From the NCBI GenBank assembly GCA_023205875.1, contig CP060756.1, forward strand, positions 1,054,001 through 1,118,000: a stretch of 64,000 nt of DNA, written 5' to 3'. The stretch comes from Chloropicon primus (taxonomy: Eukaryota > Chlorophyta > Chloropicophyceae > Chloropicales > Chloropicaceae). The position numbers were made by a program, and so were the translations under genes. Shown here one piece after another: positions 1 to 64,000 of this stretch (position 1 is its first letter; every line of letters begins with the position of its first letter). Under the pieces are notes generated by a model, which did not search any database, was not told the DNA's origin, and saw only the letters and a list, made by a program, of their open reading frames with translations.

Positions 1-622
1 GCTGTACGTCACGGGCCAGCCGAACGATTCGTATCCCGCGGACGGGCTGGTCACGCCCTGCGGTCTCCAGGCCTGGTCCTTCTTCAACGACACCTTCTCG
101 TTCCGGAAGTTCACGAGCCAGCAGCTCTCGGCGAACGAGTCGACTCCGCTCCCCGTGGACAGCAGCAAGATCTCTTGGCCAACCGACGCTTCCTTTCTGT
201 ACGGCAACGTCACGGCGGAGAACTTCAATGTTTACCCCCAGTACAGGGGCGGCGGAACCGTGACCAAGCCGCTGAACGAGGAGGAGCACTTCATGGTCTG
301 GATGAGGCTTGCCGCGAAGCCGAGCTTCTGGAAATTGTGGGGTGTCGTGAACGAGAAGCTGGAAAAGGGGGACACGGTGGAGGTGAACATACTCAACCAG
401 TACAATACCTACGAGTTCGGGGGAACGAAGAGCATCGTCCTCTCCACCAACTCGTGGCTGGGAAACAAGAACTACTTTCTGGGCGTGGTCTACATCGCGA
501 TCGGAGGGATATTCGTCGTCGTTGGAATCGTGTTTCAGATCGCTTACTGGGCGAGGCCGAGAAGGTTTGGTGACCACAAACACCTGTCCTGGAACAAGAG
601 CTCGAGCCTTCGAGCGCATTGA
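1..622 (+). CDS. CDC50/LEM3 family P4-ATPase (flippase) beta subunit, 5'-truncated by window edge
   Basis: The reading frame is open from base 2 to the stop at 620-622, so only the last ~206 residues are present. The fragment contains CGLQAWSFFNDTF, matching the CDC50 signature of cysteine followed by SLFNDTF. It also has the later ectodomain segments EHFMVWMRLAA and the C-terminal pattern STNSWLGNKNYFLG that precedes the second membrane span (about 20 hydrophobic residues ending near QIAYWARPR). CDC50/ALIS proteins are obligate partners of P4-ATPases that flip phospholipids in Golgi and plasma membranes. The first membrane span lies outside the window. A TGTAA poly(A)-type signal follows at 651-655, 29 nt after the stop. 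Confidence 0.93.
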   Translation, partial: LYVTGQPNDSYPADGLVTPCGLQAWSFFNDTFSFRKFTSQQLSANESTPLPVDSSKISWPTDASFLYGNVTAENFNVYPQYRGGGTVTKPLNEEEHFMVWMRLAAKPSFWKLWGVVNEKLEKGDTVEVNILNQYNTYEFGGTKSIVLSTNSWLGNKNYFLGVVYIAIGGIFVVVGIVFQIAYWARPRRFGDHKHLSWNKSSSLRAH

Positions 623-692
623 GCGCGAAGGGAAAGACGCGCTCCCCACATGTAATTTACTCTTTTGCTGTACACTTTTTGGTTTGGCGGCG

Positions 693-1369
693 TTAAAGCT
701 CGATCCCCAAGTCCTCGTAGATCCCGTAGACGTGGCTGAGGATCGGTTCGGTGACCTCGACCAGTCGGATCGCGGGCCCCCGCGCGCTCTCCTCGGTCTC
801 CCCGATCTTCTTCAAGAAGGCCTCCCTGCTCGGCAAGAGGTACATTCCAGCAGCAACGGCTTTCTTCACAACCCACTCCAGGTAGTACTCTGAGCTCGAA
901 CTCGTCAGGACACCGGCACGGCTAAAACGATCGACGGGATTCACTCACCTATGGACTCCTTGAAGGCCTTCTGGGCGCTTACGCGAAGATGCTCCTCGTT
1001 GCCCTCCCTGAGCGTGTCCTTCAGGAGAAGGTTCAGGAACTTCAAGCTGTTCGTGATCCTGTGCAAGGGCCGGGACACGGCCTCAGGGTCGCGACCCGCC
1101 AAAGCTCTCCCCGCCTTGAAGTCCTCCCCGACAGCCTCCTTGATTGTCTTCCCCTTGCCCGAGCAGCTCGCCAGGATGTGCTTCGCCTTGTCCTGGATAT
1201 CCTTTTTGGCGAAACCAAAGACGCTCCCAAGCGAGTCGAAAACCAGGGGAATCAGCTCCAGGGCTCTCACGTAAGCCTCCAAATCGATGCCGCCACTCGA
1301 CTCGAGCTCCTCCTTGCACCCCTCGAACGCCTTCACCGCCTTTAGCAACCACCTGTCCTCGTCCTCCAT
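693..1369 (-). CDS. Glycolipid/ceramide-1-phosphate transfer protein (GLTP/ACD11-like), two exons
   Basis: Exon 1 is 1369-949 and exon 2 is 889-693, with a 59-nt GTGAGT...CAG intron, giving 205 residues. The all-helical GLTP fold is recognisable from LIPLVFDSLGSVFGF followed by the DIQDKAK headgroup segment, and from the C-terminal VVKKAVAAGMYLLPSRE block. GLTP proteins shuttle sphingolipids between membranes in the cytosol. The tryptophan that stacks on sugar headgroups in true GLTP is not seen (SLKFLNLLL instead). This fits the ceramide-1-phosphate branch (ACD11/CPTP). The usually conserved histidine before the second tryptophan motif (YHxW) reads YLEW here, so specificity is uncertain. The gene is convergent with the CDC50 gene. 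Confidence 0.85.
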
Positions 1370-1420
1370 GTTCACGTTCACTGAAGGGGCGCAAGGAAGG
1401 GGAGCCTGAGAGCGAGAGCG

Positions 1421-2374
1421 ATGGCGAACTTGGTCCCGGCGGAGGGGTCGGGAACCGTGGTGGTGCTGGAGGAGGGGGAGGGGCAGGAGGTTGAGCTCGA
1501 CAAGGTGGCGGAGCGATGCCTTCTGCGGAGGGACTTCGCGGAAGCGAGGGACGTGTCCCTCGCTGCATTGGACAACCTGCTGTGCGAGAATCTGGCCAGC
1601 GGGAGCGGCGTGAGACTGGCGTTCGTGCTGGGGCAGAGCCTGTTCGAGCTCGGGGATCTCGCGGGGACGGACAAGACGCACCTGAGGAGGATCTACGGGT
1701 CCTTCAAGTCGATACCGGACGAGGTAGTGGTCCTGTGGGTGGCCCTCCTGGCGGCCAAGGGGGAGGCGGAGACCTTGAGGAGATTCACCGATAGCTACGT
1801 CAAGCTCAACTCCAGCCGCCTCGGGGACGTGGCCGGGGGGACCTTCCTGCAGCTTTACGTCTTCGACGTGCTCTGCGAGGCCTTGGACGAGCCCCAGAGG
1901 GCGAGGGACTGGCTCGCGGGGAACTTGAGGGCGCCAAAGGACCAGAAGACAAAGAGGCGGTTGGAGAAGAGGGTGGATGCCTACGTCAGGGGCCGATCCG
2001 AGCGGGGCGGGGAGGGCCCCCCGACCAAGGGGGAGGGCGGGCGGGAGGCGAGCGGGGCCGATCTTCCAGGGGACGCAGGTGCCGGGGCGTCCGAGGCGAT
2101 AGAGGGGTCTCGTGGTGGTCGGGCCGCGGCCGCGCCGGACAGCGAAGGGGGCGAGGCCGCCCCCCCCCGGTCCTCCGGCAGTTGGGTCGATTCGATCGCC
2201 GCGAGGGCTGCAAGCATGGACCAAAAGCAGATCGCGGTGGCGGGCGCCGTCGCCGCCACCTTCCTGTACGCCCTGTACTCGGAGAGGAAGTTCATCTCCC
2301 GGGCCACGGGCCGGGCTTGGGATCGGCTCAAGGCGGGAGGGAAGGCCCTCGGATCCTTCCTGGTGGGGGGCTGA
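1421..2374 (+). CDS. Tail-anchored helical-repeat protein, PEX26/APEM9-like
   Basis: The product has 317 residues. An N-terminal TPR-like helical region (about 25-190, including AERCLLRRDFAEARD) is followed by a low-complexity Gly/Ala/Glu linker. A single hydrophobic segment (about 275-292, VAGAVAATFLYALYSE) lies near the C terminus with basic residues after it. This order matches the peroxisomal membrane anchors PEX26 (animals) and APEM9 (plants), which recruit the PEX1-PEX6 ATPases. Sequence similarity is weak, so the name is an inference from architecture plus short matches in the helical part. The gene is divergent from the GLTP-like gene with only 51 bp between start codons. A six-G run at 2366-2371 lies just before the stop (see findings). 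Confidence 0.5.
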   Translation: MANLVPAEGSGTVVVLEEGEGQEVELDKVAERCLLRRDFAEARDVSLAALDNLLCENLASGSGVRLAFVLGQSLFELGDLAGTDKTHLRRIYGSFKSIPDEVVVLWVALLAAKGEAETLRRFTDSYVKLNSSRLGDVAGGTFLQLYVFDVLCEALDEPQRARDWLAGNLRAPKDQKTKRRLEKRVDAYVRGRSERGGEGPPTKGEGGREASGADLPGDAGAGASEAIEGSRGGRAAAAPDSEGGEAAPPRSSGSWVDSIAARAASMDQKQIAVAGAVAATFLYALYSERKFISRATGRAWDRLKAGGKALGSFLVGG

Positions 2375-2902
2375 CGACGAGGACGACGACGACGAGGACG
2401 ATGACGCCTTCACATTCGATTGGGGGAGGGGGGGGGGCGCCGGAAGTCTTGGGTCTCGCCCTCCAGCGCAACCTTCTTGACGGGCCAGGGCAAGCTTATC
2501 GGGGTGAACGCGAGGATTCTCTCCGTTGTTCCTGGGGCTGGGCGGACCGGGTGGGCTCTTGGGCGCCAGCAGGAGCTCCTGGGGTGAAGTGGCCCTCGGA
2601 GACGGGATCAAGGACGTGAGCAGTGCCGAGGACAATCCCCGCGGTCTTGGAGCTGTGCGACGTTGGAGCCTCGGCGCGCGCGCAAGCTGCCGCAAGGAGG
2701 AAGGTTAAGACCATCGACGCGGTTCTGCATGCCAGGGCCGAGTGATGGGTTGGCAAACGACGATGAAATAACATAGCAATTGTAATCTAACAAAACCAAA
2801 AAGGAAACTGTTACTGGAAGGTCTGGGTCTTCTTCGACGCACAGAGCTTCCTCGGGGGCGAGAGAACTTGTGCGCGATTTTTCGACGAGGAGGGGTCCTT
2901 GG
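2375..2902. other. Intergenic region with no confident gene
   Basis: A GAC/GAG-rich stretch (2375-2404) and a long G run (2430-2440) follow the PEX26-like stop. A minus-strand reading frame at 2496-2774 begins with a signal-like hydrophobic segment (VLTFLLAAACARAEA), but it is short, unconserved to my eye, and overlaps plus-strand frames of equal quality. An AT-rich block at 2765-2815 with TGTAA at 2781-2785 looks like a plus-strand 3' end, which suggests a long 3' UTR or an unrecognised last exon. Confidence 0.4.
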
Positions 2903-3319
2903 CTACGTGCATGGCACGAAGTGCGAGGCGGAGGAGAGCCACGACTCGATGGGGCTCCCCCCGCACTCGTGGGGGGCGTCCACCCCCTCCTCCAGGCCCC
3001 TGCTCGAGTAGTGAAGGAAAGGGCTGCTCTCCTTGTCCCCCTTCGGCGACTTGCTCAGATCCTCGAGCATCGCCTTGGCGTCGAACGACGTCCCCGCCTG
3101 GGAGGGCGAGATGGAGGCCCGGCTCACCCAGCTGCTGTTGAAAGACCTGAACGTCGAGCTCGCGTACAAGTTCAGCCAGGACTCCATCGCCTCGCTGCTG
3201 TCCGAGGAGGAGTCGCCGCACGCGTCTTCGTCCGAGGTTGTCGGAGAGGGAGACGGAGAGGAAGAAGCCTTCCCCTTCCTTTTGAAGAGATCTCGCACGC
3301 TCTTAAGAAGCAAGCGCAT
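2903..3319 (-). CDS. Unknown 138-aa protein with repeated ESWL motif
   Basis: The codon choice (AGG, GAG, CTG, AGC) is that of the surrounding genes and argues for a real gene. The N terminus is short, basic and amphipathic (MRLLLKSVRDLFKRKGK), followed by a Ser-rich acidic linker. Two related segments follow, AMESWLNLYASSTF (about 45-58) and PIESWLSSASHF (about 123-134). I do not recognise a family. The repeated ESWL-x-S-x-x-F element could be a short linear binding motif, but this is inference. No signal peptide or membrane span is obvious. Confidence 0.6.
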   Translation of the reverse strand: MRLLLKSVRDLFKRKGKASSSPSPSPTTSDEDACGDSSSDSSEAMESWLNLYASSTFRSFNSSWVSRASISPSQAGTSFDAKAMLEDLSKSPKGDKESSPFLHYSSRGLEEGVDAPHECGGSPIESWLSSASHFVPCT

Positions 3320-3660
3320 CGTCGTCGTCGCCCCTCCTCTCCGCCCTTGTGCTTTTTGGGGGCGTTACGAAGAAAAGCCACAGCAGCCCCACAGAGGCCA
3401 TCGAAATCCGCCAAGGAAAAATCAAACAGCCAAAGAAAATCAAACAGCCAAAGAACCAGCGATTGCATGCTTTGATTAAGATTGAAAGAAAGAGAGAGAA
3501 GGGGGAAGACGAACGAACCCAGTCTTCGCCTGGCCGTTCGAGGAATCGTTCCTCTCTCAACCCCCCCCCCAAACCCCCCAAAAGGGAAACCCCCCAAAAG
3601 GGAAACCCCCCAACATCGAACATCCATCTCTCTCAGCTCTCCTACTGCTCGCTAGTCCTG
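3320..3660. other. Intergenic region with short tandem repeats
   Basis: This region separates two minus-strand genes. It holds two perfect copies of an 18-nt A-rich unit (3418-3435 and 3436-3453) and 2.6 copies of a 16-nt unit made of AAA, six C, AAAA and GGG (3571-3611). No gene is seen. Confidence 0.6.
3571..3611. repeat. 16-nt C-rich tandem repeat, about 2.6 copies
   Basis: Units at 3571-3586 and 3587-3602 are identical, with a partial third to 3611. It is strand-asymmetric (C and A on the plus strand), but it is not the plant-type TTTAGGG telomere repeat. Confidence 0.8.
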
Positions 3661-4632
3661 CTACTGGTGCACGCCGGGCCCCAGGATTCTGGCCGAGATC
3701 GCCGCGGCCCGGGCCTTGGCCACCGCCAGGGGGTCCTGAGCCGCCCCCGCAGCCCCCGTCGTCGTCGCCCCCGGCGCGATCCTCGTCTTCAGGGTGGCGA
3801 TTGCTTGGCTCACGAGGGCCTCGCCCAGCTTGCTCGCCGGCTGCGGCTGCTGGGCGCCCCCTTGGGCGACCGACGGGATGGCGAGGCTCACCCCGATGCG
3901 GCGGTCGCCCAGCTGCATCCCGTTGATGCTCAGGGCCGCCTTCTCGGCCTCGGCCCTCTCCGCGAACCGGACCAGGGCGTACTGCACCGTGCCGCCCACG
4001 TAGGAGCAGTCCAAGACCTGGCCGCACATCGACATGATGGACCGGACCTCCTCTATCGTCACCTGGGGGCTGATGTTGGACACGTTCACCACCTGGGCGA
4101 GCTCCTCGCTCCCGTAGACCACGTTCTTGTACGTGGGCTGAAGGTGGCTCCTCTCGGCGGGCTTCTGCCCCCCGGCGTCCTCGGCCTTCTTGGGCTTGGG
4201 AAGGTGGGAGAGAGAGATCACGGTCAGCGCAAAGGGAGAGCCCTGCACCTGCACGCTGTTCACCTCTATGGCCACCTTGTAGTCCCCCCCCTCGGAGCAG
4301 GAGAGGGTGATTGTGTACGTCCCGTCGTTGTTGTCCTCCACGGACCCCTCCGTCATCTCGGCGCCCCTGCTGGCCGCCTGCGAGGCGTCGACCCCCTCGT
4401 CCTCCCTCACGGCCCTCACGCGCACGCGGGCCCCGCCCTCGTAGATCTTCCGGTCGTCCGCGTCAAAGCACTGCAAGTCGACCTTGAACGCTATCCCCGC
4501 GGTCGCCTTCGCTATCCCTGGTGGCACGACCTTGCAGTGCCTCGGCGACAGGGGACCCGCCTTGGCGCAGATCGGTGCAAGCACCGGCCCCCTCGGCCCC
4601 CTCTCATCGTCCCCTATCCTGATCAGACTCAT
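3661..4632 (-). CDS. Filamin-type Ig repeat plus RRM protein
   Basis: ATG at 4632 is the only in-frame ATG before the conserved part, giving 323 residues. Residues about 20-145 match a filamin/ABP280 repeat, with the diagnostic DGTYTITLSCSEGGDYKVAIE and QVQGSPFALTV ending. Residues about 165-245 form an RNA recognition motif, with VVNVSNISPQVTIEEVRSIM as RNP2/helix 1 and QYALVRFAERAEAEKAALSI as RNP1/helix 2. The C terminus is Ala-rich. RRM proteins of this type act in splicing or mRNA binding. The filamin repeat suggests a protein-protein contact role. A GTAAGG site near 4758 and an acceptor-like AG just before the ATG leave room for a 5' UTR intron. Confidence 0.85.
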   Translation of the reverse strand: MSLIRIGDDERGPRGPVLAPICAKAGPLSPRHCKVVPPGIAKATAGIAFKVDLQCFDADDRKIYEGGARVRVRAVREDEGVDASQAASRGAEMTEGSVEDNNDGTYTITLSCSEGGDYKVAIEVNSVQVQGSPFALTVISLSHLPKPKKAEDAGGQKPAERSHLQPTYKNVVYGSEELAQVVNVSNISPQVTIEEVRSIMSMCGQVLDCSYVGGTVQYALVRFAERAEAEKAALSINGMQLGDRRIGVSLAIPSVAQGGAQQPQPASKLGEALVSQAIATLKTRIAPGATTTGAAGAAQDPLAVAKARAAAISARILGPGVHQ

Positions 4633-4895
4633 CCCTGACCTTCCTCCTCTGCTCAAAAAAATCAATCAAACAATCCCAAGCGCGGACTCACGCCAAGGTC
4701 CTCGTTCGTCGTTCGCTTGCTGAACCTCGTGGTCACCGCGAGGAACTCTCCTCCGTCCTTACCAGGCAATGACGCGCACCCACCCACTCACGCACTCCCC
4801 CAAAGGCAAGCGAACCGAACGCCACCACCCCACTCGCCTCTCTCTCTCTCCTGAAGCTGATCCAGTTGCCAGTTGCGGCGCGGCCAAGGCGAGGG

Positions 4896-4939
<44 letters not shown>

Positions 4940-5128
4940 TGTGGAAGACCGACGGGCGAGTCATTGCATCGGCGGCGCATCCTTTGGAGGGAGTTGGGTC
5001 TGGGGTGAAGGCGAGCTCTTGTGGGCGAACGGTCCGAGCGGCGAAGGCGAAAGGAGTGCCGCAAGTGTGCAGATCCCAGGCGAAGAGTGCGTGTTTGGTC
5101 AGCGCGTGAGGCGGCGAAGCGAGAGGCA
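4633..5128. promoter_or_regulatory. Divergent promoter region between filamin-RRM and FKBP genes
   Basis: The two genes start 496 bp apart in opposite directions. The region holds a GACGAG hexanucleotide repeat at 4897-4938. No TATA box is obvious. No separate gene is supported. Confidence 0.4.
4897..4938 (+). repeat. GACGAG hexanucleotide microsatellite
   Basis: About six to seven tandem copies of GACGAG with one imperfect last unit, in non-coding DNA. Confidence 0.85.
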
Positions 5129-6403
5129 ATGGAGGGCACGTCGTTCTATGGCGTGATCGTGAAGCCGGGCCGGAAGACCGTGTTCGAGCCCAACAAGGAG
5201 AGGAGCAACAAGTTGCACTTGTCGAATGCGACTTTGGGTTCGTCCGCTCGTGAGGGGGAGAGGGTCCGTCTCAAGTGTCGAAGGGCAGACGAGGGCAGGA
5301 ACGACATCTTCCTGTGCTCCCTGATCGCCGGAAGGAACGAATCCTGCGCTCTGGACGTCATCTTCGACGAGTACGTGGAGATCAGCGTGGACGGGGAGAC
5401 GGAGGTGCACGTCACAGGGTACACGGTGCTCTTCGAGGAGGACTCACTTTCTTACTACAGCGACTCGGACCTGGACGTCGGGGGCACGAGAATGATCAGG
5501 GACCAGCCCGAGTCGGACTCCGAGGAGGACTTGGACGAGGAGGGTTACACGGACTCGGACTCGCCTTACGACTCCGACGAGCTGATCGAGCTGGACTCTG
5601 ACGTGGAGAGTGACGACTACTCGTCGTTGAGCGACGGGGACGAGATGGACGTGGAGACGGCGAGGGCGCTCACGAAGAAGGAGAGCAAGGAGCCTGATTA
5701 CATCATCGAGGAGATCACAGACGAGGGGAAGCCGCAAGCAACCCCGGGGAAGGGTGGTGCGAAGAAGGCCCAAGGCAAGAACAACAAGGAAGGGGACGAG
5801 AAGGCCACCAAGAGGAAGGGCAACAAGAGGACCGCGTCATCCCAATCCACCCAGGAGTCCCCGCCCAAAAAGGTCAAGGTGAGGGAGGACAGGGGGAAGA
5901 AGAAGGAGGACGCGAGCCAGAAACAGTCCGAAGCCGGGCCCTCCAGCAGCAGCCAAAAGGGAGGAGGGGCCGGCACGAGTCAGCAGCCTGCCAAGGGAAA
6001 GGCGGCTGGGAAGGCGAACTCCAAGGCCAAGGAATCCCCTGCGTCATCATCGAACGGCGCACAAATCCAGCGGTTTCCAAGCGGTCTGGAGATCATCAAG
6101 ACTGCGATGGGAAAGGCGGACGGCAAGCTGGCCACGAACGGCAAGAGGGTGTTCTGCAGATACGTTGGCCGGCTCAAGAAGACCGGCCAAATCTTCGACA
6201 AGTCGAAGAACAAGCCCTTCTCCTTCAGGCTTGGTGTGGGCGAGGTGATCCAAGGCTGGGACATTGGCATAAAGGGGATGAGGGTCGGCGACAAGAGGAG
6301 GATCACGGTGCCTCCAAAGCTCGGCTACGGGGACAGGAGGCAGGGACCCATCCCCAAGAATTCGACTCTCGTGTTCGACGTCGAATTGGTGGACGTGCGC
6401 TAG
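5129..6403 (+). CDS. Nucleolar FKBP-type peptidyl-prolyl isomerase (Fpr3/Fpr4/FKBP53-like histone chaperone)
   Basis: The product has 424 residues, starting at the ATG of MEGTSFYGVIVKPG. The N-terminal ~110 residues form a nucleoplasmin-like domain, including FLCSLIAGRNESCALDVIF. A long acidic stretch follows (YYSDSDLDVGG to DGDEMDVE, about 115-180), then a Lys/Ser-rich disordered linker. The C-terminal FKBP domain (about 315-424) has the active-site pattern GQIFDKSKNKPFSFRLGVGE, VIQGWDIGIKGMRVGDKR and PPKLGYGDR. Proteins of this layout sit in the nucleolus, bind histones through the acidic/nucleoplasmin part and isomerise prolines. Plant FKBP43/FKBP53 and yeast Fpr3/Fpr4 have the same layout. 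The gene is complete. Confidence 0.95.
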   Translation: MEGTSFYGVIVKPGRKTVFEPNKERSNKLHLSNATLGSSAREGERVRLKCRRADEGRNDIFLCSLIAGRNESCALDVIFDEYVEISVDGETEVHVTGYTVLFEEDSLSYYSDSDLDVGGTRMIRDQPESDSEEDLDEEGYTDSDSPYDSDELIELDSDVESDDYSSLSDGDEMDVETARALTKKESKEPDYIIEEITDEGKPQATPGKGGAKKAQGKNNKEGDEKATKRKGNKRTASSQSTQESPPKKVKVREDRGKKKEDASQKQSEAGPSSSSQKGGGAGTSQQPAKGKAAGKANSKAKESPASSSNGAQIQRFPSGLEIIKTAMGKADGKLATNGKRVFCRYVGRLKKTGQIFDKSKNKPFSFRLGVGEVIQGWDIGIKGMRVGDKRRITVPPKLGYGDRRQGPIPKNSTLVFDVELVDVR

Positions 6404-6689
6404 ATTTGCTGGCGCAGGCTTCGAGTGTGAGGATTTTGGTCACGGAGCTCCTCGGTTGGGGTGTCGCGTCGTCGTCGTTGCTCAAGGTCCGACCTCCTTG
6501 TCACGACGTCAACTGATATAATATATATTTAATCCATCGACGTGTTCTTGCTGGCATGGACAAAGGGGACTGAGGGGCAGGAGGAGGGATGGGTGGAACG
6601 GAACGTTCATTCGAAAACAGTGCGAATGGAATGGATTACAAGCTGCTCTTCGCAAGCAGGGAGAGACCTAACCGCCGCGTTTGAAGGGC

Positions 6690-7298
6690 CTACTTTCTGC
6701 CGATGCTCAAGAAAATTTCAAGGATCGCTGCAAGGAGAGAGACGGAGACACACGGAGACAGAGAGAGAGAGAGATGTCAGGGCACTGCGAGCTCGAGTCG
6801 CTTGCTTCTGGAAGCCAGGCCGGAATGAAAGGACACTTACACGAACCCAGGACCACGAAGAGGAAGAAGGCCAGGACGACTGGACCGACCGTGAAAGGAT
6901 ACTTCTTGCTCTCCTTGTTTCCGCCCTTCTTGTTGATTTTGTTGTTGTACTTCGCGCTCTTGGCGGCCGTGTGACGCTTGGAGACGACCTGCCGACGACA
7001 ACGAGTGTAGGGGCAGAGAACGCAAACGAAACGAAAGTTGGGAAGGTCAGGCACGCCCCCCAAAACGAGAAACCCCACGAGGCCACGGCCTCCCACACCC
7101 GCGCCCCCTCCGCGCCTCCCGCGGGCGTCTTCCTCCTCGAAGGGGCCTCCCCTCGGGGCGCGGGGCTGGACACGGGTGGCAGCGAAACAAAAGTCTCCGC
7201 CAAAATAAGCGAAGCCGCCCCCTCAACTCAACCCCCGAGACCCGCAACGCGAAGAGGGAAGCCCTCGCGTTCCCCCCTCGTGCTCATTCCCTTACCAT
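6690..7298 (-). CDS. RAMP4/SERP1 stress-associated ER membrane protein, three exons
   Basis: I assembled this from exons 7298-7296 (only the ATG), 6988-6841 and 6727-6690. The introns begin GTAAGG and GTAAGT and end CAG, giving 62 residues. The protein begins MVVSKRHTAAKSAKY, then has KKYPFTVGPVVLAFFLFVVLG and ends SSILEIFLSIGRK. It aligns end to end with RAMP4/SERP1 (family length 60-68), including the YPVGP-x-LL-x-FxFVVxGS motif that starts the tail anchor. RAMP4 binds the Sec61 translocon and the ribosome in the ER membrane and is linked to stress tolerance and N-glycosylation of nascent membrane proteins. The 5' intron directly follows the start codon. The spliced frame is inferred from homology. 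Confidence 0.88.
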
Positions 7299-7305
7299 GA
7301 TTGTG

Positions 7306-7331
7306 CTCTCTCTCTCTCTCTCTCTCTCTCT
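7306..7331. repeat. (CT)n microsatellite
   Basis: About 13 CT dinucleotides directly upstream of the RAMP4 start codon. Confidence 0.9.
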
Positions 7332-7602
7332 TCGTGCTGCAACGCAACCGACGCCGACGAGTGTCCTCCGCTGTGGGCGATTTTCCACAGCAGAGGCCAA
7401 CGTCGTGCTCGAGGGAGGTCTGTCTCGGAAAATCTGGAACTCGATGGAGGAGGCCGAGACCAAATGCTGTTGTTGTTGCACTCGGGTCCCCAAGGCTTCC
7501 AGGAGGGAGGGACTGCTCCCTAGCACCTGCATCCTCATCACGTTCCCCTCCCTCGTTGCAGTGGATTGCTGGAAGCTCGAAGTATCGATATCTATTTATT
7601 TA

Positions 7603-7605
<3 letters not shown>

Positions 7606-7638
<33 letters not shown>
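7606..7638. repeat. (GA)n microsatellite
   Basis: About 16 uninterrupted GA dinucleotides, followed by three TTTCG-type pentamers. Confidence 0.9.
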
Positions 7639-7640
<2 letters not shown>

Positions 7641-7754
7641 TTTCGTTTCGTTTCGTTTATAGGAGGATTCATTTTTTTTGGAGAGGGGTCGCCCCGTCGC
7701 CCTCTTGCCTCGGCCTCGAGACCACCTGTGCCGTGCTCGACGACTCTTTGCTTT

Positions 7755-8818
7755 TCAGCTGGCGATGTAATCATCGAGGGAGACGTTGTTGACGCTGAAC
7801 TTGCCCTCCTCGGAGCGCATGACGTGCTGCCACTCCTCCCTGTTGTCCCAAGCCCTGTCCCAGTGCATGAGGTGGACGTCGAAGTCGAGACCGGACTCCA
7901 GGGCCTTGGGCCAGAGGTCCGTCTTCCGCTCGGCCGGGCGCGTCTTCTCCAGCTCCACCCTAAGGAGCTTGGAGCCGCCCACGGTCTCGAGCTCCCACAC
8001 GAAGTCGACGAGACCGGACGACCTCACCGGGCCGTAGATCTTTCCCTCTATCAGCTCCCTCCCGTTCTTCCTGCAGTACGCCCGAAGCCTCCCCCCCTTC
8101 ACTTCTATCTCCAACGTCTTGCTGGTGGTGGTCTTAGGCACCTCCACCGTGATCTCGACGTACTCGTTCGTCTGGTTCCAAGAGTAGTCGGTCTCCTTCC
8201 CTCCGCTCTTCTCCGGAATGCTCGTCGTCCTGTGGTCGACCTCCACCCAGGGCGACTTGCCTCCCTGGTTCATCGCCCGCACTCGAAACTGTTTCGTTTC
8301 GGGAGCCAAGCAACAAAGGAAGACGAAAACGAGGGAGGGAGTCAGGCAAAAAGAAACGAGGAGGAGGAAACGGGAGTCTTGCTCGGGAATCCTTCCCTCA
8401 GCGGAGGAGACCAGCGCCTCCCGTGCTCTGCGTCTACCTTGAGTCGGTGATTGGCTGGGAGCTGCCCAATCGTGTAAGTCTTGTCCTTCCCCCAGAAGGA
8501 TCTCAAAAAGTCCCGCCCCAGCTTCTGTTTCACCCTCTCGTCCGTCGTGTCCGTCTGCACCTCGTACATGTCCTCGTTCCACACGCTCGACCTGCCGCAC
8601 GTCCAGTCCAACCTTATCTCGTTGTGCCGCGACGAGCACCGCACCTTCGGGGTCCGAGGCACCTGCCCGAGGAAGATGCTCAGCAGGGGCTTGAGGGGTT
8701 TGGCCCACCTCGGGAGCTCCTTCGCGTCCGACTTCACCAACACAACCGCTGCGGTGATCCAACCCAATACCAGGGTCAACGCCGCCCCTGCGAACACGAT
8801 AAAATCCTCCGGCGACAT
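7755..8818 (-). CDS. Single-pass membrane protein with fibronectin III and CS (p23/NudC-like) domains, two exons
   Basis: Exon 1 is 8818-8438 and exon 2 is 8288-7755, with a GTAGAC...CAG intron of 149 nt, giving 304 residues. Residues 5-27 (FIVFAGAALTLVLGWITAAV) are a membrane anchor. A fibronectin type III domain follows, split by the intron: IRLDWTC, then YTIGQLPANH and FRVRAMNQGGKSPWVEV. Residues about 160-250 resemble a CS/p23 domain of NudC type (YSWNQTNEYVEITVEVP at its start, a WELE strand and LLRVELEKT near its end). CS domains usually bind HSP90 or other chaperone clients. The job of a membrane-tethered FN3-CS protein is not known to me. The splice junction restores the FN3 strand and is therefore well supported. 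Confidence 0.75.
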
Positions 8819-8973
8819 CCTCGTCCTCGTGGGTTCACACACACACACTCTCTCCCTCCACTCCCTCCACTCCCTCGAGAGGAGAGATCGAGATCGAGGA
8901 GGGACGGCGACGAGGTGGTGGTGGGTCTGCAGGCGGGGGGGGGGTGCGGCTGTGAGTCGTGGCGTTGGGAGGG

Positions 8974-11900
8974 ATGGGGCGCACGAAGAACATTGCGGAG
9001 AAAAAGAAGAAGGCTCACATCTACAGCGGTGGTGGCGGCGGCGGGACGAAGGGGCCGGAGAAGGTGGACAAGAGGAACGAGGAGAAGCAGTGCCCCTACT
9101 GTGATCGGATATTCAAGCAGAGTGGCAGGCTCACGGACCACATCAAGAAGAAGCACGCCGACCAGGCCGAGGAGGACCTGAAGAACGTGGACCAAAAGAA
9201 GCAAGAGGGTCAGGGCAGCAAGAATGCCGTCACCATGGACGTTGGGAGCCGGGGCGGCTACTACACCCAGAAGACGCCTAAGATGTTCCTCCACGAGTGG
9301 TGCCAGAAGCAGAAGCGACCCATTCCCAAGTACCACCCGAAGCAGCAGGGCGAGGGGGACAAGTGGACCTGCAAGGTTGTCATGCACGACCCGAAGAAGA
9401 AGGAAAACACCATTGTGTTCTTCCTGGACAGGGAACTGAGCGCGGACACCAAGGAGGAGGCTTGCCAGATGGCCGCGGTCGTGGGGTTGCACAGGGTCGC
9501 CGGGGACAGGGCGATGCACAGGGTGCTGCCCAAGACGTTCTTGTCGCTTTGGGACCAGCTCCACGTGAAGTCTGTCGAGAGGAAGCAGTCTCAGGAGAGG
9601 AGGCAGGAGCGGGAGGAGAAGAGGAAGGAGAAGGAGAAGCGGATCAACGAGTGGTTCGCGCAGCTGCCGGAGGTCCACCTGAGCAACGAGAACAAGGAGC
9701 TGGTGGAGAGCCTGGTCGCAGCCTTCGCTGAAGTCAGCCCGGACGCTGAGAGGAAGGTGAAGAAGTTAGACAGCGAGCACCTCGAGCTTATTGGGAAATT
9801 CACCAAGCTCGGGTTCAAGGAGAAAGACGCGACGAATGCGGTAAAGCTGAACGGCCTGGACCACAAGCAAGCCCTCGAGTGGCTGTGCATCAATGTGGAT
9901 GAGAGGTCGCTGCCAAAGCAATACGCCCCCTTGATTGCACCCGTGACAATCGTGTCGCAGTCGTCGAGCGCAAAGGACAAGAGCACGAAGAAGGAAGTCA
10001 AGGAGCTACAGAGATACGGGTACCCAGCGCACGAAATCGAGGCTGCCCTGGCAAGCAGCTCCCAGGACGTGGAGAGGGCATTCCTCTCCCTGTTTGGCAA
10101 GCTCGCGGTATCGAATCCCGATTCAGTCGATTGCACCGGTGCAAGGGGGGCACCTCAAGCTCCGTCGCAAGACTGGCAGGACGAGAAGGAAGTGCTCCAA
10201 GCGATCTTCATGGAGGACTTTGTGGACTCGGGGGGCTCTTGGGTTCAGGTGTCCACGTCGTTCTACGATGAAAAGCAGGAATTGGAGAGGAAGTGCGTTG
10301 TAGAGTTTTCGCATCCGCTCTCGGGGCCTTACCCAGAAGAGATTCCTTTGATTCGAATGAGCATCGAGGACATGGACCCAAAGTTTGTGCTTGAGATGAC
10401 AAAGGTCTCGGCGACCTTTGCGGAGTCCCTCAAGGGAATGCCCATGCTGCACGACATTGTGATGAACCTCCCTGACGCGCTCACGCAAAGCAGGGAGAAC
10501 ATTAAGAAGGCCACTCTGGGGCTCACCAAGAAAAATCTTCAGCAAAGCGGATTTGGAGCCGGGGAGACGACGTCGCCGACGGCATCGAAGGGCGAAAAGG
10601 GAAGAGGGTCACAGAAAAGGCACTCGTCAAAGAGGCAGTCCTTGCACAACGAGAAGATAGGAAAGGAACTCAAGGAGAGGCACTTTGAAATTCGAAAGGC
10701 GCACAAGGAGAAGATCCAGAAGAGGAAATCTCTTCCTGTCGCTTCCTACTCGACAGAGATACTGGGAGTTCTGGAAGAATATGGGTTCTGTGTGGTGTGC
10801 GGTGAGACGGGATGCGGTAAGAGCACGCAAATCCCCCAGTTCCTGCTAGAGAATGAGATATTAGGCGATAGAGCCGGCTACTGCTCCATCATATGCACCC
10901 AACCTCGGCGGATATCTGCAATAGGCTTGGCAGAACGTGTCGCGTTCGAGAGAGGAGAGAAGGTTGGGGACGTCATCGGGTACAGCGTGAGGCTGGACAG
11001 TAAAACCAGTGCAAGAACTCGAGTGACCTATTGCACCATTGGAATTTTGCTGCGGAGGCTCATTTCGGATCCCAAGCTGGAGGGAGTTACCCACGTAATC
11101 GTCGACGAGGTTCACGAGAGATCTCTGGACTCAGATATGCTGCTTCTGCTGCTGAAGAGCGTGACCAAGAGGAGGAAAGATCTTCAAGTTGTCTTCATGA
11201 GTGCGACAGCAAACGCGGAACTCTTTGCCTCTTACTTCAGCAGAGGGCACAAGAGGGACGAGGACGTGATCGTTTCTGTGCCTGGCAAGATGTTTCCGGT
11301 CAAGCAGTACTTCCTTGAAGACGCTTGCGATCAGCTTGGATGGCAGCCTCCAGAAAAGGCTTCGAAGAAGGGCAAGTCGAACGAGGGGGACATAGATTAC
11401 AAATTGATAGAGCACCTCATCGCAATGATTCTGGAAGGACCGAGGAATCAGAGACACTCGGCAATTTTGGTGTTCCTTCCAGGTATGGGAGAAATTATGA
11501 GAGCAAAGAACCAACTGAAGAGCAGTCACAAGCTGGAGCACCACGACTTGCTCATTGTTCCTCTGCACAGTACCCTTACCCCAAGCGAGCAATCTCAGGT
11601 GTACAGGCACGCTCCGAAGGGCACCACAAAGGTCATTCTTTCCACAAACATCGCGGAAACATCGATCACGGTGGATGATGTGACGTTCATTATCGACGCA
11701 GGCCGCGTGAAGGAGCTCATGTACGACACCGAGAAGGGTATTGCCATGCTGAAAGAAACCCACATAAGCAGAGCGTCCGCAAAGCAAAGGATGGGAAGAG
11801 CGGGAAGGGTTGCGCCTGGAGTTTGCTGGCACTTGTTCTCCGGAGCAAGGTACGAGAAGATGGCAAGATTTCAATCTCCTGAGATCTTGCGCGTGCCTCT

Positions 11901-13041
11901 GGAAATGCTGTGCCTGAAGGTCAAAGCTTGCATCAAGTCCTCGTTGAAAGAGTCTTTGGAGAACATGATCACCCCGCCAGAAGTAGCAGCAGTAGACGGA
12001 GCCATACACAAACTCAAGCAGGTGCAAGCGATGGACAGCAAAGAAGATCTGACCCCGCTCGGCCTCCTGCTATCTGAGATGCCAGTCGATGCATGTGTGG
12101 GCAAGCTCCTGATCTATGGCGTGATGATGCGATGCGTAGATCCGGTCATGACAATTGCTGCGGCTGTCAGCAGCAAATCCCCCTTCATCTGTCCGCAGGA
12201 AGAGAGGGAGGAGGCAAACATTGCTCACTCCAAGTTCTCGTCCAAGTCTTACAAGAGCGACCACCTGATGTTTGTAACGGTCTTTAACGCTTGGCAGGTG
12301 GTTCGGCAAGAGGGCGGCTACAAGAAGGCCAGGCAATTTTGTGCTGAAAATTACTTGTCCTTCTCCGCTCTCGAAGGCATCGAAGCTCTCAGGATAGATT
12401 ATGCCAGAGTCCTCCTGGAATTTGGTTTCGTGAACAAGGAGTTTTTCCAAGAGGTGTCCAGGGGGATCAGCAGGATGACTCATGGCGAGCAACACAAAAA
12501 TCACGTGGTGGACTGCGAGGCGTACAACAGCAGAGTGATCAAGAGCGTCGTCTGTGCAGCGTATTATCCGCAAATTCTCCGAGTCAGTCACCCCAAGGCC
12601 CTTTACAAGGAAACGGAGAATGGCACAATAAAGCGAGATAACATTCCGAAACGCGTCAAATTGTTTGGCAAGGAGCTAGGCCAGGTCTTCTTGCATCCGG
12701 CGAGCTCGCTGTTTTCGGTGAGTACGTTCGAAACGGGCTGGCTTGTGTACAGTGACATCATGAAAACCAGCAAGATCATGGTAAGAGCCGCCAGCATGGC
12801 CCCTTGCTACTCTGTTCTCATTTTCGGGGGCAGCATCGACGTGCAACACCAACAAGGGTTGTTAGTGATGGACGACTGGGCAAAATTCAAAGCGCCCGCA
12901 AAAATAGCTATCCTTGTGAGGGAAATGAGGGAGCTTGTGAGCAAGCTTCTTGCGATGAAGGTGAGCAACCCACGGCTGGACATCTCAACTTCAGAGCTGG
13001 TGGATGTCTTGCTGAAGATTCTTACGACAGATGGAGCTTAG
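8974..13041 (+). CDS. DEAH-box helicase with zinc finger, dsRBD-like, UBA and RWD domains (DHX57/DHX29-like)
   Basis: The product has 1355 residues with no intron. The N terminus is MGRTKNIAEKKKKAHIYSGG, then a C2H2 finger (about 39-61, CPYCDRIFKQSGRLTDHIKKKH). A dsRBD-like fold lies near 80-180 and a UBA-like helical part near 270-310. An RWD domain begins near EVLQAIFMEDF. The helicase core has Walker A GETGCGKST (about 609), box II DEVH (about 710), SAT, and QRMGRAGR, followed by HA2 and OB-fold regions. DHX57/DHX29-type helicases act on mRNA, and DHX29 helps scanning 40S ribosomes on structured 5' UTRs. All catalytic motifs are intact. The C2H2 finger at the very N terminus is an addition relative to DHX29. 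Confidence 0.95.
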   Translation: MGRTKNIAEKKKKAHIYSGGGGGGTKGPEKVDKRNEEKQCPYCDRIFKQSGRLTDHIKKKHADQAEEDLKNVDQKKQEGQGSKNAVTMDVGSRGGYYTQKTPKMFLHEWCQKQKRPIPKYHPKQQGEGDKWTCKVVMHDPKKKENTIVFFLDRELSADTKEEACQMAAVVGLHRVAGDRAMHRVLPKTFLSLWDQLHVKSVERKQSQERRQEREEKRKEKEKRINEWFAQLPEVHLSNENKELVESLVAAFAEVSPDAERKVKKLDSEHLELIGKFTKLGFKEKDATNAVKLNGLDHKQALEWLCINVDERSLPKQYAPLIAPVTIVSQSSSAKDKSTKKEVKELQRYGYPAHEIEAALASSSQDVERAFLSLFGKLAVSNPDSVDCTGARGAPQAPSQDWQDEKEVLQAIFMEDFVDSGGSWVQVSTSFYDEKQELERKCVVEFSHPLSGPYPEEIPLIRMSIEDMDPKFVLEMTKVSATFAESLKGMPMLHDIVMNLPDALTQSRENIKKATLGLTKKNLQQSGFGAGETTSPTASKGEKGRGSQKRHSSKRQSLHNEKIGKELKERHFEIRKAHKEKIQKRKSLPVASYSTEILGVLEEYGFCVVCGETGCGKSTQIPQFLLENEILGDRAGYCSIICTQPRRISAIGLAERVAFERGEKVGDVIGYSVRLDSKTSARTRVTYCTIGILLRRLISDPKLEGVTHVIVDEVHERSLDSDMLLLLLKSVTKRRKDLQVVFMSATANAELFASYFSRGHKRDEDVIVSVPGKMFPVKQYFLEDACDQLGWQPPEKASKKGKSNEGDIDYKLIEHLIAMILEGPRNQRHSAILVFLPGMGEIMRAKNQLKSSHKLEHHDLLIVPLHSTLTPSEQSQVYRHAPKGTTKVILSTNIAETSITVDDVTFIIDAGRVKELMYDTEKGIAMLKETHISRASAKQRMGRAGRVAPGVCWHLFSGARYEKMARFQSPEILRVPLEMLCLKVKACIKSSLKESLENMITPPEVAAVDGAIHKLKQVQAMDSKEDLTPLGLLLSEMPVDACVGKLLIYGVMMRCVDPVMTIAAAVSSKSPFICPQEEREEANIAHSKFSSKSYKSDHLMFVTVFNAWQVVRQEGGYKKARQFCAENYLSFSALEGIEALRIDYARVLLEFGFVNKEFFQEVSRGISRMTHGEQHKNHVVDCEAYNSRVIKSVVCAAYYPQILRVSHPKALYKETENGTIKRDNIPKRVKLFGKELGQVFLHPASSLFSVSTFETGWLVYSDIMKTSKIMVRAASMAPCYSVLIFGGSIDVQHQQGLLVMDDWAKFKAPAKIAILVREMRELVSKLLAMKVSNPRLDISTSELVDVLLKILTTDGA

Positions 13042-13060
13042 TATACTGTATTTTACATCA

Positions 13061-14926
13061 CTACTGCTTTACTTTCTTTACCTTTAAGGCTCTTTCCAGC
13101 TTCTTCCTGTCCAAAAGCTGTATGCGCAAAATGCCGGATCCCGTTGCGTGTGCAATTCCCACCGCGTTCTCCAAACCTGGCGCTTCTGGCATAATTGCAT
13201 TCTTGTACACGTGAACTTGCTGCGCTGGGTACACTTCAAGTTCCGTGAACCTTTGCTCACTCACTGTGTCGTCCAACTTCAGCGCCTCCGACTTGGCATC
13301 CATGGACAACGAAAACAAGCAAAGATCTGGAAGCTCGCCCAGAGTCCTTGGCAATCCCTTTTCGGAGCACATCCTTCTCAGGTTCGCCACGAGAACTTCC
13401 CCAGTGATCGTGGAGAACACAAAATAGTCGCGATCCAGGGCCGCACATGAGAAACAGTTCTTTGTCACCGACCTGAACCCGATCTTGAAGCCATTGGTTG
13501 TGCTGTACAGGTAGAGCAATCTCCCGTCGCTTGACAAGAACACAAGTCCCCCGTTGTGGCCAACCAACTTGACGTCCATAATATTTGTAGAGTAGGACAT
13601 CGTGTGAGAGTATCGAAGAGCTTGCGGCTCGTTCGTGCTCCATATTTTCAGGCTTCCGCTCAATCCGGCCGTGGCGTACATTTCACACTTGTCCCCGGAG
13701 TTCCAACGCTCATGAATCCAGCAAACCTTCCGCAGAGGGAAGGTGTCCGCCCGGACGAAGAAGACCAAATCAATTCTGTCGAGGGAGAGTTTGAACAAGG
13801 CCACATTGCCGTCCCAGCAACCCACGAGCAGGGTGTTATGTGGTGCCGCGGGGTGCCAAGCAAGTGACGAAGGAATGCTCTTCCTCTTTTGCAGCTCTGA
13901 CGTCTGCAACCTGGGCTTCAAGTTCAGGGGCTTCGTGCCGCCTTCAGCCTCTGGATCGCGCCCGGGAACACAGTATAGGCACACCTGGCCGTCCCCCAAG
14001 CCTGCGGCCAGAACCCCGGTTCCCTGCGTGCTCGCAGCGGGACACCACGCCAAGTCCCACGTGACAGCCCCGTTGTGTCGGATGAGATAAGCCACGCTGA
14101 TATCGAGGACCTTGGCTGGGTCGCCCTTGCACGCCACTTCCATGATCTGAATCAGACCCAACCCCGTCTGGCGCTGGTTCACCGTGTTGAGTTTGTTCGC
14201 TTGGGAGTGAGGACCCACGGCGATGTGGAGTGAGGTGACTGACGTGGCCGGGTCCTCTGCAACGCTCGGGCTCCAATCGAGCGACCATATTGGCCCGCCT
14301 GCAAACGTGGCCACGTCGTCGACGATGCATTCTCTCACCGACTGGGGTCTCCCAGAATCAGAATTTGGCTTTCCCAGCTTCACGCGAGAAAGTCGATAAC
14401 GTTCGACCTTCTCGGCCTGCCCCTTAGGAAGCTTTGCCTTGAGGCCCTTGATGGGCAAGGACGCGTCGTCGTACGCCTCAGTCTCTGCGGGAGGAGGAGG
14501 TCCTGCGCCTGCGTCGTCCTCACTCCGAGACCGGGCCTCTTCGAACCACTTGGAGAAGAAAAACGTCTCGGCCCCTGCCCTAGATGATGATCCCGAACCC
14601 GATCCCGAACCCAAACCTCTTCGATCTCCACCGCCGTTCTCCCTGCTCCTGCTCCCGCCGCCGCCCTCCCCGTCGTCCGACCCCCCCGATTCGGCGTCCT
14701 CCTCGCCACTCGATCTCGGTTCCTCCTCAGAAGGCACGAAGTCCAAGTCCTCGGTCTCCGTCCCCAACCCAACGTCCGTTGTTTCCGTTTCCCTCTCTTG
14801 GTTTTGAGCCCCTCCTTGGTCGGCCTCCACCTTGACCCTCGTCGATCTCCTCGTCCTCCCACCCTGCTGCTTCAATCCACCACGTTTCCCCCCTCCCCCC
14901 TTCCTCTTCCTCGCCCTCGTCACCAT
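13061..14926 (-). CDS. TFIIIC subunit with WD40 propeller (GTF3C2/TFC6-like)
   Basis: The product has 621 residues from the ATG at 14926. Longer in-frame starts would run across the oppositely oriented uS5 gene and are rejected. The N-terminal third is basic, then acidic and Ser/Gly-rich (MVTRARKRKGGGGKRGG first). The rest is a WD40-like propeller with FAGGPIWSLDWSP, GAVTWDLAWCP, SSLAWHPAAPHNTLLVGCWDGN and GLSGSLKIWSTNEP. The arrangement and the WSLDWSP/WDLAWCP repeats match GTF3C2 (TFIIIC110) and yeast Tfc6, which with its partner binds the B box of tRNA genes for RNA polymerase III. The 3' end almost touches the helicase gene (19 bp). Confidence 0.82.
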   Translation of the reverse strand: MVTRARKRKGGGGKRGGLKQQGGRTRRSTRVKVEADQGGAQNQERETETTDVGLGTETEDLDFVPSEEEPRSSGEEDAESGGSDDGEGGGGSRSRENGGGDRRGLGSGSGSGSSSRAGAETFFFSKWFEEARSRSEDDAGAGPPPPAETEAYDDASLPIKGLKAKLPKGQAEKVERYRLSRVKLGKPNSDSGRPQSVRECIVDDVATFAGGPIWSLDWSPSVAEDPATSVTSLHIAVGPHSQANKLNTVNQRQTGLGLIQIMEVACKGDPAKVLDISVAYLIRHNGAVTWDLAWCPAASTQGTGVLAAGLGDGQVCLYCVPGRDPEAEGGTKPLNLKPRLQTSELQKRKSIPSSLAWHPAAPHNTLLVGCWDGNVALFKLSLDRIDLVFFVRADTFPLRKVCWIHERWNSGDKCEMYATAGLSGSLKIWSTNEPQALRYSHTMSYSTNIMDVKLVGHNGGLVFLSSDGRLLYLYSTTNGFKIGFRSVTKNCFSCAALDRDYFVFSTITGEVLVANLRRMCSEKGLPRTLGELPDLCLFSLSMDAKSEALKLDDTVSEQRFTELEVYPAQQVHVYKNAIMPEAPGLENAVGIAHATGSGILRIQLLDRKKLERALKVKKVKQ

Positions 14927-15014
14927 CCTCTCTCTCCTCTCCCGTTCTCGCTCTCGAACGCGCTCTCGTCGTGCTCGTGCTTGGCAGTGGGAAGGAGCGC
15001 AGCGCACGGAAAGG
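14927..15014. promoter_or_regulatory. Short bidirectional promoter between TFIIIC subunit and organellar uS5 genes
   Basis: Only 88 bp separate the two divergent start codons, so the core promoters must be shared or overlapping. No classical TATA box is seen. Confidence 0.5.
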
Positions 15015-15977
15015 ATGAGGGTGATGAATGTCGTGTTGCGAGGAGGGAGGGTGGTGGTGGGGAGAGGGCGTGGGATGCTGGAAGGGTGGTGTCCTTCTCT
15101 CTCTTCCACGGTCATGAACAGGGCGTCGGGAGGCGCGTTGGAAGGAATGAAGGAGGCAGGGTTCGTGCTTCGTGTTCCATTTGGGTTGTGCAAGAGGGAG
15201 GTGTTCACGACGACGGAGCGGGGAGGTTCTTCGGAGAGGAGCGGAGGAGCGAAGTGGGTCGAGGTGCTCGGGACAGGGCAGTTCGCGCAATGGCAGCCGC
15301 GTCGGCCACTGAGCGGCGGCGGGTTGAGGTCGGCGGAGGTGGTGGCAGGCGAGGAGGGGAAGGAGGAGAAGCCAGAAAGTAAGGCCGGGGCCAAGGAAGA
15401 GAAAGGCGCGGAGGAGGAGAAGGTGCGAGTGGGAAGGGTTGACTCCTCTGCTCTGCTCAAACTGGACAGCGATGACCAGGACTTCGAGCAGAGGGCGAGG
15501 GAGAAGAAGTGGCCGCACAAAATAGTCAGTATTAGGAGGACGGCCAAGATCACAAAAGCTGGCGTTCTCAACAGTTTCTCCGCCTTCCTGATCGTAGGAA
15601 ACAGGAACGGCCTGATCGGCCATGGCAAAGGCAAGTCAAACGACGCGAAGAAGGCCGTCGAGAGGGCTTACACCAACGCCATGGGGAACCTTATAGCAAT
15701 AGAGCTCTTCGACAACCATACTATCCCTCATAATATCGAGCACAGGTTCAAGAAGACGAAGGTGAACCTTTACTCGGGGAAGCAGGGCACCGGCATCATA
15801 GCGAACGAGCTTGTCTCGACGATTTGCAACCTCGCTGGAATTCAGAACCTGAAGGCAAAGGTGCACGGGGTTCACCACAAGAGGAACACCGTCAAGGCCG
15901 TTTTCGAGGCTCTTGAGCTGGTCTACTCTGTGGACGAAGTGAAAAGGACGAGAGGAGCGGACCTCAGATTGTACTGA
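15015..15977 (+). CDS. Organellar (probably mitochondrial) small-subunit ribosomal protein uS5
   Basis: The product has 320 residues. The N-terminal ~140 residues are Arg/Ser/Gly-rich and look like a targeting presequence plus linker. The uS5 double-stranded RNA-binding fold follows (VSIRRTAKITKAGVLNSFSA, then VGNRNGLIGHGKGKSNDAKK). The C-terminal domain contains GIIANELVSTICNLAGIQNLKAK, with the usual G-x-NP-like loop replaced by HHKRN. uS5 shapes the mRNA entry channel and decoding accuracy. The long extension and diverged C-terminal loop favour mitochondria over plastid, but this is inference. It converges with importin-7/8. Confidence 0.9.
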   Translation: MRVMNVVLRGGRVVVGRGRGMLEGWCPSLSSTVMNRASGGALEGMKEAGFVLRVPFGLCKREVFTTTERGGSSERSGGAKWVEVLGTGQFAQWQPRRPLSGGGLRSAEVVAGEEGKEEKPESKAGAKEEKGAEEEKVRVGRVDSSALLKLDSDDQDFEQRAREKKWPHKIVSIRRTAKITKAGVLNSFSAFLIVGNRNGLIGHGKGKSNDAKKAVERAYTNAMGNLIAIELFDNHTIPHNIEHRFKKTKVNLYSGKQGTGIIANELVSTICNLAGIQNLKAKVHGVHHKRNTVKAVFEALELVYSVDEVKRTRGADLRLY

Positions 15978-16080
15978 GCGCGCCGCAGAGACGCGGGAAC
16001 TGGCGCCATTGTGTACAGAATAAGATTTTTATTGTCTAATGCCAGCTTCATTAGTAATGTTCAACGGCAGTGTTTCTCTC

Positions 16081-19000
16081 TCACTTTCCTGGGTTCTGCG
16101 CAGCCGCAGCGGCCGCTGCAAGAGCCTGTCTCCTTTCTGCTGCGTACTGGATAACAGCCTGAAGTCCTTGCTGCACGTTCAAATCTAGGGCGGAAGTGCA
16201 AGCTTGGAACTTCTCGGCGTCGTTCTGCTGCATGAGGTTCAGGCTGTCAGAAAAGTACACGTGGGCGTCAACGTTATCAAGGGGCGACGAGACAATGTCC
16301 TCTTCCTCGTCCCAGTAATCGTAGAAGTCGTCCCAGTCTTCTTCATCGTCCTCCTCGTCTTCCTGATCGAACAGCTGGTCCCTCATCTTGCTCGCTTTTA
16401 GCTTCCAATTCTCGTCGTCGTCATCCTCCTCATCCTCATCCTCATCCTCATCCTCCTCGTCGTCGTCGGACTCTTCGTCTGAGCCAGACTCTTCCGCCAA
16501 GGACTGCTGCTTTTCCTCCCGGAGCTCCTTCAAATCCGAGCACAGCTTGACGGTCCCCATGATCAGCTGCCCGATTCCAGCGCTCAGTTCCGGGGGCAGC
16601 TGACCTATCGGCAGGTGCAGGATGGACGCCAGACCAATGATGTTGATTTTTTTGTCGTTCTCCCTCTTGAAGTGTTGAACCCGGCCCTTCTTGGTAGCCT
16701 TCCAGATCATCTCGAACCATTTCGAGAACACCTGCTGGATCAAGCCGTGCTTTTGCAGAATCTGTATCGTGAGCACCGGGTTGTAGTACAGCGCGTTGGC
16801 AACGACCTGAATGAGGAGGTCCAAGAAAAACTTCTTCTCAATCTTCGGATCCAGCAACTTGCCTGCAGTTAGCATCAAGAAAGGCTCAATGTACTGGTCG
16901 ACGTGCCCCTTGCAACTCAATAGTATACACTCCATCAAACGTGGCGCAGGGATCATGTCCTCCTCCATGGTGTCCATGGCATACACCCTCTGCATTAGAT
17001 TGTAAGCGGACCCCATGTAGTCCGGGTTCTTGCAGGTCAAGAATCTCTCCGTTCCCCTCGAAATGTAGTTATCGAGTGGAATGAGAATGTTCTCAAAGTA
17101 CTCCACGGCCCAGTCGTGCACGGCCTCCACAATCATGGGCCACAGCCGCCACATGTTGTCTGAAATGACAGGGGAGTAGTACGTGAAGTAGGAGATCAGT
17201 TCCAGAATCTCCTCAAACACGTCTTGCCCTTCGGTCGAAAGCATTCTGTACATGATGGGGAAAACTAGTGGTTCTAACTCGGTGTACATTGCGGGAAGGG
17301 ATGAGATACTCTCCAAGATGGTCCCCAAAGCGCGCAGCACCCCCAGTGTTGCTAGAGCCCCCATGTCGTCATCATCGTCCCCCTCAATGCACTTCCAGAA
17401 GCTCATTGTCAGCTGCTGGCAGATCGTGGCAGCAAATGGTGCAATCTCATCACCAAACTTCTCCACGATGGATTCCAGTGTGTGGATCAGATCATCGTTC
17501 TCGATCTCATTTATCAGCTTCATGAACTCGTTCAGCAGCTGAGGCAAAACACCACGAAGAAGATCCAAGTCCTTCACGCTCTCGACAAAGGACCTGAGTG
17601 CTACCGAGGCGTCCACCCTCACGGGCAGCTCCGGGTCTTGAAGCCTGGCGGAAACGTTCGACAAAAAGATAGAGAAAGTTTGGCCCTTTCCTCTCCCATC
17701 GGAGAACTTGAAGTCTGCAAACATTCCCAGGCACCACACCCCCTTGGCCCTCAAGAATCCTGTGGGGTGGTTCACGACTGGTGCGACATACGTGTGAAGA
17801 ATCTGTTCCACCTGCTCCTTGTATGGCGAGGTGTTCTTCAGCTTCTCCGCCAGGGAGCCCAAAATGAGTAGGGCCCCATCCATTTGCCGTTCCAGGGCAG
17901 GGTTGTTTTCCTTGCCAGCCGTGTTCATGAATTGGACAAAGACGCTTCCAATGTGGTTGACCAGCGGCGGCAGATTCTCCTTGCACGGGATCTTGCAGCT
18001 CGTCATGTCGATGAAAAAATGAATCACTTGCGATCTCGTAGTATACAAGTCCTCGAGCAGGTCGTACCCCTTCCTCACGTACTCGTGTGGGTCCTCCTCC
18101 CACAGTTCCGCGTCCTCGTCCGAGAAGCAAGCCAGTGGAAACAAGATGTTGAACATGAGCTGCTGGAGGTGAGGCCTCATCATCGCATACGTCTTCTTTT
18201 TTGGCATCGCATGCGTTAGGTACTGAAGGGCCAGGTTCGTGCATCTCTGCGATATGTACTGCCCTTGCTGAAGTCCCGCGAGCATGGTCATGATGCTCTG
18301 AAGGAACTGGCAGCTGCAATGCGTGTCGAAAAGGACCGCAAAGGGGTACATGGGCTCGTCAGGCTTGACCTTCATGTCGTACTTGTTGAACAACTTGTTC
18401 AATATATGCAAAACCCACTTTTTCACTTTCCACCACTGTTCCTTGCACGCCGGGGCGACGTCGCTTGGCACTTGAGCTTCCAGCAGCACCTTGAGAGCGT
18501 TCATCCAAGCGTGAAAGTGGTCCTCCTGCATCAGCAGCTTGGGAACGGACAGATAGACCGTCGACCAGTATATTTTACAGCACAGCTTGAGCATCTCCAC
18601 TATCTCCAGGGTCTTGTTCTCCGTCGCCAGCAGCTGTTGAAAGATCTGAATCAGCACAGGGAAGACGTGGTTCACCACATGGTACAGGGGCTCCCTGTCC
18701 TCCTCGCTCTTGTACTCGTACTTCCTCGTCAGCATACGCAGAGCGTAGAGCCCGGCGTAGATCTTCGGCGGGTCCTGGCTCGCGATGCTGTTGAAGACTG
18801 CCTCGAGCAGCGTCGGCCACTTGTCTGGATAGTCGCAATAAATTATGCTCTTGATGCACTCTGCAATCTGCACCCTCACGAGGGACGGGCTGTGCACCAG
18901 CGCCAGGAGAACGTTCTGCTTCACGATGTCCTTGTCATTCGCAGGGATGAAGCCGTTGTCCTCGCCCTCTTTGCCCCAGCCCCTGCTGACCAAGTTCTTG

Positions 19001-19367
19001 AAGGATATGGCCGCCACCTGCCTTATCGACATGTCCATGCCCTCCACGACAGCGATCTGCGGGTGAAAGAAGAAGAGAGAGAAAGAGTTGAGAGCCACTC
19101 AAAAGAGTCAGTCGACAAAAGTGTCTCGGGGACTCGCCCAATTTCCTAGCTGGAAGCCCGCCCTCCCCTGCGCCGAGGTCCAGTCGCCTCCCCTTTCCAA
19201 GCGAGCCTTACCTGGAGCAAGTTCGGAGCCTGGCCCTGAGTCTTTTCAAGAAGCTTCAGCTGTTGCTCGGCCGCTTTGATCACCTCCTGCTGGGGCGACA
19301 AGCAGCTCTGCAGGATCTGACACAAGCTCGCAATCTGCGGTGGCAACTGAGATACGTCCCCCGCCAT
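16081..19367 (-). CDS. Importin-7/8 (RanBP7/8, Sxm1/Nmd5) karyopherin-beta, two exons
   Basis: Exon 1 is 19367-19212 and exon 2 is 19056-16081, with a GTAAGG...CAG intron, giving 1043 residues (human importin-7 has 1038). Exon 1 encodes MAGDVSQLPPQIASLCQIL and the start of the importin-beta N-terminal domain (AAEQQLKLLEKTQGQAPNLLQ). Exon 2 continues with IRQVAAISFKNLVSRGWGKE, the Ran-binding IBN domain, then HEAT repeats throughout. A long Asp/Glu run near residues 905-935 and a C-terminal DEEEDI segment match the acidic loop of importin-7/8. These receptors import ribosomal proteins, histones and other cargo through nuclear pores. Confidence 0.95.
16411..16470. repeat. TCCTCA/TCGTCG-type coding microsatellite
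   Basis: This repeat encodes the acidic run of the importin on the minus strand. The repeat is in-frame. Confidence 0.7.
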
Positions 19368-19711
19368 GTTTGTGCCTTTCTCTCTCTCCCCACCCCCTTC
19401 AAGCCAAGCCCTGCACCTCCTCGGTCTCACACTCGGCCACCCGTTCGATCTCACACTGAGGCGGCCGGAGTAGGGGGAGGGCTGAAACGGCAAGGGGATG
19501 GGGGGGGGCGATGTCGATGTTGTTGAGATATCGTTTCGAGAAAAGAGGGGCGGCAGGCTCGAGCCCTGCGGTGGTTATGCGCTCGTGGTGTGCGAAGAAA
19601 AAAATCGGACGTGTTATAGATATCTTGACAAACAGCATGCTGTGAGTTTTGGCCGGCTTAATACGTTTTACCTCTCTCTCTCTCTCTCTCTGTTGTGTGT
19701 CACGGTCATCA
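19368..19711. other. Intergenic region between importin-7/8 and FtsZ genes
   Basis: It holds a G run (19501-19508), a (CT)n tract (19674-19692) and a perfect small hairpin-like element around CTCGAG (19553-19569). No gene is supported. Confidence 0.5.
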
Positions 19712-21007
19712 TCACTTGAGGCGTCCCAACCTGTCGGACAGGAAGCTCAGGCCTTCGCTCTTCTTTGGTGGAGCAGAGTACTGCTGGACCTCCTCGGGAA
19801 CGGAGCCGAAGAAGGGTTCTAGGGGGTAGTTCTGGGTGAATCCGGTGGCTATGATGGTCACCCTGACCTCCCCCTCGTACTTCTCGTCGATGCAAGTTCC
19901 GAAGATGACGTTTGCGGAAGGGTCCGCGAGGGAGGTGACAACCTCCGACACGGCGTTCACCTCGGAGAGGGTGAGGTCCTTGCCGCCCGTGATGTTGTAC
20001 ACGATTCCCGTGGCGCGCTCTATGGACCTCTCGAGCAAGGGCGCCGAGGCTGCCTGCTGGGCCGCGTCCTCGGCCCTGTTCTTGCCCGTCCCGGTGCCGA
20101 CCCCGAGCATGGCGGTTCCAGAGTTCGTCATCACCGTCTTCACGTCCGCAAAGTCGACGTTCACGAGTCCGGGGATGGTGATGATGTCCGCGATTCCTTG
20201 GACGCCCTGCCTCAGCACGTCGTCCGCGAGGAGGAAGGCCTCCTGCAAGGGGGTGTTGTCCCCGACGATGTCCAGGAGCCTGTCGTTCGGGATCACGATC
20301 AGGGTGTCCACGTTGCTCCTCATCTCCGCGATGGCATCCACGGCCTGCTGGGACCTCCTCTTTCCCTCGAAGGTGAAGGGGTACGTCACCACCCCGACGG
20401 TGAGGCTTCCCGCGGACTTTGCGATCCCCGCGACCACCGGGGCGGCCCCCGACCCGGTGCCTCCCCCCATGCCCGCCGTGATGAAGACCATGTCCGTGTC
20501 CAGGACGGCCTCCGCGATGGCCTCCTGGGACTCGTCCGCCGCCTTCTCCCCGAGGTCGCTGTTTCCTCCCGTTCCCAGGCCCCTCGTGAGCTCCTGCCCG
20601 ATCTGAACCTTCTTGGAAGCCTTGGACTGCTCCAGCGCCTGAATGTCTGTGTTCATCGCCCAGAACTCCACGCCCTTCAGGCCGCTCTGGACCATGCGGT
20701 TGACGGCGTTGCCGCCGCCGCCTCCGACGCCGATGACCTTGATCCTCGCGCTCTGGCCCGGCGCCCTCGACGACGACCCGGAGGTCGGGACACTATCGTC
20801 CTCGCCCGGCGCGGCGTCCACCGCCACCAGCCTCCTGGCGGCCTCTCCGGCCCCCGGCCTCCACCCGGCTCCCTTCCTCGCGCACTGACGGGCGCCCGTC
20901 CTCCACAGCAGCAGAGAGGACGCCGCGGGGGAGCCGATCTTGGCCCCTCCGACCGCCCGGCCCCTCGCCGATCTCAATCTGCCCGTCACCTTGTGCATCA
21001 TCACCAT
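19712..21007 (-). CDS. ftsZ: Plastid-type FtsZ division GTPase (FtsZ1-like)
   Basis: The product has 431 residues from the ATG at 21007. The first ~90 residues are rich in Ala/Arg/Gly and lack the FtsZ fold, as expected for a transit peptide. The core starts at [18 protein letters not shown]. The GTP-binding tubulin signature [10 protein letters not shown] is near residue 179, and the catalytic T7 loop [11 protein letters not shown] is near 285. The C terminus ends [12 protein letters not shown], which may be a short conserved tail. The pattern [28 protein letters not shown] resembles plant FtsZ1 more than FtsZ2. FtsZ forms the stromal ring that constricts the chloroplast. A mitochondrial FtsZ cannot be excluded from the targeting peptide alone, but the core is cyanobacterial in type. 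Confidence 0.93.
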
Positions 21008-21674
21008 GGAACGAGCGAGTACGCAAGAAGCGTCCGTGCGTGTGCGTGCGTGTGTGTGTGTCGCGCGACGACGACAGCCAACGTTGGGGTCGCGCACGCG
21101 GTTCTGAGAGAAGAGGAAGACAAAAGAAGAAGAAGAGGAGGAGGAAAGAGAGGAAAGAGTTAGACCCCACATCATCCTTCCAAGGCGCTCGCTGGTCTCG
21201 GGACCCGAAACCCTTCGCCGTGCGCCAGACGCGAGGGGAATCCTGGACGCAGGGGGCATTGCGTCCAACACCCAGCCCCTCGTCACGACCCTCGCCTCAC
21301 TCACCTCGACGACGACTCAAGAGGGCCTTGCTCACAACCTAGCGAGGCTCCCGATTGGATCTTCTCCCTCCCCTCGTCGGTCGTCCCCCTGAACGGCTCC
21401 TGGATATTTCTTCTTCCAACGAACGTCTAAAGAGTGTGCAAGGATGATGAAAGAGTGTACGCGCGGAAGAGTAGAAAAGAGCCAATCAAGAGGGTCATGA
21501 TGGGGCGAAGGGGGGGGGGTTGAGGTTGGCACCGCGGCGACGCCTTGCCTATCCTCGTGTGTGTGTGTTTTTTTTTTGTTCGCGTGCGTGGGTCCATCGA
21601 GTGGAGTGGCGTGTGGGATTCGGCATTCGTTCACACGTGGCTGACGCGCCTGCGCTCACTTAGAGACCGAAAGC
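21008..21674. promoter_or_regulatory. Divergent promoter region between FtsZ and receptor-phosphodiesterase genes
   Basis: This 667-bp region lies between divergent genes. It has a (GT)n tract (21039-21060), an A/G-rich block (21120-21160) and a nine-T run (21570-21578). No additional gene is recognised. Confidence 0.4.
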
Positions 21675-24600
21675 ATGCGACCGCGCCGACTCCGTAACGG
21701 TTTTTGGGGCGTGGAGGCGGCCACCACTGCGGTGGGGTTTAGGGCCCTGGGTCTCGCCGCGCTCCTCTTGGTGTGCGTCTGCGCCCGCGTGGTGGCCGGG
21801 GACCACATCGAGGTGAAGATGGGGGTGCTGGGCCTCAAGCCCAAGGAGGGCCAGGAAAACAAGGCCATGCAGAAGTGCGACAAGGTGTTGTACGAGCAGG
21901 TCGCCCTGAGGTTGGCCCTGGAGCACATCGAGATGGAGGACGACTCTATCGTGGACGGCCTGGGCCTGGTGGACCTGCTGCCCGTGGGGTTCAGCACGAA
22001 CCCGCTGTACGTGGGGAGGAGCGCCAGGGAGGTCATCGGGAACGTGACGACGTGGGCCAGGAACAACATCGTGTCGTGCGCCAAGCACGAGGCCATCTAC
22101 GGCATCGAGACGGAGACGTCCGTGATGATGCACGACGAGACCGAGTCCCTTCCGAACACGGTGGACTTCCTGCTCGGGCCGAGGGACGCCGTGAGCTACG
22201 AGTGCGGGATGCTCAAGGAGATCGCCAGCTTGGGGAGGCTGCCGATGGTGACGTGGGGCTGCACCAGCGAGGAGCTCAACATGGGGGTTGCGGGGGAGGG
22301 CGGCTCCGACACCACCACCATAAGCATGCTGCCGGAGAACGCCAAGAACCTGCAGGCCCACGCCATCCTGGACTTCCTGAGGGACCACAAGTGGGACCAG
22401 GGCCACGTCGCGGTCGTGTACAACCAGGACGACAGCAAGAGCCTGCAGCTGATCCAGAAGATGCAGAGCATCTCCGGCTGCAACGGGTCCACCCACGGCG
22501 TGAGGATCCACCCTTACCCGCTGTCGCTCCAGGGGGAGAACTCCGAGGGGGTGAATAAGGCCCTCGCCGAGATCAAGGACGGGAACTACAACATCTTCCT
22601 CTCCACCCTCCAGTTCCGGCAGCTGGCGCCGGTGATCTACAGGGCGTACAAGCTGGACATGGTCGGCAGGGACAACATCTGGATCCACACGAACGACTTC
22701 ACCCCGACGCAGCTGATCGCGGCCTCCACGGACCCGCTGAGCTCCCTGCTGGAGGGGCAGGTCGACGTCGAGGAGGTCGATGCCGACCTCAGGCTCGGGG
22801 AGCTCCTGCAAGGGAGCTTCTCCATCGGGTGGACCCCGGGGGAAGCCGGCTACACCACCACCGGGGCCGGATCCAACCCGTGGGAAAAGTTCAAGAAAGT
22901 CTGGAGCGAGCAGACCCCGGAAAAGTACCCGGACCTGGGGCTCCCCGAGGAGTTCTTTGACTACCCTCCCCTGTCGGCCAACGCGGCGTTGGTGTACGAT
23001 TCCGCGTGGACAGGAATCGTGGCCTACCTGCAGAAGGTGATTGACCAGAGCAGCTTGTACCTGGACGTGGACGGCGATATGGTCAAGTGCAAATCGGGTA
23101 CCAGTTGCATGGTTGAGGAGGACGTTGCGGGCGACGGGATCGTGGGCATGGGCGACCTCTTCGGTCATGACGGTCATGACCACGTTTCCCATTCCGTCGA
23201 TGGGGACGGCGCTCATCCCCAGGACCATCAGCACCACCACGCGGACGGTGACTTTGCCAACTCATCCTTTGCTTCGATGCAGCATTTGCACGTCTGTGCA
23301 GGTTACGGCATTCAAGGCGGGATGGAGTTTGATGGGGTGTCTGGCCCGGTCTACATCACCAAGAACACCAAGTCGAGAGCTCCTACGGCGTACATCATCT
23401 CTGCGATGAACCTCCAGTGGGTTCAAGAGCCCAACAAATCTAGGAGCGAGCTTCGTCCCTTCACGTTTGGGAGGTGGCCTTTCAGCTGGAGCGACAAGTG
23501 GACAAAGTTGTGCTCCTTTCCCGACTATTCTCTGTGGGACACGCGGTCGCAGCTTACGCCACTCAAGTACGGAAGCTCTGAGGTTGCGCCGGAGTACAGG
23601 TCCAGCTATACCACAAACGCTCAGGTTCAGGAGAGAAACAATCAGAGAAGCTGGATCATCATTGGAGTCCTTCTCGGCACCCTGGGCTTGCTCACCATCT
23701 TGTTAGTGTGCTTGTTCTACAGATACCGCACCGCCCACAAGAAGGTCATCAGGAATGAGAAGGTCGCCAAGGACTTTCAGTTTGAATGGGAAACCAATGC
23801 CGGGAAGGCCCTTTCGATGCTGAGCAACATGATTGACAACATCGGGGACAACAAGGACCACAGCATGGGGGACAAGAAGCAGTCCTTTGAGAAAAAGCTT
23901 GCGGAGATCAGGAGGTTCCTCCTTGCTCAAGATGCGCGTGTAGAGATGAGGCAGGTCAAGTCAAGCATCGCGAGGGTTGGAGCGGAGAGATACACCCCAG
24001 AAGTAACGGCCTACCTCATGGAGCAAGCCCTGAATGCCAGCAGGAGGGAGAGCCTGGACGGTGTGTACAGGAAATCGAACTCTTTCAGCAGGATAGAGAA
24101 ATCAAGCATCGAGAATGTGCTTCAGAGATCACTGTCGAAAGGCATGAACACGTCGACGTCAGACGAGTCGACAGAGACAGCAGTGAACGCGATCGAGAAG
24201 CTCAAGAGGAGCTTCTCGTTGGCCAGCACGGAGAATTTGGACATCCTCAACCCTGTCGTGGACTCTGTCGTCGTGGAGCAAGTGAAGAAGAAGTTGATCG
24301 TCTCCCTGAATTTGGCGGCAACGGGGGACGCGTCATTCGATGTTTTCGAGCTGGCCAGGCTGACCGGGGACAGGCCCTTGTCGACCCTCTCCCTCTTCCT
24401 GCTTCACAGGAGAGGAGTTTGCTCGGCACTGAGGCTGAATCAAGAGAAGCTGATAGCTTATGCCGTGGAGGTGGAGAACAACATGTCCGACCACCCTTAT
24501 CACAATCGCAGGCACGTCGCTGACGTCGTTGCTGGTATCTATGCCTTTACCGTGCCCGGGGGGTGCTTGTACGATTTCGTGCAGACTTCCCCCCTTGCAA

Positions 24601-25310
24601 TGCTTGCCGTTGTGTTTGCTGCAACTGTGCATGATTTGCAGCACCCCGGGGTGAACAACAACTTCCTGTGTAAGACGCTCCACCCTCTAGCGATCAAGCA
24701 CTCGGACAAGAGCGTGAACGAGAGCCATCACTTGTCTTGCGCCTTTGACCTCATGTCCCAGGATGAATTTGACTTCATGGGCCAAAGCATGGACAGGGAA
24801 GACTTTCTCACTTTCCGAAGTCTTGTCATAGAGATGGTCCTCGCTACGGATATGAAGAATCACTTTTCCATCCTGGAGAGGTTCAAGAGGCTGCAGAAGG
24901 CAAAGAAGGAGGACCAGGGGAGCCTGGACATCCAGTCAGAAATGAACAGCGTTTTCTCCGTGGCCATCAAAGTCGCCGATCTGATCCACTGCTCAAGGTC
25001 CCTGGAGGTCCACCACAAATGGGTCAATCTGATCACAGAGGAGTTCCTGCTCCAAGGTGATCTCGAGAAGGCAAAGAACATGCAGATTTCACCGGGAATG
25101 GATCGTTCTCAGCCCCCCGGAGCCCTGCAGCAGGTGGGATTCACTGAGATCTTCGTCCTGCCCCTCTTCAAGGCGTGGAGGGAGTACGCCACGATGTTTG
25201 GTTCGCAGGATGGCAAGAAAGAGTCTCAGTTTTACCAAGGCGTGGAATCCAATTACGCATACTGGCTGCACTCGTCGAAACAAAAGACAACGAAGGTGGA
25301 GTCGGTGTGA
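21675..25310 (+). CDS. Receptor-like cyclic nucleotide phosphodiesterase (periplasmic-binding ectodomain, one membrane span, PDEase)
   Basis: The product has 1211 residues with no intron. Residues about 20-42 form a signal sequence (ALGLAALLLVCVCARVVAG). Residues 45-460 read as a type-1 periplasmic-binding/ANF-receptor-like domain, including IASLGRLPMVTWGCTSEE and a lobe with HVAVVYNQDDSKSLQLIQK. A His/Asp-rich insert lies at about 497-525. One membrane span covers about 659-683 (WIIIGVLLGTLGLLTILLVC), then an amphipathic coiled linker. The class I phosphodiesterase domain (about 860-1195) keeps the metal ligands: YHNRRHVADV (about 941), HDLQHPG (about 985) and DLIHC (about 1101). The likely role is ligand-controlled hydrolysis of cAMP or cGMP at the plasma membrane. 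Ligand and nucleotide preference cannot be read from sequence. Confidence 0.9.
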   Translation: MRPRRLRNGFWGVEAATTAVGFRALGLAALLLVCVCARVVAGDHIEVKMGVLGLKPKEGQENKAMQKCDKVLYEQVALRLALEHIEMEDDSIVDGLGLVDLLPVGFSTNPLYVGRSAREVIGNVTTWARNNIVSCAKHEAIYGIETETSVMMHDETESLPNTVDFLLGPRDAVSYECGMLKEIASLGRLPMVTWGCTSEELNMGVAGEGGSDTTTISMLPENAKNLQAHAILDFLRDHKWDQGHVAVVYNQDDSKSLQLIQKMQSISGCNGSTHGVRIHPYPLSLQGENSEGVNKALAEIKDGNYNIFLSTLQFRQLAPVIYRAYKLDMVGRDNIWIHTNDFTPTQLIAASTDPLSSLLEGQVDVEEVDADLRLGELLQGSFSIGWTPGEAGYTTTGAGSNPWEKFKKVWSEQTPEKYPDLGLPEEFFDYPPLSANAALVYDSAWTGIVAYLQKVIDQSSLYLDVDGDMVKCKSGTSCMVEEDVAGDGIVGMGDLFGHDGHDHVSHSVDGDGAHPQDHQHHHADGDFANSSFASMQHLHVCAGYGIQGGMEFDGVSGPVYITKNTKSRAPTAYIISAMNLQWVQEPNKSRSELRPFTFGRWPFSWSDKWTKLCSFPDYSLWDTRSQLTPLKYGSSEVAPEYRSSYTTNAQVQERNNQRSWIIIGVLLGTLGLLTILLVCLFYRYRTAHKKVIRNEKVAKDFQFEWETNAGKALSMLSNMIDNIGDNKDHSMGDKKQSFEKKLAEIRRFLLAQDARVEMRQVKSSIARVGAERYTPEVTAYLMEQALNASRRESLDGVYRKSNSFSRIEKSSIENVLQRSLSKGMNTSTSDESTETAVNAIEKLKRSFSLASTENLDILNPVVDSVVVEQVKKKLIVSLNLAATGDASFDVFELARLTGDRPLSTLSLFLLHRRGVCSALRLNQEKLIAYAVEVENNMSDHPYHNRRHVADVVAGIYAFTVPGGCLYDFVQTSPLAMLAVVFAATVHDLQHPGVNNNFLCKTLHPLAIKHSDKSVNESHHLSCAFDLMSQDEFDFMGQSMDREDFLTFRSLVIEMVLATDMKNHFSILERFKRLQKAKKEDQGSLDIQSEMNSVFSVAIKVADLIHCSRSLEVHHKWVNLITEEFLLQGDLEKAKNMQISPGMDRSQPPGALQQVGFTEIFVLPLFKAWREYATMFGSQDGKKESQFYQGVESNYAYWLHSSKQKTTKVESV

Positions 25311-25383
25311 GAGTCGCCGGCTGGCGCATAAAATAAAAACCCCTTTTTACGTTTTCTGTGTGGTGTATAAGTATTAGCAGTAA

Positions 25384-27462
25384 TCACTTTTCCTTTTCGT
25401 CCGTGAGACAGAAAATTTCGCTGTACATTCTCGCAAACTCCTCCACCTTCTCCCGAATCTCTTCTCGGAGGCCAGGCCCCACCCTGACCTCAAGGATCTT
25501 GTCCGCGGCCTTTCCAATGTTTTCCAGAATCTCCTCCTTCTTCTTCTGGAGCAGCTCCACCTTGTTCTCCTTGGCTTCCCTGCTGATGAACGACGAGTAC
25601 CTCCTCATGCTGTCCCCGACCGTCGTCATGAATTGCTTGAAGAGAAAGAACATGCGGCTTGAGATGCAAGCTTGGATCGATGGGCTCAGCATGGGCGCGA
25701 CATCCTCAAGGAGGGAGGAGACTGTATTGGATATCATCTCAGTGCTCCCGGACAGGCTGTTGAACAGGGGCTTGGACGCCTCGCTGTCGTGCCCCACGTT
25801 GTGGAGGAAAGTCACCTGCTGCTCCCCGTCCTCGAGAAGCTGGGCGAACTGGGCGATCTCCGCGGTCGCCTGGAGGGCCACGTCCTGCCCAACCCTCGGG
25901 ACGTAGACCCCAATGGCCGCCATCAGCATGGACGTGAGCTTGTCCTGCATGGCGGTGACGAGCGAGATCTTCGCCCCCTTGCCCGCCAGGGCCGCCTCCA
26001 CGAGGGCGAGGCACACGAACTCCGCGACTTTCCTCAGCTCCCCACCCATCGACACGAAGCTCAAGACCCGCTTCTGAATCCCGGCGCAGAAGGCTTGGGT
26101 CTCCCCCATGCACCAGCACATGTAGTCCGAGGACCACCGGTTGTCCCCGGAGGTCTTGCCAAAGTACTCCTCGCAGTCCCTCGCCGCCCCCAGGAGGACA
26201 GACAGGAAGGTGGAGAGGTAGGCCCCCGCCGTCGGCATCAGGGCCTCCCTGGAGTCCGCCCGGCACCCGTCCCGAAAGTTCTCCGACGTCCTCTCCAGGG
26301 TCCGCGTGTGCCTCTGCAGCAGGAGCCTCCTCGCCTGGGCCGGGGAGCTCGCGAGGGATACGCAGACCACCGCGAGCTCGACCTCCTCCCGGCTGGAGTT
26401 CTCGTCCTCCAGCACGCTCGACGCGAAGCCCAGGATCCTCCCCTGAACCTTCTCGAGCTTGAGGGCCAGGGAGTCCCGCTCCTCCTCCCCCTCCCCGCCC
26501 GGGGCCCCGATCGCGGCCGGCAGCGAGGCGGCGCCCGCCGCCGCGAGGGTCACCGAGCTCCTCCTCCGCCCCTTGCTCTTCTTCTGGCTCTCCGCTTGGC
26601 GCGCCGCCCGCTTCTGCCTCTCCCTCTCCTCCTCCTCCCTCCCCAGGTCCCTCAGGCACTCGATGATGCGGCTCAGGTCCTGGTCCACCACCGTGCACAG
26701 GATCCTGAGGTCCTGCGGCCCGGTTCCGGCCCCGGTCCTCCGGCCTCTGGCGTCGCAGGACGTGGAGGCGCCCTGGGACCCCGACGACCTGGCCTCCGCC
26801 TCCGCGTCGTTGGCGGCGACCTCCTCCAGGTTCAGCCCCGACTTGAGGGTCTCGTACGTCGGCAGCGTGCTCTTCATGAGCGCCACGCACTTCCTCAGGG
26901 CCCCGAGGGTCTTGTGGAGGTCCGCGATCATCTCGGACGTCACGATGAGCTGCTTCTGGTGCTTGAGCAGCTCCCTCTGCAGCTGCTGGCTCGCCTGGTG
27001 CTTGAGCCTCTCGATCTCCGCCCGCTTCCTCTGCAGGGACTTGGCGTCCAGGCCATCCAGCCTGAGGGAGGCCCCGTCCAGGCCGTCCAGGCCGCCGTGG
27101 CCCGAGCCCGACCCGCTCCCCCCCTGCGCCGCTCCGTCCCCGAAGTTCAGGTTCCTCGGCGTCAGGGACGCGACCGCCTTGTCGTTCACGCTCCTCCTCC
27201 TGTTCGTGTGAATCGAGTGCGGCGTCTGAAGCAGCTGCTTGGTGTTCTGCTTCACCGTGCTCCACAGCTTGCCCATCTTCCCGTGCTTCTTCCCCCCCGT
27301 CGTCCCCGTCTTCAGTCCCAAGCTGTCCGGGCTGTCCGGGCTCGTCGGCGTCGACGCCGACGCGAAGAGGTCCTCGCTCCTGGACGTCGTCGCCAGGGCC
27401 AGCGGGGCCGGAACCCCCCCGGACGAGTGCCTCCTCGGCGGCGCCACCCCGCTCACCACCAT
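25384..27462 (-). CDS. Exocyst complex subunit Exo84
   Basis: The product has 692 residues from the ATG at 27462. An N-terminal disordered region contains KMGKLWSTVKQNTKQLLQTP. A coiled coil starts near residue 135 (RKRAEIERLKHQASQQLQRE), with the Vps51/Exo84 helix SEMIADLHKTLGALRKC. The C-terminal helical part carries SPAQARRLLLQRHTRTLE and SSDYMCWCMGETQAFCAGIQKR, which align with the SPKAHxLLLxxHxQR and WxxxQTEAF patterns of plant EXO84 proteins. Exo84 is one of eight subunits that tether secretory vesicles to the plasma membrane. It converges with the receptor phosphodiesterase gene (73 bp between stops). Confidence 0.82.
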   Translation of the reverse strand: MVVSGVAPPRRHSSGGVPAPLALATTSRSEDLFASASTPTSPDSPDSLGLKTGTTGGKKHGKMGKLWSTVKQNTKQLLQTPHSIHTNRRRSVNDKAVASLTPRNLNFGDGAAQGGSGSGSGHGGLDGLDGASLRLDGLDAKSLQRKRAEIERLKHQASQQLQRELLKHQKQLIVTSEMIADLHKTLGALRKCVALMKSTLPTYETLKSGLNLEEVAANDAEAEARSSGSQGASTSCDARGRRTGAGTGPQDLRILCTVVDQDLSRIIECLRDLGREEEERERQKRAARQAESQKKSKGRRRSSVTLAAAGAASLPAAIGAPGGEGEEERDSLALKLEKVQGRILGFASSVLEDENSSREEVELAVVCVSLASSPAQARRLLLQRHTRTLERTSENFRDGCRADSREALMPTAGAYLSTFLSVLLGAARDCEEYFGKTSGDNRWSSDYMCWCMGETQAFCAGIQKRVLSFVSMGGELRKVAEFVCLALVEAALAGKGAKISLVTAMQDKLTSMLMAAIGVYVPRVGQDVALQATAEIAQFAQLLEDGEQQVTFLHNVGHDSEASKPLFNSLSGSTEMISNTVSSLLEDVAPMLSPSIQACISSRMFFLFKQFMTTVGDSMRRYSSFISREAKENKVELLQKKKEEILENIGKAADKILEVRVGPGLREEIREKVEEFARMYSEIFCLTDEKEK

Positions 27463-28033
27463 AGCAAAACGCACCAACACAACACAACACAACAAACAGC
27501 GTTGCCCTCGTCGGTGTCGTTCTCTTCAGGCTCCCTCGCCTTTTGCTTTTTTCGGGGTTCAGAATGAGTGTTCTAATTTGTACACCTTTTGTCTCGCTTT
27601 CTGTCGTTGGAATATAAAAAAAAATCTAAAGAGTAGGTTTTCCCTTGGTGACCTGTTGAGCGGTGGAGAGCGCGTGCTGGGCTGGCAATCCAGCGGTGCA
27701 GAGCAGACCTCCCCTTTTGGAGATCCACGAGAGAGAAAAAATTGAGGACGACGACAGAAGTGGCGGGAAAACGGACGGACAAGAAGATCAAAAAGGTTTT
27801 GTGGCCGGGACGACGATAACGTTGACGGGAGAGAGAGAGAGAGTGGTTACCTGACCTGACCTTGGAAGCACCGAGCGGACGACACTTGCTTGTCTTGCTT
27901 GACGACGTGCGACACGTGTGCGCGACCGTTACGACGAACTGTTGTGGAACATCCCGCCCTATCCACGCGACGAGGACGAGGACGAGGACGAAGCGCGAGA
28001 AAGCAGTTTTTTTTCTTTGAGAGGACGACGACG
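27463..28033. promoter_or_regulatory. Divergent region between Exo84 and nucleotidase-glycosyltransferase genes
   Basis: It contains a TATA-like AATATAAAAA tract (27611-27624), a tRNA-like hairpin-rich segment (27647-27717, see findings), a (GA)n tract (27830-27842) and a GAGGAC repeat (27967-27992). No protein gene is supported. Confidence 0.45.
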
Positions 28034-29701
28034 ATGGCGCCGAACTTGCCGAGCAACCCCAAGGGATTGTCCTCGACGACCCCTGACGGCCTTGTGGCGC
28101 CCCCCGCTGCCAAGGTGCAGAAGACGGAGGGGTTCTCCGTGATGGCGGAGGCCAAGCCCGAGCACTACCACGCCGGGAACAAGCTGACGATCCTGGTGGA
28201 CATGGACAACACCCTGTGTGACTGGGAGGGCGCGTTCGAGGCGTGCATGAAGGCCAAGTTCCCCGAGGTCGCCCTGGTGCCCGCGGAGGGGCGCCTGAAC
28301 TGGGACATTTCCAAGGACTACCCCGCGGCCGCGGCGGACAAGGTCAAGGCCGTGAGCGGGACCCCCGGGTTCTTCTCCGAGATGAAGGCCGTGGAGGGCG
28401 GCGTCGAGGCCGTCAAGGCCATGGCCGCCGCTGGCCACAACGTCCTCCTCGTGACGGCCCCCGACCCGAACTTCTACACCCAGTGCTCCCAGGAGAAGTA
28501 CGAGTGGGTGGAGAAGAACCTCGGCGCGGAGTGGAAGGCCAAGGTCGTCCTGACCAGGGATAAGACCACCGTCAGGGGGGACTTCCTGATCGACGACAAG
28601 CCGCACTGCGACGTCGGGGCCCTGGAGCCCGAGTGGGCCCATGTGGTGTTCGACCAGACCTACAACAGGCAGAAGGGCGGCAAGAGGCTCAGCTCGTGGG
28701 CCGCCTGGAAGGACGTCCTCGGCGTGAAGGCCGAGCTGGACTGCGCCGTGTCCAGGAACCCCAGGGCCAGCCAGGAGAACCTGTACCCCAACGGGATCAA
28801 CTTCAGCTGCGTGTTCCCCTCCTTCAACCAGGAGAGCATCGTGAGGAAGACGCTCGCCGGGCTGGTGAAGCAGAAGATCAAGAGCAACTTCAAGTTCGAG
28901 GTGGTCATCGTGGACAACAACTCCACGGACGACATCGACGCCATCTACAAGAAGTACCGCACCAAGCTCGACCTCACCCTCGTGCAGAGGAGGAAGCTCG
29001 CCAACACCTTCTCCGTGCCCAGCGCGAGGAACATGGGGATCCAGCAGGCGAAGTACGACTACATCATCGGCATGGACAGCGACGTCATCCTGAACGAGAA
29101 CTTCCTGGAGAACATGTACCAGTTCCTCTCCAGCAAGCCGAACAACGTGCCCTACATGGTCACCGCGGAGAGGATCTTCGTGTGCACCGAGGGCTGCTCC
29201 GATGACAAGCTCCTGGAGGACTACACCGAGACGGAGAGGTACCCAAGGATCCTGAGCAAAGCGAACTACTTCAAGCCCAGGGACAACAGGTTCAGCCACG
29301 GAAACATCTTGGAGAACGTGGAGAAGGGCTGGCAGCCGTGGGCCTACTTTTACGGCATGCACACCGCCTTCCCCAAGAAGATCTGGGAGAAGATCGGCGG
29401 GTACAACGAGGTGTACGACGGCTGGTGGGGATACGACGACATCCACTTCGCCTGGGAGATGACCGTGAAGGGAGGCTGCCTCCCGACCATCCTTGGGGGA
29501 ACCGAGGTGTTCCACCAGGAGCCTTACGGAAGCCAGTGGGTCCCACTCGGAGGAGTCGTGGACAAGCTCGGAACGAGCAACCCGAGGCTGAACAAGAAGG
29601 ACAACCCCAACTGGCAGAGGATCTGCGACACTATTGAGGGGTACGCCGACTGGAAGACGGATTACTACCAGAAGCTGGCGGGAGATATCGTGACTCTCTA
29701 A
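28034..29701 (+). CDS. Fusion of 5'(3')-deoxyribonucleotidase (HAD) and GT-A family 2-type glycosyltransferase
   Basis: The product has 555 residues. Residues 48-235 match cytosolic/mitochondrial 5'(3')-deoxyribonucleotidase almost throughout: LVDMDNTLCDWEGAF (HAD nucleophile aspartates), FFSEMKAVEGGVEAVKAM, EKYEWVEKNLG, LTRDKTTVRGDFLIDDKPH. Residues about 255-545 are a GT-A glycosyltransferase. It has a GT2 start (SCVFPSFNQESIVRKTLAGL, VVIVDNNSTDD), a DxD metal motif in GMDSDVILN (about 350) and a GWWGYDDIHFAWEM motif like the galactosyltransferase-7C W-G-x-D-D signature. No signal peptide or membrane span is seen, so a cytosolic enzyme is implied. One domain could remove the nucleotide by-product of the other; this is inference. 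All key acidic residues are present. Confidence 0.9.
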   Translation: MAPNLPSNPKGLSSTTPDGLVAPPAAKVQKTEGFSVMAEAKPEHYHAGNKLTILVDMDNTLCDWEGAFEACMKAKFPEVALVPAEGRLNWDISKDYPAAAADKVKAVSGTPGFFSEMKAVEGGVEAVKAMAAAGHNVLLVTAPDPNFYTQCSQEKYEWVEKNLGAEWKAKVVLTRDKTTVRGDFLIDDKPHCDVGALEPEWAHVVFDQTYNRQKGGKRLSSWAAWKDVLGVKAELDCAVSRNPRASQENLYPNGINFSCVFPSFNQESIVRKTLAGLVKQKIKSNFKFEVVIVDNNSTDDIDAIYKKYRTKLDLTLVQRRKLANTFSVPSARNMGIQQAKYDYIIGMDSDVILNENFLENMYQFLSSKPNNVPYMVTAERIFVCTEGCSDDKLLEDYTETERYPRILSKANYFKPRDNRFSHGNILENVEKGWQPWAYFYGMHTAFPKKIWEKIGGYNEVYDGWWGYDDIHFAWEMTVKGGCLPTILGGTEVFHQEPYGSQWVPLGGVVDKLGTSNPRLNKKDNPNWQRICDTIEGYADWKTDYYQKLAGDIVTL

Positions 29702-29953
29702 GGAGAGAGCCCAAGCGCGAAGCTCGTGGAGCCTGATATCAAGTTCATTTTTGTTTATTTTAGCTTGCCAGAGAAAAAGCAGAAATAAAGGAGAGTCGTG
29801 GTGTAACCGTCACCCGTGACTTTTTTACGTTTTATGTAACCAAAAAGATTTACTACAACTTTCATTGCTTTTTTTCTTCTTCTCCCCCCCTCTTATTGAG
29901 AAAGAATATCAAGAAGAGTGAGTGCGGGCCAAGGCCATCTCGCTGCACGTTGT

Positions 29954-32176
29954 TCAGGCCTTCTCCGCCTGGATTGCTCTCAGGGTTGGCAAGTTGCCGC
30001 CGTCCATCATCTCTGGCCTTCCAAGGGCGTCCCACAGGAACTTGTTCGTGGCCAGAGGAGGTGGAGGGGGCGTTGGGGGTGGCGACGGCGCGGGCGGACA
30101 CTTGATCGGCAGAAGCAACTCGAGGTCCATCTTGAAGCTGGACGTGACGCAGAGGCTGCTCGAGACGTTCATCCCAAGGGCGTGCTGGGCCAGGAACGCC
30201 GAGGACTTCTCCAAGGCCGACCTCGTTTTCTCCCTGTCGGTGGTCACGTACAGGAGGGCAATGAGCAGCTTGTGCAAGACGGCGTGGGGCACGGCCTCCT
30301 TGCTTCTCTCCAGGATCTTCAAGACTGTTGAGGGCACACAAATCTCCTGGAAGTAAGACCTGAAGGCGTCCCTGGTGGCCAAGCAGTACAGCAGCTGCGC
30401 CGCCGAGTCTTGGAGCAAGAACTTCACCTTTTCCTCGGGCTCCTCGTCCGGTGCCTTCTCGCTCTCCTCCGTTGGCTTGTCCTCTCCCTCCTGGGCGGCT
30501 TCCTCGTGCCCTTCCTCCTTGGTTTCCTCCTCTCCGGCGTCTGTTTGCGACTCCTCGCCGTCCTCGGGGGGGGCTCCAGGCTCCTCCACTTCCCCTTCCG
30601 TGGGGACCCGGACTGTCTCAAAATTGAGATCCCCGCTCGAGATTGTGAACAAGGCCGAGATGAGGCCGTGCCCCACAACCTCCTCCTCGGCCGGCTCGCC
30701 ATCTTCGCCTGCAGCCTCCTCCTCCGCTTTCTGGTCTGCGCTCTCACCTTCGTTGGAGGCGGCAGCAGGGCCATCTGCGGACTCTGCCGCCTTCTTGCCT
30801 TCCTGCCCCTCGGCTTCGCCACCCACCCCCGCTTCCTCGGTCTCCTCTTCACTTTTCTTCTCCTCGGGAGAGAATTCTATGACCTTCGTGAGCGCCTTGA
30901 AGAATCCCAGGCCCTCCTCCCCGTCGCAAAGATCGAAAAGGCTTTTGGTGAGCGACAGAATCGCGGCGGCTTCCTCCTCGGACACGGAATCGTCGTCCTC
31001 GGGCCCCTTGGCAGGCTCGTCCTGCTTCTTGGGGCTCTCCCCCTCCTGGGGCTCCTGGGGCTCTTCCTTGACTGGGCCCTTGACCAGGAGTCTCACTTTC
31101 TCTCCCAGCAGCGCTGACATGTTCAGATCAAGGCACTGCTTGGCCACGGCCTTCGCGCCCACTTGGGCCGCCCTGGCCAGCAACTCGACCACGAGGCCCC
31201 TCCCCGCCAAGGTGGGCATCTTGACCGCGGGGTCGCCCGTCTTGGCCTCCAAAAAGTCGTTGTATAGCCTCATGTTCAAGCCCACGAGGGAATCAGTGAG
31301 CTTGCAGAGGAAGGGCTCGGTCAAGTGGCTGGCATTGTTCTTCACGAGAGCGGCCACCGCGCTCAGCGCCTTGGTGTGCTCGTCCGTGACATCGAAGGCG
31401 GCCTGGGTTTCCTTGTCCTTGGCACCTTCCTCTTCTCCCGTCGCCTCCTTGCTCTGAACGTAAGCCCTGAACGGCTCCAGAACCACCTCGAGCGTGCCGT
31501 TGAGCGCGTCGTGAAACCCCTGCTCCGTCGGGAAGCGCACGGGGGCGCTGCACAGGAACTCGAGCAAGCTGGACTTCACCACGGCGGACTGCTTCTCCTT
31601 CGCCTCCAGGAGGGCGCCAAGAAGCTTTTCCTCCAGCGCCGAGCTCAGGACCAGCAGCTTGGAGTTGCCGTGGCTGTAGATGTCGTACAAGTTGGCCAGG
31701 GACTCGGTCAAGGTCGTGTAGTTCGCGGCGAGCTCCTTGGTGCCGTCCTTCTTCGGGGACCCTTTCCCTGGGCTCGCGCCCGCGCTCTTCTCCACCACGG
31801 TGGAGGACAGCTTGAGGTACGACGCGATCGTCTGCTCAATTTGCTGGGGCTCCGCGCCGCCGGTGCTCCTGACGACCTGGTCGAAGCAGCGCAGGGCTTT
31901 CACGCTGTTTCCCAAGTCCCCGAGCTCGAGCAGCTTGGAGAAGCACCGCAGCACCATTTTCGGGAAGTCCTTGGTCACGAGCTCGTTCAAGAAGCACGGT
32001 ATCCTCTTCTCGACCGCGGACGCGACGATGCTCAGCCCCGCCATGATGTCCTTGGCCTCCTCTGCCTTGAGCTTCCCCAAGACCCCCTCCACGAACTCGT
32101 CCAGCTGCTCCCTCTTCTCCCTCTCCCTCTCCTCCTCCTGCCGCTCCCTCTCTCCCTCCGCGTCGGACGAAGACAT
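29954..32176 (-). CDS. Acidic helical (ARM/HEAT-like) protein of unknown function
   Basis: The product has 740 residues with no intron. It begins with a strongly charged coil (ERERQEEEREREKREQLDEF). Predicted helical-repeat segments follow (for example SVVKSSLLEFLCSAPVRFP-type blocks and LAGRGLVVELLARAAQVG). An acidic low-complexity region covers about 400-580 with many Glu/Lys, and a last helical block carries QLLYCLATRDAFRSYFQEI and HAVLHKLLIALLYVTT. A proline-rich tail (PSPPPTPPPPPL) ends the protein. I do not recognise a named family. An armadillo-like solenoid interrupted by an acidic loop is the most I can say. The helical repeats and lack of any signal sequence suggest a cytosolic or nuclear scaffold. 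Confidence 0.75.
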   Translation of the reverse strand: MSSSDAEGERERQEEEREREKREQLDEFVEGVLGKLKAEEAKDIMAGLSIVASAVEKRIPCFLNELVTKDFPKMVLRCFSKLLELGDLGNSVKALRCFDQVVRSTGGAEPQQIEQTIASYLKLSSTVVEKSAGASPGKGSPKKDGTKELAANYTTLTESLANLYDIYSHGNSKLLVLSSALEEKLLGALLEAKEKQSAVVKSSLLEFLCSAPVRFPTEQGFHDALNGTLEVVLEPFRAYVQSKEATGEEEGAKDKETQAAFDVTDEHTKALSAVAALVKNNASHLTEPFLCKLTDSLVGLNMRLYNDFLEAKTGDPAVKMPTLAGRGLVVELLARAAQVGAKAVAKQCLDLNMSALLGEKVRLLVKGPVKEEPQEPQEGESPKKQDEPAKGPEDDDSVSEEEAAAILSLTKSLFDLCDGEEGLGFFKALTKVIEFSPEEKKSEEETEEAGVGGEAEGQEGKKAAESADGPAAASNEGESADQKAEEEAAGEDGEPAEEEVVGHGLISALFTISSGDLNFETVRVPTEGEVEEPGAPPEDGEESQTDAGEEETKEEGHEEAAQEGEDKPTEESEKAPDEEPEEKVKFLLQDSAAQLLYCLATRDAFRSYFQEICVPSTVLKILERSKEAVPHAVLHKLLIALLYVTTDREKTRSALEKSSAFLAQHALGMNVSSSLCVTSSFKMDLELLLPIKCPPAPSPPPTPPPPPLATNKFLWDALGRPEMMDGGNLPTLRAIQAEKA

Positions 32177-32505
32177 TGTCGCAAGAACTCACAACCGGCG
32201 CCCCCGACTACGACCAGCACTTCAACCGCACTTCAACCGCACTCCTCGTCCTCAGCTCCTTCCGCCCCTTGGGTCCGCCCAAGCAAAGCCCCCTCTCCAG
32301 CGCTGACCTTTGCTTTTAATTTAACGACGACCTTGATCGTCGTACAAGAGTTCGGATGTGACGGACGCAGCGAGGAGAGGTGGTGGTGGTGTCATCCAAA
32401 ACGGAGGAGAGAGAGAGGGCGCGCGCGTTACGGGGCGAGAGGGTGTCTTGAGAGAAGAGAGGGGAGAGAGGAGGGGGCTGGGGGAGGGAAGGTCTTGAGG
32501 ACGCC
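32177..32505. promoter_or_regulatory. Divergent promoter region upstream of UBC12
   Basis: This 329-bp region separates the unknown acidic protein gene from UBC12. It is GA-rich just before the UBC12 ATG. No gene is seen. Confidence 0.4.
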
Positions 32506-33464
32506 ATGATTAAGCTATTTTCGGTCAAGGTGAGTGATCGCGGGGGAGGGGGACCGAGGAGGAACGACGAGAAAACGTCTGTACCCGTCACAAGGACGGG
32601 GACGAGGCAACGGCGTCGTCGGCGCGGGTCGTTGGCCTCGCTCGGAAATCGAGTCCCTCGGAGCCGAGGGGGATGGTGTATTGACCCGACTCCCTTCCTC
32701 CCTTTTTTGCGTTTGCCACGAGCACAGGAGAAGCAGGAGCGGGAGAGGAGGGAAAACGCGGAGCAAGCGAAGGCTGGGGTGAAGAAAGCTTCCGCGAGCG
32801 AGCTTCGTTTGCAAAAGGGTACGCCCTCGTCCGAAACGCTCGTGCTCGCTCCCTCCCTGTCGCGGCGCTGACTCTCTCTCTCTCTTTCTCTCTCCACCAC
32901 CCCCTTCTCTTTCTTGTAGATATCTCGGAGCTCAACCTACCCAAGCAGATAAAGATCGCGTTCCCGGACGGCCCTAACAAGCTCAACCGCTTCATCATCA
33001 TCGTGTCGCCGGATGAGGGGTACTACAAGTAAGTCGTCCCCTCCGCGCCCTTTGTTCCCTCCGGAGCGCTGCTGACCTCGCCGTTTCTTTTTTTGTTGTT
33101 TGCGCTTCCTCGTGTGTGTCCCAGGGGAGGGAGATTCAGCTTTAGCTTCAACATGCCTGACACCTATCCTCACGACCCGCCAAAGGTGAAGTGCGAGAGC
33201 CCGCGGCCTGTGTACCACCCAAACATCGACCTGGAGGGCAACGTGTGCTTGAACATTTTGAGAGAGGACTGGAAGCCCGTGCTCTCCATCAGCTCGGTGG
33301 TCTACGGCTTGCAGTTCCTCTTCTTGGACCCAAACCCTGACGACCCGCTGAACAAGGACGCGGCAAAGGTGCTTGCGAGTGACTCGAGGCAGTTCCAGAT
33401 CAACGTGAGGAGGAGCATGGGCGGCTGCTACATCGGGAACACGTACTTTCCACCTTGCAAGTGA
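32506..33464 (+). CDS. UBC12: NEDD8/RUB-conjugating enzyme UBC12 (UBE2M), four exons
   Basis: Exons are 32506-32529, 32728-32818, 32920-33028 and 33125-33464, all with GT-AG introns, giving 187 residues. The N-terminal MIKLFSVK is the UBC12-specific docking peptide for the NEDD8 E1. The UBC core runs from ISELNLPK through [11 protein letters not shown] to [19 protein letters not shown], with the HPN motif and catalytic Cys near residue 116. The end [10 protein letters not shown] matches the family. UBC12 transfers NEDD8/RUB to cullins and so activates cullin-RING ubiquitin ligases. A TGTAA signal lies at 33493-33497. This is the most intron-rich gene in the window. Confidence 0.96.
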
Positions 33465-33600
33465 GGCAGCAGTGGTTCTTGTGGTTTGGTTTTGTAAAAC
33501 AAAGGGAACAGGATCAAAACACTGTTATATTACATTTTGGTTCGCTCTCTGTCCAGGGGAAGGGCGACTCGCTTCGTCGTCGCGGCGCTCCCTTGGGTCT

Positions 33601-34010
33601 CTAGTAACCTCCCGAGGAACGGCCGCACTGGAGGAAGGAGCCCGCTCCGAGGAAAAGCCCAAAGATGGCCGCGCTGCTCACCGTCGTCTGACCGATGTAT
33701 CGAATCTTGTACAGTCCTGGGATCTGCAGGTGCGGGGATGGACACGGAGAGCGCGCGTCAGCCTCGAGCCCCGGACGGTCGGTCGACCTTCGAAGAAGGA
33801 TCCCGGGAAAGGAAAAAAAACTCACCTGGTATCTGAAGGCCTCGTAAGTGCCGTACATTGCACCTTTCGAATACCGCACGACGCACAAACGCCACTACGA
33901 GTCAGTGGTTTGGGTTCGAAACGCGGCTCGCGACCACCCACGCAAAAAAATTCCCGTCACGCCGTCGTCGAGCCAGCCCTCTCACGAACGGAACGGGGAA
34001 AACGAAACCG

Positions 34011-34048
<38 letters not shown>

Positions 34049-34154
34049 CGGGGGTATGGGTATGGTATGGTCGTGCCTCCTTACCTATGGCTCCCCCCAA
34101 GCTCCCTCCCACGGTCGCGCCCGTGGCAACCTTTCTCATGCAACGCGAGTCCAT
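33601..34154 (-). CDS. Romo1/Mgr2-family mitochondrial inner-membrane protein, three exons
   Basis: Exons are 34154-34085, 33863-33826 and 33723-33601, giving 76 residues (human ROMO1 has 79). The spliced protein reads MDSRCMRKVATGATVGGSLG, then AMYGTYEAFRYQ and IPGLYKIRYIGQTTVSSAA, with two glycine-zipper membrane helices. The middle GTYEAFRY-IPGLYKIRxIGQTT block is diagnostic of the plant/yeast Mgr2-type branch. Mgr2/Romo1 sits in the TIM23 translocase and controls lateral sorting of preproteins. The first intron (221 nt) carries a CA-repeat tract at 34012-34046. The splice frame is supported by the unbroken family match over both junctions. Confidence 0.9.
34012..34046. repeat. (CA)n microsatellite inside a Romo1/Mgr2 intron
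   Basis: About 17 CA units, in intron 1 of the Romo1/Mgr2 gene. Confidence 0.9.
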
Positions 34155-34586
34155 CTCCCAAGGCAATTCCTTCTCCCTCACACGCAAAACACCACGAGCC
34201 TCTCGCCTTCTCTCTCTCTCTCTCTCTCTCTCTCTTTTGGACTCGTCCTCTTCTTCGTCGTCGGGTGTGAGAGGCGGTGGAACCAAGCGCGGAGAGGAAG
34301 AGGTAAGGTGGTTTTGAGGACGCTGTGAGGGCGAAGGGGAGGGTCGGAGGGGGATTTGAGGGCGACCTGTGTGGCCGTGATCTTTTGCTCTTTCTGCCAA
34401 GCCCTCGCTGGAAAGGAATGACGACGTGGTGAAGGCTGGAGAGACTGAAACGTTCGCATCATCTTCTGTTTCGTTTCGCGGGGTCAGTGAGTGAGTGAGC
34501 ACGCGACGGGAGGGGAGAGGGGTTGTGCGTTGAATCGCTCGTGTCTCCGTCGCGCTAGCCTTGGAAGGATACCGTCTGTCGCCGGG
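34155..34586. promoter_or_regulatory. Divergent promoter region between Romo1/Mgr2 and CDP-DAG synthase genes
   Basis: It contains a (CT)n tract at 34209-34235. No further gene is recognised. Confidence 0.4.
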
Positions 34587-35984
34587 ATGGGGGGAGGGAG
34601 GAAGGTGAGGTCGAGGGGGAAGGGGAAGAGGGAAATCTTGAAGAGCCATCCGATGGAGCTGGGGGACTCCAGGGGGTCGTCGGGGGAGTGGGAAGTGGGT
34701 GGTTCGCCCGAGGAGGGGAGCCCGAAGAGCGAAGAGAGCAAGTTCAGCTCCTTGTACGTGAGGACTCTGTCCGGGGTGGCGCTCGCGTTGGGTTTTGGCG
34801 TCATCATAAGGCTGGGCCACCTCTACTGCTTGGTGTTCCTGCTCTGCATCCAGGCCGTGATCACGAGGGAGCTCTTTGACCTCGCGAGGAAGACGGTGAA
34901 CATGAAGACCGAGGACGAGACGAAGGATCTCCCGGGCTTCAGGGTTCAGCAGTGGTACATCTTCTCCGTCGCTTGCTTCTACATGTACGGCAGGCTGCTG
35001 CACGAGATCATTCTCGTGGAGGTGAGCAGCCCCAACTCGAAGGCGACCACTGCGGGCAAGGTGCTCATGTCCGGGCTCTGGTTCGTCCTGAAGAGGCATA
35101 TGCTGATCACGTACTTCCTGTACGTCATAGGGTTCGTCATGGGGGTCCTCAGCCTCAAGAAGGGAAAGCTGAGGTACCAGTTTGGCCAGTACGCCTCGAC
35201 CATAGCTATCATCCTGTTCGTGCTCGTCCAAACGTCGTTCTTCGTCGCGAACATCTTCGACGGGCTCATCTGGTTCGTCCTGCCCTGCGCGCTCGTCATC
35301 GTGAACGACATCATGGCCTACTTCGCGGGAAAGGGCTTTGGAAGGACGCCGCTGATCAAGCTCTCCCCGAAGAAGACGATGGAGGGTTTCGTCGGGGGAG
35401 GAGCCCTCACCGTGCTCCTCTCCATCCCCCTGTCGGAGGTCATGTCGCGCTTCGAGTGGCTGACTTGCTCCAGATCGTCGTTCGCCAAGGAGAACCTGGA
35501 GTGCAGGTACAGCCAAGTGTTCGAGCCGGCGTTGTACCACATGACGGACTTCATCCCATCGGTTCTGCACCAGTTCCAGGAGTCCTGGCTGAGCTACCTT
35601 GACTTTGCGTTCGAGGTGAAGCCCATAGTCATCCACGGGATCTTCTTGGCGATCTTCGCGTCGTCGATTGCCCCGTTTGGCGGGTTCTTCGCATCCGGAG
35701 TCAAGAGGGCCCTCAAGATCAAGGACTTTGGGGATTCCATTCCGGGGCACGGTGGGTTGACCGACAGGATGGACTGCCAGTGCGTGATGGCGGTGTTCAG
35801 CTATGTCTGGGTCCGCAACTTCGTGGACCCGTACAGTCTTGCCACCGCCGGTCTGTTGTCACGGATTCTACTGCTGGACAAACAAAGCAAGTTGGCCTTG
35901 TTCACTCGATTGGGATACTTGCTCCACGGACAAGGGGTGCTGCCAGCCAAAGTTGTACAGGAATTGAATAAAATCAAAGTATGA
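34587..35984 (+). CDS. CDP-diacylglycerol synthase (phosphatidate cytidylyltransferase)
   Basis: The product has 465 residues. A ~55-residue polar N terminus precedes about eight membrane helices, with the first near YVRTLSGVALALGFGVIIRL. The family core is clear: VIVNDIMAYFAGKGFGRTPLIKLSPKKTMEGFVGG near residues 235-275. The C-terminal signature SVKRALKIKDFGDSIPGHGG in this protein reads SGVKRALKIKDFGDSIPGHGG and is followed by TDRMDCQ, the CdsA prosite pattern. The enzyme makes CDP-diacylglycerol for phosphatidylinositol, phosphatidylglycerol and cardiolipin, in the ER for this eukaryotic type. The sequence after the stop looks like an intron (see findings), so the extreme C terminus is slightly uncertain. 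Confidence 0.96.
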   Translation: MGGGRKVRSRGKGKREILKSHPMELGDSRGSSGEWEVGGSPEEGSPKSEESKFSSLYVRTLSGVALALGFGVIIRLGHLYCLVFLLCIQAVITRELFDLARKTVNMKTEDETKDLPGFRVQQWYIFSVACFYMYGRLLHEIILVEVSSPNSKATTAGKVLMSGLWFVLKRHMLITYFLYVIGFVMGVLSLKKGKLRYQFGQYASTIAIILFVLVQTSFFVANIFDGLIWFVLPCALVIVNDIMAYFAGKGFGRTPLIKLSPKKTMEGFVGGGALTVLLSIPLSEVMSRFEWLTCSRSSFAKENLECRYSQVFEPALYHMTDFIPSVLHQFQESWLSYLDFAFEVKPIVIHGIFLAIFASSIAPFGGFFASGVKRALKIKDFGDSIPGHGGLTDRMDCQCVMAVFSYVWVRNFVDPYSLATAGLLSRILLLDKQSKLALFTRLGYLLHGQGVLPAKVVQELNKIKV

Positions 35985-36642
35985 AAACATGTTTAACTAG
36001 AATAATTTTGTTTTTTCGTTTTGTTTTACAGCCCCTGCTCTCTGCCTGTCAGTCGAGAAGGAGAAAAAGAGGAGGATCCTGAGTGGTCAGCGCCTTTGGC
36101 ATCCGGGCAAGCGGGTGGACACGAAAAGGGGAGAGTGGAATGATGTGGCATCCGTTCGTAGTGCTTTATATACAGGCAAGCAACGGCCGTGCAAGACTGT
36201 CAGGATGAAATGCCGATTTCCTTCTCGCAGACCGCAGCATACGTTGGAAAGAACAGATCCCTACCAACGATTAACACGGTGCTTAGGCGTGTCACGCGGA
36301 CACGCAAGACTTTTTTCGCTCTCACCTGAAATGCCAATGGCTTTTTGTCTCCAAAGGGCGACGAGCAGGACAGGGGAGGCACTGCAATGGACGGCGGAAA
36401 AGAAAGTGTTAGCAAACCGAGTGTTTCTTTCACGCTCGTGTAATGATGTAGCCCCTGTTCCAGATGCTCTTCTTGAGACAAGAAAAGCATAAACGATGAC
36501 AGTGAGCGATTGATGTTGCACCGAAGCGAACGACCTTAGGCATGAAGAGCCTGAAGACGATTAAGACGGTGCCTCGAAGGAGGGTTGTTTTGGAGAGTTC
36601 TTTCTACCCTACCTCGCGGAGTTGCCAGCCCCAACAAAAACT
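35985..36642. other. Unassigned region with lower GC
   Basis: An AT-rich block (35985-36030) follows the CDP-DAG synthase stop. Further on, the sequence has less GC than its surroundings and holds a 96-codon minus-strand frame (36200-36490) and a 125-codon plus-strand frame (36115-36492), neither resembling a known protein. See findings. Confidence 0.4.
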
Positions 36643-37062
36643 CTACATGTACGGGATGAGCTCCCGTACTTCCACGCGGTCGACCTTGAAATGCCCTTCC
36701 TCGCCCTGGCTGCCCCGCTTGTACGTGATCACGGCCTGACCTTCCGAGATGTCGCAAGGGATGACAACTTGGGGACTTGGGGGCCGGGGGCGCCTTTCCT
36801 CTGCGTCAGGATCTCGCAGGCCCCTCATCCTCTCCATCTCCTCGAAGGAGTTCGCCTTGCCCCGGAAGCGCGCCACATACGACCCGTTTCCCTTCTTCTG
36901 AACATTAGCCACGCCTTTCTTGTAGTAGACCCTCTCCAATTGGAGGTCCTCCCCGCAATTGCAGGTGAAGTGCACGTTGGTCCCCGACCCCCCACCGCAA
37001 ACCCCAGCGACCCAGTCCTGGGCGTAGAACTCCTTCACCTCCAAGTCCTGGACCCCGCTCAT
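36643..37062 (-). CDS. Small protein, possibly diverged CZIB/DUF866 (UPF0587) family
   Basis: The product has 139 residues. The segment HFTCNCGEDLQLERVYYKKG resembles the first zinc-knuckle half of CZIB/DUF866, and ANSFEEMERMRG plus the later PQVVIPCDISEGQAVITY fall where ENSIEI and the EFECRGLEP strand lie in that family. The second CxxC pair that normally completes the zinc site reads RFRG here, so metal binding is probably lost or changed. Codon use is that of the neighbours. The family assignment is tentative; otherwise treat as a conserved-looking unknown. The known CZIB protein is cytosolic. Confidence 0.55.
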   Translation of the reverse strand: MSGVQDLEVKEFYAQDWVAGVCGGGSGTNVHFTCNCGEDLQLERVYYKKGVANVQKKGNGSYVARFRGKANSFEEMERMRGLRDPDAEERRPRPPSPQVVIPCDISEGQAVITYKRGSQGEEGHFKVDRVEVRELIPYM

Positions 37063-37422
37063 TCGCCTGGGTCTCTAGTCTTCCACCGCGTACGCCTTTC
37101 CGCGTGTCTTCCGCGTTGTCGTCCTCACCGCCGCCGCTCCCACTCCCTTTCTTCGATCCCTCCCTTCATGATCATGATCGTCGCCGGCCTTCGCTTTTTG
37201 TCTGAGGAGAACAAACCGACCGAGGAGAAGAGAGAGAGAGAGAGAGAGAGAGGAAGCGGAAGCTGACGACGGAGAGGCGTCGGGACAGGGGGGAAGGGTT
37301 GGGAGAGAGGGAAGGCGGAAGAAGCGATTTGTCCTGTGTCTTTCGAAAGAGTTCTTGCTTTAGAGGGACGACGCCAGGGGTGAGGATTGGAGAGCGAAAG
37401 AGTACGAGAGAGCAGAGGGAGG
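37063..37422. promoter_or_regulatory. Divergent promoter region upstream of thioredoxin z
   Basis: This is a 360-bp region with a (GA)n tract at 37227-37252. No gene is recognised. Confidence 0.4.
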
Positions 37423-37980
37423 ATGAAGTTGGGAGGGGCTGTCGCTAGAGGGAAGGCGGGGTCGTCCGTGTCGGTGGCGCCGATGGCGAGGGCCGTGGCG
37501 AAGGCAAACCACCTTGTAAGCAGGGGGTACGAGGGGAGAAGAACGAGAAGGGGAGGATGCGGAGTCAGCGGGACGACGAGAAGGTTGAGCGTCCCAGAGT
37601 CGAGGAGGACCGGCGCGGGTGGTGTGAGGCCGAGGGACTTGGCCTGCGGGGCAGGAATGGTCCAGAAGCTGACTACGCAGGAGCTGGAGGTCGCGATATC
37701 GAGCAGAGATAAGCCTATGGTCATCGATTTTTTCGCCACCTGGTGTGGACCTTGCGTCATGCTGTCCAAAGTCCTGGAACAGCTCGCGGTGGAGTTGGGA
37801 GACAGTGTCCAGTTCGTGAAGGTCGACACGGACGAGGAGGTGGAGCTGGCCAGCTTCTTCCAGATTCAGGGCCTCCCGACCTTGATGGTTCTCGGGAAAG
37901 ACAACGGGGGAAAAGTGCTGAGAGCGGAGGGTTTGCTGCCCCCTGACCAGATCAAGCAAATGATACAAGAAGTTTCCTAG
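37423..37980 (+). CDS. Plastid thioredoxin z (CITRX-like)
   Basis: The product has 185 residues. The first ~85 residues are Arg/Ser/Gly-rich with few acids, a typical plastid transit peptide. The thioredoxin domain starts at VQKLTTQELEVAISSRDKPM, and the active site WCGPC is at 107-111 (FFATWCGPCVML). It continues with FVKVDTDEEVELASFFQIQG and the cis-proline loop GLPTLMVL, ending EGLLPPDQIKQMIQE. The VKVDTDEE and EGLLP-x-x-I-K patterns match CITRX/thioredoxin z, which is part of the plastid-encoded RNA polymerase complex and is restricted to the green lineage. This is the best single clue to the organism's affinity. Confidence 0.9.
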   Translation: MKLGGAVARGKAGSSVSVAPMARAVAKANHLVSRGYEGRRTRRGGCGVSGTTRRLSVPESRRTGAGGVRPRDLACGAGMVQKLTTQELEVAISSRDKPMVIDFFATWCGPCVMLSKVLEQLAVELGDSVQFVKVDTDEEVELASFFQIQGLPTLMVLGKDNGGKVLRAEGLLPPDQIKQMIQEVS

Positions 37981-38047
37981 GGCAGGCTCTTAAAAGGACA
38001 ATGCAAGAAATAGAGACAAACGCAGATAAAGGCGATCGAGTCGCTGC

Positions 38048-39328
38048 TCACTGCTGGTGAAAGATTCCGCCGTAGAGGCGCTTCTGCTCCTCCCTGTCCC
38101 TCTGCGCGACTTTCTTCAGCTTCCTCAAGTCCTCCTCGGCCTCCAGGTTCCACGGCTCGAGGTCCTTCACCTTCTCCAGGTCCGCCTTGGCGCTCTCGTA
38201 CTCGTGCCTCATGGTGAACCCTTTCGCCCTCCTGAGCAAGCCTTTGATGTTCTCCCCATCCAAATCGATGGCCTTGCTGCAGAACTGGACGCACTCCCCC
38301 GCGTTCTTCTGTGCCAGGTGGACCGCGGCGATATTCAAGTAAGTGGATATCCTGTTCTTGTCGATCTCCTTCTGGTCGTAGCCGCTCATCCCGACGACGA
38401 GCTCGACGATTCCCAAGGCCCTCTCGTACTGCTTCAACGCGGCCTGGAACTTGCGGTCCCTGTAGAGCTCGTTCCCCTTCCTCCTCTCCTCGAGGTGCTC
38501 GTTCAGGGCGCCCAGGAGCTGGTCCGTCGGCAGCCGAACCTGCTGCTTGGTCTTGAGCTTCCACTCGTGGTGCCACTCCATGCTGGGGCTCGACACGATC
38601 TGGTACATCATCTCCTCGGCCTCGTCTTCCGACAAGCGGCCCTCGTCCATCATCCTCTTGGCCGAGTCCAGCAGCTTGAGCACCTCCCTGTTGTTGGCCC
38701 ACTTGCTAAAGTCGTTGTTCGGGTCGTTGCAAAAGGTGTTGATGATCCGCCTCAGCACGCGGTTCTCGAGGTAGGGTGCAATGTTCTTCTGGGCGTCGTA
38801 ATCCGCGCTCAACACCTTGTCCTGGAACTCGGCATACTTCGCCTTCCTGGCCAGGCGACCCGCCTTCTTGAACTCCTTCTTCTGGTGCTTCTCCAGCAGC
38901 GCCTTGTTCTCCGGCCTCTGCGCGTACTCCTTGAAGCTTTGTTCCTGTGGCGGGGGGAGGGAAGAAGACAGAGTTTCGGTGCGGGGGCGAAGTTCCAGTC
39001 AGAGGTGCTGAGTTGAGACTCTCAACTTGAGAGCAAGGATCGAAACGGACTACTACTCACAAAGGCCTTGCCGAAGTCCCCGTTCATGATCGCTGGCAAG
39101 TCGCTCCTCGTCGCGTTCTGCAGGCCTGGGGCTCCCATGTCGCCCGACGTGATCCCTGGATGAGGTTCGCACGAAAGAACAAAGACCACACGAGTTGGAA
39201 CGTCAGCGCGTTGCCCGCATCGAGGAACGAAAAAAAAAAAGAAAACTAAGCCACGACCTCAAAGTTTTCCGCGCGAGTGACCCACCTCCATTCACCCCGG
39301 ATCCCGAAGGCGCCCAAGGATCGTCCAT
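38048..39328 (-). CDS. TPR-repeat protein (co-chaperone-like), three exons
   Basis: Exons are 39328-39286, 39155-39061 and 38944-38048, all joined at GT-AG sites, giving 344 residues. The N terminus is MDDPWAPSGSGVNGG, followed by ITSGDMGAPGLQNATRSDLP. A charged helical part follows (KHQKKEFKKAGRLARKAKYAEF), then an IIxTFxxDP helix. The C terminus holds about three tetratricopeptide repeats from GNELYRDRKFQAALKQYERA through TYLNIAAVHLAQKNAGECVQ to RRAKGFTMRHEYESAKADLE. This TPR type resembles those that bind HSP70/HSP90 tails, but the family is not identified. The exon joins keep one open frame and remove in-frame stops, which supports them. Confidence 0.8.
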
Positions 39329-40134
39329 CTTCTCTGTCTCTGCCCCCCTGTGCGCCTCGGCCGTTTTTGGTTTTTCACTCGAGCGTTTCCCGGTTTCCCT
39401 CCTGGAAAAGTGTACCATATTTCACACTCGTTAGCGGGTCTAGGTCCGCAAAAGGCACAAGGACCGTCGTCTCAAGTTGTCGTTGGGAAGGGAAATGCCG
39501 AGGCCCAGCCCAGCAGACGGCCCGTTCGCAAGGCAAGGCAAGACAAGACAAGACAAGACGTCTCCTTGTTCCTCTTTCTCTCTTGAAGATTGAAGAAAGA
39601 TAAAGATTGAAGAAAGATGAAGATGGTGGTCCATCATCAGGACCCAGGACCCGAGGAGGAAGCAGAAGGAACACCACCAGGTTGGCAGGTTTGATTAATC
39701 TTTCCTTTCTTTCCCTCTGTTCCCTTGAAAGTGGTACGTCGTCGAGGAGTTTCGGGAGGAAAATCCAAAAGTTTAAGTTTTATAATCCCAAGACAAGGGG
39801 GGGGTGAGGAAGGAAAGGAAAGGAAAGGGGACGAGACGGGAGACCGAACGGGCGGGAGGACGAGGGCACTTCGGGCGGAGCGCAGGGAGGGGTTCTTTGT
39901 GAGGAGAAGAGGAGGAGAGGGGAGAGGGGAGAAACGGGAAGGGTACTGGTGGAAGGGCACCCCTCGCTCTCGGAGGACGTCCTGGGAGAGCGAACGAAGG
40001 ACGTGCGCTTCGGACGGGAAGGGGGGGGAGTGGGAACGTGGTAACAATCTTGGTGTTACCCTTCACCAAGATGTGCGACAAGTGAGGAAGGAGAGGAACA
40101 CACACGCGCGCGCGAACACACAGGGCGAATAAAG
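39329..40134. other. Intergenic region upstream of K+ channel gene
   Basis: This 806-bp region holds short CAAGA-type pentamer repeats (39540-39562) and duplicated AGATTGAAGAAAGAT units (39589-39618). An AAGTTTTATAATCC stretch (39774-39787) is TATA-like. No gene is supported. Confidence 0.5.
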
Positions 40135-42177
40135 ATGAGTTCGTCGTCGAGCAAGGGCTTCCATGCCCCGACCAAAATCTATAAGCGTATCGCGACGAGC
40201 AGCAGGAATACCATGTACGTCAAGAATGCGGATTTTGATATCACCGACCGGGAAAGCCTGCAGAACCTGGCGGAGGACCCACAGCTAGCCATAGACAACA
40301 TCATGAAGAAGCACGTGACGAAGAGGCTGCTCATTCTCCCGACCTCGAGGTGGAAAAGGAGGTGGGAAATCATGATGGTCTTCGTGACTCTGTTCGTCGC
40401 CATTTCGGTGCCGTACAACATGGCGTTCACCTTGGACTACTCCGAGAGCCGGTGTAAAGGGGACACAAAGGCGGACAATTGTTACCCCCCGTTTCTTTTT
40501 GGTCTAGACGTCCTCGCGGACATCATTCTTGCCGCGGACATCGTACTGGTGTTCCTGTCAGCATACCACGGAGACCAGTTGGAGCTGGTGAAGGACTTGA
40601 GGCTGATAGCGAAGAAGTACGTCAAGTCCTTCTTCTTTCTGGATCTTTTGGCCCTCATTCCCTTCAACCAGCTCGCCAGTGCGATGAACCCGGACTCCGA
40701 CAAGGTGACCCTGAAGCTCTTGCTGGTCTTCAGGCTCCTTCGTCTAGGAAGGTTCTTGAAGAAGACTAACTTTGCCGTTGAGAGTATCTATGGCCTTGGC
40801 AAGTTGATCTGTGTGTACTTCATAGTAGGCCACTGGATGGGCTGTGCTCTCTTTTTCATGTCAAGGTATCAGATAGAAACAATGCCAGAACACGGCTTGA
40901 ACCACCTGAACGGGAACTTCCCTTGGGTGCTTGTAGATTACGCAGAAAACATAAGGACGGTCACCGCCGAGGACACGTCGAAGCAGAGGGATTTCTGCAA
41001 CTCGAACTTGTCCGATGACTTTGAGTGGGACATAGTAGATTATGAGTGGACGCTTTTCTGTGCAGACATCAAGACAAAGTACAGTTTTTCGCTATACTTT
41101 GCCATTACGACAATGGCTTCGGTGGGTTATGGCGACATCACTCCCATGACCAACATCGAGAGGAACTTTGCGATGCTTTTCGAGGTGGTTGGCTCACTCA
41201 TAGCGGCCCTTTTTTTCGCAAACATGGCCGTTCTTATCGCGGGGATTGATACGAGAGGCGACCGTTTGAGGGAGAAGCTGGGAGAAGTAAACCACTACAT
41301 CAAGACGAGGTGCATCCCCAAAGAGCTGGCTCAGAGGATGAAGGATGCGGTGGAGTACTGGTGGCAGGTTCACAGCGGACTGAACGTGAAAGACTACCTG
41401 GCGGACATACCAGTGACTCTTCGGATCGAGATCTTCAGCCACATCCAGAAGGGCTGCGTAGACAGGTGTCCGATCTTCGTTGATCTGAGTCAGGCTTTCT
41501 TGCGAAATATTACGCTGCACCTCCACCCGATATCTTTCCTTCCAAAAGACATGATTTTCTATCTCGGGGAGGCTGACAAGAGGATGTTCTTCATCACGGA
41601 AGGTTACGTGGAGTTCCTGGACGAGGACTACGTTCTCGTGAAAACAAAGGGGGAAGGGGATTTCTTTGGAGACTTCGAAGCGATATTCGATACAAGGTGC
41701 CAGATGTACGCCAGAGCTGCAACTGCTACTCACATGTATTACCTGGACTCTGTGGACATCCACAAGGTCATGGCCGATTTCCCCGAGTACGACTCCATCA
41801 TCCGTGGGCGCGTTCTGGGGACTATCAATAACGATCACGCCACAATAGCCGTGCACAGGAGGAAGAGCTTGATCACCAATTACGTGAGCAAGCAGTCGGA
41901 CCTCATTAAGGAGAAGAAGAAGCGGGGGGAAAAAGCGAGCTCTGTGATAAAGGCGCACGAGTACAAGGCGCAGGTGGAAAAGGCCCTGAAAGAGAAGAAC
42001 AAGACTGATATAAAAGATATAGAAGTGCGAGAAGAGGTCGAGGACGAGTCTCAGAGCCATACCAAGTTCCTCCTGAAGACGGTGGATGAACTGCAAGAAG
42101 AGATGAAGGACATCAACGCGGTCATGAAAGACTTGGAGAAGCACTACACGAAAACAAGCACAGAACTCAAAAAATAG
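40135..42177 (+). CDS. Voltage-sensor K+ channel with cyclic-nucleotide-binding domain (HCN/EAG/CNG-like)
   Basis: The product has 680 residues. Six membrane helices include S1 near residues 80-100 and an S4 with VFRLLRLGRFLKK. The pore helix and selectivity filter read TTMASVGYGDITPM (about 323-336, GYGD typical of K+ selectivity). S6 and a C-linker follow. A cyclic-nucleotide-binding domain covers about 450-565, with the FxGEADKRMFFITEGYVEFLDED strands and the phosphate-cassette-like GEGDFFGDFEAIFDTRCQMYARAAT, ending in a C helix. A Lys/Glu coiled coil forms the tail. The phosphate cassette (FFGDFEAI, ARAAT) deviates from the canonical FGE...RxA, so it may be gated by another ligand or directly by voltage. 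Confidence 0.93.
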   Translation: MSSSSSKGFHAPTKIYKRIATSSRNTMYVKNADFDITDRESLQNLAEDPQLAIDNIMKKHVTKRLLILPTSRWKRRWEIMMVFVTLFVAISVPYNMAFTLDYSESRCKGDTKADNCYPPFLFGLDVLADIILAADIVLVFLSAYHGDQLELVKDLRLIAKKYVKSFFFLDLLALIPFNQLASAMNPDSDKVTLKLLLVFRLLRLGRFLKKTNFAVESIYGLGKLICVYFIVGHWMGCALFFMSRYQIETMPEHGLNHLNGNFPWVLVDYAENIRTVTAEDTSKQRDFCNSNLSDDFEWDIVDYEWTLFCADIKTKYSFSLYFAITTMASVGYGDITPMTNIERNFAMLFEVVGSLIAALFFANMAVLIAGIDTRGDRLREKLGEVNHYIKTRCIPKELAQRMKDAVEYWWQVHSGLNVKDYLADIPVTLRIEIFSHIQKGCVDRCPIFVDLSQAFLRNITLHLHPISFLPKDMIFYLGEADKRMFFITEGYVEFLDEDYVLVKTKGEGDFFGDFEAIFDTRCQMYARAATATHMYYLDSVDIHKVMADFPEYDSIIRGRVLGTINNDHATIAVHRRKSLITNYVSKQSDLIKEKKKRGEKASSVIKAHEYKAQVEKALKEKNKTDIKDIEVREEVEDESQSHTKFLLKTVDELQEEMKDINAVMKDLEKHYTKTSTELKK

Positions 42178-42275
42178 TTTTCCTTGGAGAAACAAATAAC
42201 AAAACAATTTTTACACAATACTGTTTACAAACGTTCCGGTTTGGACATTCATATACAAAACCAACTCAAGTCTTC

Positions 42276-43301
42276 CTAATTCTTCAGAGTGATTTCCAAG
42301 AGGGATTTGACCTGCGTCCTGCAGATGGGGCACTTGTTTGTCTGCTGCCTCAGCATCTGGGCGCAGTCGTGGCAGAGGCACATGTGGCGGCAAGGAAGAA
42401 GCGTGGTGTCCCTCGGCTCGCTCATGCAAATGACGCATTCTCTCCCGAGGTCGTCAGCGGGGGTTCCTGTCACCGCGCCCTCCCTGGCGTTTGCGTTCTC
42501 CAACCCATAAATTTCCTGCAGCTCGTAAGCCATGTTTTGAACCCAAATCTTCTGCTTGTGCACCTTAACCGAGTAAGAGCTCTCGTGCTTCTCCAAAACG
42601 GCGTAGGTGGTCTGGGACTGAACCCAGTCCAGCATTGGGCTCCCCACTGGTAGGTCGCTGAGGGAGTGATCCTGCAGCGCCTGGTCGGCGCTCACGCACT
42701 CCAGCCTGATGCAGATGGGCCACTTCTGTTCTGAGTCGTTTGCTTCTACTGTGGACAGCTGCTCCTCCACGTACGCTGCTGGCACGATGCCGTAAGATTT
42801 GTACTCGGACTTGTCCATGTTCTCCGGGGGGAAGGTGCACCCGAGCTGCTTCTCGTAAAACACTCTCTTGCCCGGGCTCTGCACGGAGGTCCTCAAACGG
42901 AGCTTCTCGCTGGAGCTCTCCGTCGCCAGGAAGAAGACGCTCACGCTGCAAGGCGCGCCGCAGTCGAACTTGAAGGTCGGGTAGTACACGCTAGGGTCGC
43001 TCTCGTCCTGAACCATCTTCAGCGTGTGCTTCTTCAAGTTCACGTCGTTGCGGATGGTCTTCGTCTTCTTCTTCTCAGTGGCCTGCTGCGGTTGCGGCTG
43101 CTGCGGCTGCGGCTGCCCGTAGAACCCACCTGGCTGCTGCTGGGTGTACTGAACCCTCCCCCTGCCCGGCCCGTTGTTGTACACAGTCGCTGGCTGGTAC
43201 CCTTGCTGATTCGAGTTTACGACGGTGAACCCGGACTGGTCCTCTGGACCGTGTCTCCTCTGCGCGACAACCGTCGAGGACCTTGAGGACGAGGCTCCCA
43301 T
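42276..43301 (-). CDS. RING E3 ubiquitin ligase, LUL/LOG2-MGRN1 family
   Basis: The product has 341 residues. MGASSSR at the N terminus is an N-myristoylation signal, known in plant LUL proteins. A Gln/Pro-rich linker (PQPQQPQPQQ) follows. The DAR2/MGRN-type domain runs from NDVNLKKHTLKMV through CGAPCSVSVFFLATE to WPICIRLECVS. A C3HC4 RING lies at about 287-330 (ECVICMSEPRDTTLLPCRHMCLC, then CPICRTQV). MGRN1/LOG2 enzymes ubiquitinate membrane-trafficking and transporter clients. Two minus-strand TGTAA signals lie 47-65 nt past the stop (42211-42215 and 42225-42229). Confidence 0.93.
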   Translation of the reverse strand: MGASSSRSSTVVAQRRHGPEDQSGFTVVNSNQQGYQPATVYNNGPGRGRVQYTQQQPGGFYGQPQPQQPQPQQATEKKKTKTIRNDVNLKKHTLKMVQDESDPSVYYPTFKFDCGAPCSVSVFFLATESSSEKLRLRTSVQSPGKRVFYEKQLGCTFPPENMDKSEYKSYGIVPAAYVEEQLSTVEANDSEQKWPICIRLECVSADQALQDHSLSDLPVGSPMLDWVQSQTTYAVLEKHESSYSVKVHKQKIWVQNMAYELQEIYGLENANAREGAVTGTPADDLGRECVICMSEPRDTTLLPCRHMCLCHDCAQMLRQQTNKCPICRTQVKSLLEITLKN

Positions 43302-43707
43302 CTTACGCTATCGAACTCGCTGGCACCAGTATCACGAAAAGCGAACGACGCGAAACCACGAACCGTCCCCACAACCTCAAAGACCACAAGGACGTCTTTC
43401 TTCCCCTGGACGCCTCGTTCGAGAGCGAAGCGCGCGCGCTGTCGTCACGCGAAAAGCTTGCAGAAAACGCGGAGGTCTCGGACCGCACCTCCTCACTGTT
43501 GAACCAACGCCAACCCCGTGTCCGCGTCGTCGTCGCTCGCTTGCCCTCCCTCCTCTGCTCTGGGGCCCCAACCAACCTCGAATTCATCTCCAACTTGGGA
43601 GGGGGATCCAAGACGGGGGGGGGGGGGGGTTTGGGGGGAAGTAACAACTTTTGGGTACCAATGGAGATTGATTCGTTGCAAGTGCACTTATTTGTTTCAG
43701 TTATATG
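43302..43707. other. Intergenic region between CHD1 and LUL genes
   Basis: This 406-bp region contains a very long G run (43616-43628) followed by TTTGGGGGG. No gene is supported. Confidence 0.5.
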
Positions 43708-46700
43708 TTATACCCCCGAGAGCCTCTTGAAGATGGCCTTCATTTTGCTTCCATCCTTGTGCAAGTTGGACTTCTTTGCGGCGTAGTTCCAGAGCTTTTC
43801 CTCCCTTTCGCTGGTGAACCCCTTTGCCTTGGCAACCGATTCGATGTGGTTGCCCACGCTTGCCAGGAACTCTTTCATCATCTCGAGCATCTTTTTCTTG
43901 TCCATCTTTTCTTTGTCCTGCTGGAGCTTCTTTATCTTCAGCAGCGTGGGCTTCATCTCGAGCATGATCTCGCTCACTGTCGCCTTTGGCTCTGGCTTCA
44001 CTCTCACCCTGACCTGTTGCGACGACCCCGAGGGCCTGGCCCTCTTCCTGCTCCCTGCTGCACCGGACCCGGACCCTGGCCTGGTCCCGGAGGTGACCTC
44101 CCTGAGCCTCCTCAGCAGCACGGTGGCGCGGTAGTACAAGTGAGACTCCGGGGTCTGCTTGGTGCCCGGCTCCGCCGAGTTGTCGATCTTCTCCGCGATC
44201 CCCAGGGACTCGTCGACCATCATCTTGTCCCAGGACCCGAAGCCGTGCTTGAAGACCCCGACAACGACCATGGCGTCGTCCTTGGGGCTCCAGGCCACCT
44301 TCCTGGCCCAGACCGGAGACCTCGGAAGCATACCGCCACCGAGCCTGAACTTGGCTGGGTCGTCCAGCACTCCCACCATCTCGTGCACGAGTTTCAGCTC
44401 CTCCAGCAAGTTTTTCGTGGATTTAACCTTCACGGCACTCCCGAAGAACCCCAAGGTCGGGTCCTTCTTCTTTTCTTCCGTCAAGCGGGCCTCCTTGGCC
44501 TTCTGCTGCTCCTCGCCCTCGCACTCCTCCGCCTGAATTTGGGCCTTCAGGTTCTCGTGCTCTTGGAGCGTCCTCGTCATGCTCTCACGAAGCAAGTCTT
44601 GCAGCTGATTCACGTGACCCTCGTTCAGGTTCGCAAAGAAAGCGCTCTCGTCCGCGGCATCCTCCAGGACCTTGGAACAGTCGTGAAACTTGCGAATGCT
44701 CTGAAGGAAGGTCTTGGCTTCCGAATTGCCGAATCCACTGGGGCCGCCCTCCCACTCAGAGATGCTGTAAATCGCGTGCTTGACCACCCTGATCTTCCCG
44801 TTCGAGGGCTGGCTCTTCTTCTTCCCAGTGGCCTTGGCCTTGCTCTTCTGCTTGGCCGAGGCTTCCGTGAAAGCCTCCTTCGCGATCTGCTCCTCTGCAT
44901 AGGACTGGGGCGCCGCCATCCTAGCTGCCCTTGGAAGGTAGAGCTCCATTTCCACTTCCTTCTGAGGGCGCTGCGACTCTGGAATCAGGCGCTCCCAGAA
45001 GGTCTTGTCGTCTTCTCCGTTTGACGTTTTGATGTCCGCAACTTTGAAGGAGGACAAAAAGCTAGACGCGCCAGAGCCCTTCTTGTCCTCAACGTGCTCT
45101 GCTCGCGCAAGAATGGCATCAAGATCCGTCGTGTTGCTTTTCAGTTCTGCTGCAGCCTTTTCATTCCCCTCCTTGTCTTCCTTGAAAAGGCCTTCCGCAC
45201 CAAACTTCAATATAGCAGCAAGGTCCTCCTTGTTGAACATCTGCTTCGCCGTGCTCTTTTTGCTCGAATTCAGGATAGTGCGCCCCGAGGTGTCCATCTG
45301 CTGGATGACCAACTGGTCGAGGACCATTTTCTGCTTTGCTCTCTCAATAATGTCCTCTTCGACGGACTGCCCGGTCACAAAGCGGTAGATGTTCACGGCA
45401 TCCTTCTGGCCTATTCTATGCGCACGGCTCATGGCTTGAAGATCGTTTTGGGGGTTCCAGTCGCTATCAAATATGACAACAGTATCTGCCGTGGCAAGGT
45501 TGATGCCCAAACCACCCGCTCGGGTAGAAAGGAGAAAGATGAAGTCCTCTGAGCCAGGCGCATTGAAGTGCTCCATGGCTTGGTGCCTGGCTTGCGCATT
45601 GGTGGACCCGTCTAATTGCTGGTACCTGTAACCCTTAAGCTTGCAGTAGTCCGACAGGATGGTCAACATCCTAACCATTTGGCTGAAAATGAGCACGCGA
45701 TGACCGCCTTCCTTGAGCCGCTGAAGGAGTTTGTCCAGCAAAGACAGCTTTCCGCTGGCAAGAACCAACGTCAGGAGCCTCGAAGCCGAGTCATTTGTGT
45801 TGTAATGCTGCTCTTCAACGGATTCAAACAAAAAGGGGTGGTTGCAACACTTTTTCAGCTCCACCACGATGTTGAGCAGCGACACGTGCCCAGATCCTTT
45901 CACGCCCTTGTTGAGCTCGCTGAAGTTCTTCTCCAAAATGTCCTTGTAGTACTTCCTCTGGAGCGGGGACATTTCCACCCTGAGAATTCTCTCCGTTTTG
46001 GGCGGGAGGCTCTTCTCAACATCTTTAATGGTACGCCGAAGAAGATGGGGTCTGAGGTCCTCGTGCAAGTTCTTGAGGCCATCCGCCTCGTTCATGTCGT
46101 GGCTTTCTTCGAACTCTTCGCAGGACGAGAATTCCTTGGGGTGCAAGAAGTGCAGCAAAGCCCACAGCTCCTTGACGTTGTTCTGGAGGGGTGTTCCGGT
46201 GATCAACAACCTCGTCTTGCAATGGAAGCTCGACAGTTCCCTGTACAGCGAGCTCTCGTTGTTTTTCAACCTGTGAGCCTCGTCAACCATTAGGTAGGTC
46301 CATTGGATTGGCTTCATGAACGCGCTGTCCTTCAAAACGACCTCGTAAGTCGTCAGAAGAACGTTCATTTTGTATCGCCTTCCCTTATTGTTGTTGCTGT
46401 TGTACACCTCGTACTGCCGGATGACCTCCCTGGACTGACCGTCTCCCACATAAACAACCGTGTTGAGGCCTGGCGCCCAGATGTTGAACTCCTTCTTCCA
46501 GTTTGGCAGAGTCGAAAGTGGCACCACCACGAGGAAGGGCCCCGTCAAGTCCAATTCCTCAAACAGGAAGTTGAGCATCGTGACACCCTGAATTGTTTTT
46601 CCCAGACCCATTTCGTCTGCCAAGATGCAGTTGCTGTTCCTCGCCCAGCAAGCCGCCATGTAATTGAGTCCATCGAGCTGGTACGAGCGGAGCGTGCCCG

Positions 46701-47970
46701 TGACGTAGCTCGGTTGAGATTTGAAAAGCTTTCCTCCCTGTTGCCTCAGCTTTTGCAGCAAGCCGCTGCGCTGGTTCTCTATCCCGGATCCCGTTTCCCT
46801 CCCCCTCTGCTGGAACGCTTGGAACTTGTCCAAATGGTCATGCGCAGAGCATCTATCGATCACCTCTGCGGCCTCCCAGGTGCATTCCGAGTACGGCAGG
46901 CCATTCCACTTGATCAGGTAGCAAGTGCCGTGGTTCTCACAGTCCTGCTCCTCAACGATTCTGTCGATCTCCATGTGCTGCTCGACCAGTTGGAGCTCCA
47001 TCTCCTTCTCCACGTCCATCTGCTCGATCTCCTCGGGTGACAGGTACGGCTTCTTGGCCTCCGCGTCCTTGACCTTCCTCATGTAATTGCTTATCCTCTT
47101 GTAGCCGTTCAGTAACTGGAGGTCCTCATCAAACTCCCAAGTGCTGTAGATGTAGGCCCTTCTCTGCCACTTGACGTAAAGCTTCAGGGTCTTGGACTCG
47201 TCGTCGTCGTCGTCCTCGTTCACCTCCCATCTGTGATCTATCACTCTTTCGATGTCGTAGTCTTGGTCGTCCAGGGCCTCCGTGGCGGACACGAGGGCAG
47301 GTATCTTCGGGGCCACAGCCTCCTTGGCGCTCTGCTTGCTCCACCTCATGTGGTCGACCTCGTCGTCCTCGTACAGGGCCTCGTCGTCCTCGTCATTCTC
47401 CTTGTAGTTGATCTTCTTGCGGTCCCGCGTGAAGTCGTTGCTTCTCGTCGTGCGGCTGTGGACCGGAATGTAGTACTCTTCTTCATCCTCTTCGCTCGAC
47501 TCCGAGCTCAAGCTCTTCCGCCGCGAACGCGGCTTCGAGGCTCCCTTCAGCTTCACCTTGAGGCTCAGCCCCCCGTTGCCGCCGCCCGTCTTCCTCCGCT
47601 TCGCCTGGGTTCGCTTCCTGCCGCTGGGCTCGGGGGCGCTCACGTTGTGTTGGCTCGTGCGCTTGGGCCGCCCCCTCAGCCCATTCATTTCCCTGTCCAG
47701 CCTTCTTGCGATCTCAGCGTCGTCGAGAACCGCGTCTCCGCCCTTCCCCTCCCCACTATCCGAGTCGTCCGCGTAGTCAATCCCCTCGCTCCCCTCGTTC
47801 TCCTCCTCGTTCTCCTCCGAGGAGCTCGTCTCCTCCTCGCTCTCGCTCCTCGCTCCCCTCACCCTCGCTTGAGGTGCTACCGGCACGCCGAAGTCCTCGT
47901 CACTCCCGTCGTCCCCGCTCGACACGTCGTCCTCCATGGGGTCAACGTCACTGTACACGTCGTCCTCCAT
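43708..47970 (-). CDS. CHD1-type chromodomain helicase chromatin remodeller
   Basis: The product has 1420 residues with no intron. An acidic N terminus is followed by tandem chromodomains (about 235-400, with [17 protein letters not shown] and the CTWEAAEVI segment). The SNF2 ATPase spans about 430-920, with [11 protein letters not shown] (about 457), the DEAH box (about 565) and the helicase C lobe [15 protein letters not shown] and [19 protein letters not shown]-like and linker segments come next. The C-terminal CHCT/DUF4208 domain is marked by [14 protein letters not shown] and [17 protein letters not shown]1 binds H3K4me3 through its chromodomains and spaces nucleosomes in transcribed genes. 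All catalytic motifs look intact. Confidence 0.97.
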
Positions 47971-48258
47971 GGTGTCGACGCCTCCGCCCTCCCTCTCCGC
48001 CCTCCCTCTCCGCCCCTCAGGCCTCGCGCGCGCGATCGATCAACACCCTCGCGATCGCGATTCCGTCGTCGTCTTCCCTTCCCTGCCGCGATTTCGCGTC
48101 TACCACACGAGGGAGGGATTGGGATGGGGATGGGAACTACCATCCTCGGGAGGGAGGAGAGTGCACTTGCACTCAGCAAGGAGTCCAAGGAAGGTTGTCA
48201 TGGTGTTATTACACAGGAAGGTTTATGTGCGCACGTGTGTGTGAGTGTTTGTGTGTGG

Positions 48259-49412
48259 TTAATAATTCATCTGGTAACGATCATCACCGCCGCCGTACCT
48301 CTGTTCACTCAGAACCCTGTTGGTGTCCTTGATGAGGACTCTGAGCTTCTTTTTCAGGGTCCTGATCGCGCCCACGACGATCTCGTGGGGGGGGAGGGAA
48401 CCCGTGGACTCTACCGTGAACACAAAGTGCTCGGGCTTTTCCTTGATCAGTATGGCCCCCGAGACTCCCAGCAACTCCGCCTTCCTCACGATCTCGTCGT
48501 CGTACGTGTACTGGTCAGAGTTCACCACCTCCACCTCCTTGCTATCTGGATTCACTTTGAAGATCTTGGTCGGGCACGAGTCCACCAGCTCCTCCTTCTG
48601 ACCCTCCGTGAGCTTGGAGAGCATCTGGTTGTTTATATGTATGATGGGTGGGATGCGAAACACGACGGTGGCGCAGGGATTCCACTTTGCGTGATCCTTG
48701 CCTATACCCTTTCTCACCGTGGCTTTCAGACTGATCGCCTGCCCCGGCTTCAGCTTCATGATGACGATAGGCCTCTTCGCCGGGTTGTCATACTGTCTGT
48801 AATCGATCGGAGCGATGCCCGGGAACCTGGGGTCTAATTCTATGTCGTCACTCGTCACCAGCGTCGGCTCGTCGTTCTCCGACCCTTTGTCCTCCCCTAT
48901 GGCGTTCAGTTTGAACACGACTTCCGTGGGAGCCTCTTCGCGCTCGATGGGGTAGCCCGTGTTCGGATCGATCTCCTCCTCCTCGTCCGACTCGTCCTCC
49001 TCGTACCACGCCTTGAAGTCGTTCACCCTCGTGCTCAGGATGGGAATCAAACCCTATTATAACAGACAACGTGTGTCAGAGACGACGGTGGTGGTTCACA
49101 TGTTTATTTCGAACCGTGCGAGAGCCGTGCCAGGGAACAAGCGGGCAGACACGAAGCGGGAAAGCCCCTGGAACGGGGGAGGCGAAGGAAACTTACCAGG
49201 CGGTGCGTGATGAACTCATCGTTCAGAACTGTGTTGTTGTAGTGGATCTCCACGAGATCAATAGCGAGAGTCGGGACTTCGCTCAACATGACTCGCCGCA
49301 GCGCATTTGCCACACTCAGATCCGTGTCCAGGAGCTCAAAGTTCAGTGCCTCTGACGTGCTCGAGAGTATGTTCACCTTGGGATCCCTTGGCCGGCACGT
49401 TCCGGAAGCCAT
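48259..49412 (-). CDS. RPB3: RNA polymerase II subunit RPB3, two exons
   Basis: Exon 1 is 49412-49197 and exon 2 is 49053-48259, with a GTAAGT...TAG intron, giving 336 residues. Exon 1 carries the alpha-like N-terminal motif with FELLDTDLSVANALRRVMLSEVPT and ends at ITHRL. Exon 2 resumes with GLIPILST (family HRLGLIPL). The insert domain includes an acidic DESDEEEE loop and lacks the CxxC zinc loop seen in some RPB3 proteins. The dimerisation domain follows, with RKGIGKDHAKWNPCATV. RPB3 pairs with RPB11 to start assembly of polymerase II. Confidence 0.95.
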
Positions 49413-49710
49413 GGTTCCCCACCACCCTAATGACTCTCCCTCTCTCTCGCCCGTCACTCCTTTTCCCTTCGCGACACCCTGTCGTCTTCCGCGTTGGACT
49501 GGATCACTTCCTTCGCTTGCGCCTTCCACAACGACCGTCTTGCCTCCCCGACCCCTCGCTCCCCTCTCGCCTTCTCTCTCTCTCTCTCTCTCTTCCCGCC
49601 GTCCCAGACAGGAGAGGCGGTTTCAAAGAAAGGCTGGGAGACAAGGAGAGGAGACAGAGAGAGACATTGTTACGAAAAGGGTGAGGAGAGGAGATAGAGA
49701 GAGAGAGAGG

Positions 49711-51003
49711 ATGGTGTCTGCGAGAAGCGCAGTATGCCTGGCTTTGGTGGTTTTGGTGGCAGCCTTGGCGGAGGCGAGAATAGACAAAGTGAAGCTGAAC
49801 CACGACGACAGGTCGGTGATTCTGGTGGCAGAGCCTTTCGGTTTTAACGAGAACGGTGTGATAGAGATGGAGATCTCGAAAGCGACGGTGTTTCTGCCCG
49901 AGGGGTCGCCGCAAGCCGACAAGACGAGGATAGGAGTGGTTCTCGTGACCGACGACGCGGACGCCGAAGTTATGAGGCCTTCGACGGACAGCGGATGCCT
50001 CCTGGACGAGGAGAACGCTCGAGTTCTGTACACCCTCGAGGAGGTCGAGAACAACAGGGCGAAAGACGGGATCTTTTACTACCGGAACTCCATCACGGAG
50101 GGTAGCGGGGGGATTTACTCCCTTTTCTTCGCCAACTGCGTGGAAGACAGCGATGTGACGCTGTCCATGGCCACCTCCCTCTACAACGCTCTGCCAGGCG
50201 GAGGGAAAGACTACCTCTCCGCGGGCAAGAAGCTCCTCCCCGGGGTCTATATGTTCATGTTCATCTGCTCCCTGGCCATGCTTGGCGTGTGGGGCAGCTT
50301 GCTGTCCAAGAGGCGCAACCACGTGCAGCGCATCCACTTCCTCATGCTCGTGCTGATAATCTTCAAGGCCCTAACGCTTCTGTCGCAGTACGGCATGAAC
50401 CACTACATCCAGAAGACCGGCGACCCGGAGGGCTGGAACATCGCGTACTACGTCTTCACGTTCCTTAGGGGGCTGATGTTCTTCACCGTGATCATCTTGC
50501 TGGGGACGGGGTACTCCTACTTCAAGCCCTTCCTCTCCGACAACGAGAAGAAGCTGTTGATGGTGGTGATCCCCCTTCAGGTCCTTGCGAACATCGCCAT
50601 TATCATTATGGACGAGGACAGCCCCGCTGACAGGGACTGGTTCACTTGGAGGGACATCTTCCACCTCCTGGACATCATCTGCTGTTGCGCTGTTCTCTTC
50701 CCGATCGTGTGGTCCATCAAAAGACTCAGGGAAGCTGCTACCACGGACGGGAAGGCTGCCAGGAACATGCAGAAGCTCGCCCTCTTCAAGCAGTTCTACA
50801 TCATGGTCGTCGCCTACGTGTACTTTACTCGAATCATCGTGTACCTGCTGCAGGCGACGCTCCCGTACCAGTACACTTGGCTTGGTGACGCGGCGGGCGA
50901 GGTTGCGACTCTCGCGTTTTACTTGACCACTGGAATCAAGTTCCAGCCAGCCCAGCACAATCCTTACCTTTCCCTTGAAGAGGCAGAGATGGCGGAACTG
51001 TAA
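49711..51003 (+). CDS. GPR107/108 (GOST, lung 7TM) family membrane protein
   Basis: The product has 430 residues. A signal peptide (residues 1-22, cleavage after AEA) is followed by a lumenal beta domain with a conserved Cys pair (SDSGCLLDE-like DSGCLLDEEN, and FANCVED). Seven membrane helices run from about 180 to 415, starting LPGVYMFMFICSLAMLGVW and including FHLLDIICCCAVLFPIVWSI. The tail is acidic. GOST proteins such as GPR107 and plant CAND6/7 cycle between Golgi and endosomes and help retrieve cargo. They are not proven G-protein-coupled receptors. A TGTAA signal lies at 51045-51049. Confidence 0.93.
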   Translation: MVSARSAVCLALVVLVAALAEARIDKVKLNHDDRSVILVAEPFGFNENGVIEMEISKATVFLPEGSPQADKTRIGVVLVTDDADAEVMRPSTDSGCLLDEENARVLYTLEEVENNRAKDGIFYYRNSITEGSGGIYSLFFANCVEDSDVTLSMATSLYNALPGGGKDYLSAGKKLLPGVYMFMFICSLAMLGVWGSLLSKRRNHVQRIHFLMLVLIIFKALTLLSQYGMNHYIQKTGDPEGWNIAYYVFTFLRGLMFFTVIILLGTGYSYFKPFLSDNEKKLLMVVIPLQVLANIAIIIMDEDSPADRDWFTWRDIFHLLDIICCCAVLFPIVWSIKRLREAATTDGKAARNMQKLALFKQFYIMVVAYVYFTRIIVYLLQATLPYQYTWLGDAAGEVATLAFYLTTGIKFQPAQHNPYLSLEEAEMAEL

Positions 51004-51331
51004 GTCCAAGCAATCCTAGCAATAATAATAACAATCGTTAAACGTGTAATGCCGAGCCCTTTGTACCATTAGACACTCCTGTGCTTCCTTCTCCCCTTCG
51101 TGTTTGCTCCACAAACAACAACAAAAAATATGAATTTTCTCCGGTGTCAAGCAAAGGCTGGACCGACCTTGGTGAACCTCGGAGAGAGAGTGTGTGTGTG
51201 CGTCTCTCGATAAGGGTGGGGAGCAGAGACCACGCGGGATTTTCGCTCCATGGCGCTAAAAATTAATCTGAAAGTCTCCTAACTGGCGCCCGTGTTTTGT
51301 TCCAGCCCAGACTGCTATCGGTCGAACCACC
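51004..51331. other. Intergenic region upstream of TPR/PxSAG protein gene
   Basis: This 328-bp region has a TGTAA signal at 51045-51049 and a (GT)n tract near 51192-51200. No gene is recognised. Confidence 0.5.
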
Positions 51332-52783
51332 ATGTCGTCTCCAGTAGTTCGAAAGGAAAGCAGCGAGGTAGAGGAGAAGTTTGTCTCCCTCGTGCTCTTC
51401 ACGGATGAGGAGGAGGACTCCTCGTCGGTGGGCAGGCGGAGCCAGAGCCACAGTGGGGAGGCCGGGCCAACAGCTACGTCCCTGTCGGGGAGGGACCGGG
51501 AGATACTCCAGCTTCGACAAGAGATAGAAGAGACAGAGGCTCTCGCCAAAAAGTATCAGCAGTCCAGGAAGGGCCTGGAGGCCTCGGTCGAGCTGCTGGA
51601 GCAGGTTCTCATGTCCAAGCTTCAGCTTTACGGTCCAGAGGCGGAGGAAGTGTTCGATACGTGCGAGCAGCTCACGCTTGCCTATAACACTTATGCCATG
51701 AAGCTCATCGACAGGGAGGATTACGATGGGGCCCACGAGCTGTTGAAGAAAGCGGAGGTGCTCACCGACAAGGACTCGGAGCTGAGCCGCACGAGGAAAC
51801 CTGTGCTGAGGCTTCGGGCCGTGACATTCAACAATCTTGGTTGTCTTTACAAGCACAGGAGGAACTTTTACACCGCCATAAAGTATCTCGAGAAGGCTCT
51901 GAATATCGAGGAGACCACCTCATACGCCGAGAACCCGGCGTCGACGCACCTCAATCTGTGCGCGACCCTGAGCATGTGCGGGAGGCACGACAAGGCCCTC
52001 TCGTACGCCAACGCGGCATTGAAGATCCTGACCCGGCAGCTGGGCCTCAAAACCCACTCCAAGCTGAGTGACTTCAAGGAAGCGCACGCCCGTGACAAGT
52101 CCAACCAAAAGCTTCTTGGCACCCTGGCGATCGCCTACCACAATGCCGCGACGCAGCACGAGTACCTTAGTCAGTTTGAGGAGGCGATCCACTGCTACAA
52201 CCAAGCCAAAGTCGTTGGAGGGCTTTGCTGGCTGTGCAACAGCCCGATGGCCACCTCGCTGAGGCAGTCCCACGCAGAGTTCAAGGAAAAGCTGTCGAGG
52301 CGGAAGGTACCGGCGAGGGTGGGCCATCCGGGGGCACGGGTCCCGCCTTCGGGACGGAGGCAGAGACCTCAGAGCGCTGGACCGCGGCTGGGGCGGTCCC
52401 CGCAGTCCCTTTCCACCTCCTTCCCCTCATCGTCGTCCAGCGCAGCGGCACTGCCACCAGCCTCGACCAGAAGCCAAAGACTGAGGAAGAAGAGGCCGGC
52501 AAGTGCGGGGCGGGCCAAAAGATTTGCCAAGGTCCCGATAGACACGGTTCGAATATATCGTGGCGAACCCCCCTGGATGCAAAAGGATGCAAAAGAGAAC
52601 CGCTGTGTGGCCCCGACGAAAACGAAACCAGAGTTCGACACCAGGCCTTCTTCGGCCAGTCTCATCGGGAGAGACTCTGACTCTCCCAGCAGCACAAGGA
52701 CAGCGCTGCGGGAGAAAGGCGTGCCGAGATACATGCAAGGAACCGGGGGGAGAAGCAATCGTCTCAGGTCGGCGGTTGTGTAG
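51332..52783 (+). CDS. TPR protein with C-terminal RPxSA motifs (possibly ciliary)
   Basis: The product has 483 residues. An N-terminal coiled coil with GRDREILQLRQEIEETEALA is followed by a set of TPR-like repeats (FNNLGCLYKHRRNFYTAIKYLEKALNIEE, LNLCATLSMCGRHDKALSYA, YHNAATQHEYLSQFEEAIHCY). The C-terminal third is disordered, basic and Ser-rich, with three RPxSA-type motifs (RPQSAGPR, RPASAGRA, RPSSAS). Such RPxSA motifs are frequent in axonemal and microtubule-associated proteins of protists. The closest known arrangements I can think of are uncharacterised TPR proteins of flagellates; a function is not assigned. The start ATG is the first after an in-frame stop. Confidence 0.75.
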   Translation: MSSPVVRKESSEVEEKFVSLVLFTDEEEDSSSVGRRSQSHSGEAGPTATSLSGRDREILQLRQEIEETEALAKKYQQSRKGLEASVELLEQVLMSKLQLYGPEAEEVFDTCEQLTLAYNTYAMKLIDREDYDGAHELLKKAEVLTDKDSELSRTRKPVLRLRAVTFNNLGCLYKHRRNFYTAIKYLEKALNIEETTSYAENPASTHLNLCATLSMCGRHDKALSYANAALKILTRQLGLKTHSKLSDFKEAHARDKSNQKLLGTLAIAYHNAATQHEYLSQFEEAIHCYNQAKVVGGLCWLCNSPMATSLRQSHAEFKEKLSRRKVPARVGHPGARVPPSGRRQRPQSAGPRLGRSPQSLSTSFPSSSSSAAALPPASTRSQRLRKKRPASAGRAKRFAKVPIDTVRIYRGEPPWMQKDAKENRCVAPTKTKPEFDTRPSSASLIGRDSDSPSSTRTALREKGVPRYMQGTGGRSNRLRSAVV

Positions 52784-52879
52784 ACGGATAGCGAGAACAC
52801 GAACTCAAAATAAGTGAATCCAATTGGGTTCAATTTCATCAATTTATATAGTAAGTAGTAAGGACCAATAGGCTGCCTA

Positions 52880-53522
52880 TCAATTATCCAAGAACTTCTT
52901 GGTGGGAATTTTGCCGTCCCCAAAGCCAGAGGGCCCTCTAATAACGTTGCCATTGGAGGCCCCAACGGCAAGACTCGCGGCAGCCCCAACAGCCCCAGCT
53001 CCGAGTCCGAAACCGATACTTCCGCTTCTAATTCCCAGAACAAGCCCGGCGCCCATGGCCCCGTAAGCGCCATTGAAAGCGTCTTCCTTCTGTCTCAGCG
53101 ACTCGGCGATCACGTCACCGGAAGCGAAGGCGAGACCCGCCGACCCGAAAGTCATAGCATAGTCTCCCATCACTCCGAGGACCTGCATGAAGGCCGAAGC
53201 ACGTCCACCCGCTTTGGTAATTTTAATGTTCTGCGAACAAGAACAAGAACAAGAGAGAGAACGAGAGCGAAGAAACACGTGTCAGCCCCTGCTCCCAATG
53301 CCACCCCGCTCGGACGCCACGGACAAGAACGTGAAACGCCGAGGGAGAAAGAGCTGCTCCAGAGTCTCTCTTCAAGAGTCTTCACAAAAAACTTACGCTC
53401 CAGGTCGCTCGCACCGCTCCAAGCGCAGCGCCCGCTACGACGGAGGAGACGAACGCGGATCCTATCCTGGAGACCGCGTCCCCTCCAGCGGACGCCACTC
53501 CCTGTTCTCGTGGGTCTCTCAT
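52880..53522 (-). CDS. Complex I B14.7/NDUFA11 or OEP16-3-like Tim17/22 family protein, two exons
   Basis: Exon 1 is 53522-53397 and exon 2 is 53230-52880, with a GTAAGT...CAG intron, giving 158 residues. Exon 1 ends AGAALGAVRATWS, matching the GAVRATW block of the family. Exon 2 has GDYAMTFGSAGLAFASGD and FNGAYGAMGAGLVLG, the glycine-rich helices of Tim17/22/23 proteins. In plants the closest relatives are the complex I subunit B14.7 (also called OEP16-3), found in the membrane arm of mitochondrial NADH dehydrogenase. A plastid outer-envelope OEP16 role is the alternative. Confidence 0.85.
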
Positions 53523-53904
53523 CGTCGCTTTCCTTTCCTCCTCGAGCTTGTCAAGCCGCCCTTGCCCTAGCAAAGAAAAATTTGTTTCTGGAGAAAGCCA
53601 AGGCCCAGAGGAGGATCATTGAGAGGCAGGCCAGAGAGACGGTGTGTGTGTGTGTATGTGTGTGCGCGCGCGCGTGTGACAGGTGGAGGATCGAAGCCTT
53701 TCTTCTTCAACACTATACATTACAGATGAACTTCTCTTTCGCCCTTGTCAACCAGGTCCGGTGCGGGGGGGGGAAGGGTACGCCCCCGCAAAGGTTGGTG
53801 CTTGGACCACGACTCTTGTTCCGATGCGAGGCCTCACTCTCTCCGAAGCCCCCCCTGCGGCAGGTTCCAGCACAAGGAGTGGGGATGACCCATCCCAAGG
53901 AGGC
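53523..53904. other. Intergenic region downstream of Tctex1 gene
   Basis: This 382-bp region has an alternating GT/GC tract at 53641-53678. No gene is seen. Confidence 0.5.
53641..53678. repeat. Alternating purine-pyrimidine (GT/GC)n tract
   Basis: GT repeats pass into GC repeats and back, a sequence able to form Z-DNA. Confidence 0.8.
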
Positions 53905-54234
53905 TTACACAGCCAACCAGTAGACGGACACAATGCAAAGTATGTGATCGTTCTGCCAGTCCACGGTGATGCAGTCGTCGGTTCTAGGGTCCCAGCTGTA
54001 CGTGCTCGTCACGCACGACCCCGCACCCGCGTTCTGCATAATTTGGCAGGAGACGACGTATTTATACTGCTTCGCTGACTGGGCAAGCCTCTTCAAGCAC
54101 GTCTCCATCACCTTGGCAATCCAGCCGTCCACCTTGTTGTGAATGAAGGTACTTTTCCCCAGAGTGGAACCCACTGCTTCCCTCACAGTGGTCTCTATGT
54201 CGGCCTTGTCCAAACCTGCTGCAGGAATATCCAT
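53905..54234 (-). CDS. Dynein light chain Tctex1/DYNLT
   Basis: The product has 109 residues, the normal family length. It matches DYNLT from end to end, including REAVGSTLG, the helix HNKVDGWIAKVMETCLKRL, the strand KYVVSCQIMQNAGAG, TSTYSWDPRTDDCITVDW and the C-terminal CIVSVYWLA. Tctex1 dimers bind intermediate chains in cytoplasmic and axonemal dyneins. Its presence means the organism retains a dynein, pointing to cilia or dynein transport at some stage. No intron is seen. Confidence 0.96.
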   Translation of the reverse strand: MDIPAAGLDKADIETTVREAVGSTLGKSTFIHNKVDGWIAKVMETCLKRLAQSAKQYKYVVSCQIMQNAGAGSCVTSTYSWDPRTDDCITVDWQNDHILCIVSVYWLAV

Positions 54235-54674
54235 ACTTTCTTCGCGTTCTCTCGCTTCCCCTTCGGTCTCTACTTGTGCCTGCGGAGGTCTTGTTCAAGA
54301 CCCACGTTTCCTTTCGGTGTCCTGTCCTTTTCTCAATCTTCGCAGAAAACCTGTTCTGTGCAGACTCTGTCCCAAAGACTCAACACGAATTGGCTTCCAA
54401 CCAACCCCACCACTGCGGTTCCCTCAGGTTTCCTTGCGAGCCTCCTCCTCTCTCTCTCTCTCTGTCCCTCTCTTTCTCTATGCGCTCTTTTGCGTATTTT
54501 GGTGGTAGGTTTGACTGTCCTCACAAGGAGAGAAGAGAAGCCAAAAGCAAGAGTAAATTCGTGTGTAATGGAGAAGTAACCGCAACAGCTTTCTTCGAGG
54601 GAGGGGGCAACCAACCAGTTGCCCTAGCTGCAACGACGAGTAACTACAACGACGAGTCAAGTTATTGTGTTCAA
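54235..54674. other. Intergenic region upstream of Tctex1
   Basis: This 440-bp region has a (CT)n tract at 54449-54463. Nothing in it resembles the missing N-terminal half of the sterol reductase that follows. Confidence 0.5.
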
Positions 54675-54848
54675 TTATTCCGATTTGTGGGACCCTTTGG
54701 AAAGCGTGCGCTTCCTCACGTCGTCCTGCTGGAAGATGTCCTTGTCCTGGATGGACTGCGAGTGGTAGCTCTGCCTGTTCCCTTTCTTCGCGTCCTGGAA
54801 GGCTTTGTGTCTCACTTGAATCAGCTTCTTCTTCAGCTTTCTATTCAT
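54675..54848 (-). CDS. Possible small basic protein of 57 aa
   Basis: An in-frame TAA directly precedes the ATG at 54848. The frame then stays open with host-like codons (AAG, CTG, GTG, CGC, ACG) to TAA at 54675. It encodes MNRKLKKKLIQVRHKAFQDA then KKGNRQSYHSQSIQDKD and ends TLSKGSHKSE. It is rich in Lys/Arg/Gln and has no match I recognise. Its start lies only 16 bp from the ATG of the sterol-reductase fragment on the other strand, which is a very tight divergent spacing. It may instead be the final exon of a longer minus-strand gene. Confidence 0.4.
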   Translation of the reverse strand: MNRKLKKKLIQVRHKAFQDAKKGNRQSYHSQSIQDKDIFQQDDVRKRTLSKGSHKSE

Positions 54849-55356
54849 TTACTGCCTGCAGAGCATGTACCTGGTGCGGTACAGGAACAAGGAGGAGACC
54901 ACCCACCCGCTCGCGTACAAGCTCATGTGCTACGGCCTCCTGCTCTCGGCTTACTATGTGTGGGACGTGTCGCAGTCTCAAAAAAATCTGTTCCGAGCAA
55001 AGGAGGAGAACGGCGGCGTGTACATCAAGAGAAAGCACGCCTTCCCCCAGCTGCCTTGGAGCGACCTGGAGAAGCCAAAGTACATGAGCACCGAGTGCGG
55101 GTCCAAGCTTCTCGTGGATGGGTTCTGGAAGTACGCGAGGAAAATTCACTACACCTCGGACTTCATCATGGCCTTGACGTGGGGACTGATCTGCGGCTTC
55201 GGGAGCTTTGTCCCTTACTTTTACCCCTTCTTCTTCCTTTGCATGATCCTGCATCGGACGTGGAGGGACACTTCCAGGTGCAAGCACAAGTACGGCAAGG
55301 ATTGGGTCAAGTACTGCGAGCGGGTGCCTTACGTCTTCGTGCCCCGGGTCTTCTAA
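54820..55356 (+). pseudogene. Headless ERG4/ERG24-type sterol reductase (C-terminal part only)
   Basis: The frame is open from 54820 (after TGA at 54817) and the first ATG is at 54865 (163 residues). It matches the last ~40% of sterol C14/C7-reductases: FLFIYCLQSMYLVRY corresponds to the VPFTYSLQARYL segment, and LLVDGFWKYARKIHYTSDF, VPYFYPFFFLCMILHRTWRD and the ending KYGKDWVKYCERVPYVFVP are the NADPH-binding and C-terminal signatures. The first ~250 residues, which carry most membrane helices, are absent upstream in all three frames. It is either a truncated duplicate or a shortened, repurposed protein. The coding frame itself is intact. Confidence 0.65.
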
Positions 55357-55497
55357 GCGGCAGAACAGACAGATCTTTCTTTTTTTGGGATGGGTAGGTT
55401 ACCTACCGTAAGTAACACTCTTGTCTTTTCTAGAATACATGACACAAATCGACAAATCGCCTTTTTGGTTTCACACGCACCGTGCGAGCCCCTCCGG

Positions 55498-56073
55498 TCA
55501 GGCGCCCTCGAACTTTGACGCCAGCGTCACCGGGACCCTGATCGTCTTGGCAGCACCGTTGTTGGACGACGCGAGGAGGTAGCTGAGCTCCACGGTGTAG
55601 GCTCCGGGGTGCGGGAACTCGAACTCCACGTCGTACTTGCCATCCCTCGAGGCGGAGGGATTGCCGAAGTCTTCCGGGTGGACGTGGCCCACCTCAATTC
55701 CAGGAATGTCTGGGTCATCCTCGTCGTACACATGGACGTGGAGAGCGTGTGGCTTGCTGCCCGTGGAGGAAAAGCTTGACAGGTCCTTCCACAGTATCGG
55801 GTTCCCCGTCCCTTTCTCTGTGAGTGCGAACGTCAGCCTCGCCGGAACATCATCTGGTCCCAAACCTCCCTGAAGCTGCTCGACTTTGACGTCGCAGGAT
55901 ACTTCCCTCGCCTCCTCCCTCGCCCAAGTCGATCGGCAGTTCCCCGCCAGATTCCCTAACACTCCCAGCCCACCGAGAGACAGGAAGATCCTCCTCCTCG
56001 CCATCCTCGCAGCCTCGCAGCTCGAGCTCTGCGGCAAGGAGTGAAGGCGCAAGCCCCGGTTTTGCCCCCTCAT
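55498..56073 (-). CDS. His-rich, probably thylakoid-lumen or secreted protein with twin-arginine-like leader
   Basis: The product has 191 residues from the ATG at 56073; a second ATG lies at 56004. The N-terminal part is rich in Ser/Arg, then has ARRRIFLSLGGLGVLGN, which resembles a twin-arginine (RRxFL) signal after a plastid transit peptide. The mature part is a beta-sandwich-like domain with HALHVHVYDEDDPD, EVGHVHPEDFG and FEFPHPGAYTVELSY. The H-x-H and HVHP pattern resembles secreted cupredoxin-like/metal-chaperone domains of bacteria (the HLHP type). A copper- or zinc-binding role is possible but not proven. I do not know its family name. Confidence 0.7.
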   Translation of the reverse strand: MRGQNRGLRLHSLPQSSSCEAARMARRRIFLSLGGLGVLGNLAGNCRSTWAREEAREVSCDVKVEQLQGGLGPDDVPARLTFALTEKGTGNPILWKDLSSFSSTGSKPHALHVHVYDEDDPDIPGIEVGHVHPEDFGNPSASRDGKYDVEFEFPHPGAYTVELSYLLASSNNGAAKTIRVPVTLASKFEGA

Positions 56074-56168
56074 CCTCCACCTTTGTGCGTGGAGCTGAAG
56101 CGCCCTCCAAGCGATGCTAAAGACGCTTGAGCTTCAGCTCCGACGACAGCTCGTGACAGCAGCAATTT

Positions 56169-56210
56169 TACACTTATGCTGAGAGCGATGGTACACTTAT
56201 GCTGAGAGCG
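56169..56210 (+). repeat. Tandem 19-nt repeat, period 23 nt
   Basis: Identical 19-nt units occur at 56169-56187 and 56192-56210, separated by 4 nt, in an AT-rich stretch upstream of the AP2/nuclease gene. Confidence 0.85.
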
Positions 56211-56338
56211 CGAGAAAAAAGAAGACAATTGGTCGCTCGTGCGATTTACGGGTTTGATAACGTTGAGAAAATAAGAGCGGCAACAAAAGGGGAGTTTATA
56301 AATACTACAAAAGCTGTGTTTTTTCCAAAAGTGATCCC

Positions 56339-57667
56339 ATGGCTTTTGGCGGGAATTTTGAAAAAACTAAAAGTAACGGACGGCCGTCGAGGCCGAGGGA
56401 CAGAAGACGGAGCGTGACCATGCCCAAGGGGGTGTTCATTGACAAGCGCCTCAAGAAGCGACGACGCGCCAGCAGTTCAAGACGGAGCGAGACCATGCCC
56501 AAGGGGGTGTTCATTAACAAGCACCGCAAGAAGAAGAAGTACGGAGTGCGTATCGGTCGTCGCAGCTCGATATACTCCGCCACCGTGGCGGAGGCCGTCG
56601 CCGCCCTCGAGGCGTACCGCGCGGGCAAACTCAAGAAGAGGGCGACCGCCCGAGCCGCGCTCGCGGCGAAGCGCGCCCGCAACCTGGCGATCTACGGCCG
56701 GAACTGCGCCACGGAGCGCAAAGTGGCGCTCGCCCTCGTCGCCAGATGGCAGGCGACCATCCCCGGGAGGAGAACGGCGCTCGTGCTAAACGACGGTACG
56801 AAAGCCGACGTGCTCCTCCGCCTGAGCGAGGAGGACGCGTGGCTGCCGGTGCAGCTCAAGACGACGAGCGGCGCCATGAAGGGTAGCCCGAATACGTGGA
56901 ACTTCCACCACGTCACCGGCTACTCGGGGATGCGTGTGGTGTGCTGGCGGTGCGACGTCGGCGACGCGTGGGTGTACAACGGCAACGCGCTGAACGAGCG
57001 CGGCAAGCAGAACCTGAGCGTCACCCCCCGCCGCAAGAACTGTAAGAACTGTACGCTCGCGCTCGCGCGTGGCCTCAACCTCGCCGCGCTCGTGGAATGG
57101 CTGAGCGAGCAGGCCCAGGCCCAGGCCCAGGCCCAGGCCCAGGCCCATCCGTGTCTGTGGACGACCGTCACCGAGCACGCCGCGCGGCACGACTTCGCGT
57201 CCGAGGCCCACGCGCTCGAGATGCGCGGCATCGACGCGTTCAAGGCGAGCTTCCCAAAGCACCGCTACGCCTTCCCCGAGGGACAGAACACCCAAGTCGA
57301 CCTGCTGAAGGATGCGACGACGCGCCAGCAGTTCAAGACGGCGCGCGCGGCGTCTAACGGCGTCGCCGGGTTTATGTGCAACCTGTACACCTACGCCGGG
57401 CGTGACGAGGCGGGCAAGGAGCTGAAAGATCCTTACCCGGCAGGGGCGTTCGACGAGCTAGTGGCGGTGGCGTGGGTGGAAGGCAAAGCATACTTTTGGA
57501 TCATCCCCGCGGCAGAGCTGGAGGCGAATGGGTACCTGCGATCGGAGTCGCAGCCTGGGAAGACCTACCTGAAGCTGCACGCGTCGGAGATTGGCGTGCA
57601 GCCGAACCCGCACGCGCGTAACAAGGCAGACACGTGGACCCACAAGTACTTCCATTCCGCAGCTTAG
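56339..57667 (+). CDS. AP2-like domain protein with two PD-(D/E)XK-type nuclease-like domains (homing-nuclease-like)
   Basis: The product has 442 residues. The first ~25 residues are basic. A tandem pair of MPKGVF motifs follows (about 28 and 53), and the second begins an AP2-like fold (GVFINKHRKKKKYGVRIGRR then ATVAEAVAALEAYRAG). Domain A (about 115-245) has GTKADVLLR and, after a short gap, PVQLKTT. Domain B (about 280-440) has NTQVDLL, then QQFKTA. Both show the D...QxK arrangement of PD-(D/E)XK enzymes such as I-Ssp6803I, so this may be a monomeric two-domain nuclease. The domains are joined by a QAQAQAQA linker encoded by a hexanucleotide repeat (57110-57147). AP2 plus nuclease is typical of selfish homing genes in algae and large DNA viruses. 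It looks whole. Confidence 0.6.
   Translation: MAFGGNFEKTKSNGRPSRPRDRRRSVTMPKGVFIDKRLKKRRRASSSRRSETMPKGVFINKHRKKKKYGVRIGRRSSIYSATVAEAVAALEAYRAGKLKKRATARAALAAKRARNLAIYGRNCATERKVALALVARWQATIPGRRTALVLNDGTKADVLLRLSEEDAWLPVQLKTTSGAMKGSPNTWNFHHVTGYSGMRVVCWRCDVGDAWVYNGNALNERGKQNLSVTPRRKNCKNCTLALARGLNLAALVEWLSEQAQAQAQAQAQAHPCLWTTVTEHAARHDFASEAHALEMRGIDAFKASFPKHRYAFPEGQNTQVDLLKDATTRQQFKTARAASNGVAGFMCNLYTYAGRDEAGKELKDPYPAGAFDELVAVAWVEGKAYFWIIPAAELEANGYLRSESQPGKTYLKLHASEIGVQPNPHARNKADTWTHKYFHSAA
56406..56560 (+). repeat. 75-bp tandem duplication in the AP2/nuclease gene
   Basis: The sequence from 56406 recurs with few changes from 56481, an offset of exactly 75 bp (25 codons), in frame. It encodes the doubled MPKGVF element. 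See findings for an additional out-of-frame copy shared with 57314-57341. Confidence 0.75.
57110..57147 (+). repeat. CAGGCC hexanucleotide repeat coding for Gln-Ala
   Basis: About six copies in frame with the AP2/nuclease gene, forming the linker between its two nuclease-like domains. Confidence 0.9.
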
Positions 57668-57754
57668 CTTTCATCATGCTTTTTTTTTCTCGTCTTCTTC
57701 ATCTTCTCCTCGAGCAACCGATGTCTCTCTCTGTCTCTCTCCCAATCATATATT

Positions 57755-60742
57755 TCATATCTCGTGGAAGTTCGAGGTCGTCAGGACTTGGAATATCAGC
57801 ACGAGCGCACTGCTGAAGCTCGAGAACGAGGCAAACTCCTGAAAGTAGTCGTTGTCCAAGTGGTTGTTCTCGTTGAACTTCGAGAAGATCTCGATCCCTA
57901 TGTAGGCGTACACGCAGCACACGAGAAAGGTCAGCATCAGGAAGGACAGAGATGTCGGCAAAATCCTGAAGAGCAACAGAAGGAACTGGTTGCTCTCCTT
58001 CTTTCCTATCGTCATGATCCTCATGATTCGAAGGATGTTCGAGAGGATGAAGATGACGAGTGCTATCGAGCCCACAAACGTGGAATCAATTTGATTCGCG
58101 ACCGGTTTCAAGCGCAGTATGGCCGCGAGCACCCCCATGAGAACAGTCACGCAGTCATACCGGTTCCAAATCCCCTTCCAGTACTCCCTCCCAAGCGCTG
58201 CTACCTTGAGGAGGCTCTCGAAAAGGTAGACCAACGACAGGATGTCGTTCATGATGAGTATCTTCCTGTACTCCTCCTGACTCACGATTCCCTTCGTGCA
58301 CAGCATGATCGCGTTGGCGATGAGCAGGGTCAGGATCCCCAATTGAAAAGCTTTGTGGCGGACGAACCTCTTCAGCTGGGTCCTCCATATGGACTTGACA
58401 GTTATCTTCGCGAGGTTCGTTTCGCAGACCCTGAACAGGGTCAACCCCAGCACATCCACCAGGCTCAGGAACTCGAGAGGATCTACGTAGCCGCTCTTGT
58501 CCGTGTCGATTTTGTTCCAGTAGAATACGAGCTTCTCCTCGTCCAGGTACGAACCCATTGTCATCTTCACGAGATCCCGGAAGGTCAAGTAATCGAGGTA
58601 AGCGTCCTCCTTTGACTCGTAGGGGGAGCCGAAGATGGACTCCCTCGTCATCATCTTGTTCATGGTCAAAAGCTCGTACGCGATCAGCAGCGACTTCCTC
58701 TCCTTTGTCCTCTTGATGTAACTAGTCTGTATGGCGTGCTGCCTGTACGAATTATAGACACTGGCAATGAGCACGTTCACAACCCCGAACGTTGTGATGA
58801 GCAGGAAGACGACGAAGAACACCACGTGCAAAATTCTGGATTCTTCTACGTGACCATTTCTCCTCAACTGCTGGTACAGGGACGACGTGAGCTGCGTGTA
58901 ATTCTGATTGTTCCTCGAGTAAACGTCGTACCCTGTCAGATCCACGCCCAGGTTTTCGACGAGGATCCCGTCCTTGCCCTTGGGCAGCCGAAGCTTCCCT
59001 CGGATGGCCGGCATCATGACACAAGGAAAGTTCTCCGTGGTCACCAAGACGTACAAGCTGACGAACGCGCGGTAGACGTTGCTGAAGTTGAAGTCGCATT
59101 CAATTTTCTCCTCCTCGAACTGAATCCAATTGCTCCAGTCGGAGAAAAGCTCCATTCCAGCTACGCTGAAGACGAAGGTGGTCAGGATAAGCAGGGACAG
59201 GGGCTTTGCTGCTGCCATCGCCGCCTGCAGCACGCTGATCAGCTTGTCATACAAGTTCTTCGAGAGCAAAATGCACTGCACTGGTCGAAGAAACCTCGAG
59301 AACCGCGGAACCCCGATATCGCAGTACGCCAGAATCAGGTCCAGGCACATGATTCCCGTGCAGAGGATCCTCGACAAGTTCAGCTTCTGTCTCCAAAAAA
59401 TCCTGTTGGTGGACAGGATCCTCTCGATGCAGATGTCAAAGATGTAAATGGAGACGATCGTCGACTCGATGAGGAGAACGTTGTCCCTCGCCAAGTTGAT
59501 GTAGTCGTTGTTCGAGGCCAGCATGTCTATGCTCGCTGGCTCAAAGGAAGCCAGAATCACGTGAAAGATGCTAAGAAGCAGGATGAATATGTGGTAGATC
59601 TTGCTCGTTACGACCTGGTAGATCCGGAGCTTCACCTCTGTTGCGTTGCGAAGGGTGTACTCTTTCCCGTGCATGATGTTCAGAGTGCAAGTTGCTGCAC
59701 ACCTCTGACACAGAGGGGCAATCCTGTCCAGAGGCAGTCGCTTCGATATGAACAAGTCATCCACCCCCTCCATGGACTCCACGTGCTCGCCATAAGCAGT
59801 GGCATCCATCGCTTCAGTCCCTTCGCTCGTTGCGTACCCCCCGTTCCCACTTGCACTGCTCTCAGACGCCAAGGAACTCGTCTTAGTCGCCGCCGCTATG
59901 CCTTTGTCGCCTTTATGGAGACCGAGCGTGTCCTTCTTGAGCACAGAAGGTCTGGGTCTGACCGCCCTCGATCCCCTCGGCGTCCTCCTTTCCATGACAA
60001 GCTGCTTGTCCAGCTCCTCGAGGTTGGTCACCGTGGGAATCTCATCCAGCTTCTCCTCCGCTAGGCTCATCTCCAGCTCTTTCACCGCGCTCAGCACTCT
60101 TGGGAAAGCGTTCTCGGCACCACGCATGAACGACGAGCGACGGTGTGGCGCCGTCATCGACCTGTTCCTGACCACCTTCGTCTTGCCAGGGGCCCCTTCT
60201 TCTGTGTCCCTGATAACGCCGAAAAAGTTTGAGTCGTCTTTGAGGCCTGAGCGGTTCCTGGAATGAGTGATGGTGATCGCGACATCCCTGCTGCCGTTGT
60301 GCGCCACGTCCGTCTCCGTGAAGGATCGATGAATCCTCGTCTTCGGCTGAGCTGCACTCTTCGAGCTCGACTCTCCCGTCGAACGAGCAGAAGACGGCTG
60401 GGGAGAGCTAGTGGTCCCTACTTGCCCGCCTCGCGCGTTCGCCCCAGCTCCCCGCGAGGGATACGTGTCTCCTCTGCGAAATTGAGCATCCACGAGGTCC
60501 CCCAGGGTAATGTCCAGTGCCCGCGGGCTCAAGACCTGGGTCTCGCTGCCACCATCATCAGACCGTGCCTTTCCCCTCCCACCCTCCTCTGTAACTGGAG
60601 GTAGCTGGTCCCCTCTCCTCTTCCCTGAAGGCGTGCTCCTTCGGAAGGAGCTTGCCGGGGAGGGATTAGGCGTCGACTTCGGCGTGGGAGGAGCCGGCAA
60701 AGTGTATCGCCCCTTCTTCCAACTCTCATCCTGTCCCGACAT
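57755..60742 (-). pseudogene. Two-domain voltage-gated cation channel (TPC-like) ending inside its second pore
   Basis: 995 codons from the ATG at 60742. The N-terminal ~320 residues are disordered. Domain I has S1-S6 (S4 near RFSRFLRPVQCILLSKN; a pore region between LFSDWSNW and NFPCVM). An EF hand lies in the inter-domain linker (DTDKSGYVDPLEF, about 747). Domain II reaches S5 (LPTSLSFLMLTFLVCCVYAY) and the pore helix (SALVLIFQVLTTSNFHEI), then stops. Two-pore channels need an S6 helix after this, so the second gate is missing. No usable splice donor is visible near the stop. The AP2/nuclease gene lies 87 bp further on the other strand. The upstream part looks intact and shows host-like codons, so the truncation is probably recent. 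Confidence 0.8.
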
Positions 60743-61076
60743 CTTCCCAAATCCTGTATTGGCAGGCCACCAACAGTCTCGTCGGTCACCCGTCCCAAGA
60801 CCCGTGCTTTCGCTTCCCTCTGCTCAGGGGCGCCTGCCTGAAGGCCCCTCAACGTCCAACCTTCCCAAGTTGGCGACCTTTGCACGCTCTCGGTTGTCAC
60901 CAAGCCCAACGTGGCCCCATCTTGGTCCGCTCCCCCTTCTCCTTCCTGATGAATTGATTTTTCTGCACAGAACAGTCTGCCTTTTTGAGAGCTTTGTCAC
61001 AAAGGTCGAGCAAGACCAAGAAGAGAGAAAGGAAACAAGCGGAGGCAGGTGGCTTAATGATTACACGGCGGCATTA
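60743..61076. other. Intergenic region between cation channel and GT32 genes
   Basis: This 334-bp region is partly AT-rich near 60950-61080, a likely 3' end for the glycosyltransferase gene on the minus strand. No gene is recognised. Confidence 0.5.
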
Positions 61077-62222
61077 TTAGGCTTGATAAAATACTTCTTT
61101 CGTATAACTGAGCTCTCCTTGCTCTTCGGCTCCCTCGAGCTCCAAGGCATGGGCACCGCCGAATAGGTGAAGGAGCAAGCCAAGCGAGAACCTCTGGATA
61201 ATGATAATGATCATGCGGGCGTACACCAACAAGTCTATTCTCGTAAAATTCGACCTCCAGTGCCCATCAGAGTCGTGATGCAACAGCGCCGCAAACTCTT
61301 CCCTGTCCAGCAGGACTATCTCCCCGTCCTCGCCGTCGAACGTGTGATAAGCCTCGGTGAGCAAATCCGGCCCCGTGGTGTACAATATGTCGTAACTCTC
61401 GGCAACTGGGAGGCGCGCCCTTGCGCTCGCGATGCCCATGACGTGCTGCCAAAACTTGTGCCCCGGCTCGCTCATCATCCAAAAGTTTGCCACCCTGACG
61501 GGGTGCTCCCTCGTCCCGTTCCTGATCTTGTGCGCGGCCATGGCCTCTCCGTAAACCTCAGGGACGATCCTCTCGGTCCCGAGGAAGACCTTTGCCGCCG
61601 GGTACTTGAGCCAAGTCGAGCCCCCCAGATCTCGCTTCACCCCGATGTCAACGTCCGTGTAGACCCCCCCCTCCAGGAACATGAGAATGTACCGGGACAC
61701 GTCGCACTTCTGGATGTAGTGGCCGTACGAAGCGAAAAGGGACATCCAACCCGTGGCGTTCCTCCTCGAAAGGAGTTCCACGATGTTCTTTGGCTCGTGC
61801 CTGACCACGCACGAGGAAGGATTCATCTGCTTCCACTCTCGCATGGCGTCCAAGTACTTTTGAGGCAGCTCGAGGCCTCCGGCCGCGGCGGGCGCTCCGC
61901 CGTCCTCCCTGAACCCTTGCAGGAAGTGTATCGATTGCGGTATCGGGGGCGCCGGGGCCCCAGGCCCCAGACTTCGCTCCTCGAGGAGCGGCGGGCCGGC
62001 ATTGGCCACTTCGACGCACCTGGCTTCGCCGTCCGCGGAAGCATTCTGGGACGTCCCTCGCTCCCCCCGGAACCAGTCGTCGCCAAGGAGGGCGACGACG
62101 TCTTCAGGGGCCACTCTCACCCCACTCCTGATCTGCAGCTCCACGGTGCGTGGGGAAAGCAGCCCAATGCAGGCGAACAGGACCCACGCCACGAGGTACC
62201 CCCCCCTCCGAGCGCACAACAT
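61077..62222 (-). CDS. Golgi-type GT32 glycosyltransferase (OCH1-like, DXD)
   Basis: The product has 381 residues. An N-terminal signal anchor (residues 6-25, GGYLVAWVLFACIGLLSPRT) is followed by a stem. The DXD-type catalytic domain begins at IPQSIHFLQGF and includes the family signature SRYILMFLEGGVYTDVDIGV with the DVD metal-binding motif (about 190). A HPVRVANFWMMSEPGHKFW segment follows. A hydrophobic C-terminal helix (IIIIIQRFSLGLLLHLFGG) is unusual in this family. GT32 enzymes add mannose, galactose or glucosamine to glycoproteins or glycolipids in the Golgi lumen. Donor and acceptor cannot be inferred. Confidence 0.9.
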   Translation of the reverse strand: MLCARRGGYLVAWVLFACIGLLSPRTVELQIRSGVRVAPEDVVALLGDDWFRGERGTSQNASADGEARCVEVANAGPPLLEERSLGPGAPAPPIPQSIHFLQGFREDGGAPAAAGGLELPQKYLDAMREWKQMNPSSCVVRHEPKNIVELLSRRNATGWMSLFASYGHYIQKCDVSRYILMFLEGGVYTDVDIGVKRDLGGSTWLKYPAAKVFLGTERIVPEVYGEAMAAHKIRNGTREHPVRVANFWMMSEPGHKFWQHVMGIASARARLPVAESYDILYTTGPDLLTEAYHTFDGEDGEIVLLDREEFAALLHHDSDGHWRSNFTRIDLLVYARMIIIIIQRFSLGLLLHLFGGAHALELEGAEEQGELSYTKEVFYQA

Positions 62223-62534
62223 CCCAACCCCGAGGCCCCCCTAGGATGCCGCGGAAAGAATCCCCCCTCCGGCAACCGCTTCGCGTTGTCGTGCCCAATG
62301 TCGTGCCCAGGTGTGCGCCCTTGCCCCGCTCGGCATCCGACGTCGCGGCGCGCGCGCCTCTCGCCCGAGTAACGCTCGACCTCGTCCCCACCCTCGAGCG
62401 CCTCGTTACGACGACGGCCAGCCGCTCATTTTGGGGGGGGCGAGAAAAAAAAATCATGCTGTCGGTTGTCCGGTTTTTCCCGTTTCTCCAAAAACAGCCT
62501 CCAAGTTTCCAGATTTTGTTGCTTTGGCTTTGGT
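62223..62534. other. Intergenic region between SEN34 and GT32 genes
   Basis: This 312-bp region has a G run (62432-62439) and a nine-A run (62446-62454). No gene is seen. Confidence 0.5.
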
Positions 62535-63752
62535 TCACAAGTTCAAGTCGATCACGATGGAGTCGTCCCCGGGGTGCTGAAACAGGGACTCGTCCCAGAG
62601 CCCCAGGCCCTTGAGCTCGTCCTTGAGCGCGCGAATGGCCAGGCCGGCTTCCCTCTGCTTCCTCCTGTCCCCCTCCCCCTTGGCCGTCTTGGCCTTGGTC
62701 TTGGCGGCCTCGATCTCTTTCGCGATCTCCGCAAAGGCTTCTTGGGGATCGTCCGGCCTCGACAGCTTCGCGTCCCCGGCGGCCTCGGTGCAAGTCTTGG
62801 GCCCGGGCCGCGCGGCGGCCTCGGCCTCCCCCGCGGGGTCGGCGTCATCCGCGTCCACGTCCATCTCCCACTCCCCTCCGTTGTCCTCCTCGCCCGGCGG
62901 GCCCATCAGGCTCTCGTCGATGTCGATGGCCTCCGGGTTGTCCCAGTCCTCCTCGTCCTCCGGGACGCCCTTGGGCGGATCAGGGAATCCGCCCTCCGGG
63001 GAGAAGGTCAGGAACCGGACCTCCTGGCCCTCGGCTACCGACGCGACGGTCAAGTGCTTCCTGGCGCTGTGAGCGACGCGGGCCGAGGCGATGAGGTGGA
63101 GGGGGTCGATGGGATCGTGCAAGCTCGAGACCTTCAGGGTCACAAAGGCGTGGGCATCGTCCGGGTTGGTCTCGTACACCAAGTACTGCGCCCCGAACTT
63201 CTTCCCGTCCGTCACTGCGTACCCTTTGTCCTTCATCTTGCGGTACACGCAGAGCTTCTCCCGCTCCACCGCGAGCTTCGAGCCCGGGCAGCCCGTCGCG
63301 TCCACCGCCGCCACGTCCCCCGCGAGCGGGAACCTCACCTTGCCCCTCCCGTTGAGCCTCGCCAGGAAGCTCTCCACCCTCTGCGGATCGTGTCCCCCTA
63401 CCAAAGCCCCGGCGGCCCCGCCTCCCCCCGGCCCGCGCTCCTCGACGGACTTCACCGACACGATCTCAATCGCGCCCTTCTCCAGGAGGTACGCCACGGC
63501 CTCGGGCTGGATCTGCACTGGGAGACCGTGAATGCCGTTCTGCTGCAGTTGGCCCGGCACGGCTCCCACGGCGCTCCCGTAGACGTTGTGCTCCGACTTG
63601 AGCCTCTCCACGTCCCTCTCGCTCCACACGAATCCCATTCCCCACAGAATGTCCACCTGAATCTTCCCGCACGACGAGAACGAGGCCTCCCTCCCCGAGG
63701 ACGAGGCCTCCTTCTCCACTGCTCTTGTTCCCCCCGTCGGATCCGTGCCCAT
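62535..63752 (-). CDS. tRNA-splicing endonuclease subunit SEN34
   Basis: The product has 405 residues from the ATG at 63752; the frame is open further upstream but without another ATG. The N-terminal part includes LQQNGIHGLPVQIQPEAVAYL, the SEN N-domain. The catalytic core has GYAVTDGKKFGAQYLVYETN with the general-base Tyr near 191, then DAHAF with the catalytic His, and ARKHLTVAS with the Lys. A long acidic middle insert and a helical C terminus ending DSIVIDLNL complete it. SEN34 cuts at the 3' splice site of intron-containing pre-tRNAs in the SEN complex. All three catalytic residues are present. Confidence 0.9.
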   Translation of the reverse strand: MGTDPTGGTRAVEKEASSSGREASFSSCGKIQVDILWGMGFVWSERDVERLKSEHNVYGSAVGAVPGQLQQNGIHGLPVQIQPEAVAYLLEKGAIEIVSVKSVEERGPGGGGAAGALVGGHDPQRVESFLARLNGRGKVRFPLAGDVAAVDATGCPGSKLAVEREKLCVYRKMKDKGYAVTDGKKFGAQYLVYETNPDDAHAFVTLKVSSLHDPIDPLHLIASARVAHSARKHLTVASVAEGQEVRFLTFSPEGGFPDPPKGVPEDEEDWDNPEAIDIDESLMGPPGEEDNGGEWEMDVDADDADPAGEAEAAARPGPKTCTEAAGDAKLSRPDDPQEAFAEIAKEIEAAKTKAKTAKGEGDRRKQREAGLAIRALKDELKGLGLWDESLFQHPGDDSIVIDLNL

Positions 63753-64000
63753 CTCGTCGCTGTTGACCTGACCCTGCCCTACCTCTGGCGGCGCCGCTCC
63801 GAGTCCACGCCCAACGCTCCCTCCTTCCCTCCCCCCTCCCACCAGCACCCTCAACACAGGCAGACACCCTCCCACCCTCCGACTCGCCTCCGCCGACGCC
63901 GAAAGGCGATCGCAATCGATCGCAATCGATCGATCCTTGGCTTTGGAGGGGAGGGGGAAACCTTTTTTGTTTGCGGATAAACTTGGGCGGATAAGGGGGG
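63753..64000. other. Upstream region of SEN34, cut by the window edge
   Basis: It contains overlapping ATCGATCG-type palindromes at 63907-63935. No further gene is visible up to the edge. Confidence 0.5.

Follow-up and report, generated by a model that had tools for sequence, protein, structure and literature searches.

A gene of the green alga Chloropicon primus joins a phosphatase domain of the NT5C type to a glycosyltransferase domain of family GT2. It lies in a stretch of 64,000 nucleotides, which we refer to as the window. The fusion is genuine and it is conserved. Tentatively, we read it as a two-step enzyme, in which a GT2 transferase, most likely using UDP-galactofuranose (UDP-Galf), and a HAD phosphatase would act in turn on one metabolite. 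What emerges is an unassigned glycosyltransferase clade tied by gene fusion to two partners, the phosphatase and UDP-galactopyranose mutase (UGM), and this hints at an unfamiliar, probably soluble galactofuranose product of small marine green algae.

The fusion gene and its relatives

A preliminary description of the sequence had proposed that one intron-less frame joins a HAD nucleotidase to a GT-A glycosyltransferase, and had named the motifs DMDNTL, DSD and GWWGYDD. All of this holds. The frame runs from ATG to TAA over 555 aa with zero internal stops, both Pfam profiles match above their cut-offs, and the motifs are present (Table 1).

Table 1. Features of the fusion gene, in window coordinates.
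Feature	Position	Strand	Remarks
Whole fusion gene	28034..29701	+	555 codons + stop, one frame; relatives align over full length
N-terminal extension, residues 1-50	28034..28183	+	1-27 disordered in model
NT5C-type HAD phosphatase domain, residues 51-233	28184..28732	+	
HAD motif I DMDNT, residues 56-60	28199..28213	+	
Stretch with base-pocket positions of human mdN	28223..28357	+	alignment to human enzymes
HAD motifs III + IV: TRDKT (174-178, K177), LIDDKP (185-190, D187 D188)	28553..28603	+	
Linker, residues 234-252	28733..28789	+	mostly low model confidence
GT2 (GT-A) glycosyltransferase domain, residues 253-555	28790..29698	+	
DxD metal motif, D348-S349-D350	29075..29083	+	
GWWGYDD, residues 463-469	29420..29440	+	aligned to WGGEDNEF of K4 chondroitin polymerase
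HQEP, H494-P497	29513..29524	+	HQEP also in K4 chondroitin polymerase

The AlphaFold model of the fusion has a mean pLDDT of 84.9 and a pTM of 0.68. Ten-residue block means in both domains fall mostly between 81 and 98, and the blocks below 50 are residues 1-27, 232-246, 501-510 and 553-555. The N-terminal extension has no hydrophobic segment (the highest 19-residue Kyte-Doolittle mean of the whole protein is 1.15), and for this reason we consider the protein probably soluble and cytosolic. Pfam assigns none of nine neighbouring frames examined in the window to sugar metabolism: they are a DHX29-like helicase, an importin-like protein, FtsZ, a cyclic-nucleotide phosphodiesterase, an ion channel, a GOST membrane protein, a TPR protein, and two frames without a match. 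The opposite strand is open over 616 codons (27959-29809, -), which probably reflects GC-rich codon use.

Among about 5.8 billion proteins searched, 32 are relatives, and both Pfam domains are found in 14 of them. One is the window's own fragment (P0011), so that 13 other proteins combine the two domains. Among the sources of the GT2 fusion, one names a species, Chloropicon laureae; this best named match fits a green-algal origin of the window. Identity to the fusion over the full length is 74-86% for P0002-P0007 and 63-64% for P0008-P0010. P0004 is a protein of 552 aa from Chloropicon laureae whose sources include a transcriptome collection (mmetsp), and the fusion is thus seen in transcript data of a close relative. 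Could the frame be a chance one, or the result of an assembly join? Full-length relatives at 63-86% identity, together with the transcriptome source, rule out both. In the Chloropicon genome (17.58 Mb, 20 contigs), we observe one further NT5C match, on contig C9, where the frame has no GT match, and a search of the same genome found no second close copy of the transferase.

The alignments indicate that the transferase is the more conserved half and that NT5C diverges faster: identity to P0002-P0007 is 88-96% in the GT domain and 63-75% in the NT5C domain, and to P0008-P0010 it is 73-74% and 52%. Such a difference would be expected if NT5C were mainly a scaffold or a regulator, with catalysis of little weight. 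Some sucrose-phosphate synthases carry a phosphatase-like domain of this kind. A line of paralogues points the same way, as it keeps the transferase with a broken NT5C in which the nucleophile has changed from D to E and the cap region is missing (P0012, P0019, P0042 and P0044, with 9, 1, 1 and 31 member sequences). In P0012 every GT motif is kept and the GT is complete, and since NT5C is broken there, the phosphatase appears dispensable in that line, which counts against our two-step reading as well. On the other hand, the Chloropicon-type proteins P0001-P0007 as well as P0008, P0010, P0016-P0018 and P0020 retain HAD motifs I, III and IV, and a mainly structural or regulatory NT5C seems to us improbable.

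The phosphatase domain and its base pocket

The NT5C profile (PF06941) matches residues 53-233 with an E-value of 6e-23 and 82.1 bits, against a cut-off of 24.8, and the closest solved proteins are the human 5'(3')-deoxyribonucleotidases (4.2e-33 in a sequence search). The NT5C fold and the HAD catalytic residues are present in the fusion; in motif I, we take D56 to be the nucleophile and D58 the acid/base. For the human enzyme mdN, we take the catalytic residues to be D41, D43, K165, D175 and D176, and those that hold the base to be F49, F75, W76 and W96. By alignment, the fusion has D91 in place of W76, and F49, F75 and W96 are not matched either, their counterparts being W64, W90 and S108.

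We counted these positions in 19 GT2-linked NT5C rows, several of them partial and the broken P0012 showing gaps at motif I. The catalytic positions are retained wherever a residue is aligned. Position 49 of mdN is W or Y in 17/17, position 75 is W in 17/17, and position 96 is C, N, S, T or A in 18/18. In 44 standalone NT5C rows, positions 49 and 75 are each F in 43, and position 96 is Y in 30, F in 3 and another residue in 11. Two pocket positions of the fusion are still aromatic, which speaks against the two-step reading.

NT5C enzymes act on monophosphates. The preliminary description had proposed that the nucleotidase may clear a by-product of the transferase, perhaps CMP or dTMP; more generally, it would dephosphorylate the nucleotide that the transferase releases, with another enzyme trimming UDP to UMP beforehand. 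In favour, the family is that of nucleotidases, its catalytic residues are retained, UMP could come from a separate UDPase, and two pocket positions have kept an aromatic residue. The swaps in the base pocket, next to intact catalytic positions, argue against it.

NT5C is also joined to a GT4 (GT-B) transferase in 9/32 relatives (P0022-P0025, P0027, P0029-P0032; the organism name of P0022 begins with 'Symbi'), with the phosphatase behind the transferase. Judged by domain content, the phosphatase thus has a second type of partner, a transferase of unrelated fold, and a general helper in by-product clearance would be distributed in this way. For the GT4 fusions we considered and rejected an inositol-phosphate chemistry like that of MshA, which is one of many weak GT4 matches. 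As to a single origin of GT2- and GT4-linked NT5C, in an NT5C tree of 72 rows (sampling excludes eukaryotic standalone NT5C; the C9 gene, P0012, P0043 and P0080 were dropped), GT2-fused NT5C form one clade (100/98). Under midpoint rooting, its sister consists of three Symbiodinium-type rows (99/93); the remaining nine GT4-linked rows are placed elsewhere.

We also rejected a viral origin, as the fusion query matched one viral contig, L051, with a standalone NT5C. That gene (IMG/VR L051:8001-8693, 230 codons) comes after frames that by eye are Zot-like (5326-6396) and secretin-like (6393-7649), as in filamentous phage. Viral searches with query A2 found six weak GT2 loci at 21-30% identity, and those with P0008 found two standalone UGM genes, L070 and L071. 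Using phmmer, NT5C is absent from L064, L065, L066, L070 and L071, which are 5/8 of these viral loci (L067-L069 lie outside that comparison). The two UGM genes (IMG/VR L070:5587-7020 and L071:88-1512) are of eukaryotic type and match the algal UGM in phmmer at 2.3e-143 and 1.2e-135; the remaining frames look phage-like by eye, and no NT5C or GT2 adjoins UGM.

The transferase, the mutase and the bacterial homologues

The Glycos_transf_2 profile (PF00535) matches residues 258-375 with an E-value of 6.5e-21 and 75.4 bits, against a cut-off of 23.3. In addition to this profile, the fusion carries the DxD, WG-x-[ED]-D and HQEP motifs, the last of which (H494-P497) we take to be the second metal ligand. 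There is a single transferase domain, not a polymerase-type tandem pair, both by Pfam and in the AlphaFold model. The closest solved transferase in a sequence search is the E. coli K4 chondroitin polymerase, K4CP (1.2e-22), and the nearest ones altogether are K4CP, AvpGT, TarS and RmlT. Their donors are UDP- or TDP-sugars (titles of the solved entries name UDP-GalNAc, UDP-GlcNAc and TDP-rhamnose); therefore they release diphosphates, a second argument against clearance of CMP or dTMP. Chloropicon has 59 sialyltransferase genes according to the portion of the genome paper available to us (PMC6731263), and these would release CMP; they encode proteins other than the fusion.

Which sugar is then transferred? 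In five relatives from metagenome contigs, a UGM part precedes NT5C, a genetic tie of the kind expected for a galactofuranosyltransferase. In P0018, residues 22-478 form a UGM part that matches a solved UGM at E 2.7e-160; NT5C and then the start of GT2 follow. P0008 starts inside UGM and continues with NT5C and the whole GT2, and P0016, P0017 and P0020 have the C-terminal motif of UGM ahead of NT5C. As assembled from these partial sequences, the domain order is UGM-NT5C-GT2, the three complete parts occurring in no single protein here. In the Chloropicon genome, UGM is a separate gene (G000:C1:1144207-1145697, -) that matches a solved UGM at E 2.1e-191. Genes that are fused in one lineage and separate in another commonly mark a shared pathway, and by this sign UGM and GT2-NT5C would belong together. 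UDP-Galf, the product of UGM, is described in PMC7278926 as the only source of galactofuranose, and since the UGM product feeds galactofuranose, a Galf transferase is the likeliest reading of the GT. Against a Galf donor, K4CP is a UDP-GalNAc/GlcUA polymerase and not a Galf transferase. Mycobacterial GlfT2 is not among the matches listed in the comparisons with solved proteins.

AvpGT ranks second after K4CP among the transferase matches, and it is a nucleoside 3'-O-glucosyltransferase using UDP-glucose (PMC11959488, from the part of the article at hand). This match would suit a nucleoside acceptor, with the nucleotidase either freeing the nucleoside from its 5'-phosphate or stripping a glycosylated nucleotide, an arrangement that we hold to be quite unlikely. 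If UGM takes part, a galactofuranosyl nucleoside would result. That UGM, the nucleotidase and an AvpGT-like GT2 form a three-enzyme line building such compounds is very doubtful. If true, galactofuranosyl nucleosides would be a new class of nucleoside disaccharide for algae, from which to our knowledge no such class has been known.

A protein search with the GT domain extends to proteins that carry GT2 alone, at 30-33% identity; P0041 and P0046 among them bear bacterial names and are actinobacterial. A genome scan with the same domain gives 44 loci, of which the six closest have E <=3e-54 and the next 5e-17. The six are found in Desulfarculaceae (L007), Okeania (L008, L012) and Planctomycetota (L009-L011). 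Taxon-wide genome searches at E up to 1e-35, with starting genomes included and overlapping sets, matched 2/386 genomes in the phylum of L012, 3/395 in that of L007, 3/392 in that of L010, and 2/63 in the class of L007. The new matches are strong in G442 (1.3e-119) and G841 (8e-83), and weak in G139, G636 and G818.

Behind the transferase of L007 come a HAD-IIA gene (TIGR01459, above cut-off) and then genes for a DegT aminotransferase, a sugar transporter and a radical SAM protein. G442 has the same GT, HAD, DegT order, with transporter and radical SAM frames by eye and a GMC oxidoreductase upstream of the GT. In both Okeania loci, a HAD-IIA gene (TIGR01459, above cut-off) lies ahead of the transferase. 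G841 has one frame of 820 aa that comprises a PMM-like region, HAD-IIB (TIGR01484, 86.4 bits, cut-off 41.8) and GT2. By locus, HAD-IIA adjoins the transferase in L007, L008, L012 and L057, and HAD-IIB with a PMM-like region is fused to it in L063; going by their family name, such HAD-IIB enzymes dephosphorylate sugar phosphates. No HAD motif lies within 2 kb at any of the three planctomycete loci, which counts against the two-step reading. At L009 a PhnZ-like HD protein adjoins (TIGR03276, 177 bits, below the cut-off of 214.6), and L011 has a frame that resembles it by eye. L007:9989-16774 and L057:2059-10481, both of the Desulfobacterota phylum, have in common a run of GT2, HAD-IIA, DegT, sugar transporter and radical SAM genes, with a GMC oxidoreductase upstream in L057; the common run looks like a small-molecule pathway.

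HAD motifs were counted at 46 loci by matching their pattern to frames of at least 150 aa that lie within 2 kb of the transferase. They occur in 5/8 close loci vs. 1/38 distant GT2 loci, and the single distant match is spurious, an antisense frame of the transferase; 11/38 distant loci have less than 2 kb on one or both sides, and L012 is also short on a side. Fisher's p = 2.3e-4, or 1.4e-3 with the eight close loci collapsed to four lineages, values that are descriptive, as the coupling hypothesis arose post hoc from the same loci. With three HAD-IIA proteins as queries, phmmer matched only L007, L008 and L012 among the 44 loci; it found no HAD-IIA at the weaker G139 and G636, which along with G818 are outside the coupling count. 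Gene neighbourhoods and a fusion in these bacterial relatives support a functional tie of the transferase to a phosphatase. The bacterial partners are HAD-IIA or HAD-IIB, not NT5C, and together with the diphosphate donors and the swapped pocket, this leads us to regard by-product clearance as unlikely. Three HAD classes occur as partners of this one transferase clade, which suggests that its chemistry includes the removal of phosphate and that an NT5C fold can take on roles beyond nucleotide metabolism. The algal UGM found no phmmer match in the 44 bacterial loci, nor in L057 and L063, in a search that could miss a distant bacterial UGM; the UGM tie thus appears restricted to algae, which weighs against the Galf reading.

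The two-step reading would work as follows. UGM would make UDP-galactofuranose, the most likely donor, and the GT2 domain would transfer the hexose from the UDP-sugar. The NT5C-derived HAD domain would remove phosphate either from the phosphorylated glycoside made by the transferase or from a phosphorylated acceptor precursor, rendering the sequence irreversible, and the fusion would hand the intermediate from one domain to the other. We infer the donor, the order of the steps, and the phosphorylated acceptor or glycoside as HAD substrate. Both orders have precedents. Mannosyl-3-phosphoglycerate synthase and phosphatase are encoded by one gene, with glycosylation first (PMC6240254, in the section available). 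In the C. jejuni capsule, a HAD phosphatase must act before a GT2 adds GalfNAc (PMC11800379 and PMC11800397, as far as their accessible text goes), by analogy a precedent for the phosphatase-first order.

Comparison with known systems

The preliminary description suspected that the pair is undescribed, and our search agrees: titles and beginnings of abstracts in the open-licence literature describe no fusion of NT5C or a deoxyribonucleotidase, or of UGM, with a glycosyltransferase. Galactofuranose, glycosyltransferase, nucleotidase and mutase are absent from the main text, as available to us, of the two Chloropicon genome papers (PMC6731263, PMC12301720).

The fusion differs from human NT5C/NT5M in its base pocket, with F49, F75, W76 and W96 swapped, and in the attached transferase. 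K4CP, compared through its first transferase domain, shows 23% identity and has two transferase domains and no phosphatase, whereas AvpGT, at 14% identity, is a chain of 306 residues without a phosphatase domain. Eukaryotic UGM is matched by the N-terminal part of P0018 and by the Chloropicon C1 gene. In C. jejuni, Cj1435 (HAD) readies the acceptor of the UDP-GalfNAc-using GT2 enzymes Cj1438/Cj1434 (per the available text of PMC11800379 and PMC11800397); those are separate proteins, unlike the fusion, and the likeness is drawn by description. MgsD, like the fusion, has a transferase and a HAD phosphatase in one chain, and in MgsD they act in turn (PMC6240254, same section), but the two families of the fusion differ from those of MgsD by profile, and its chemistry is predicted. 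No Pfam or NCBIfam model of the transferase or HAD-IIB families of MgsD and TPS/TPP matched the fusion up to E 1, and HAD-IIB turned up in the bacterial L063 only. The fusion may work like MgsD and TPS/TPP but is no member of their families. This pair is undescribed as far as we searched; the kind to which the fusion belongs, a glycosyltransferase with a HAD phosphatase, is already known.
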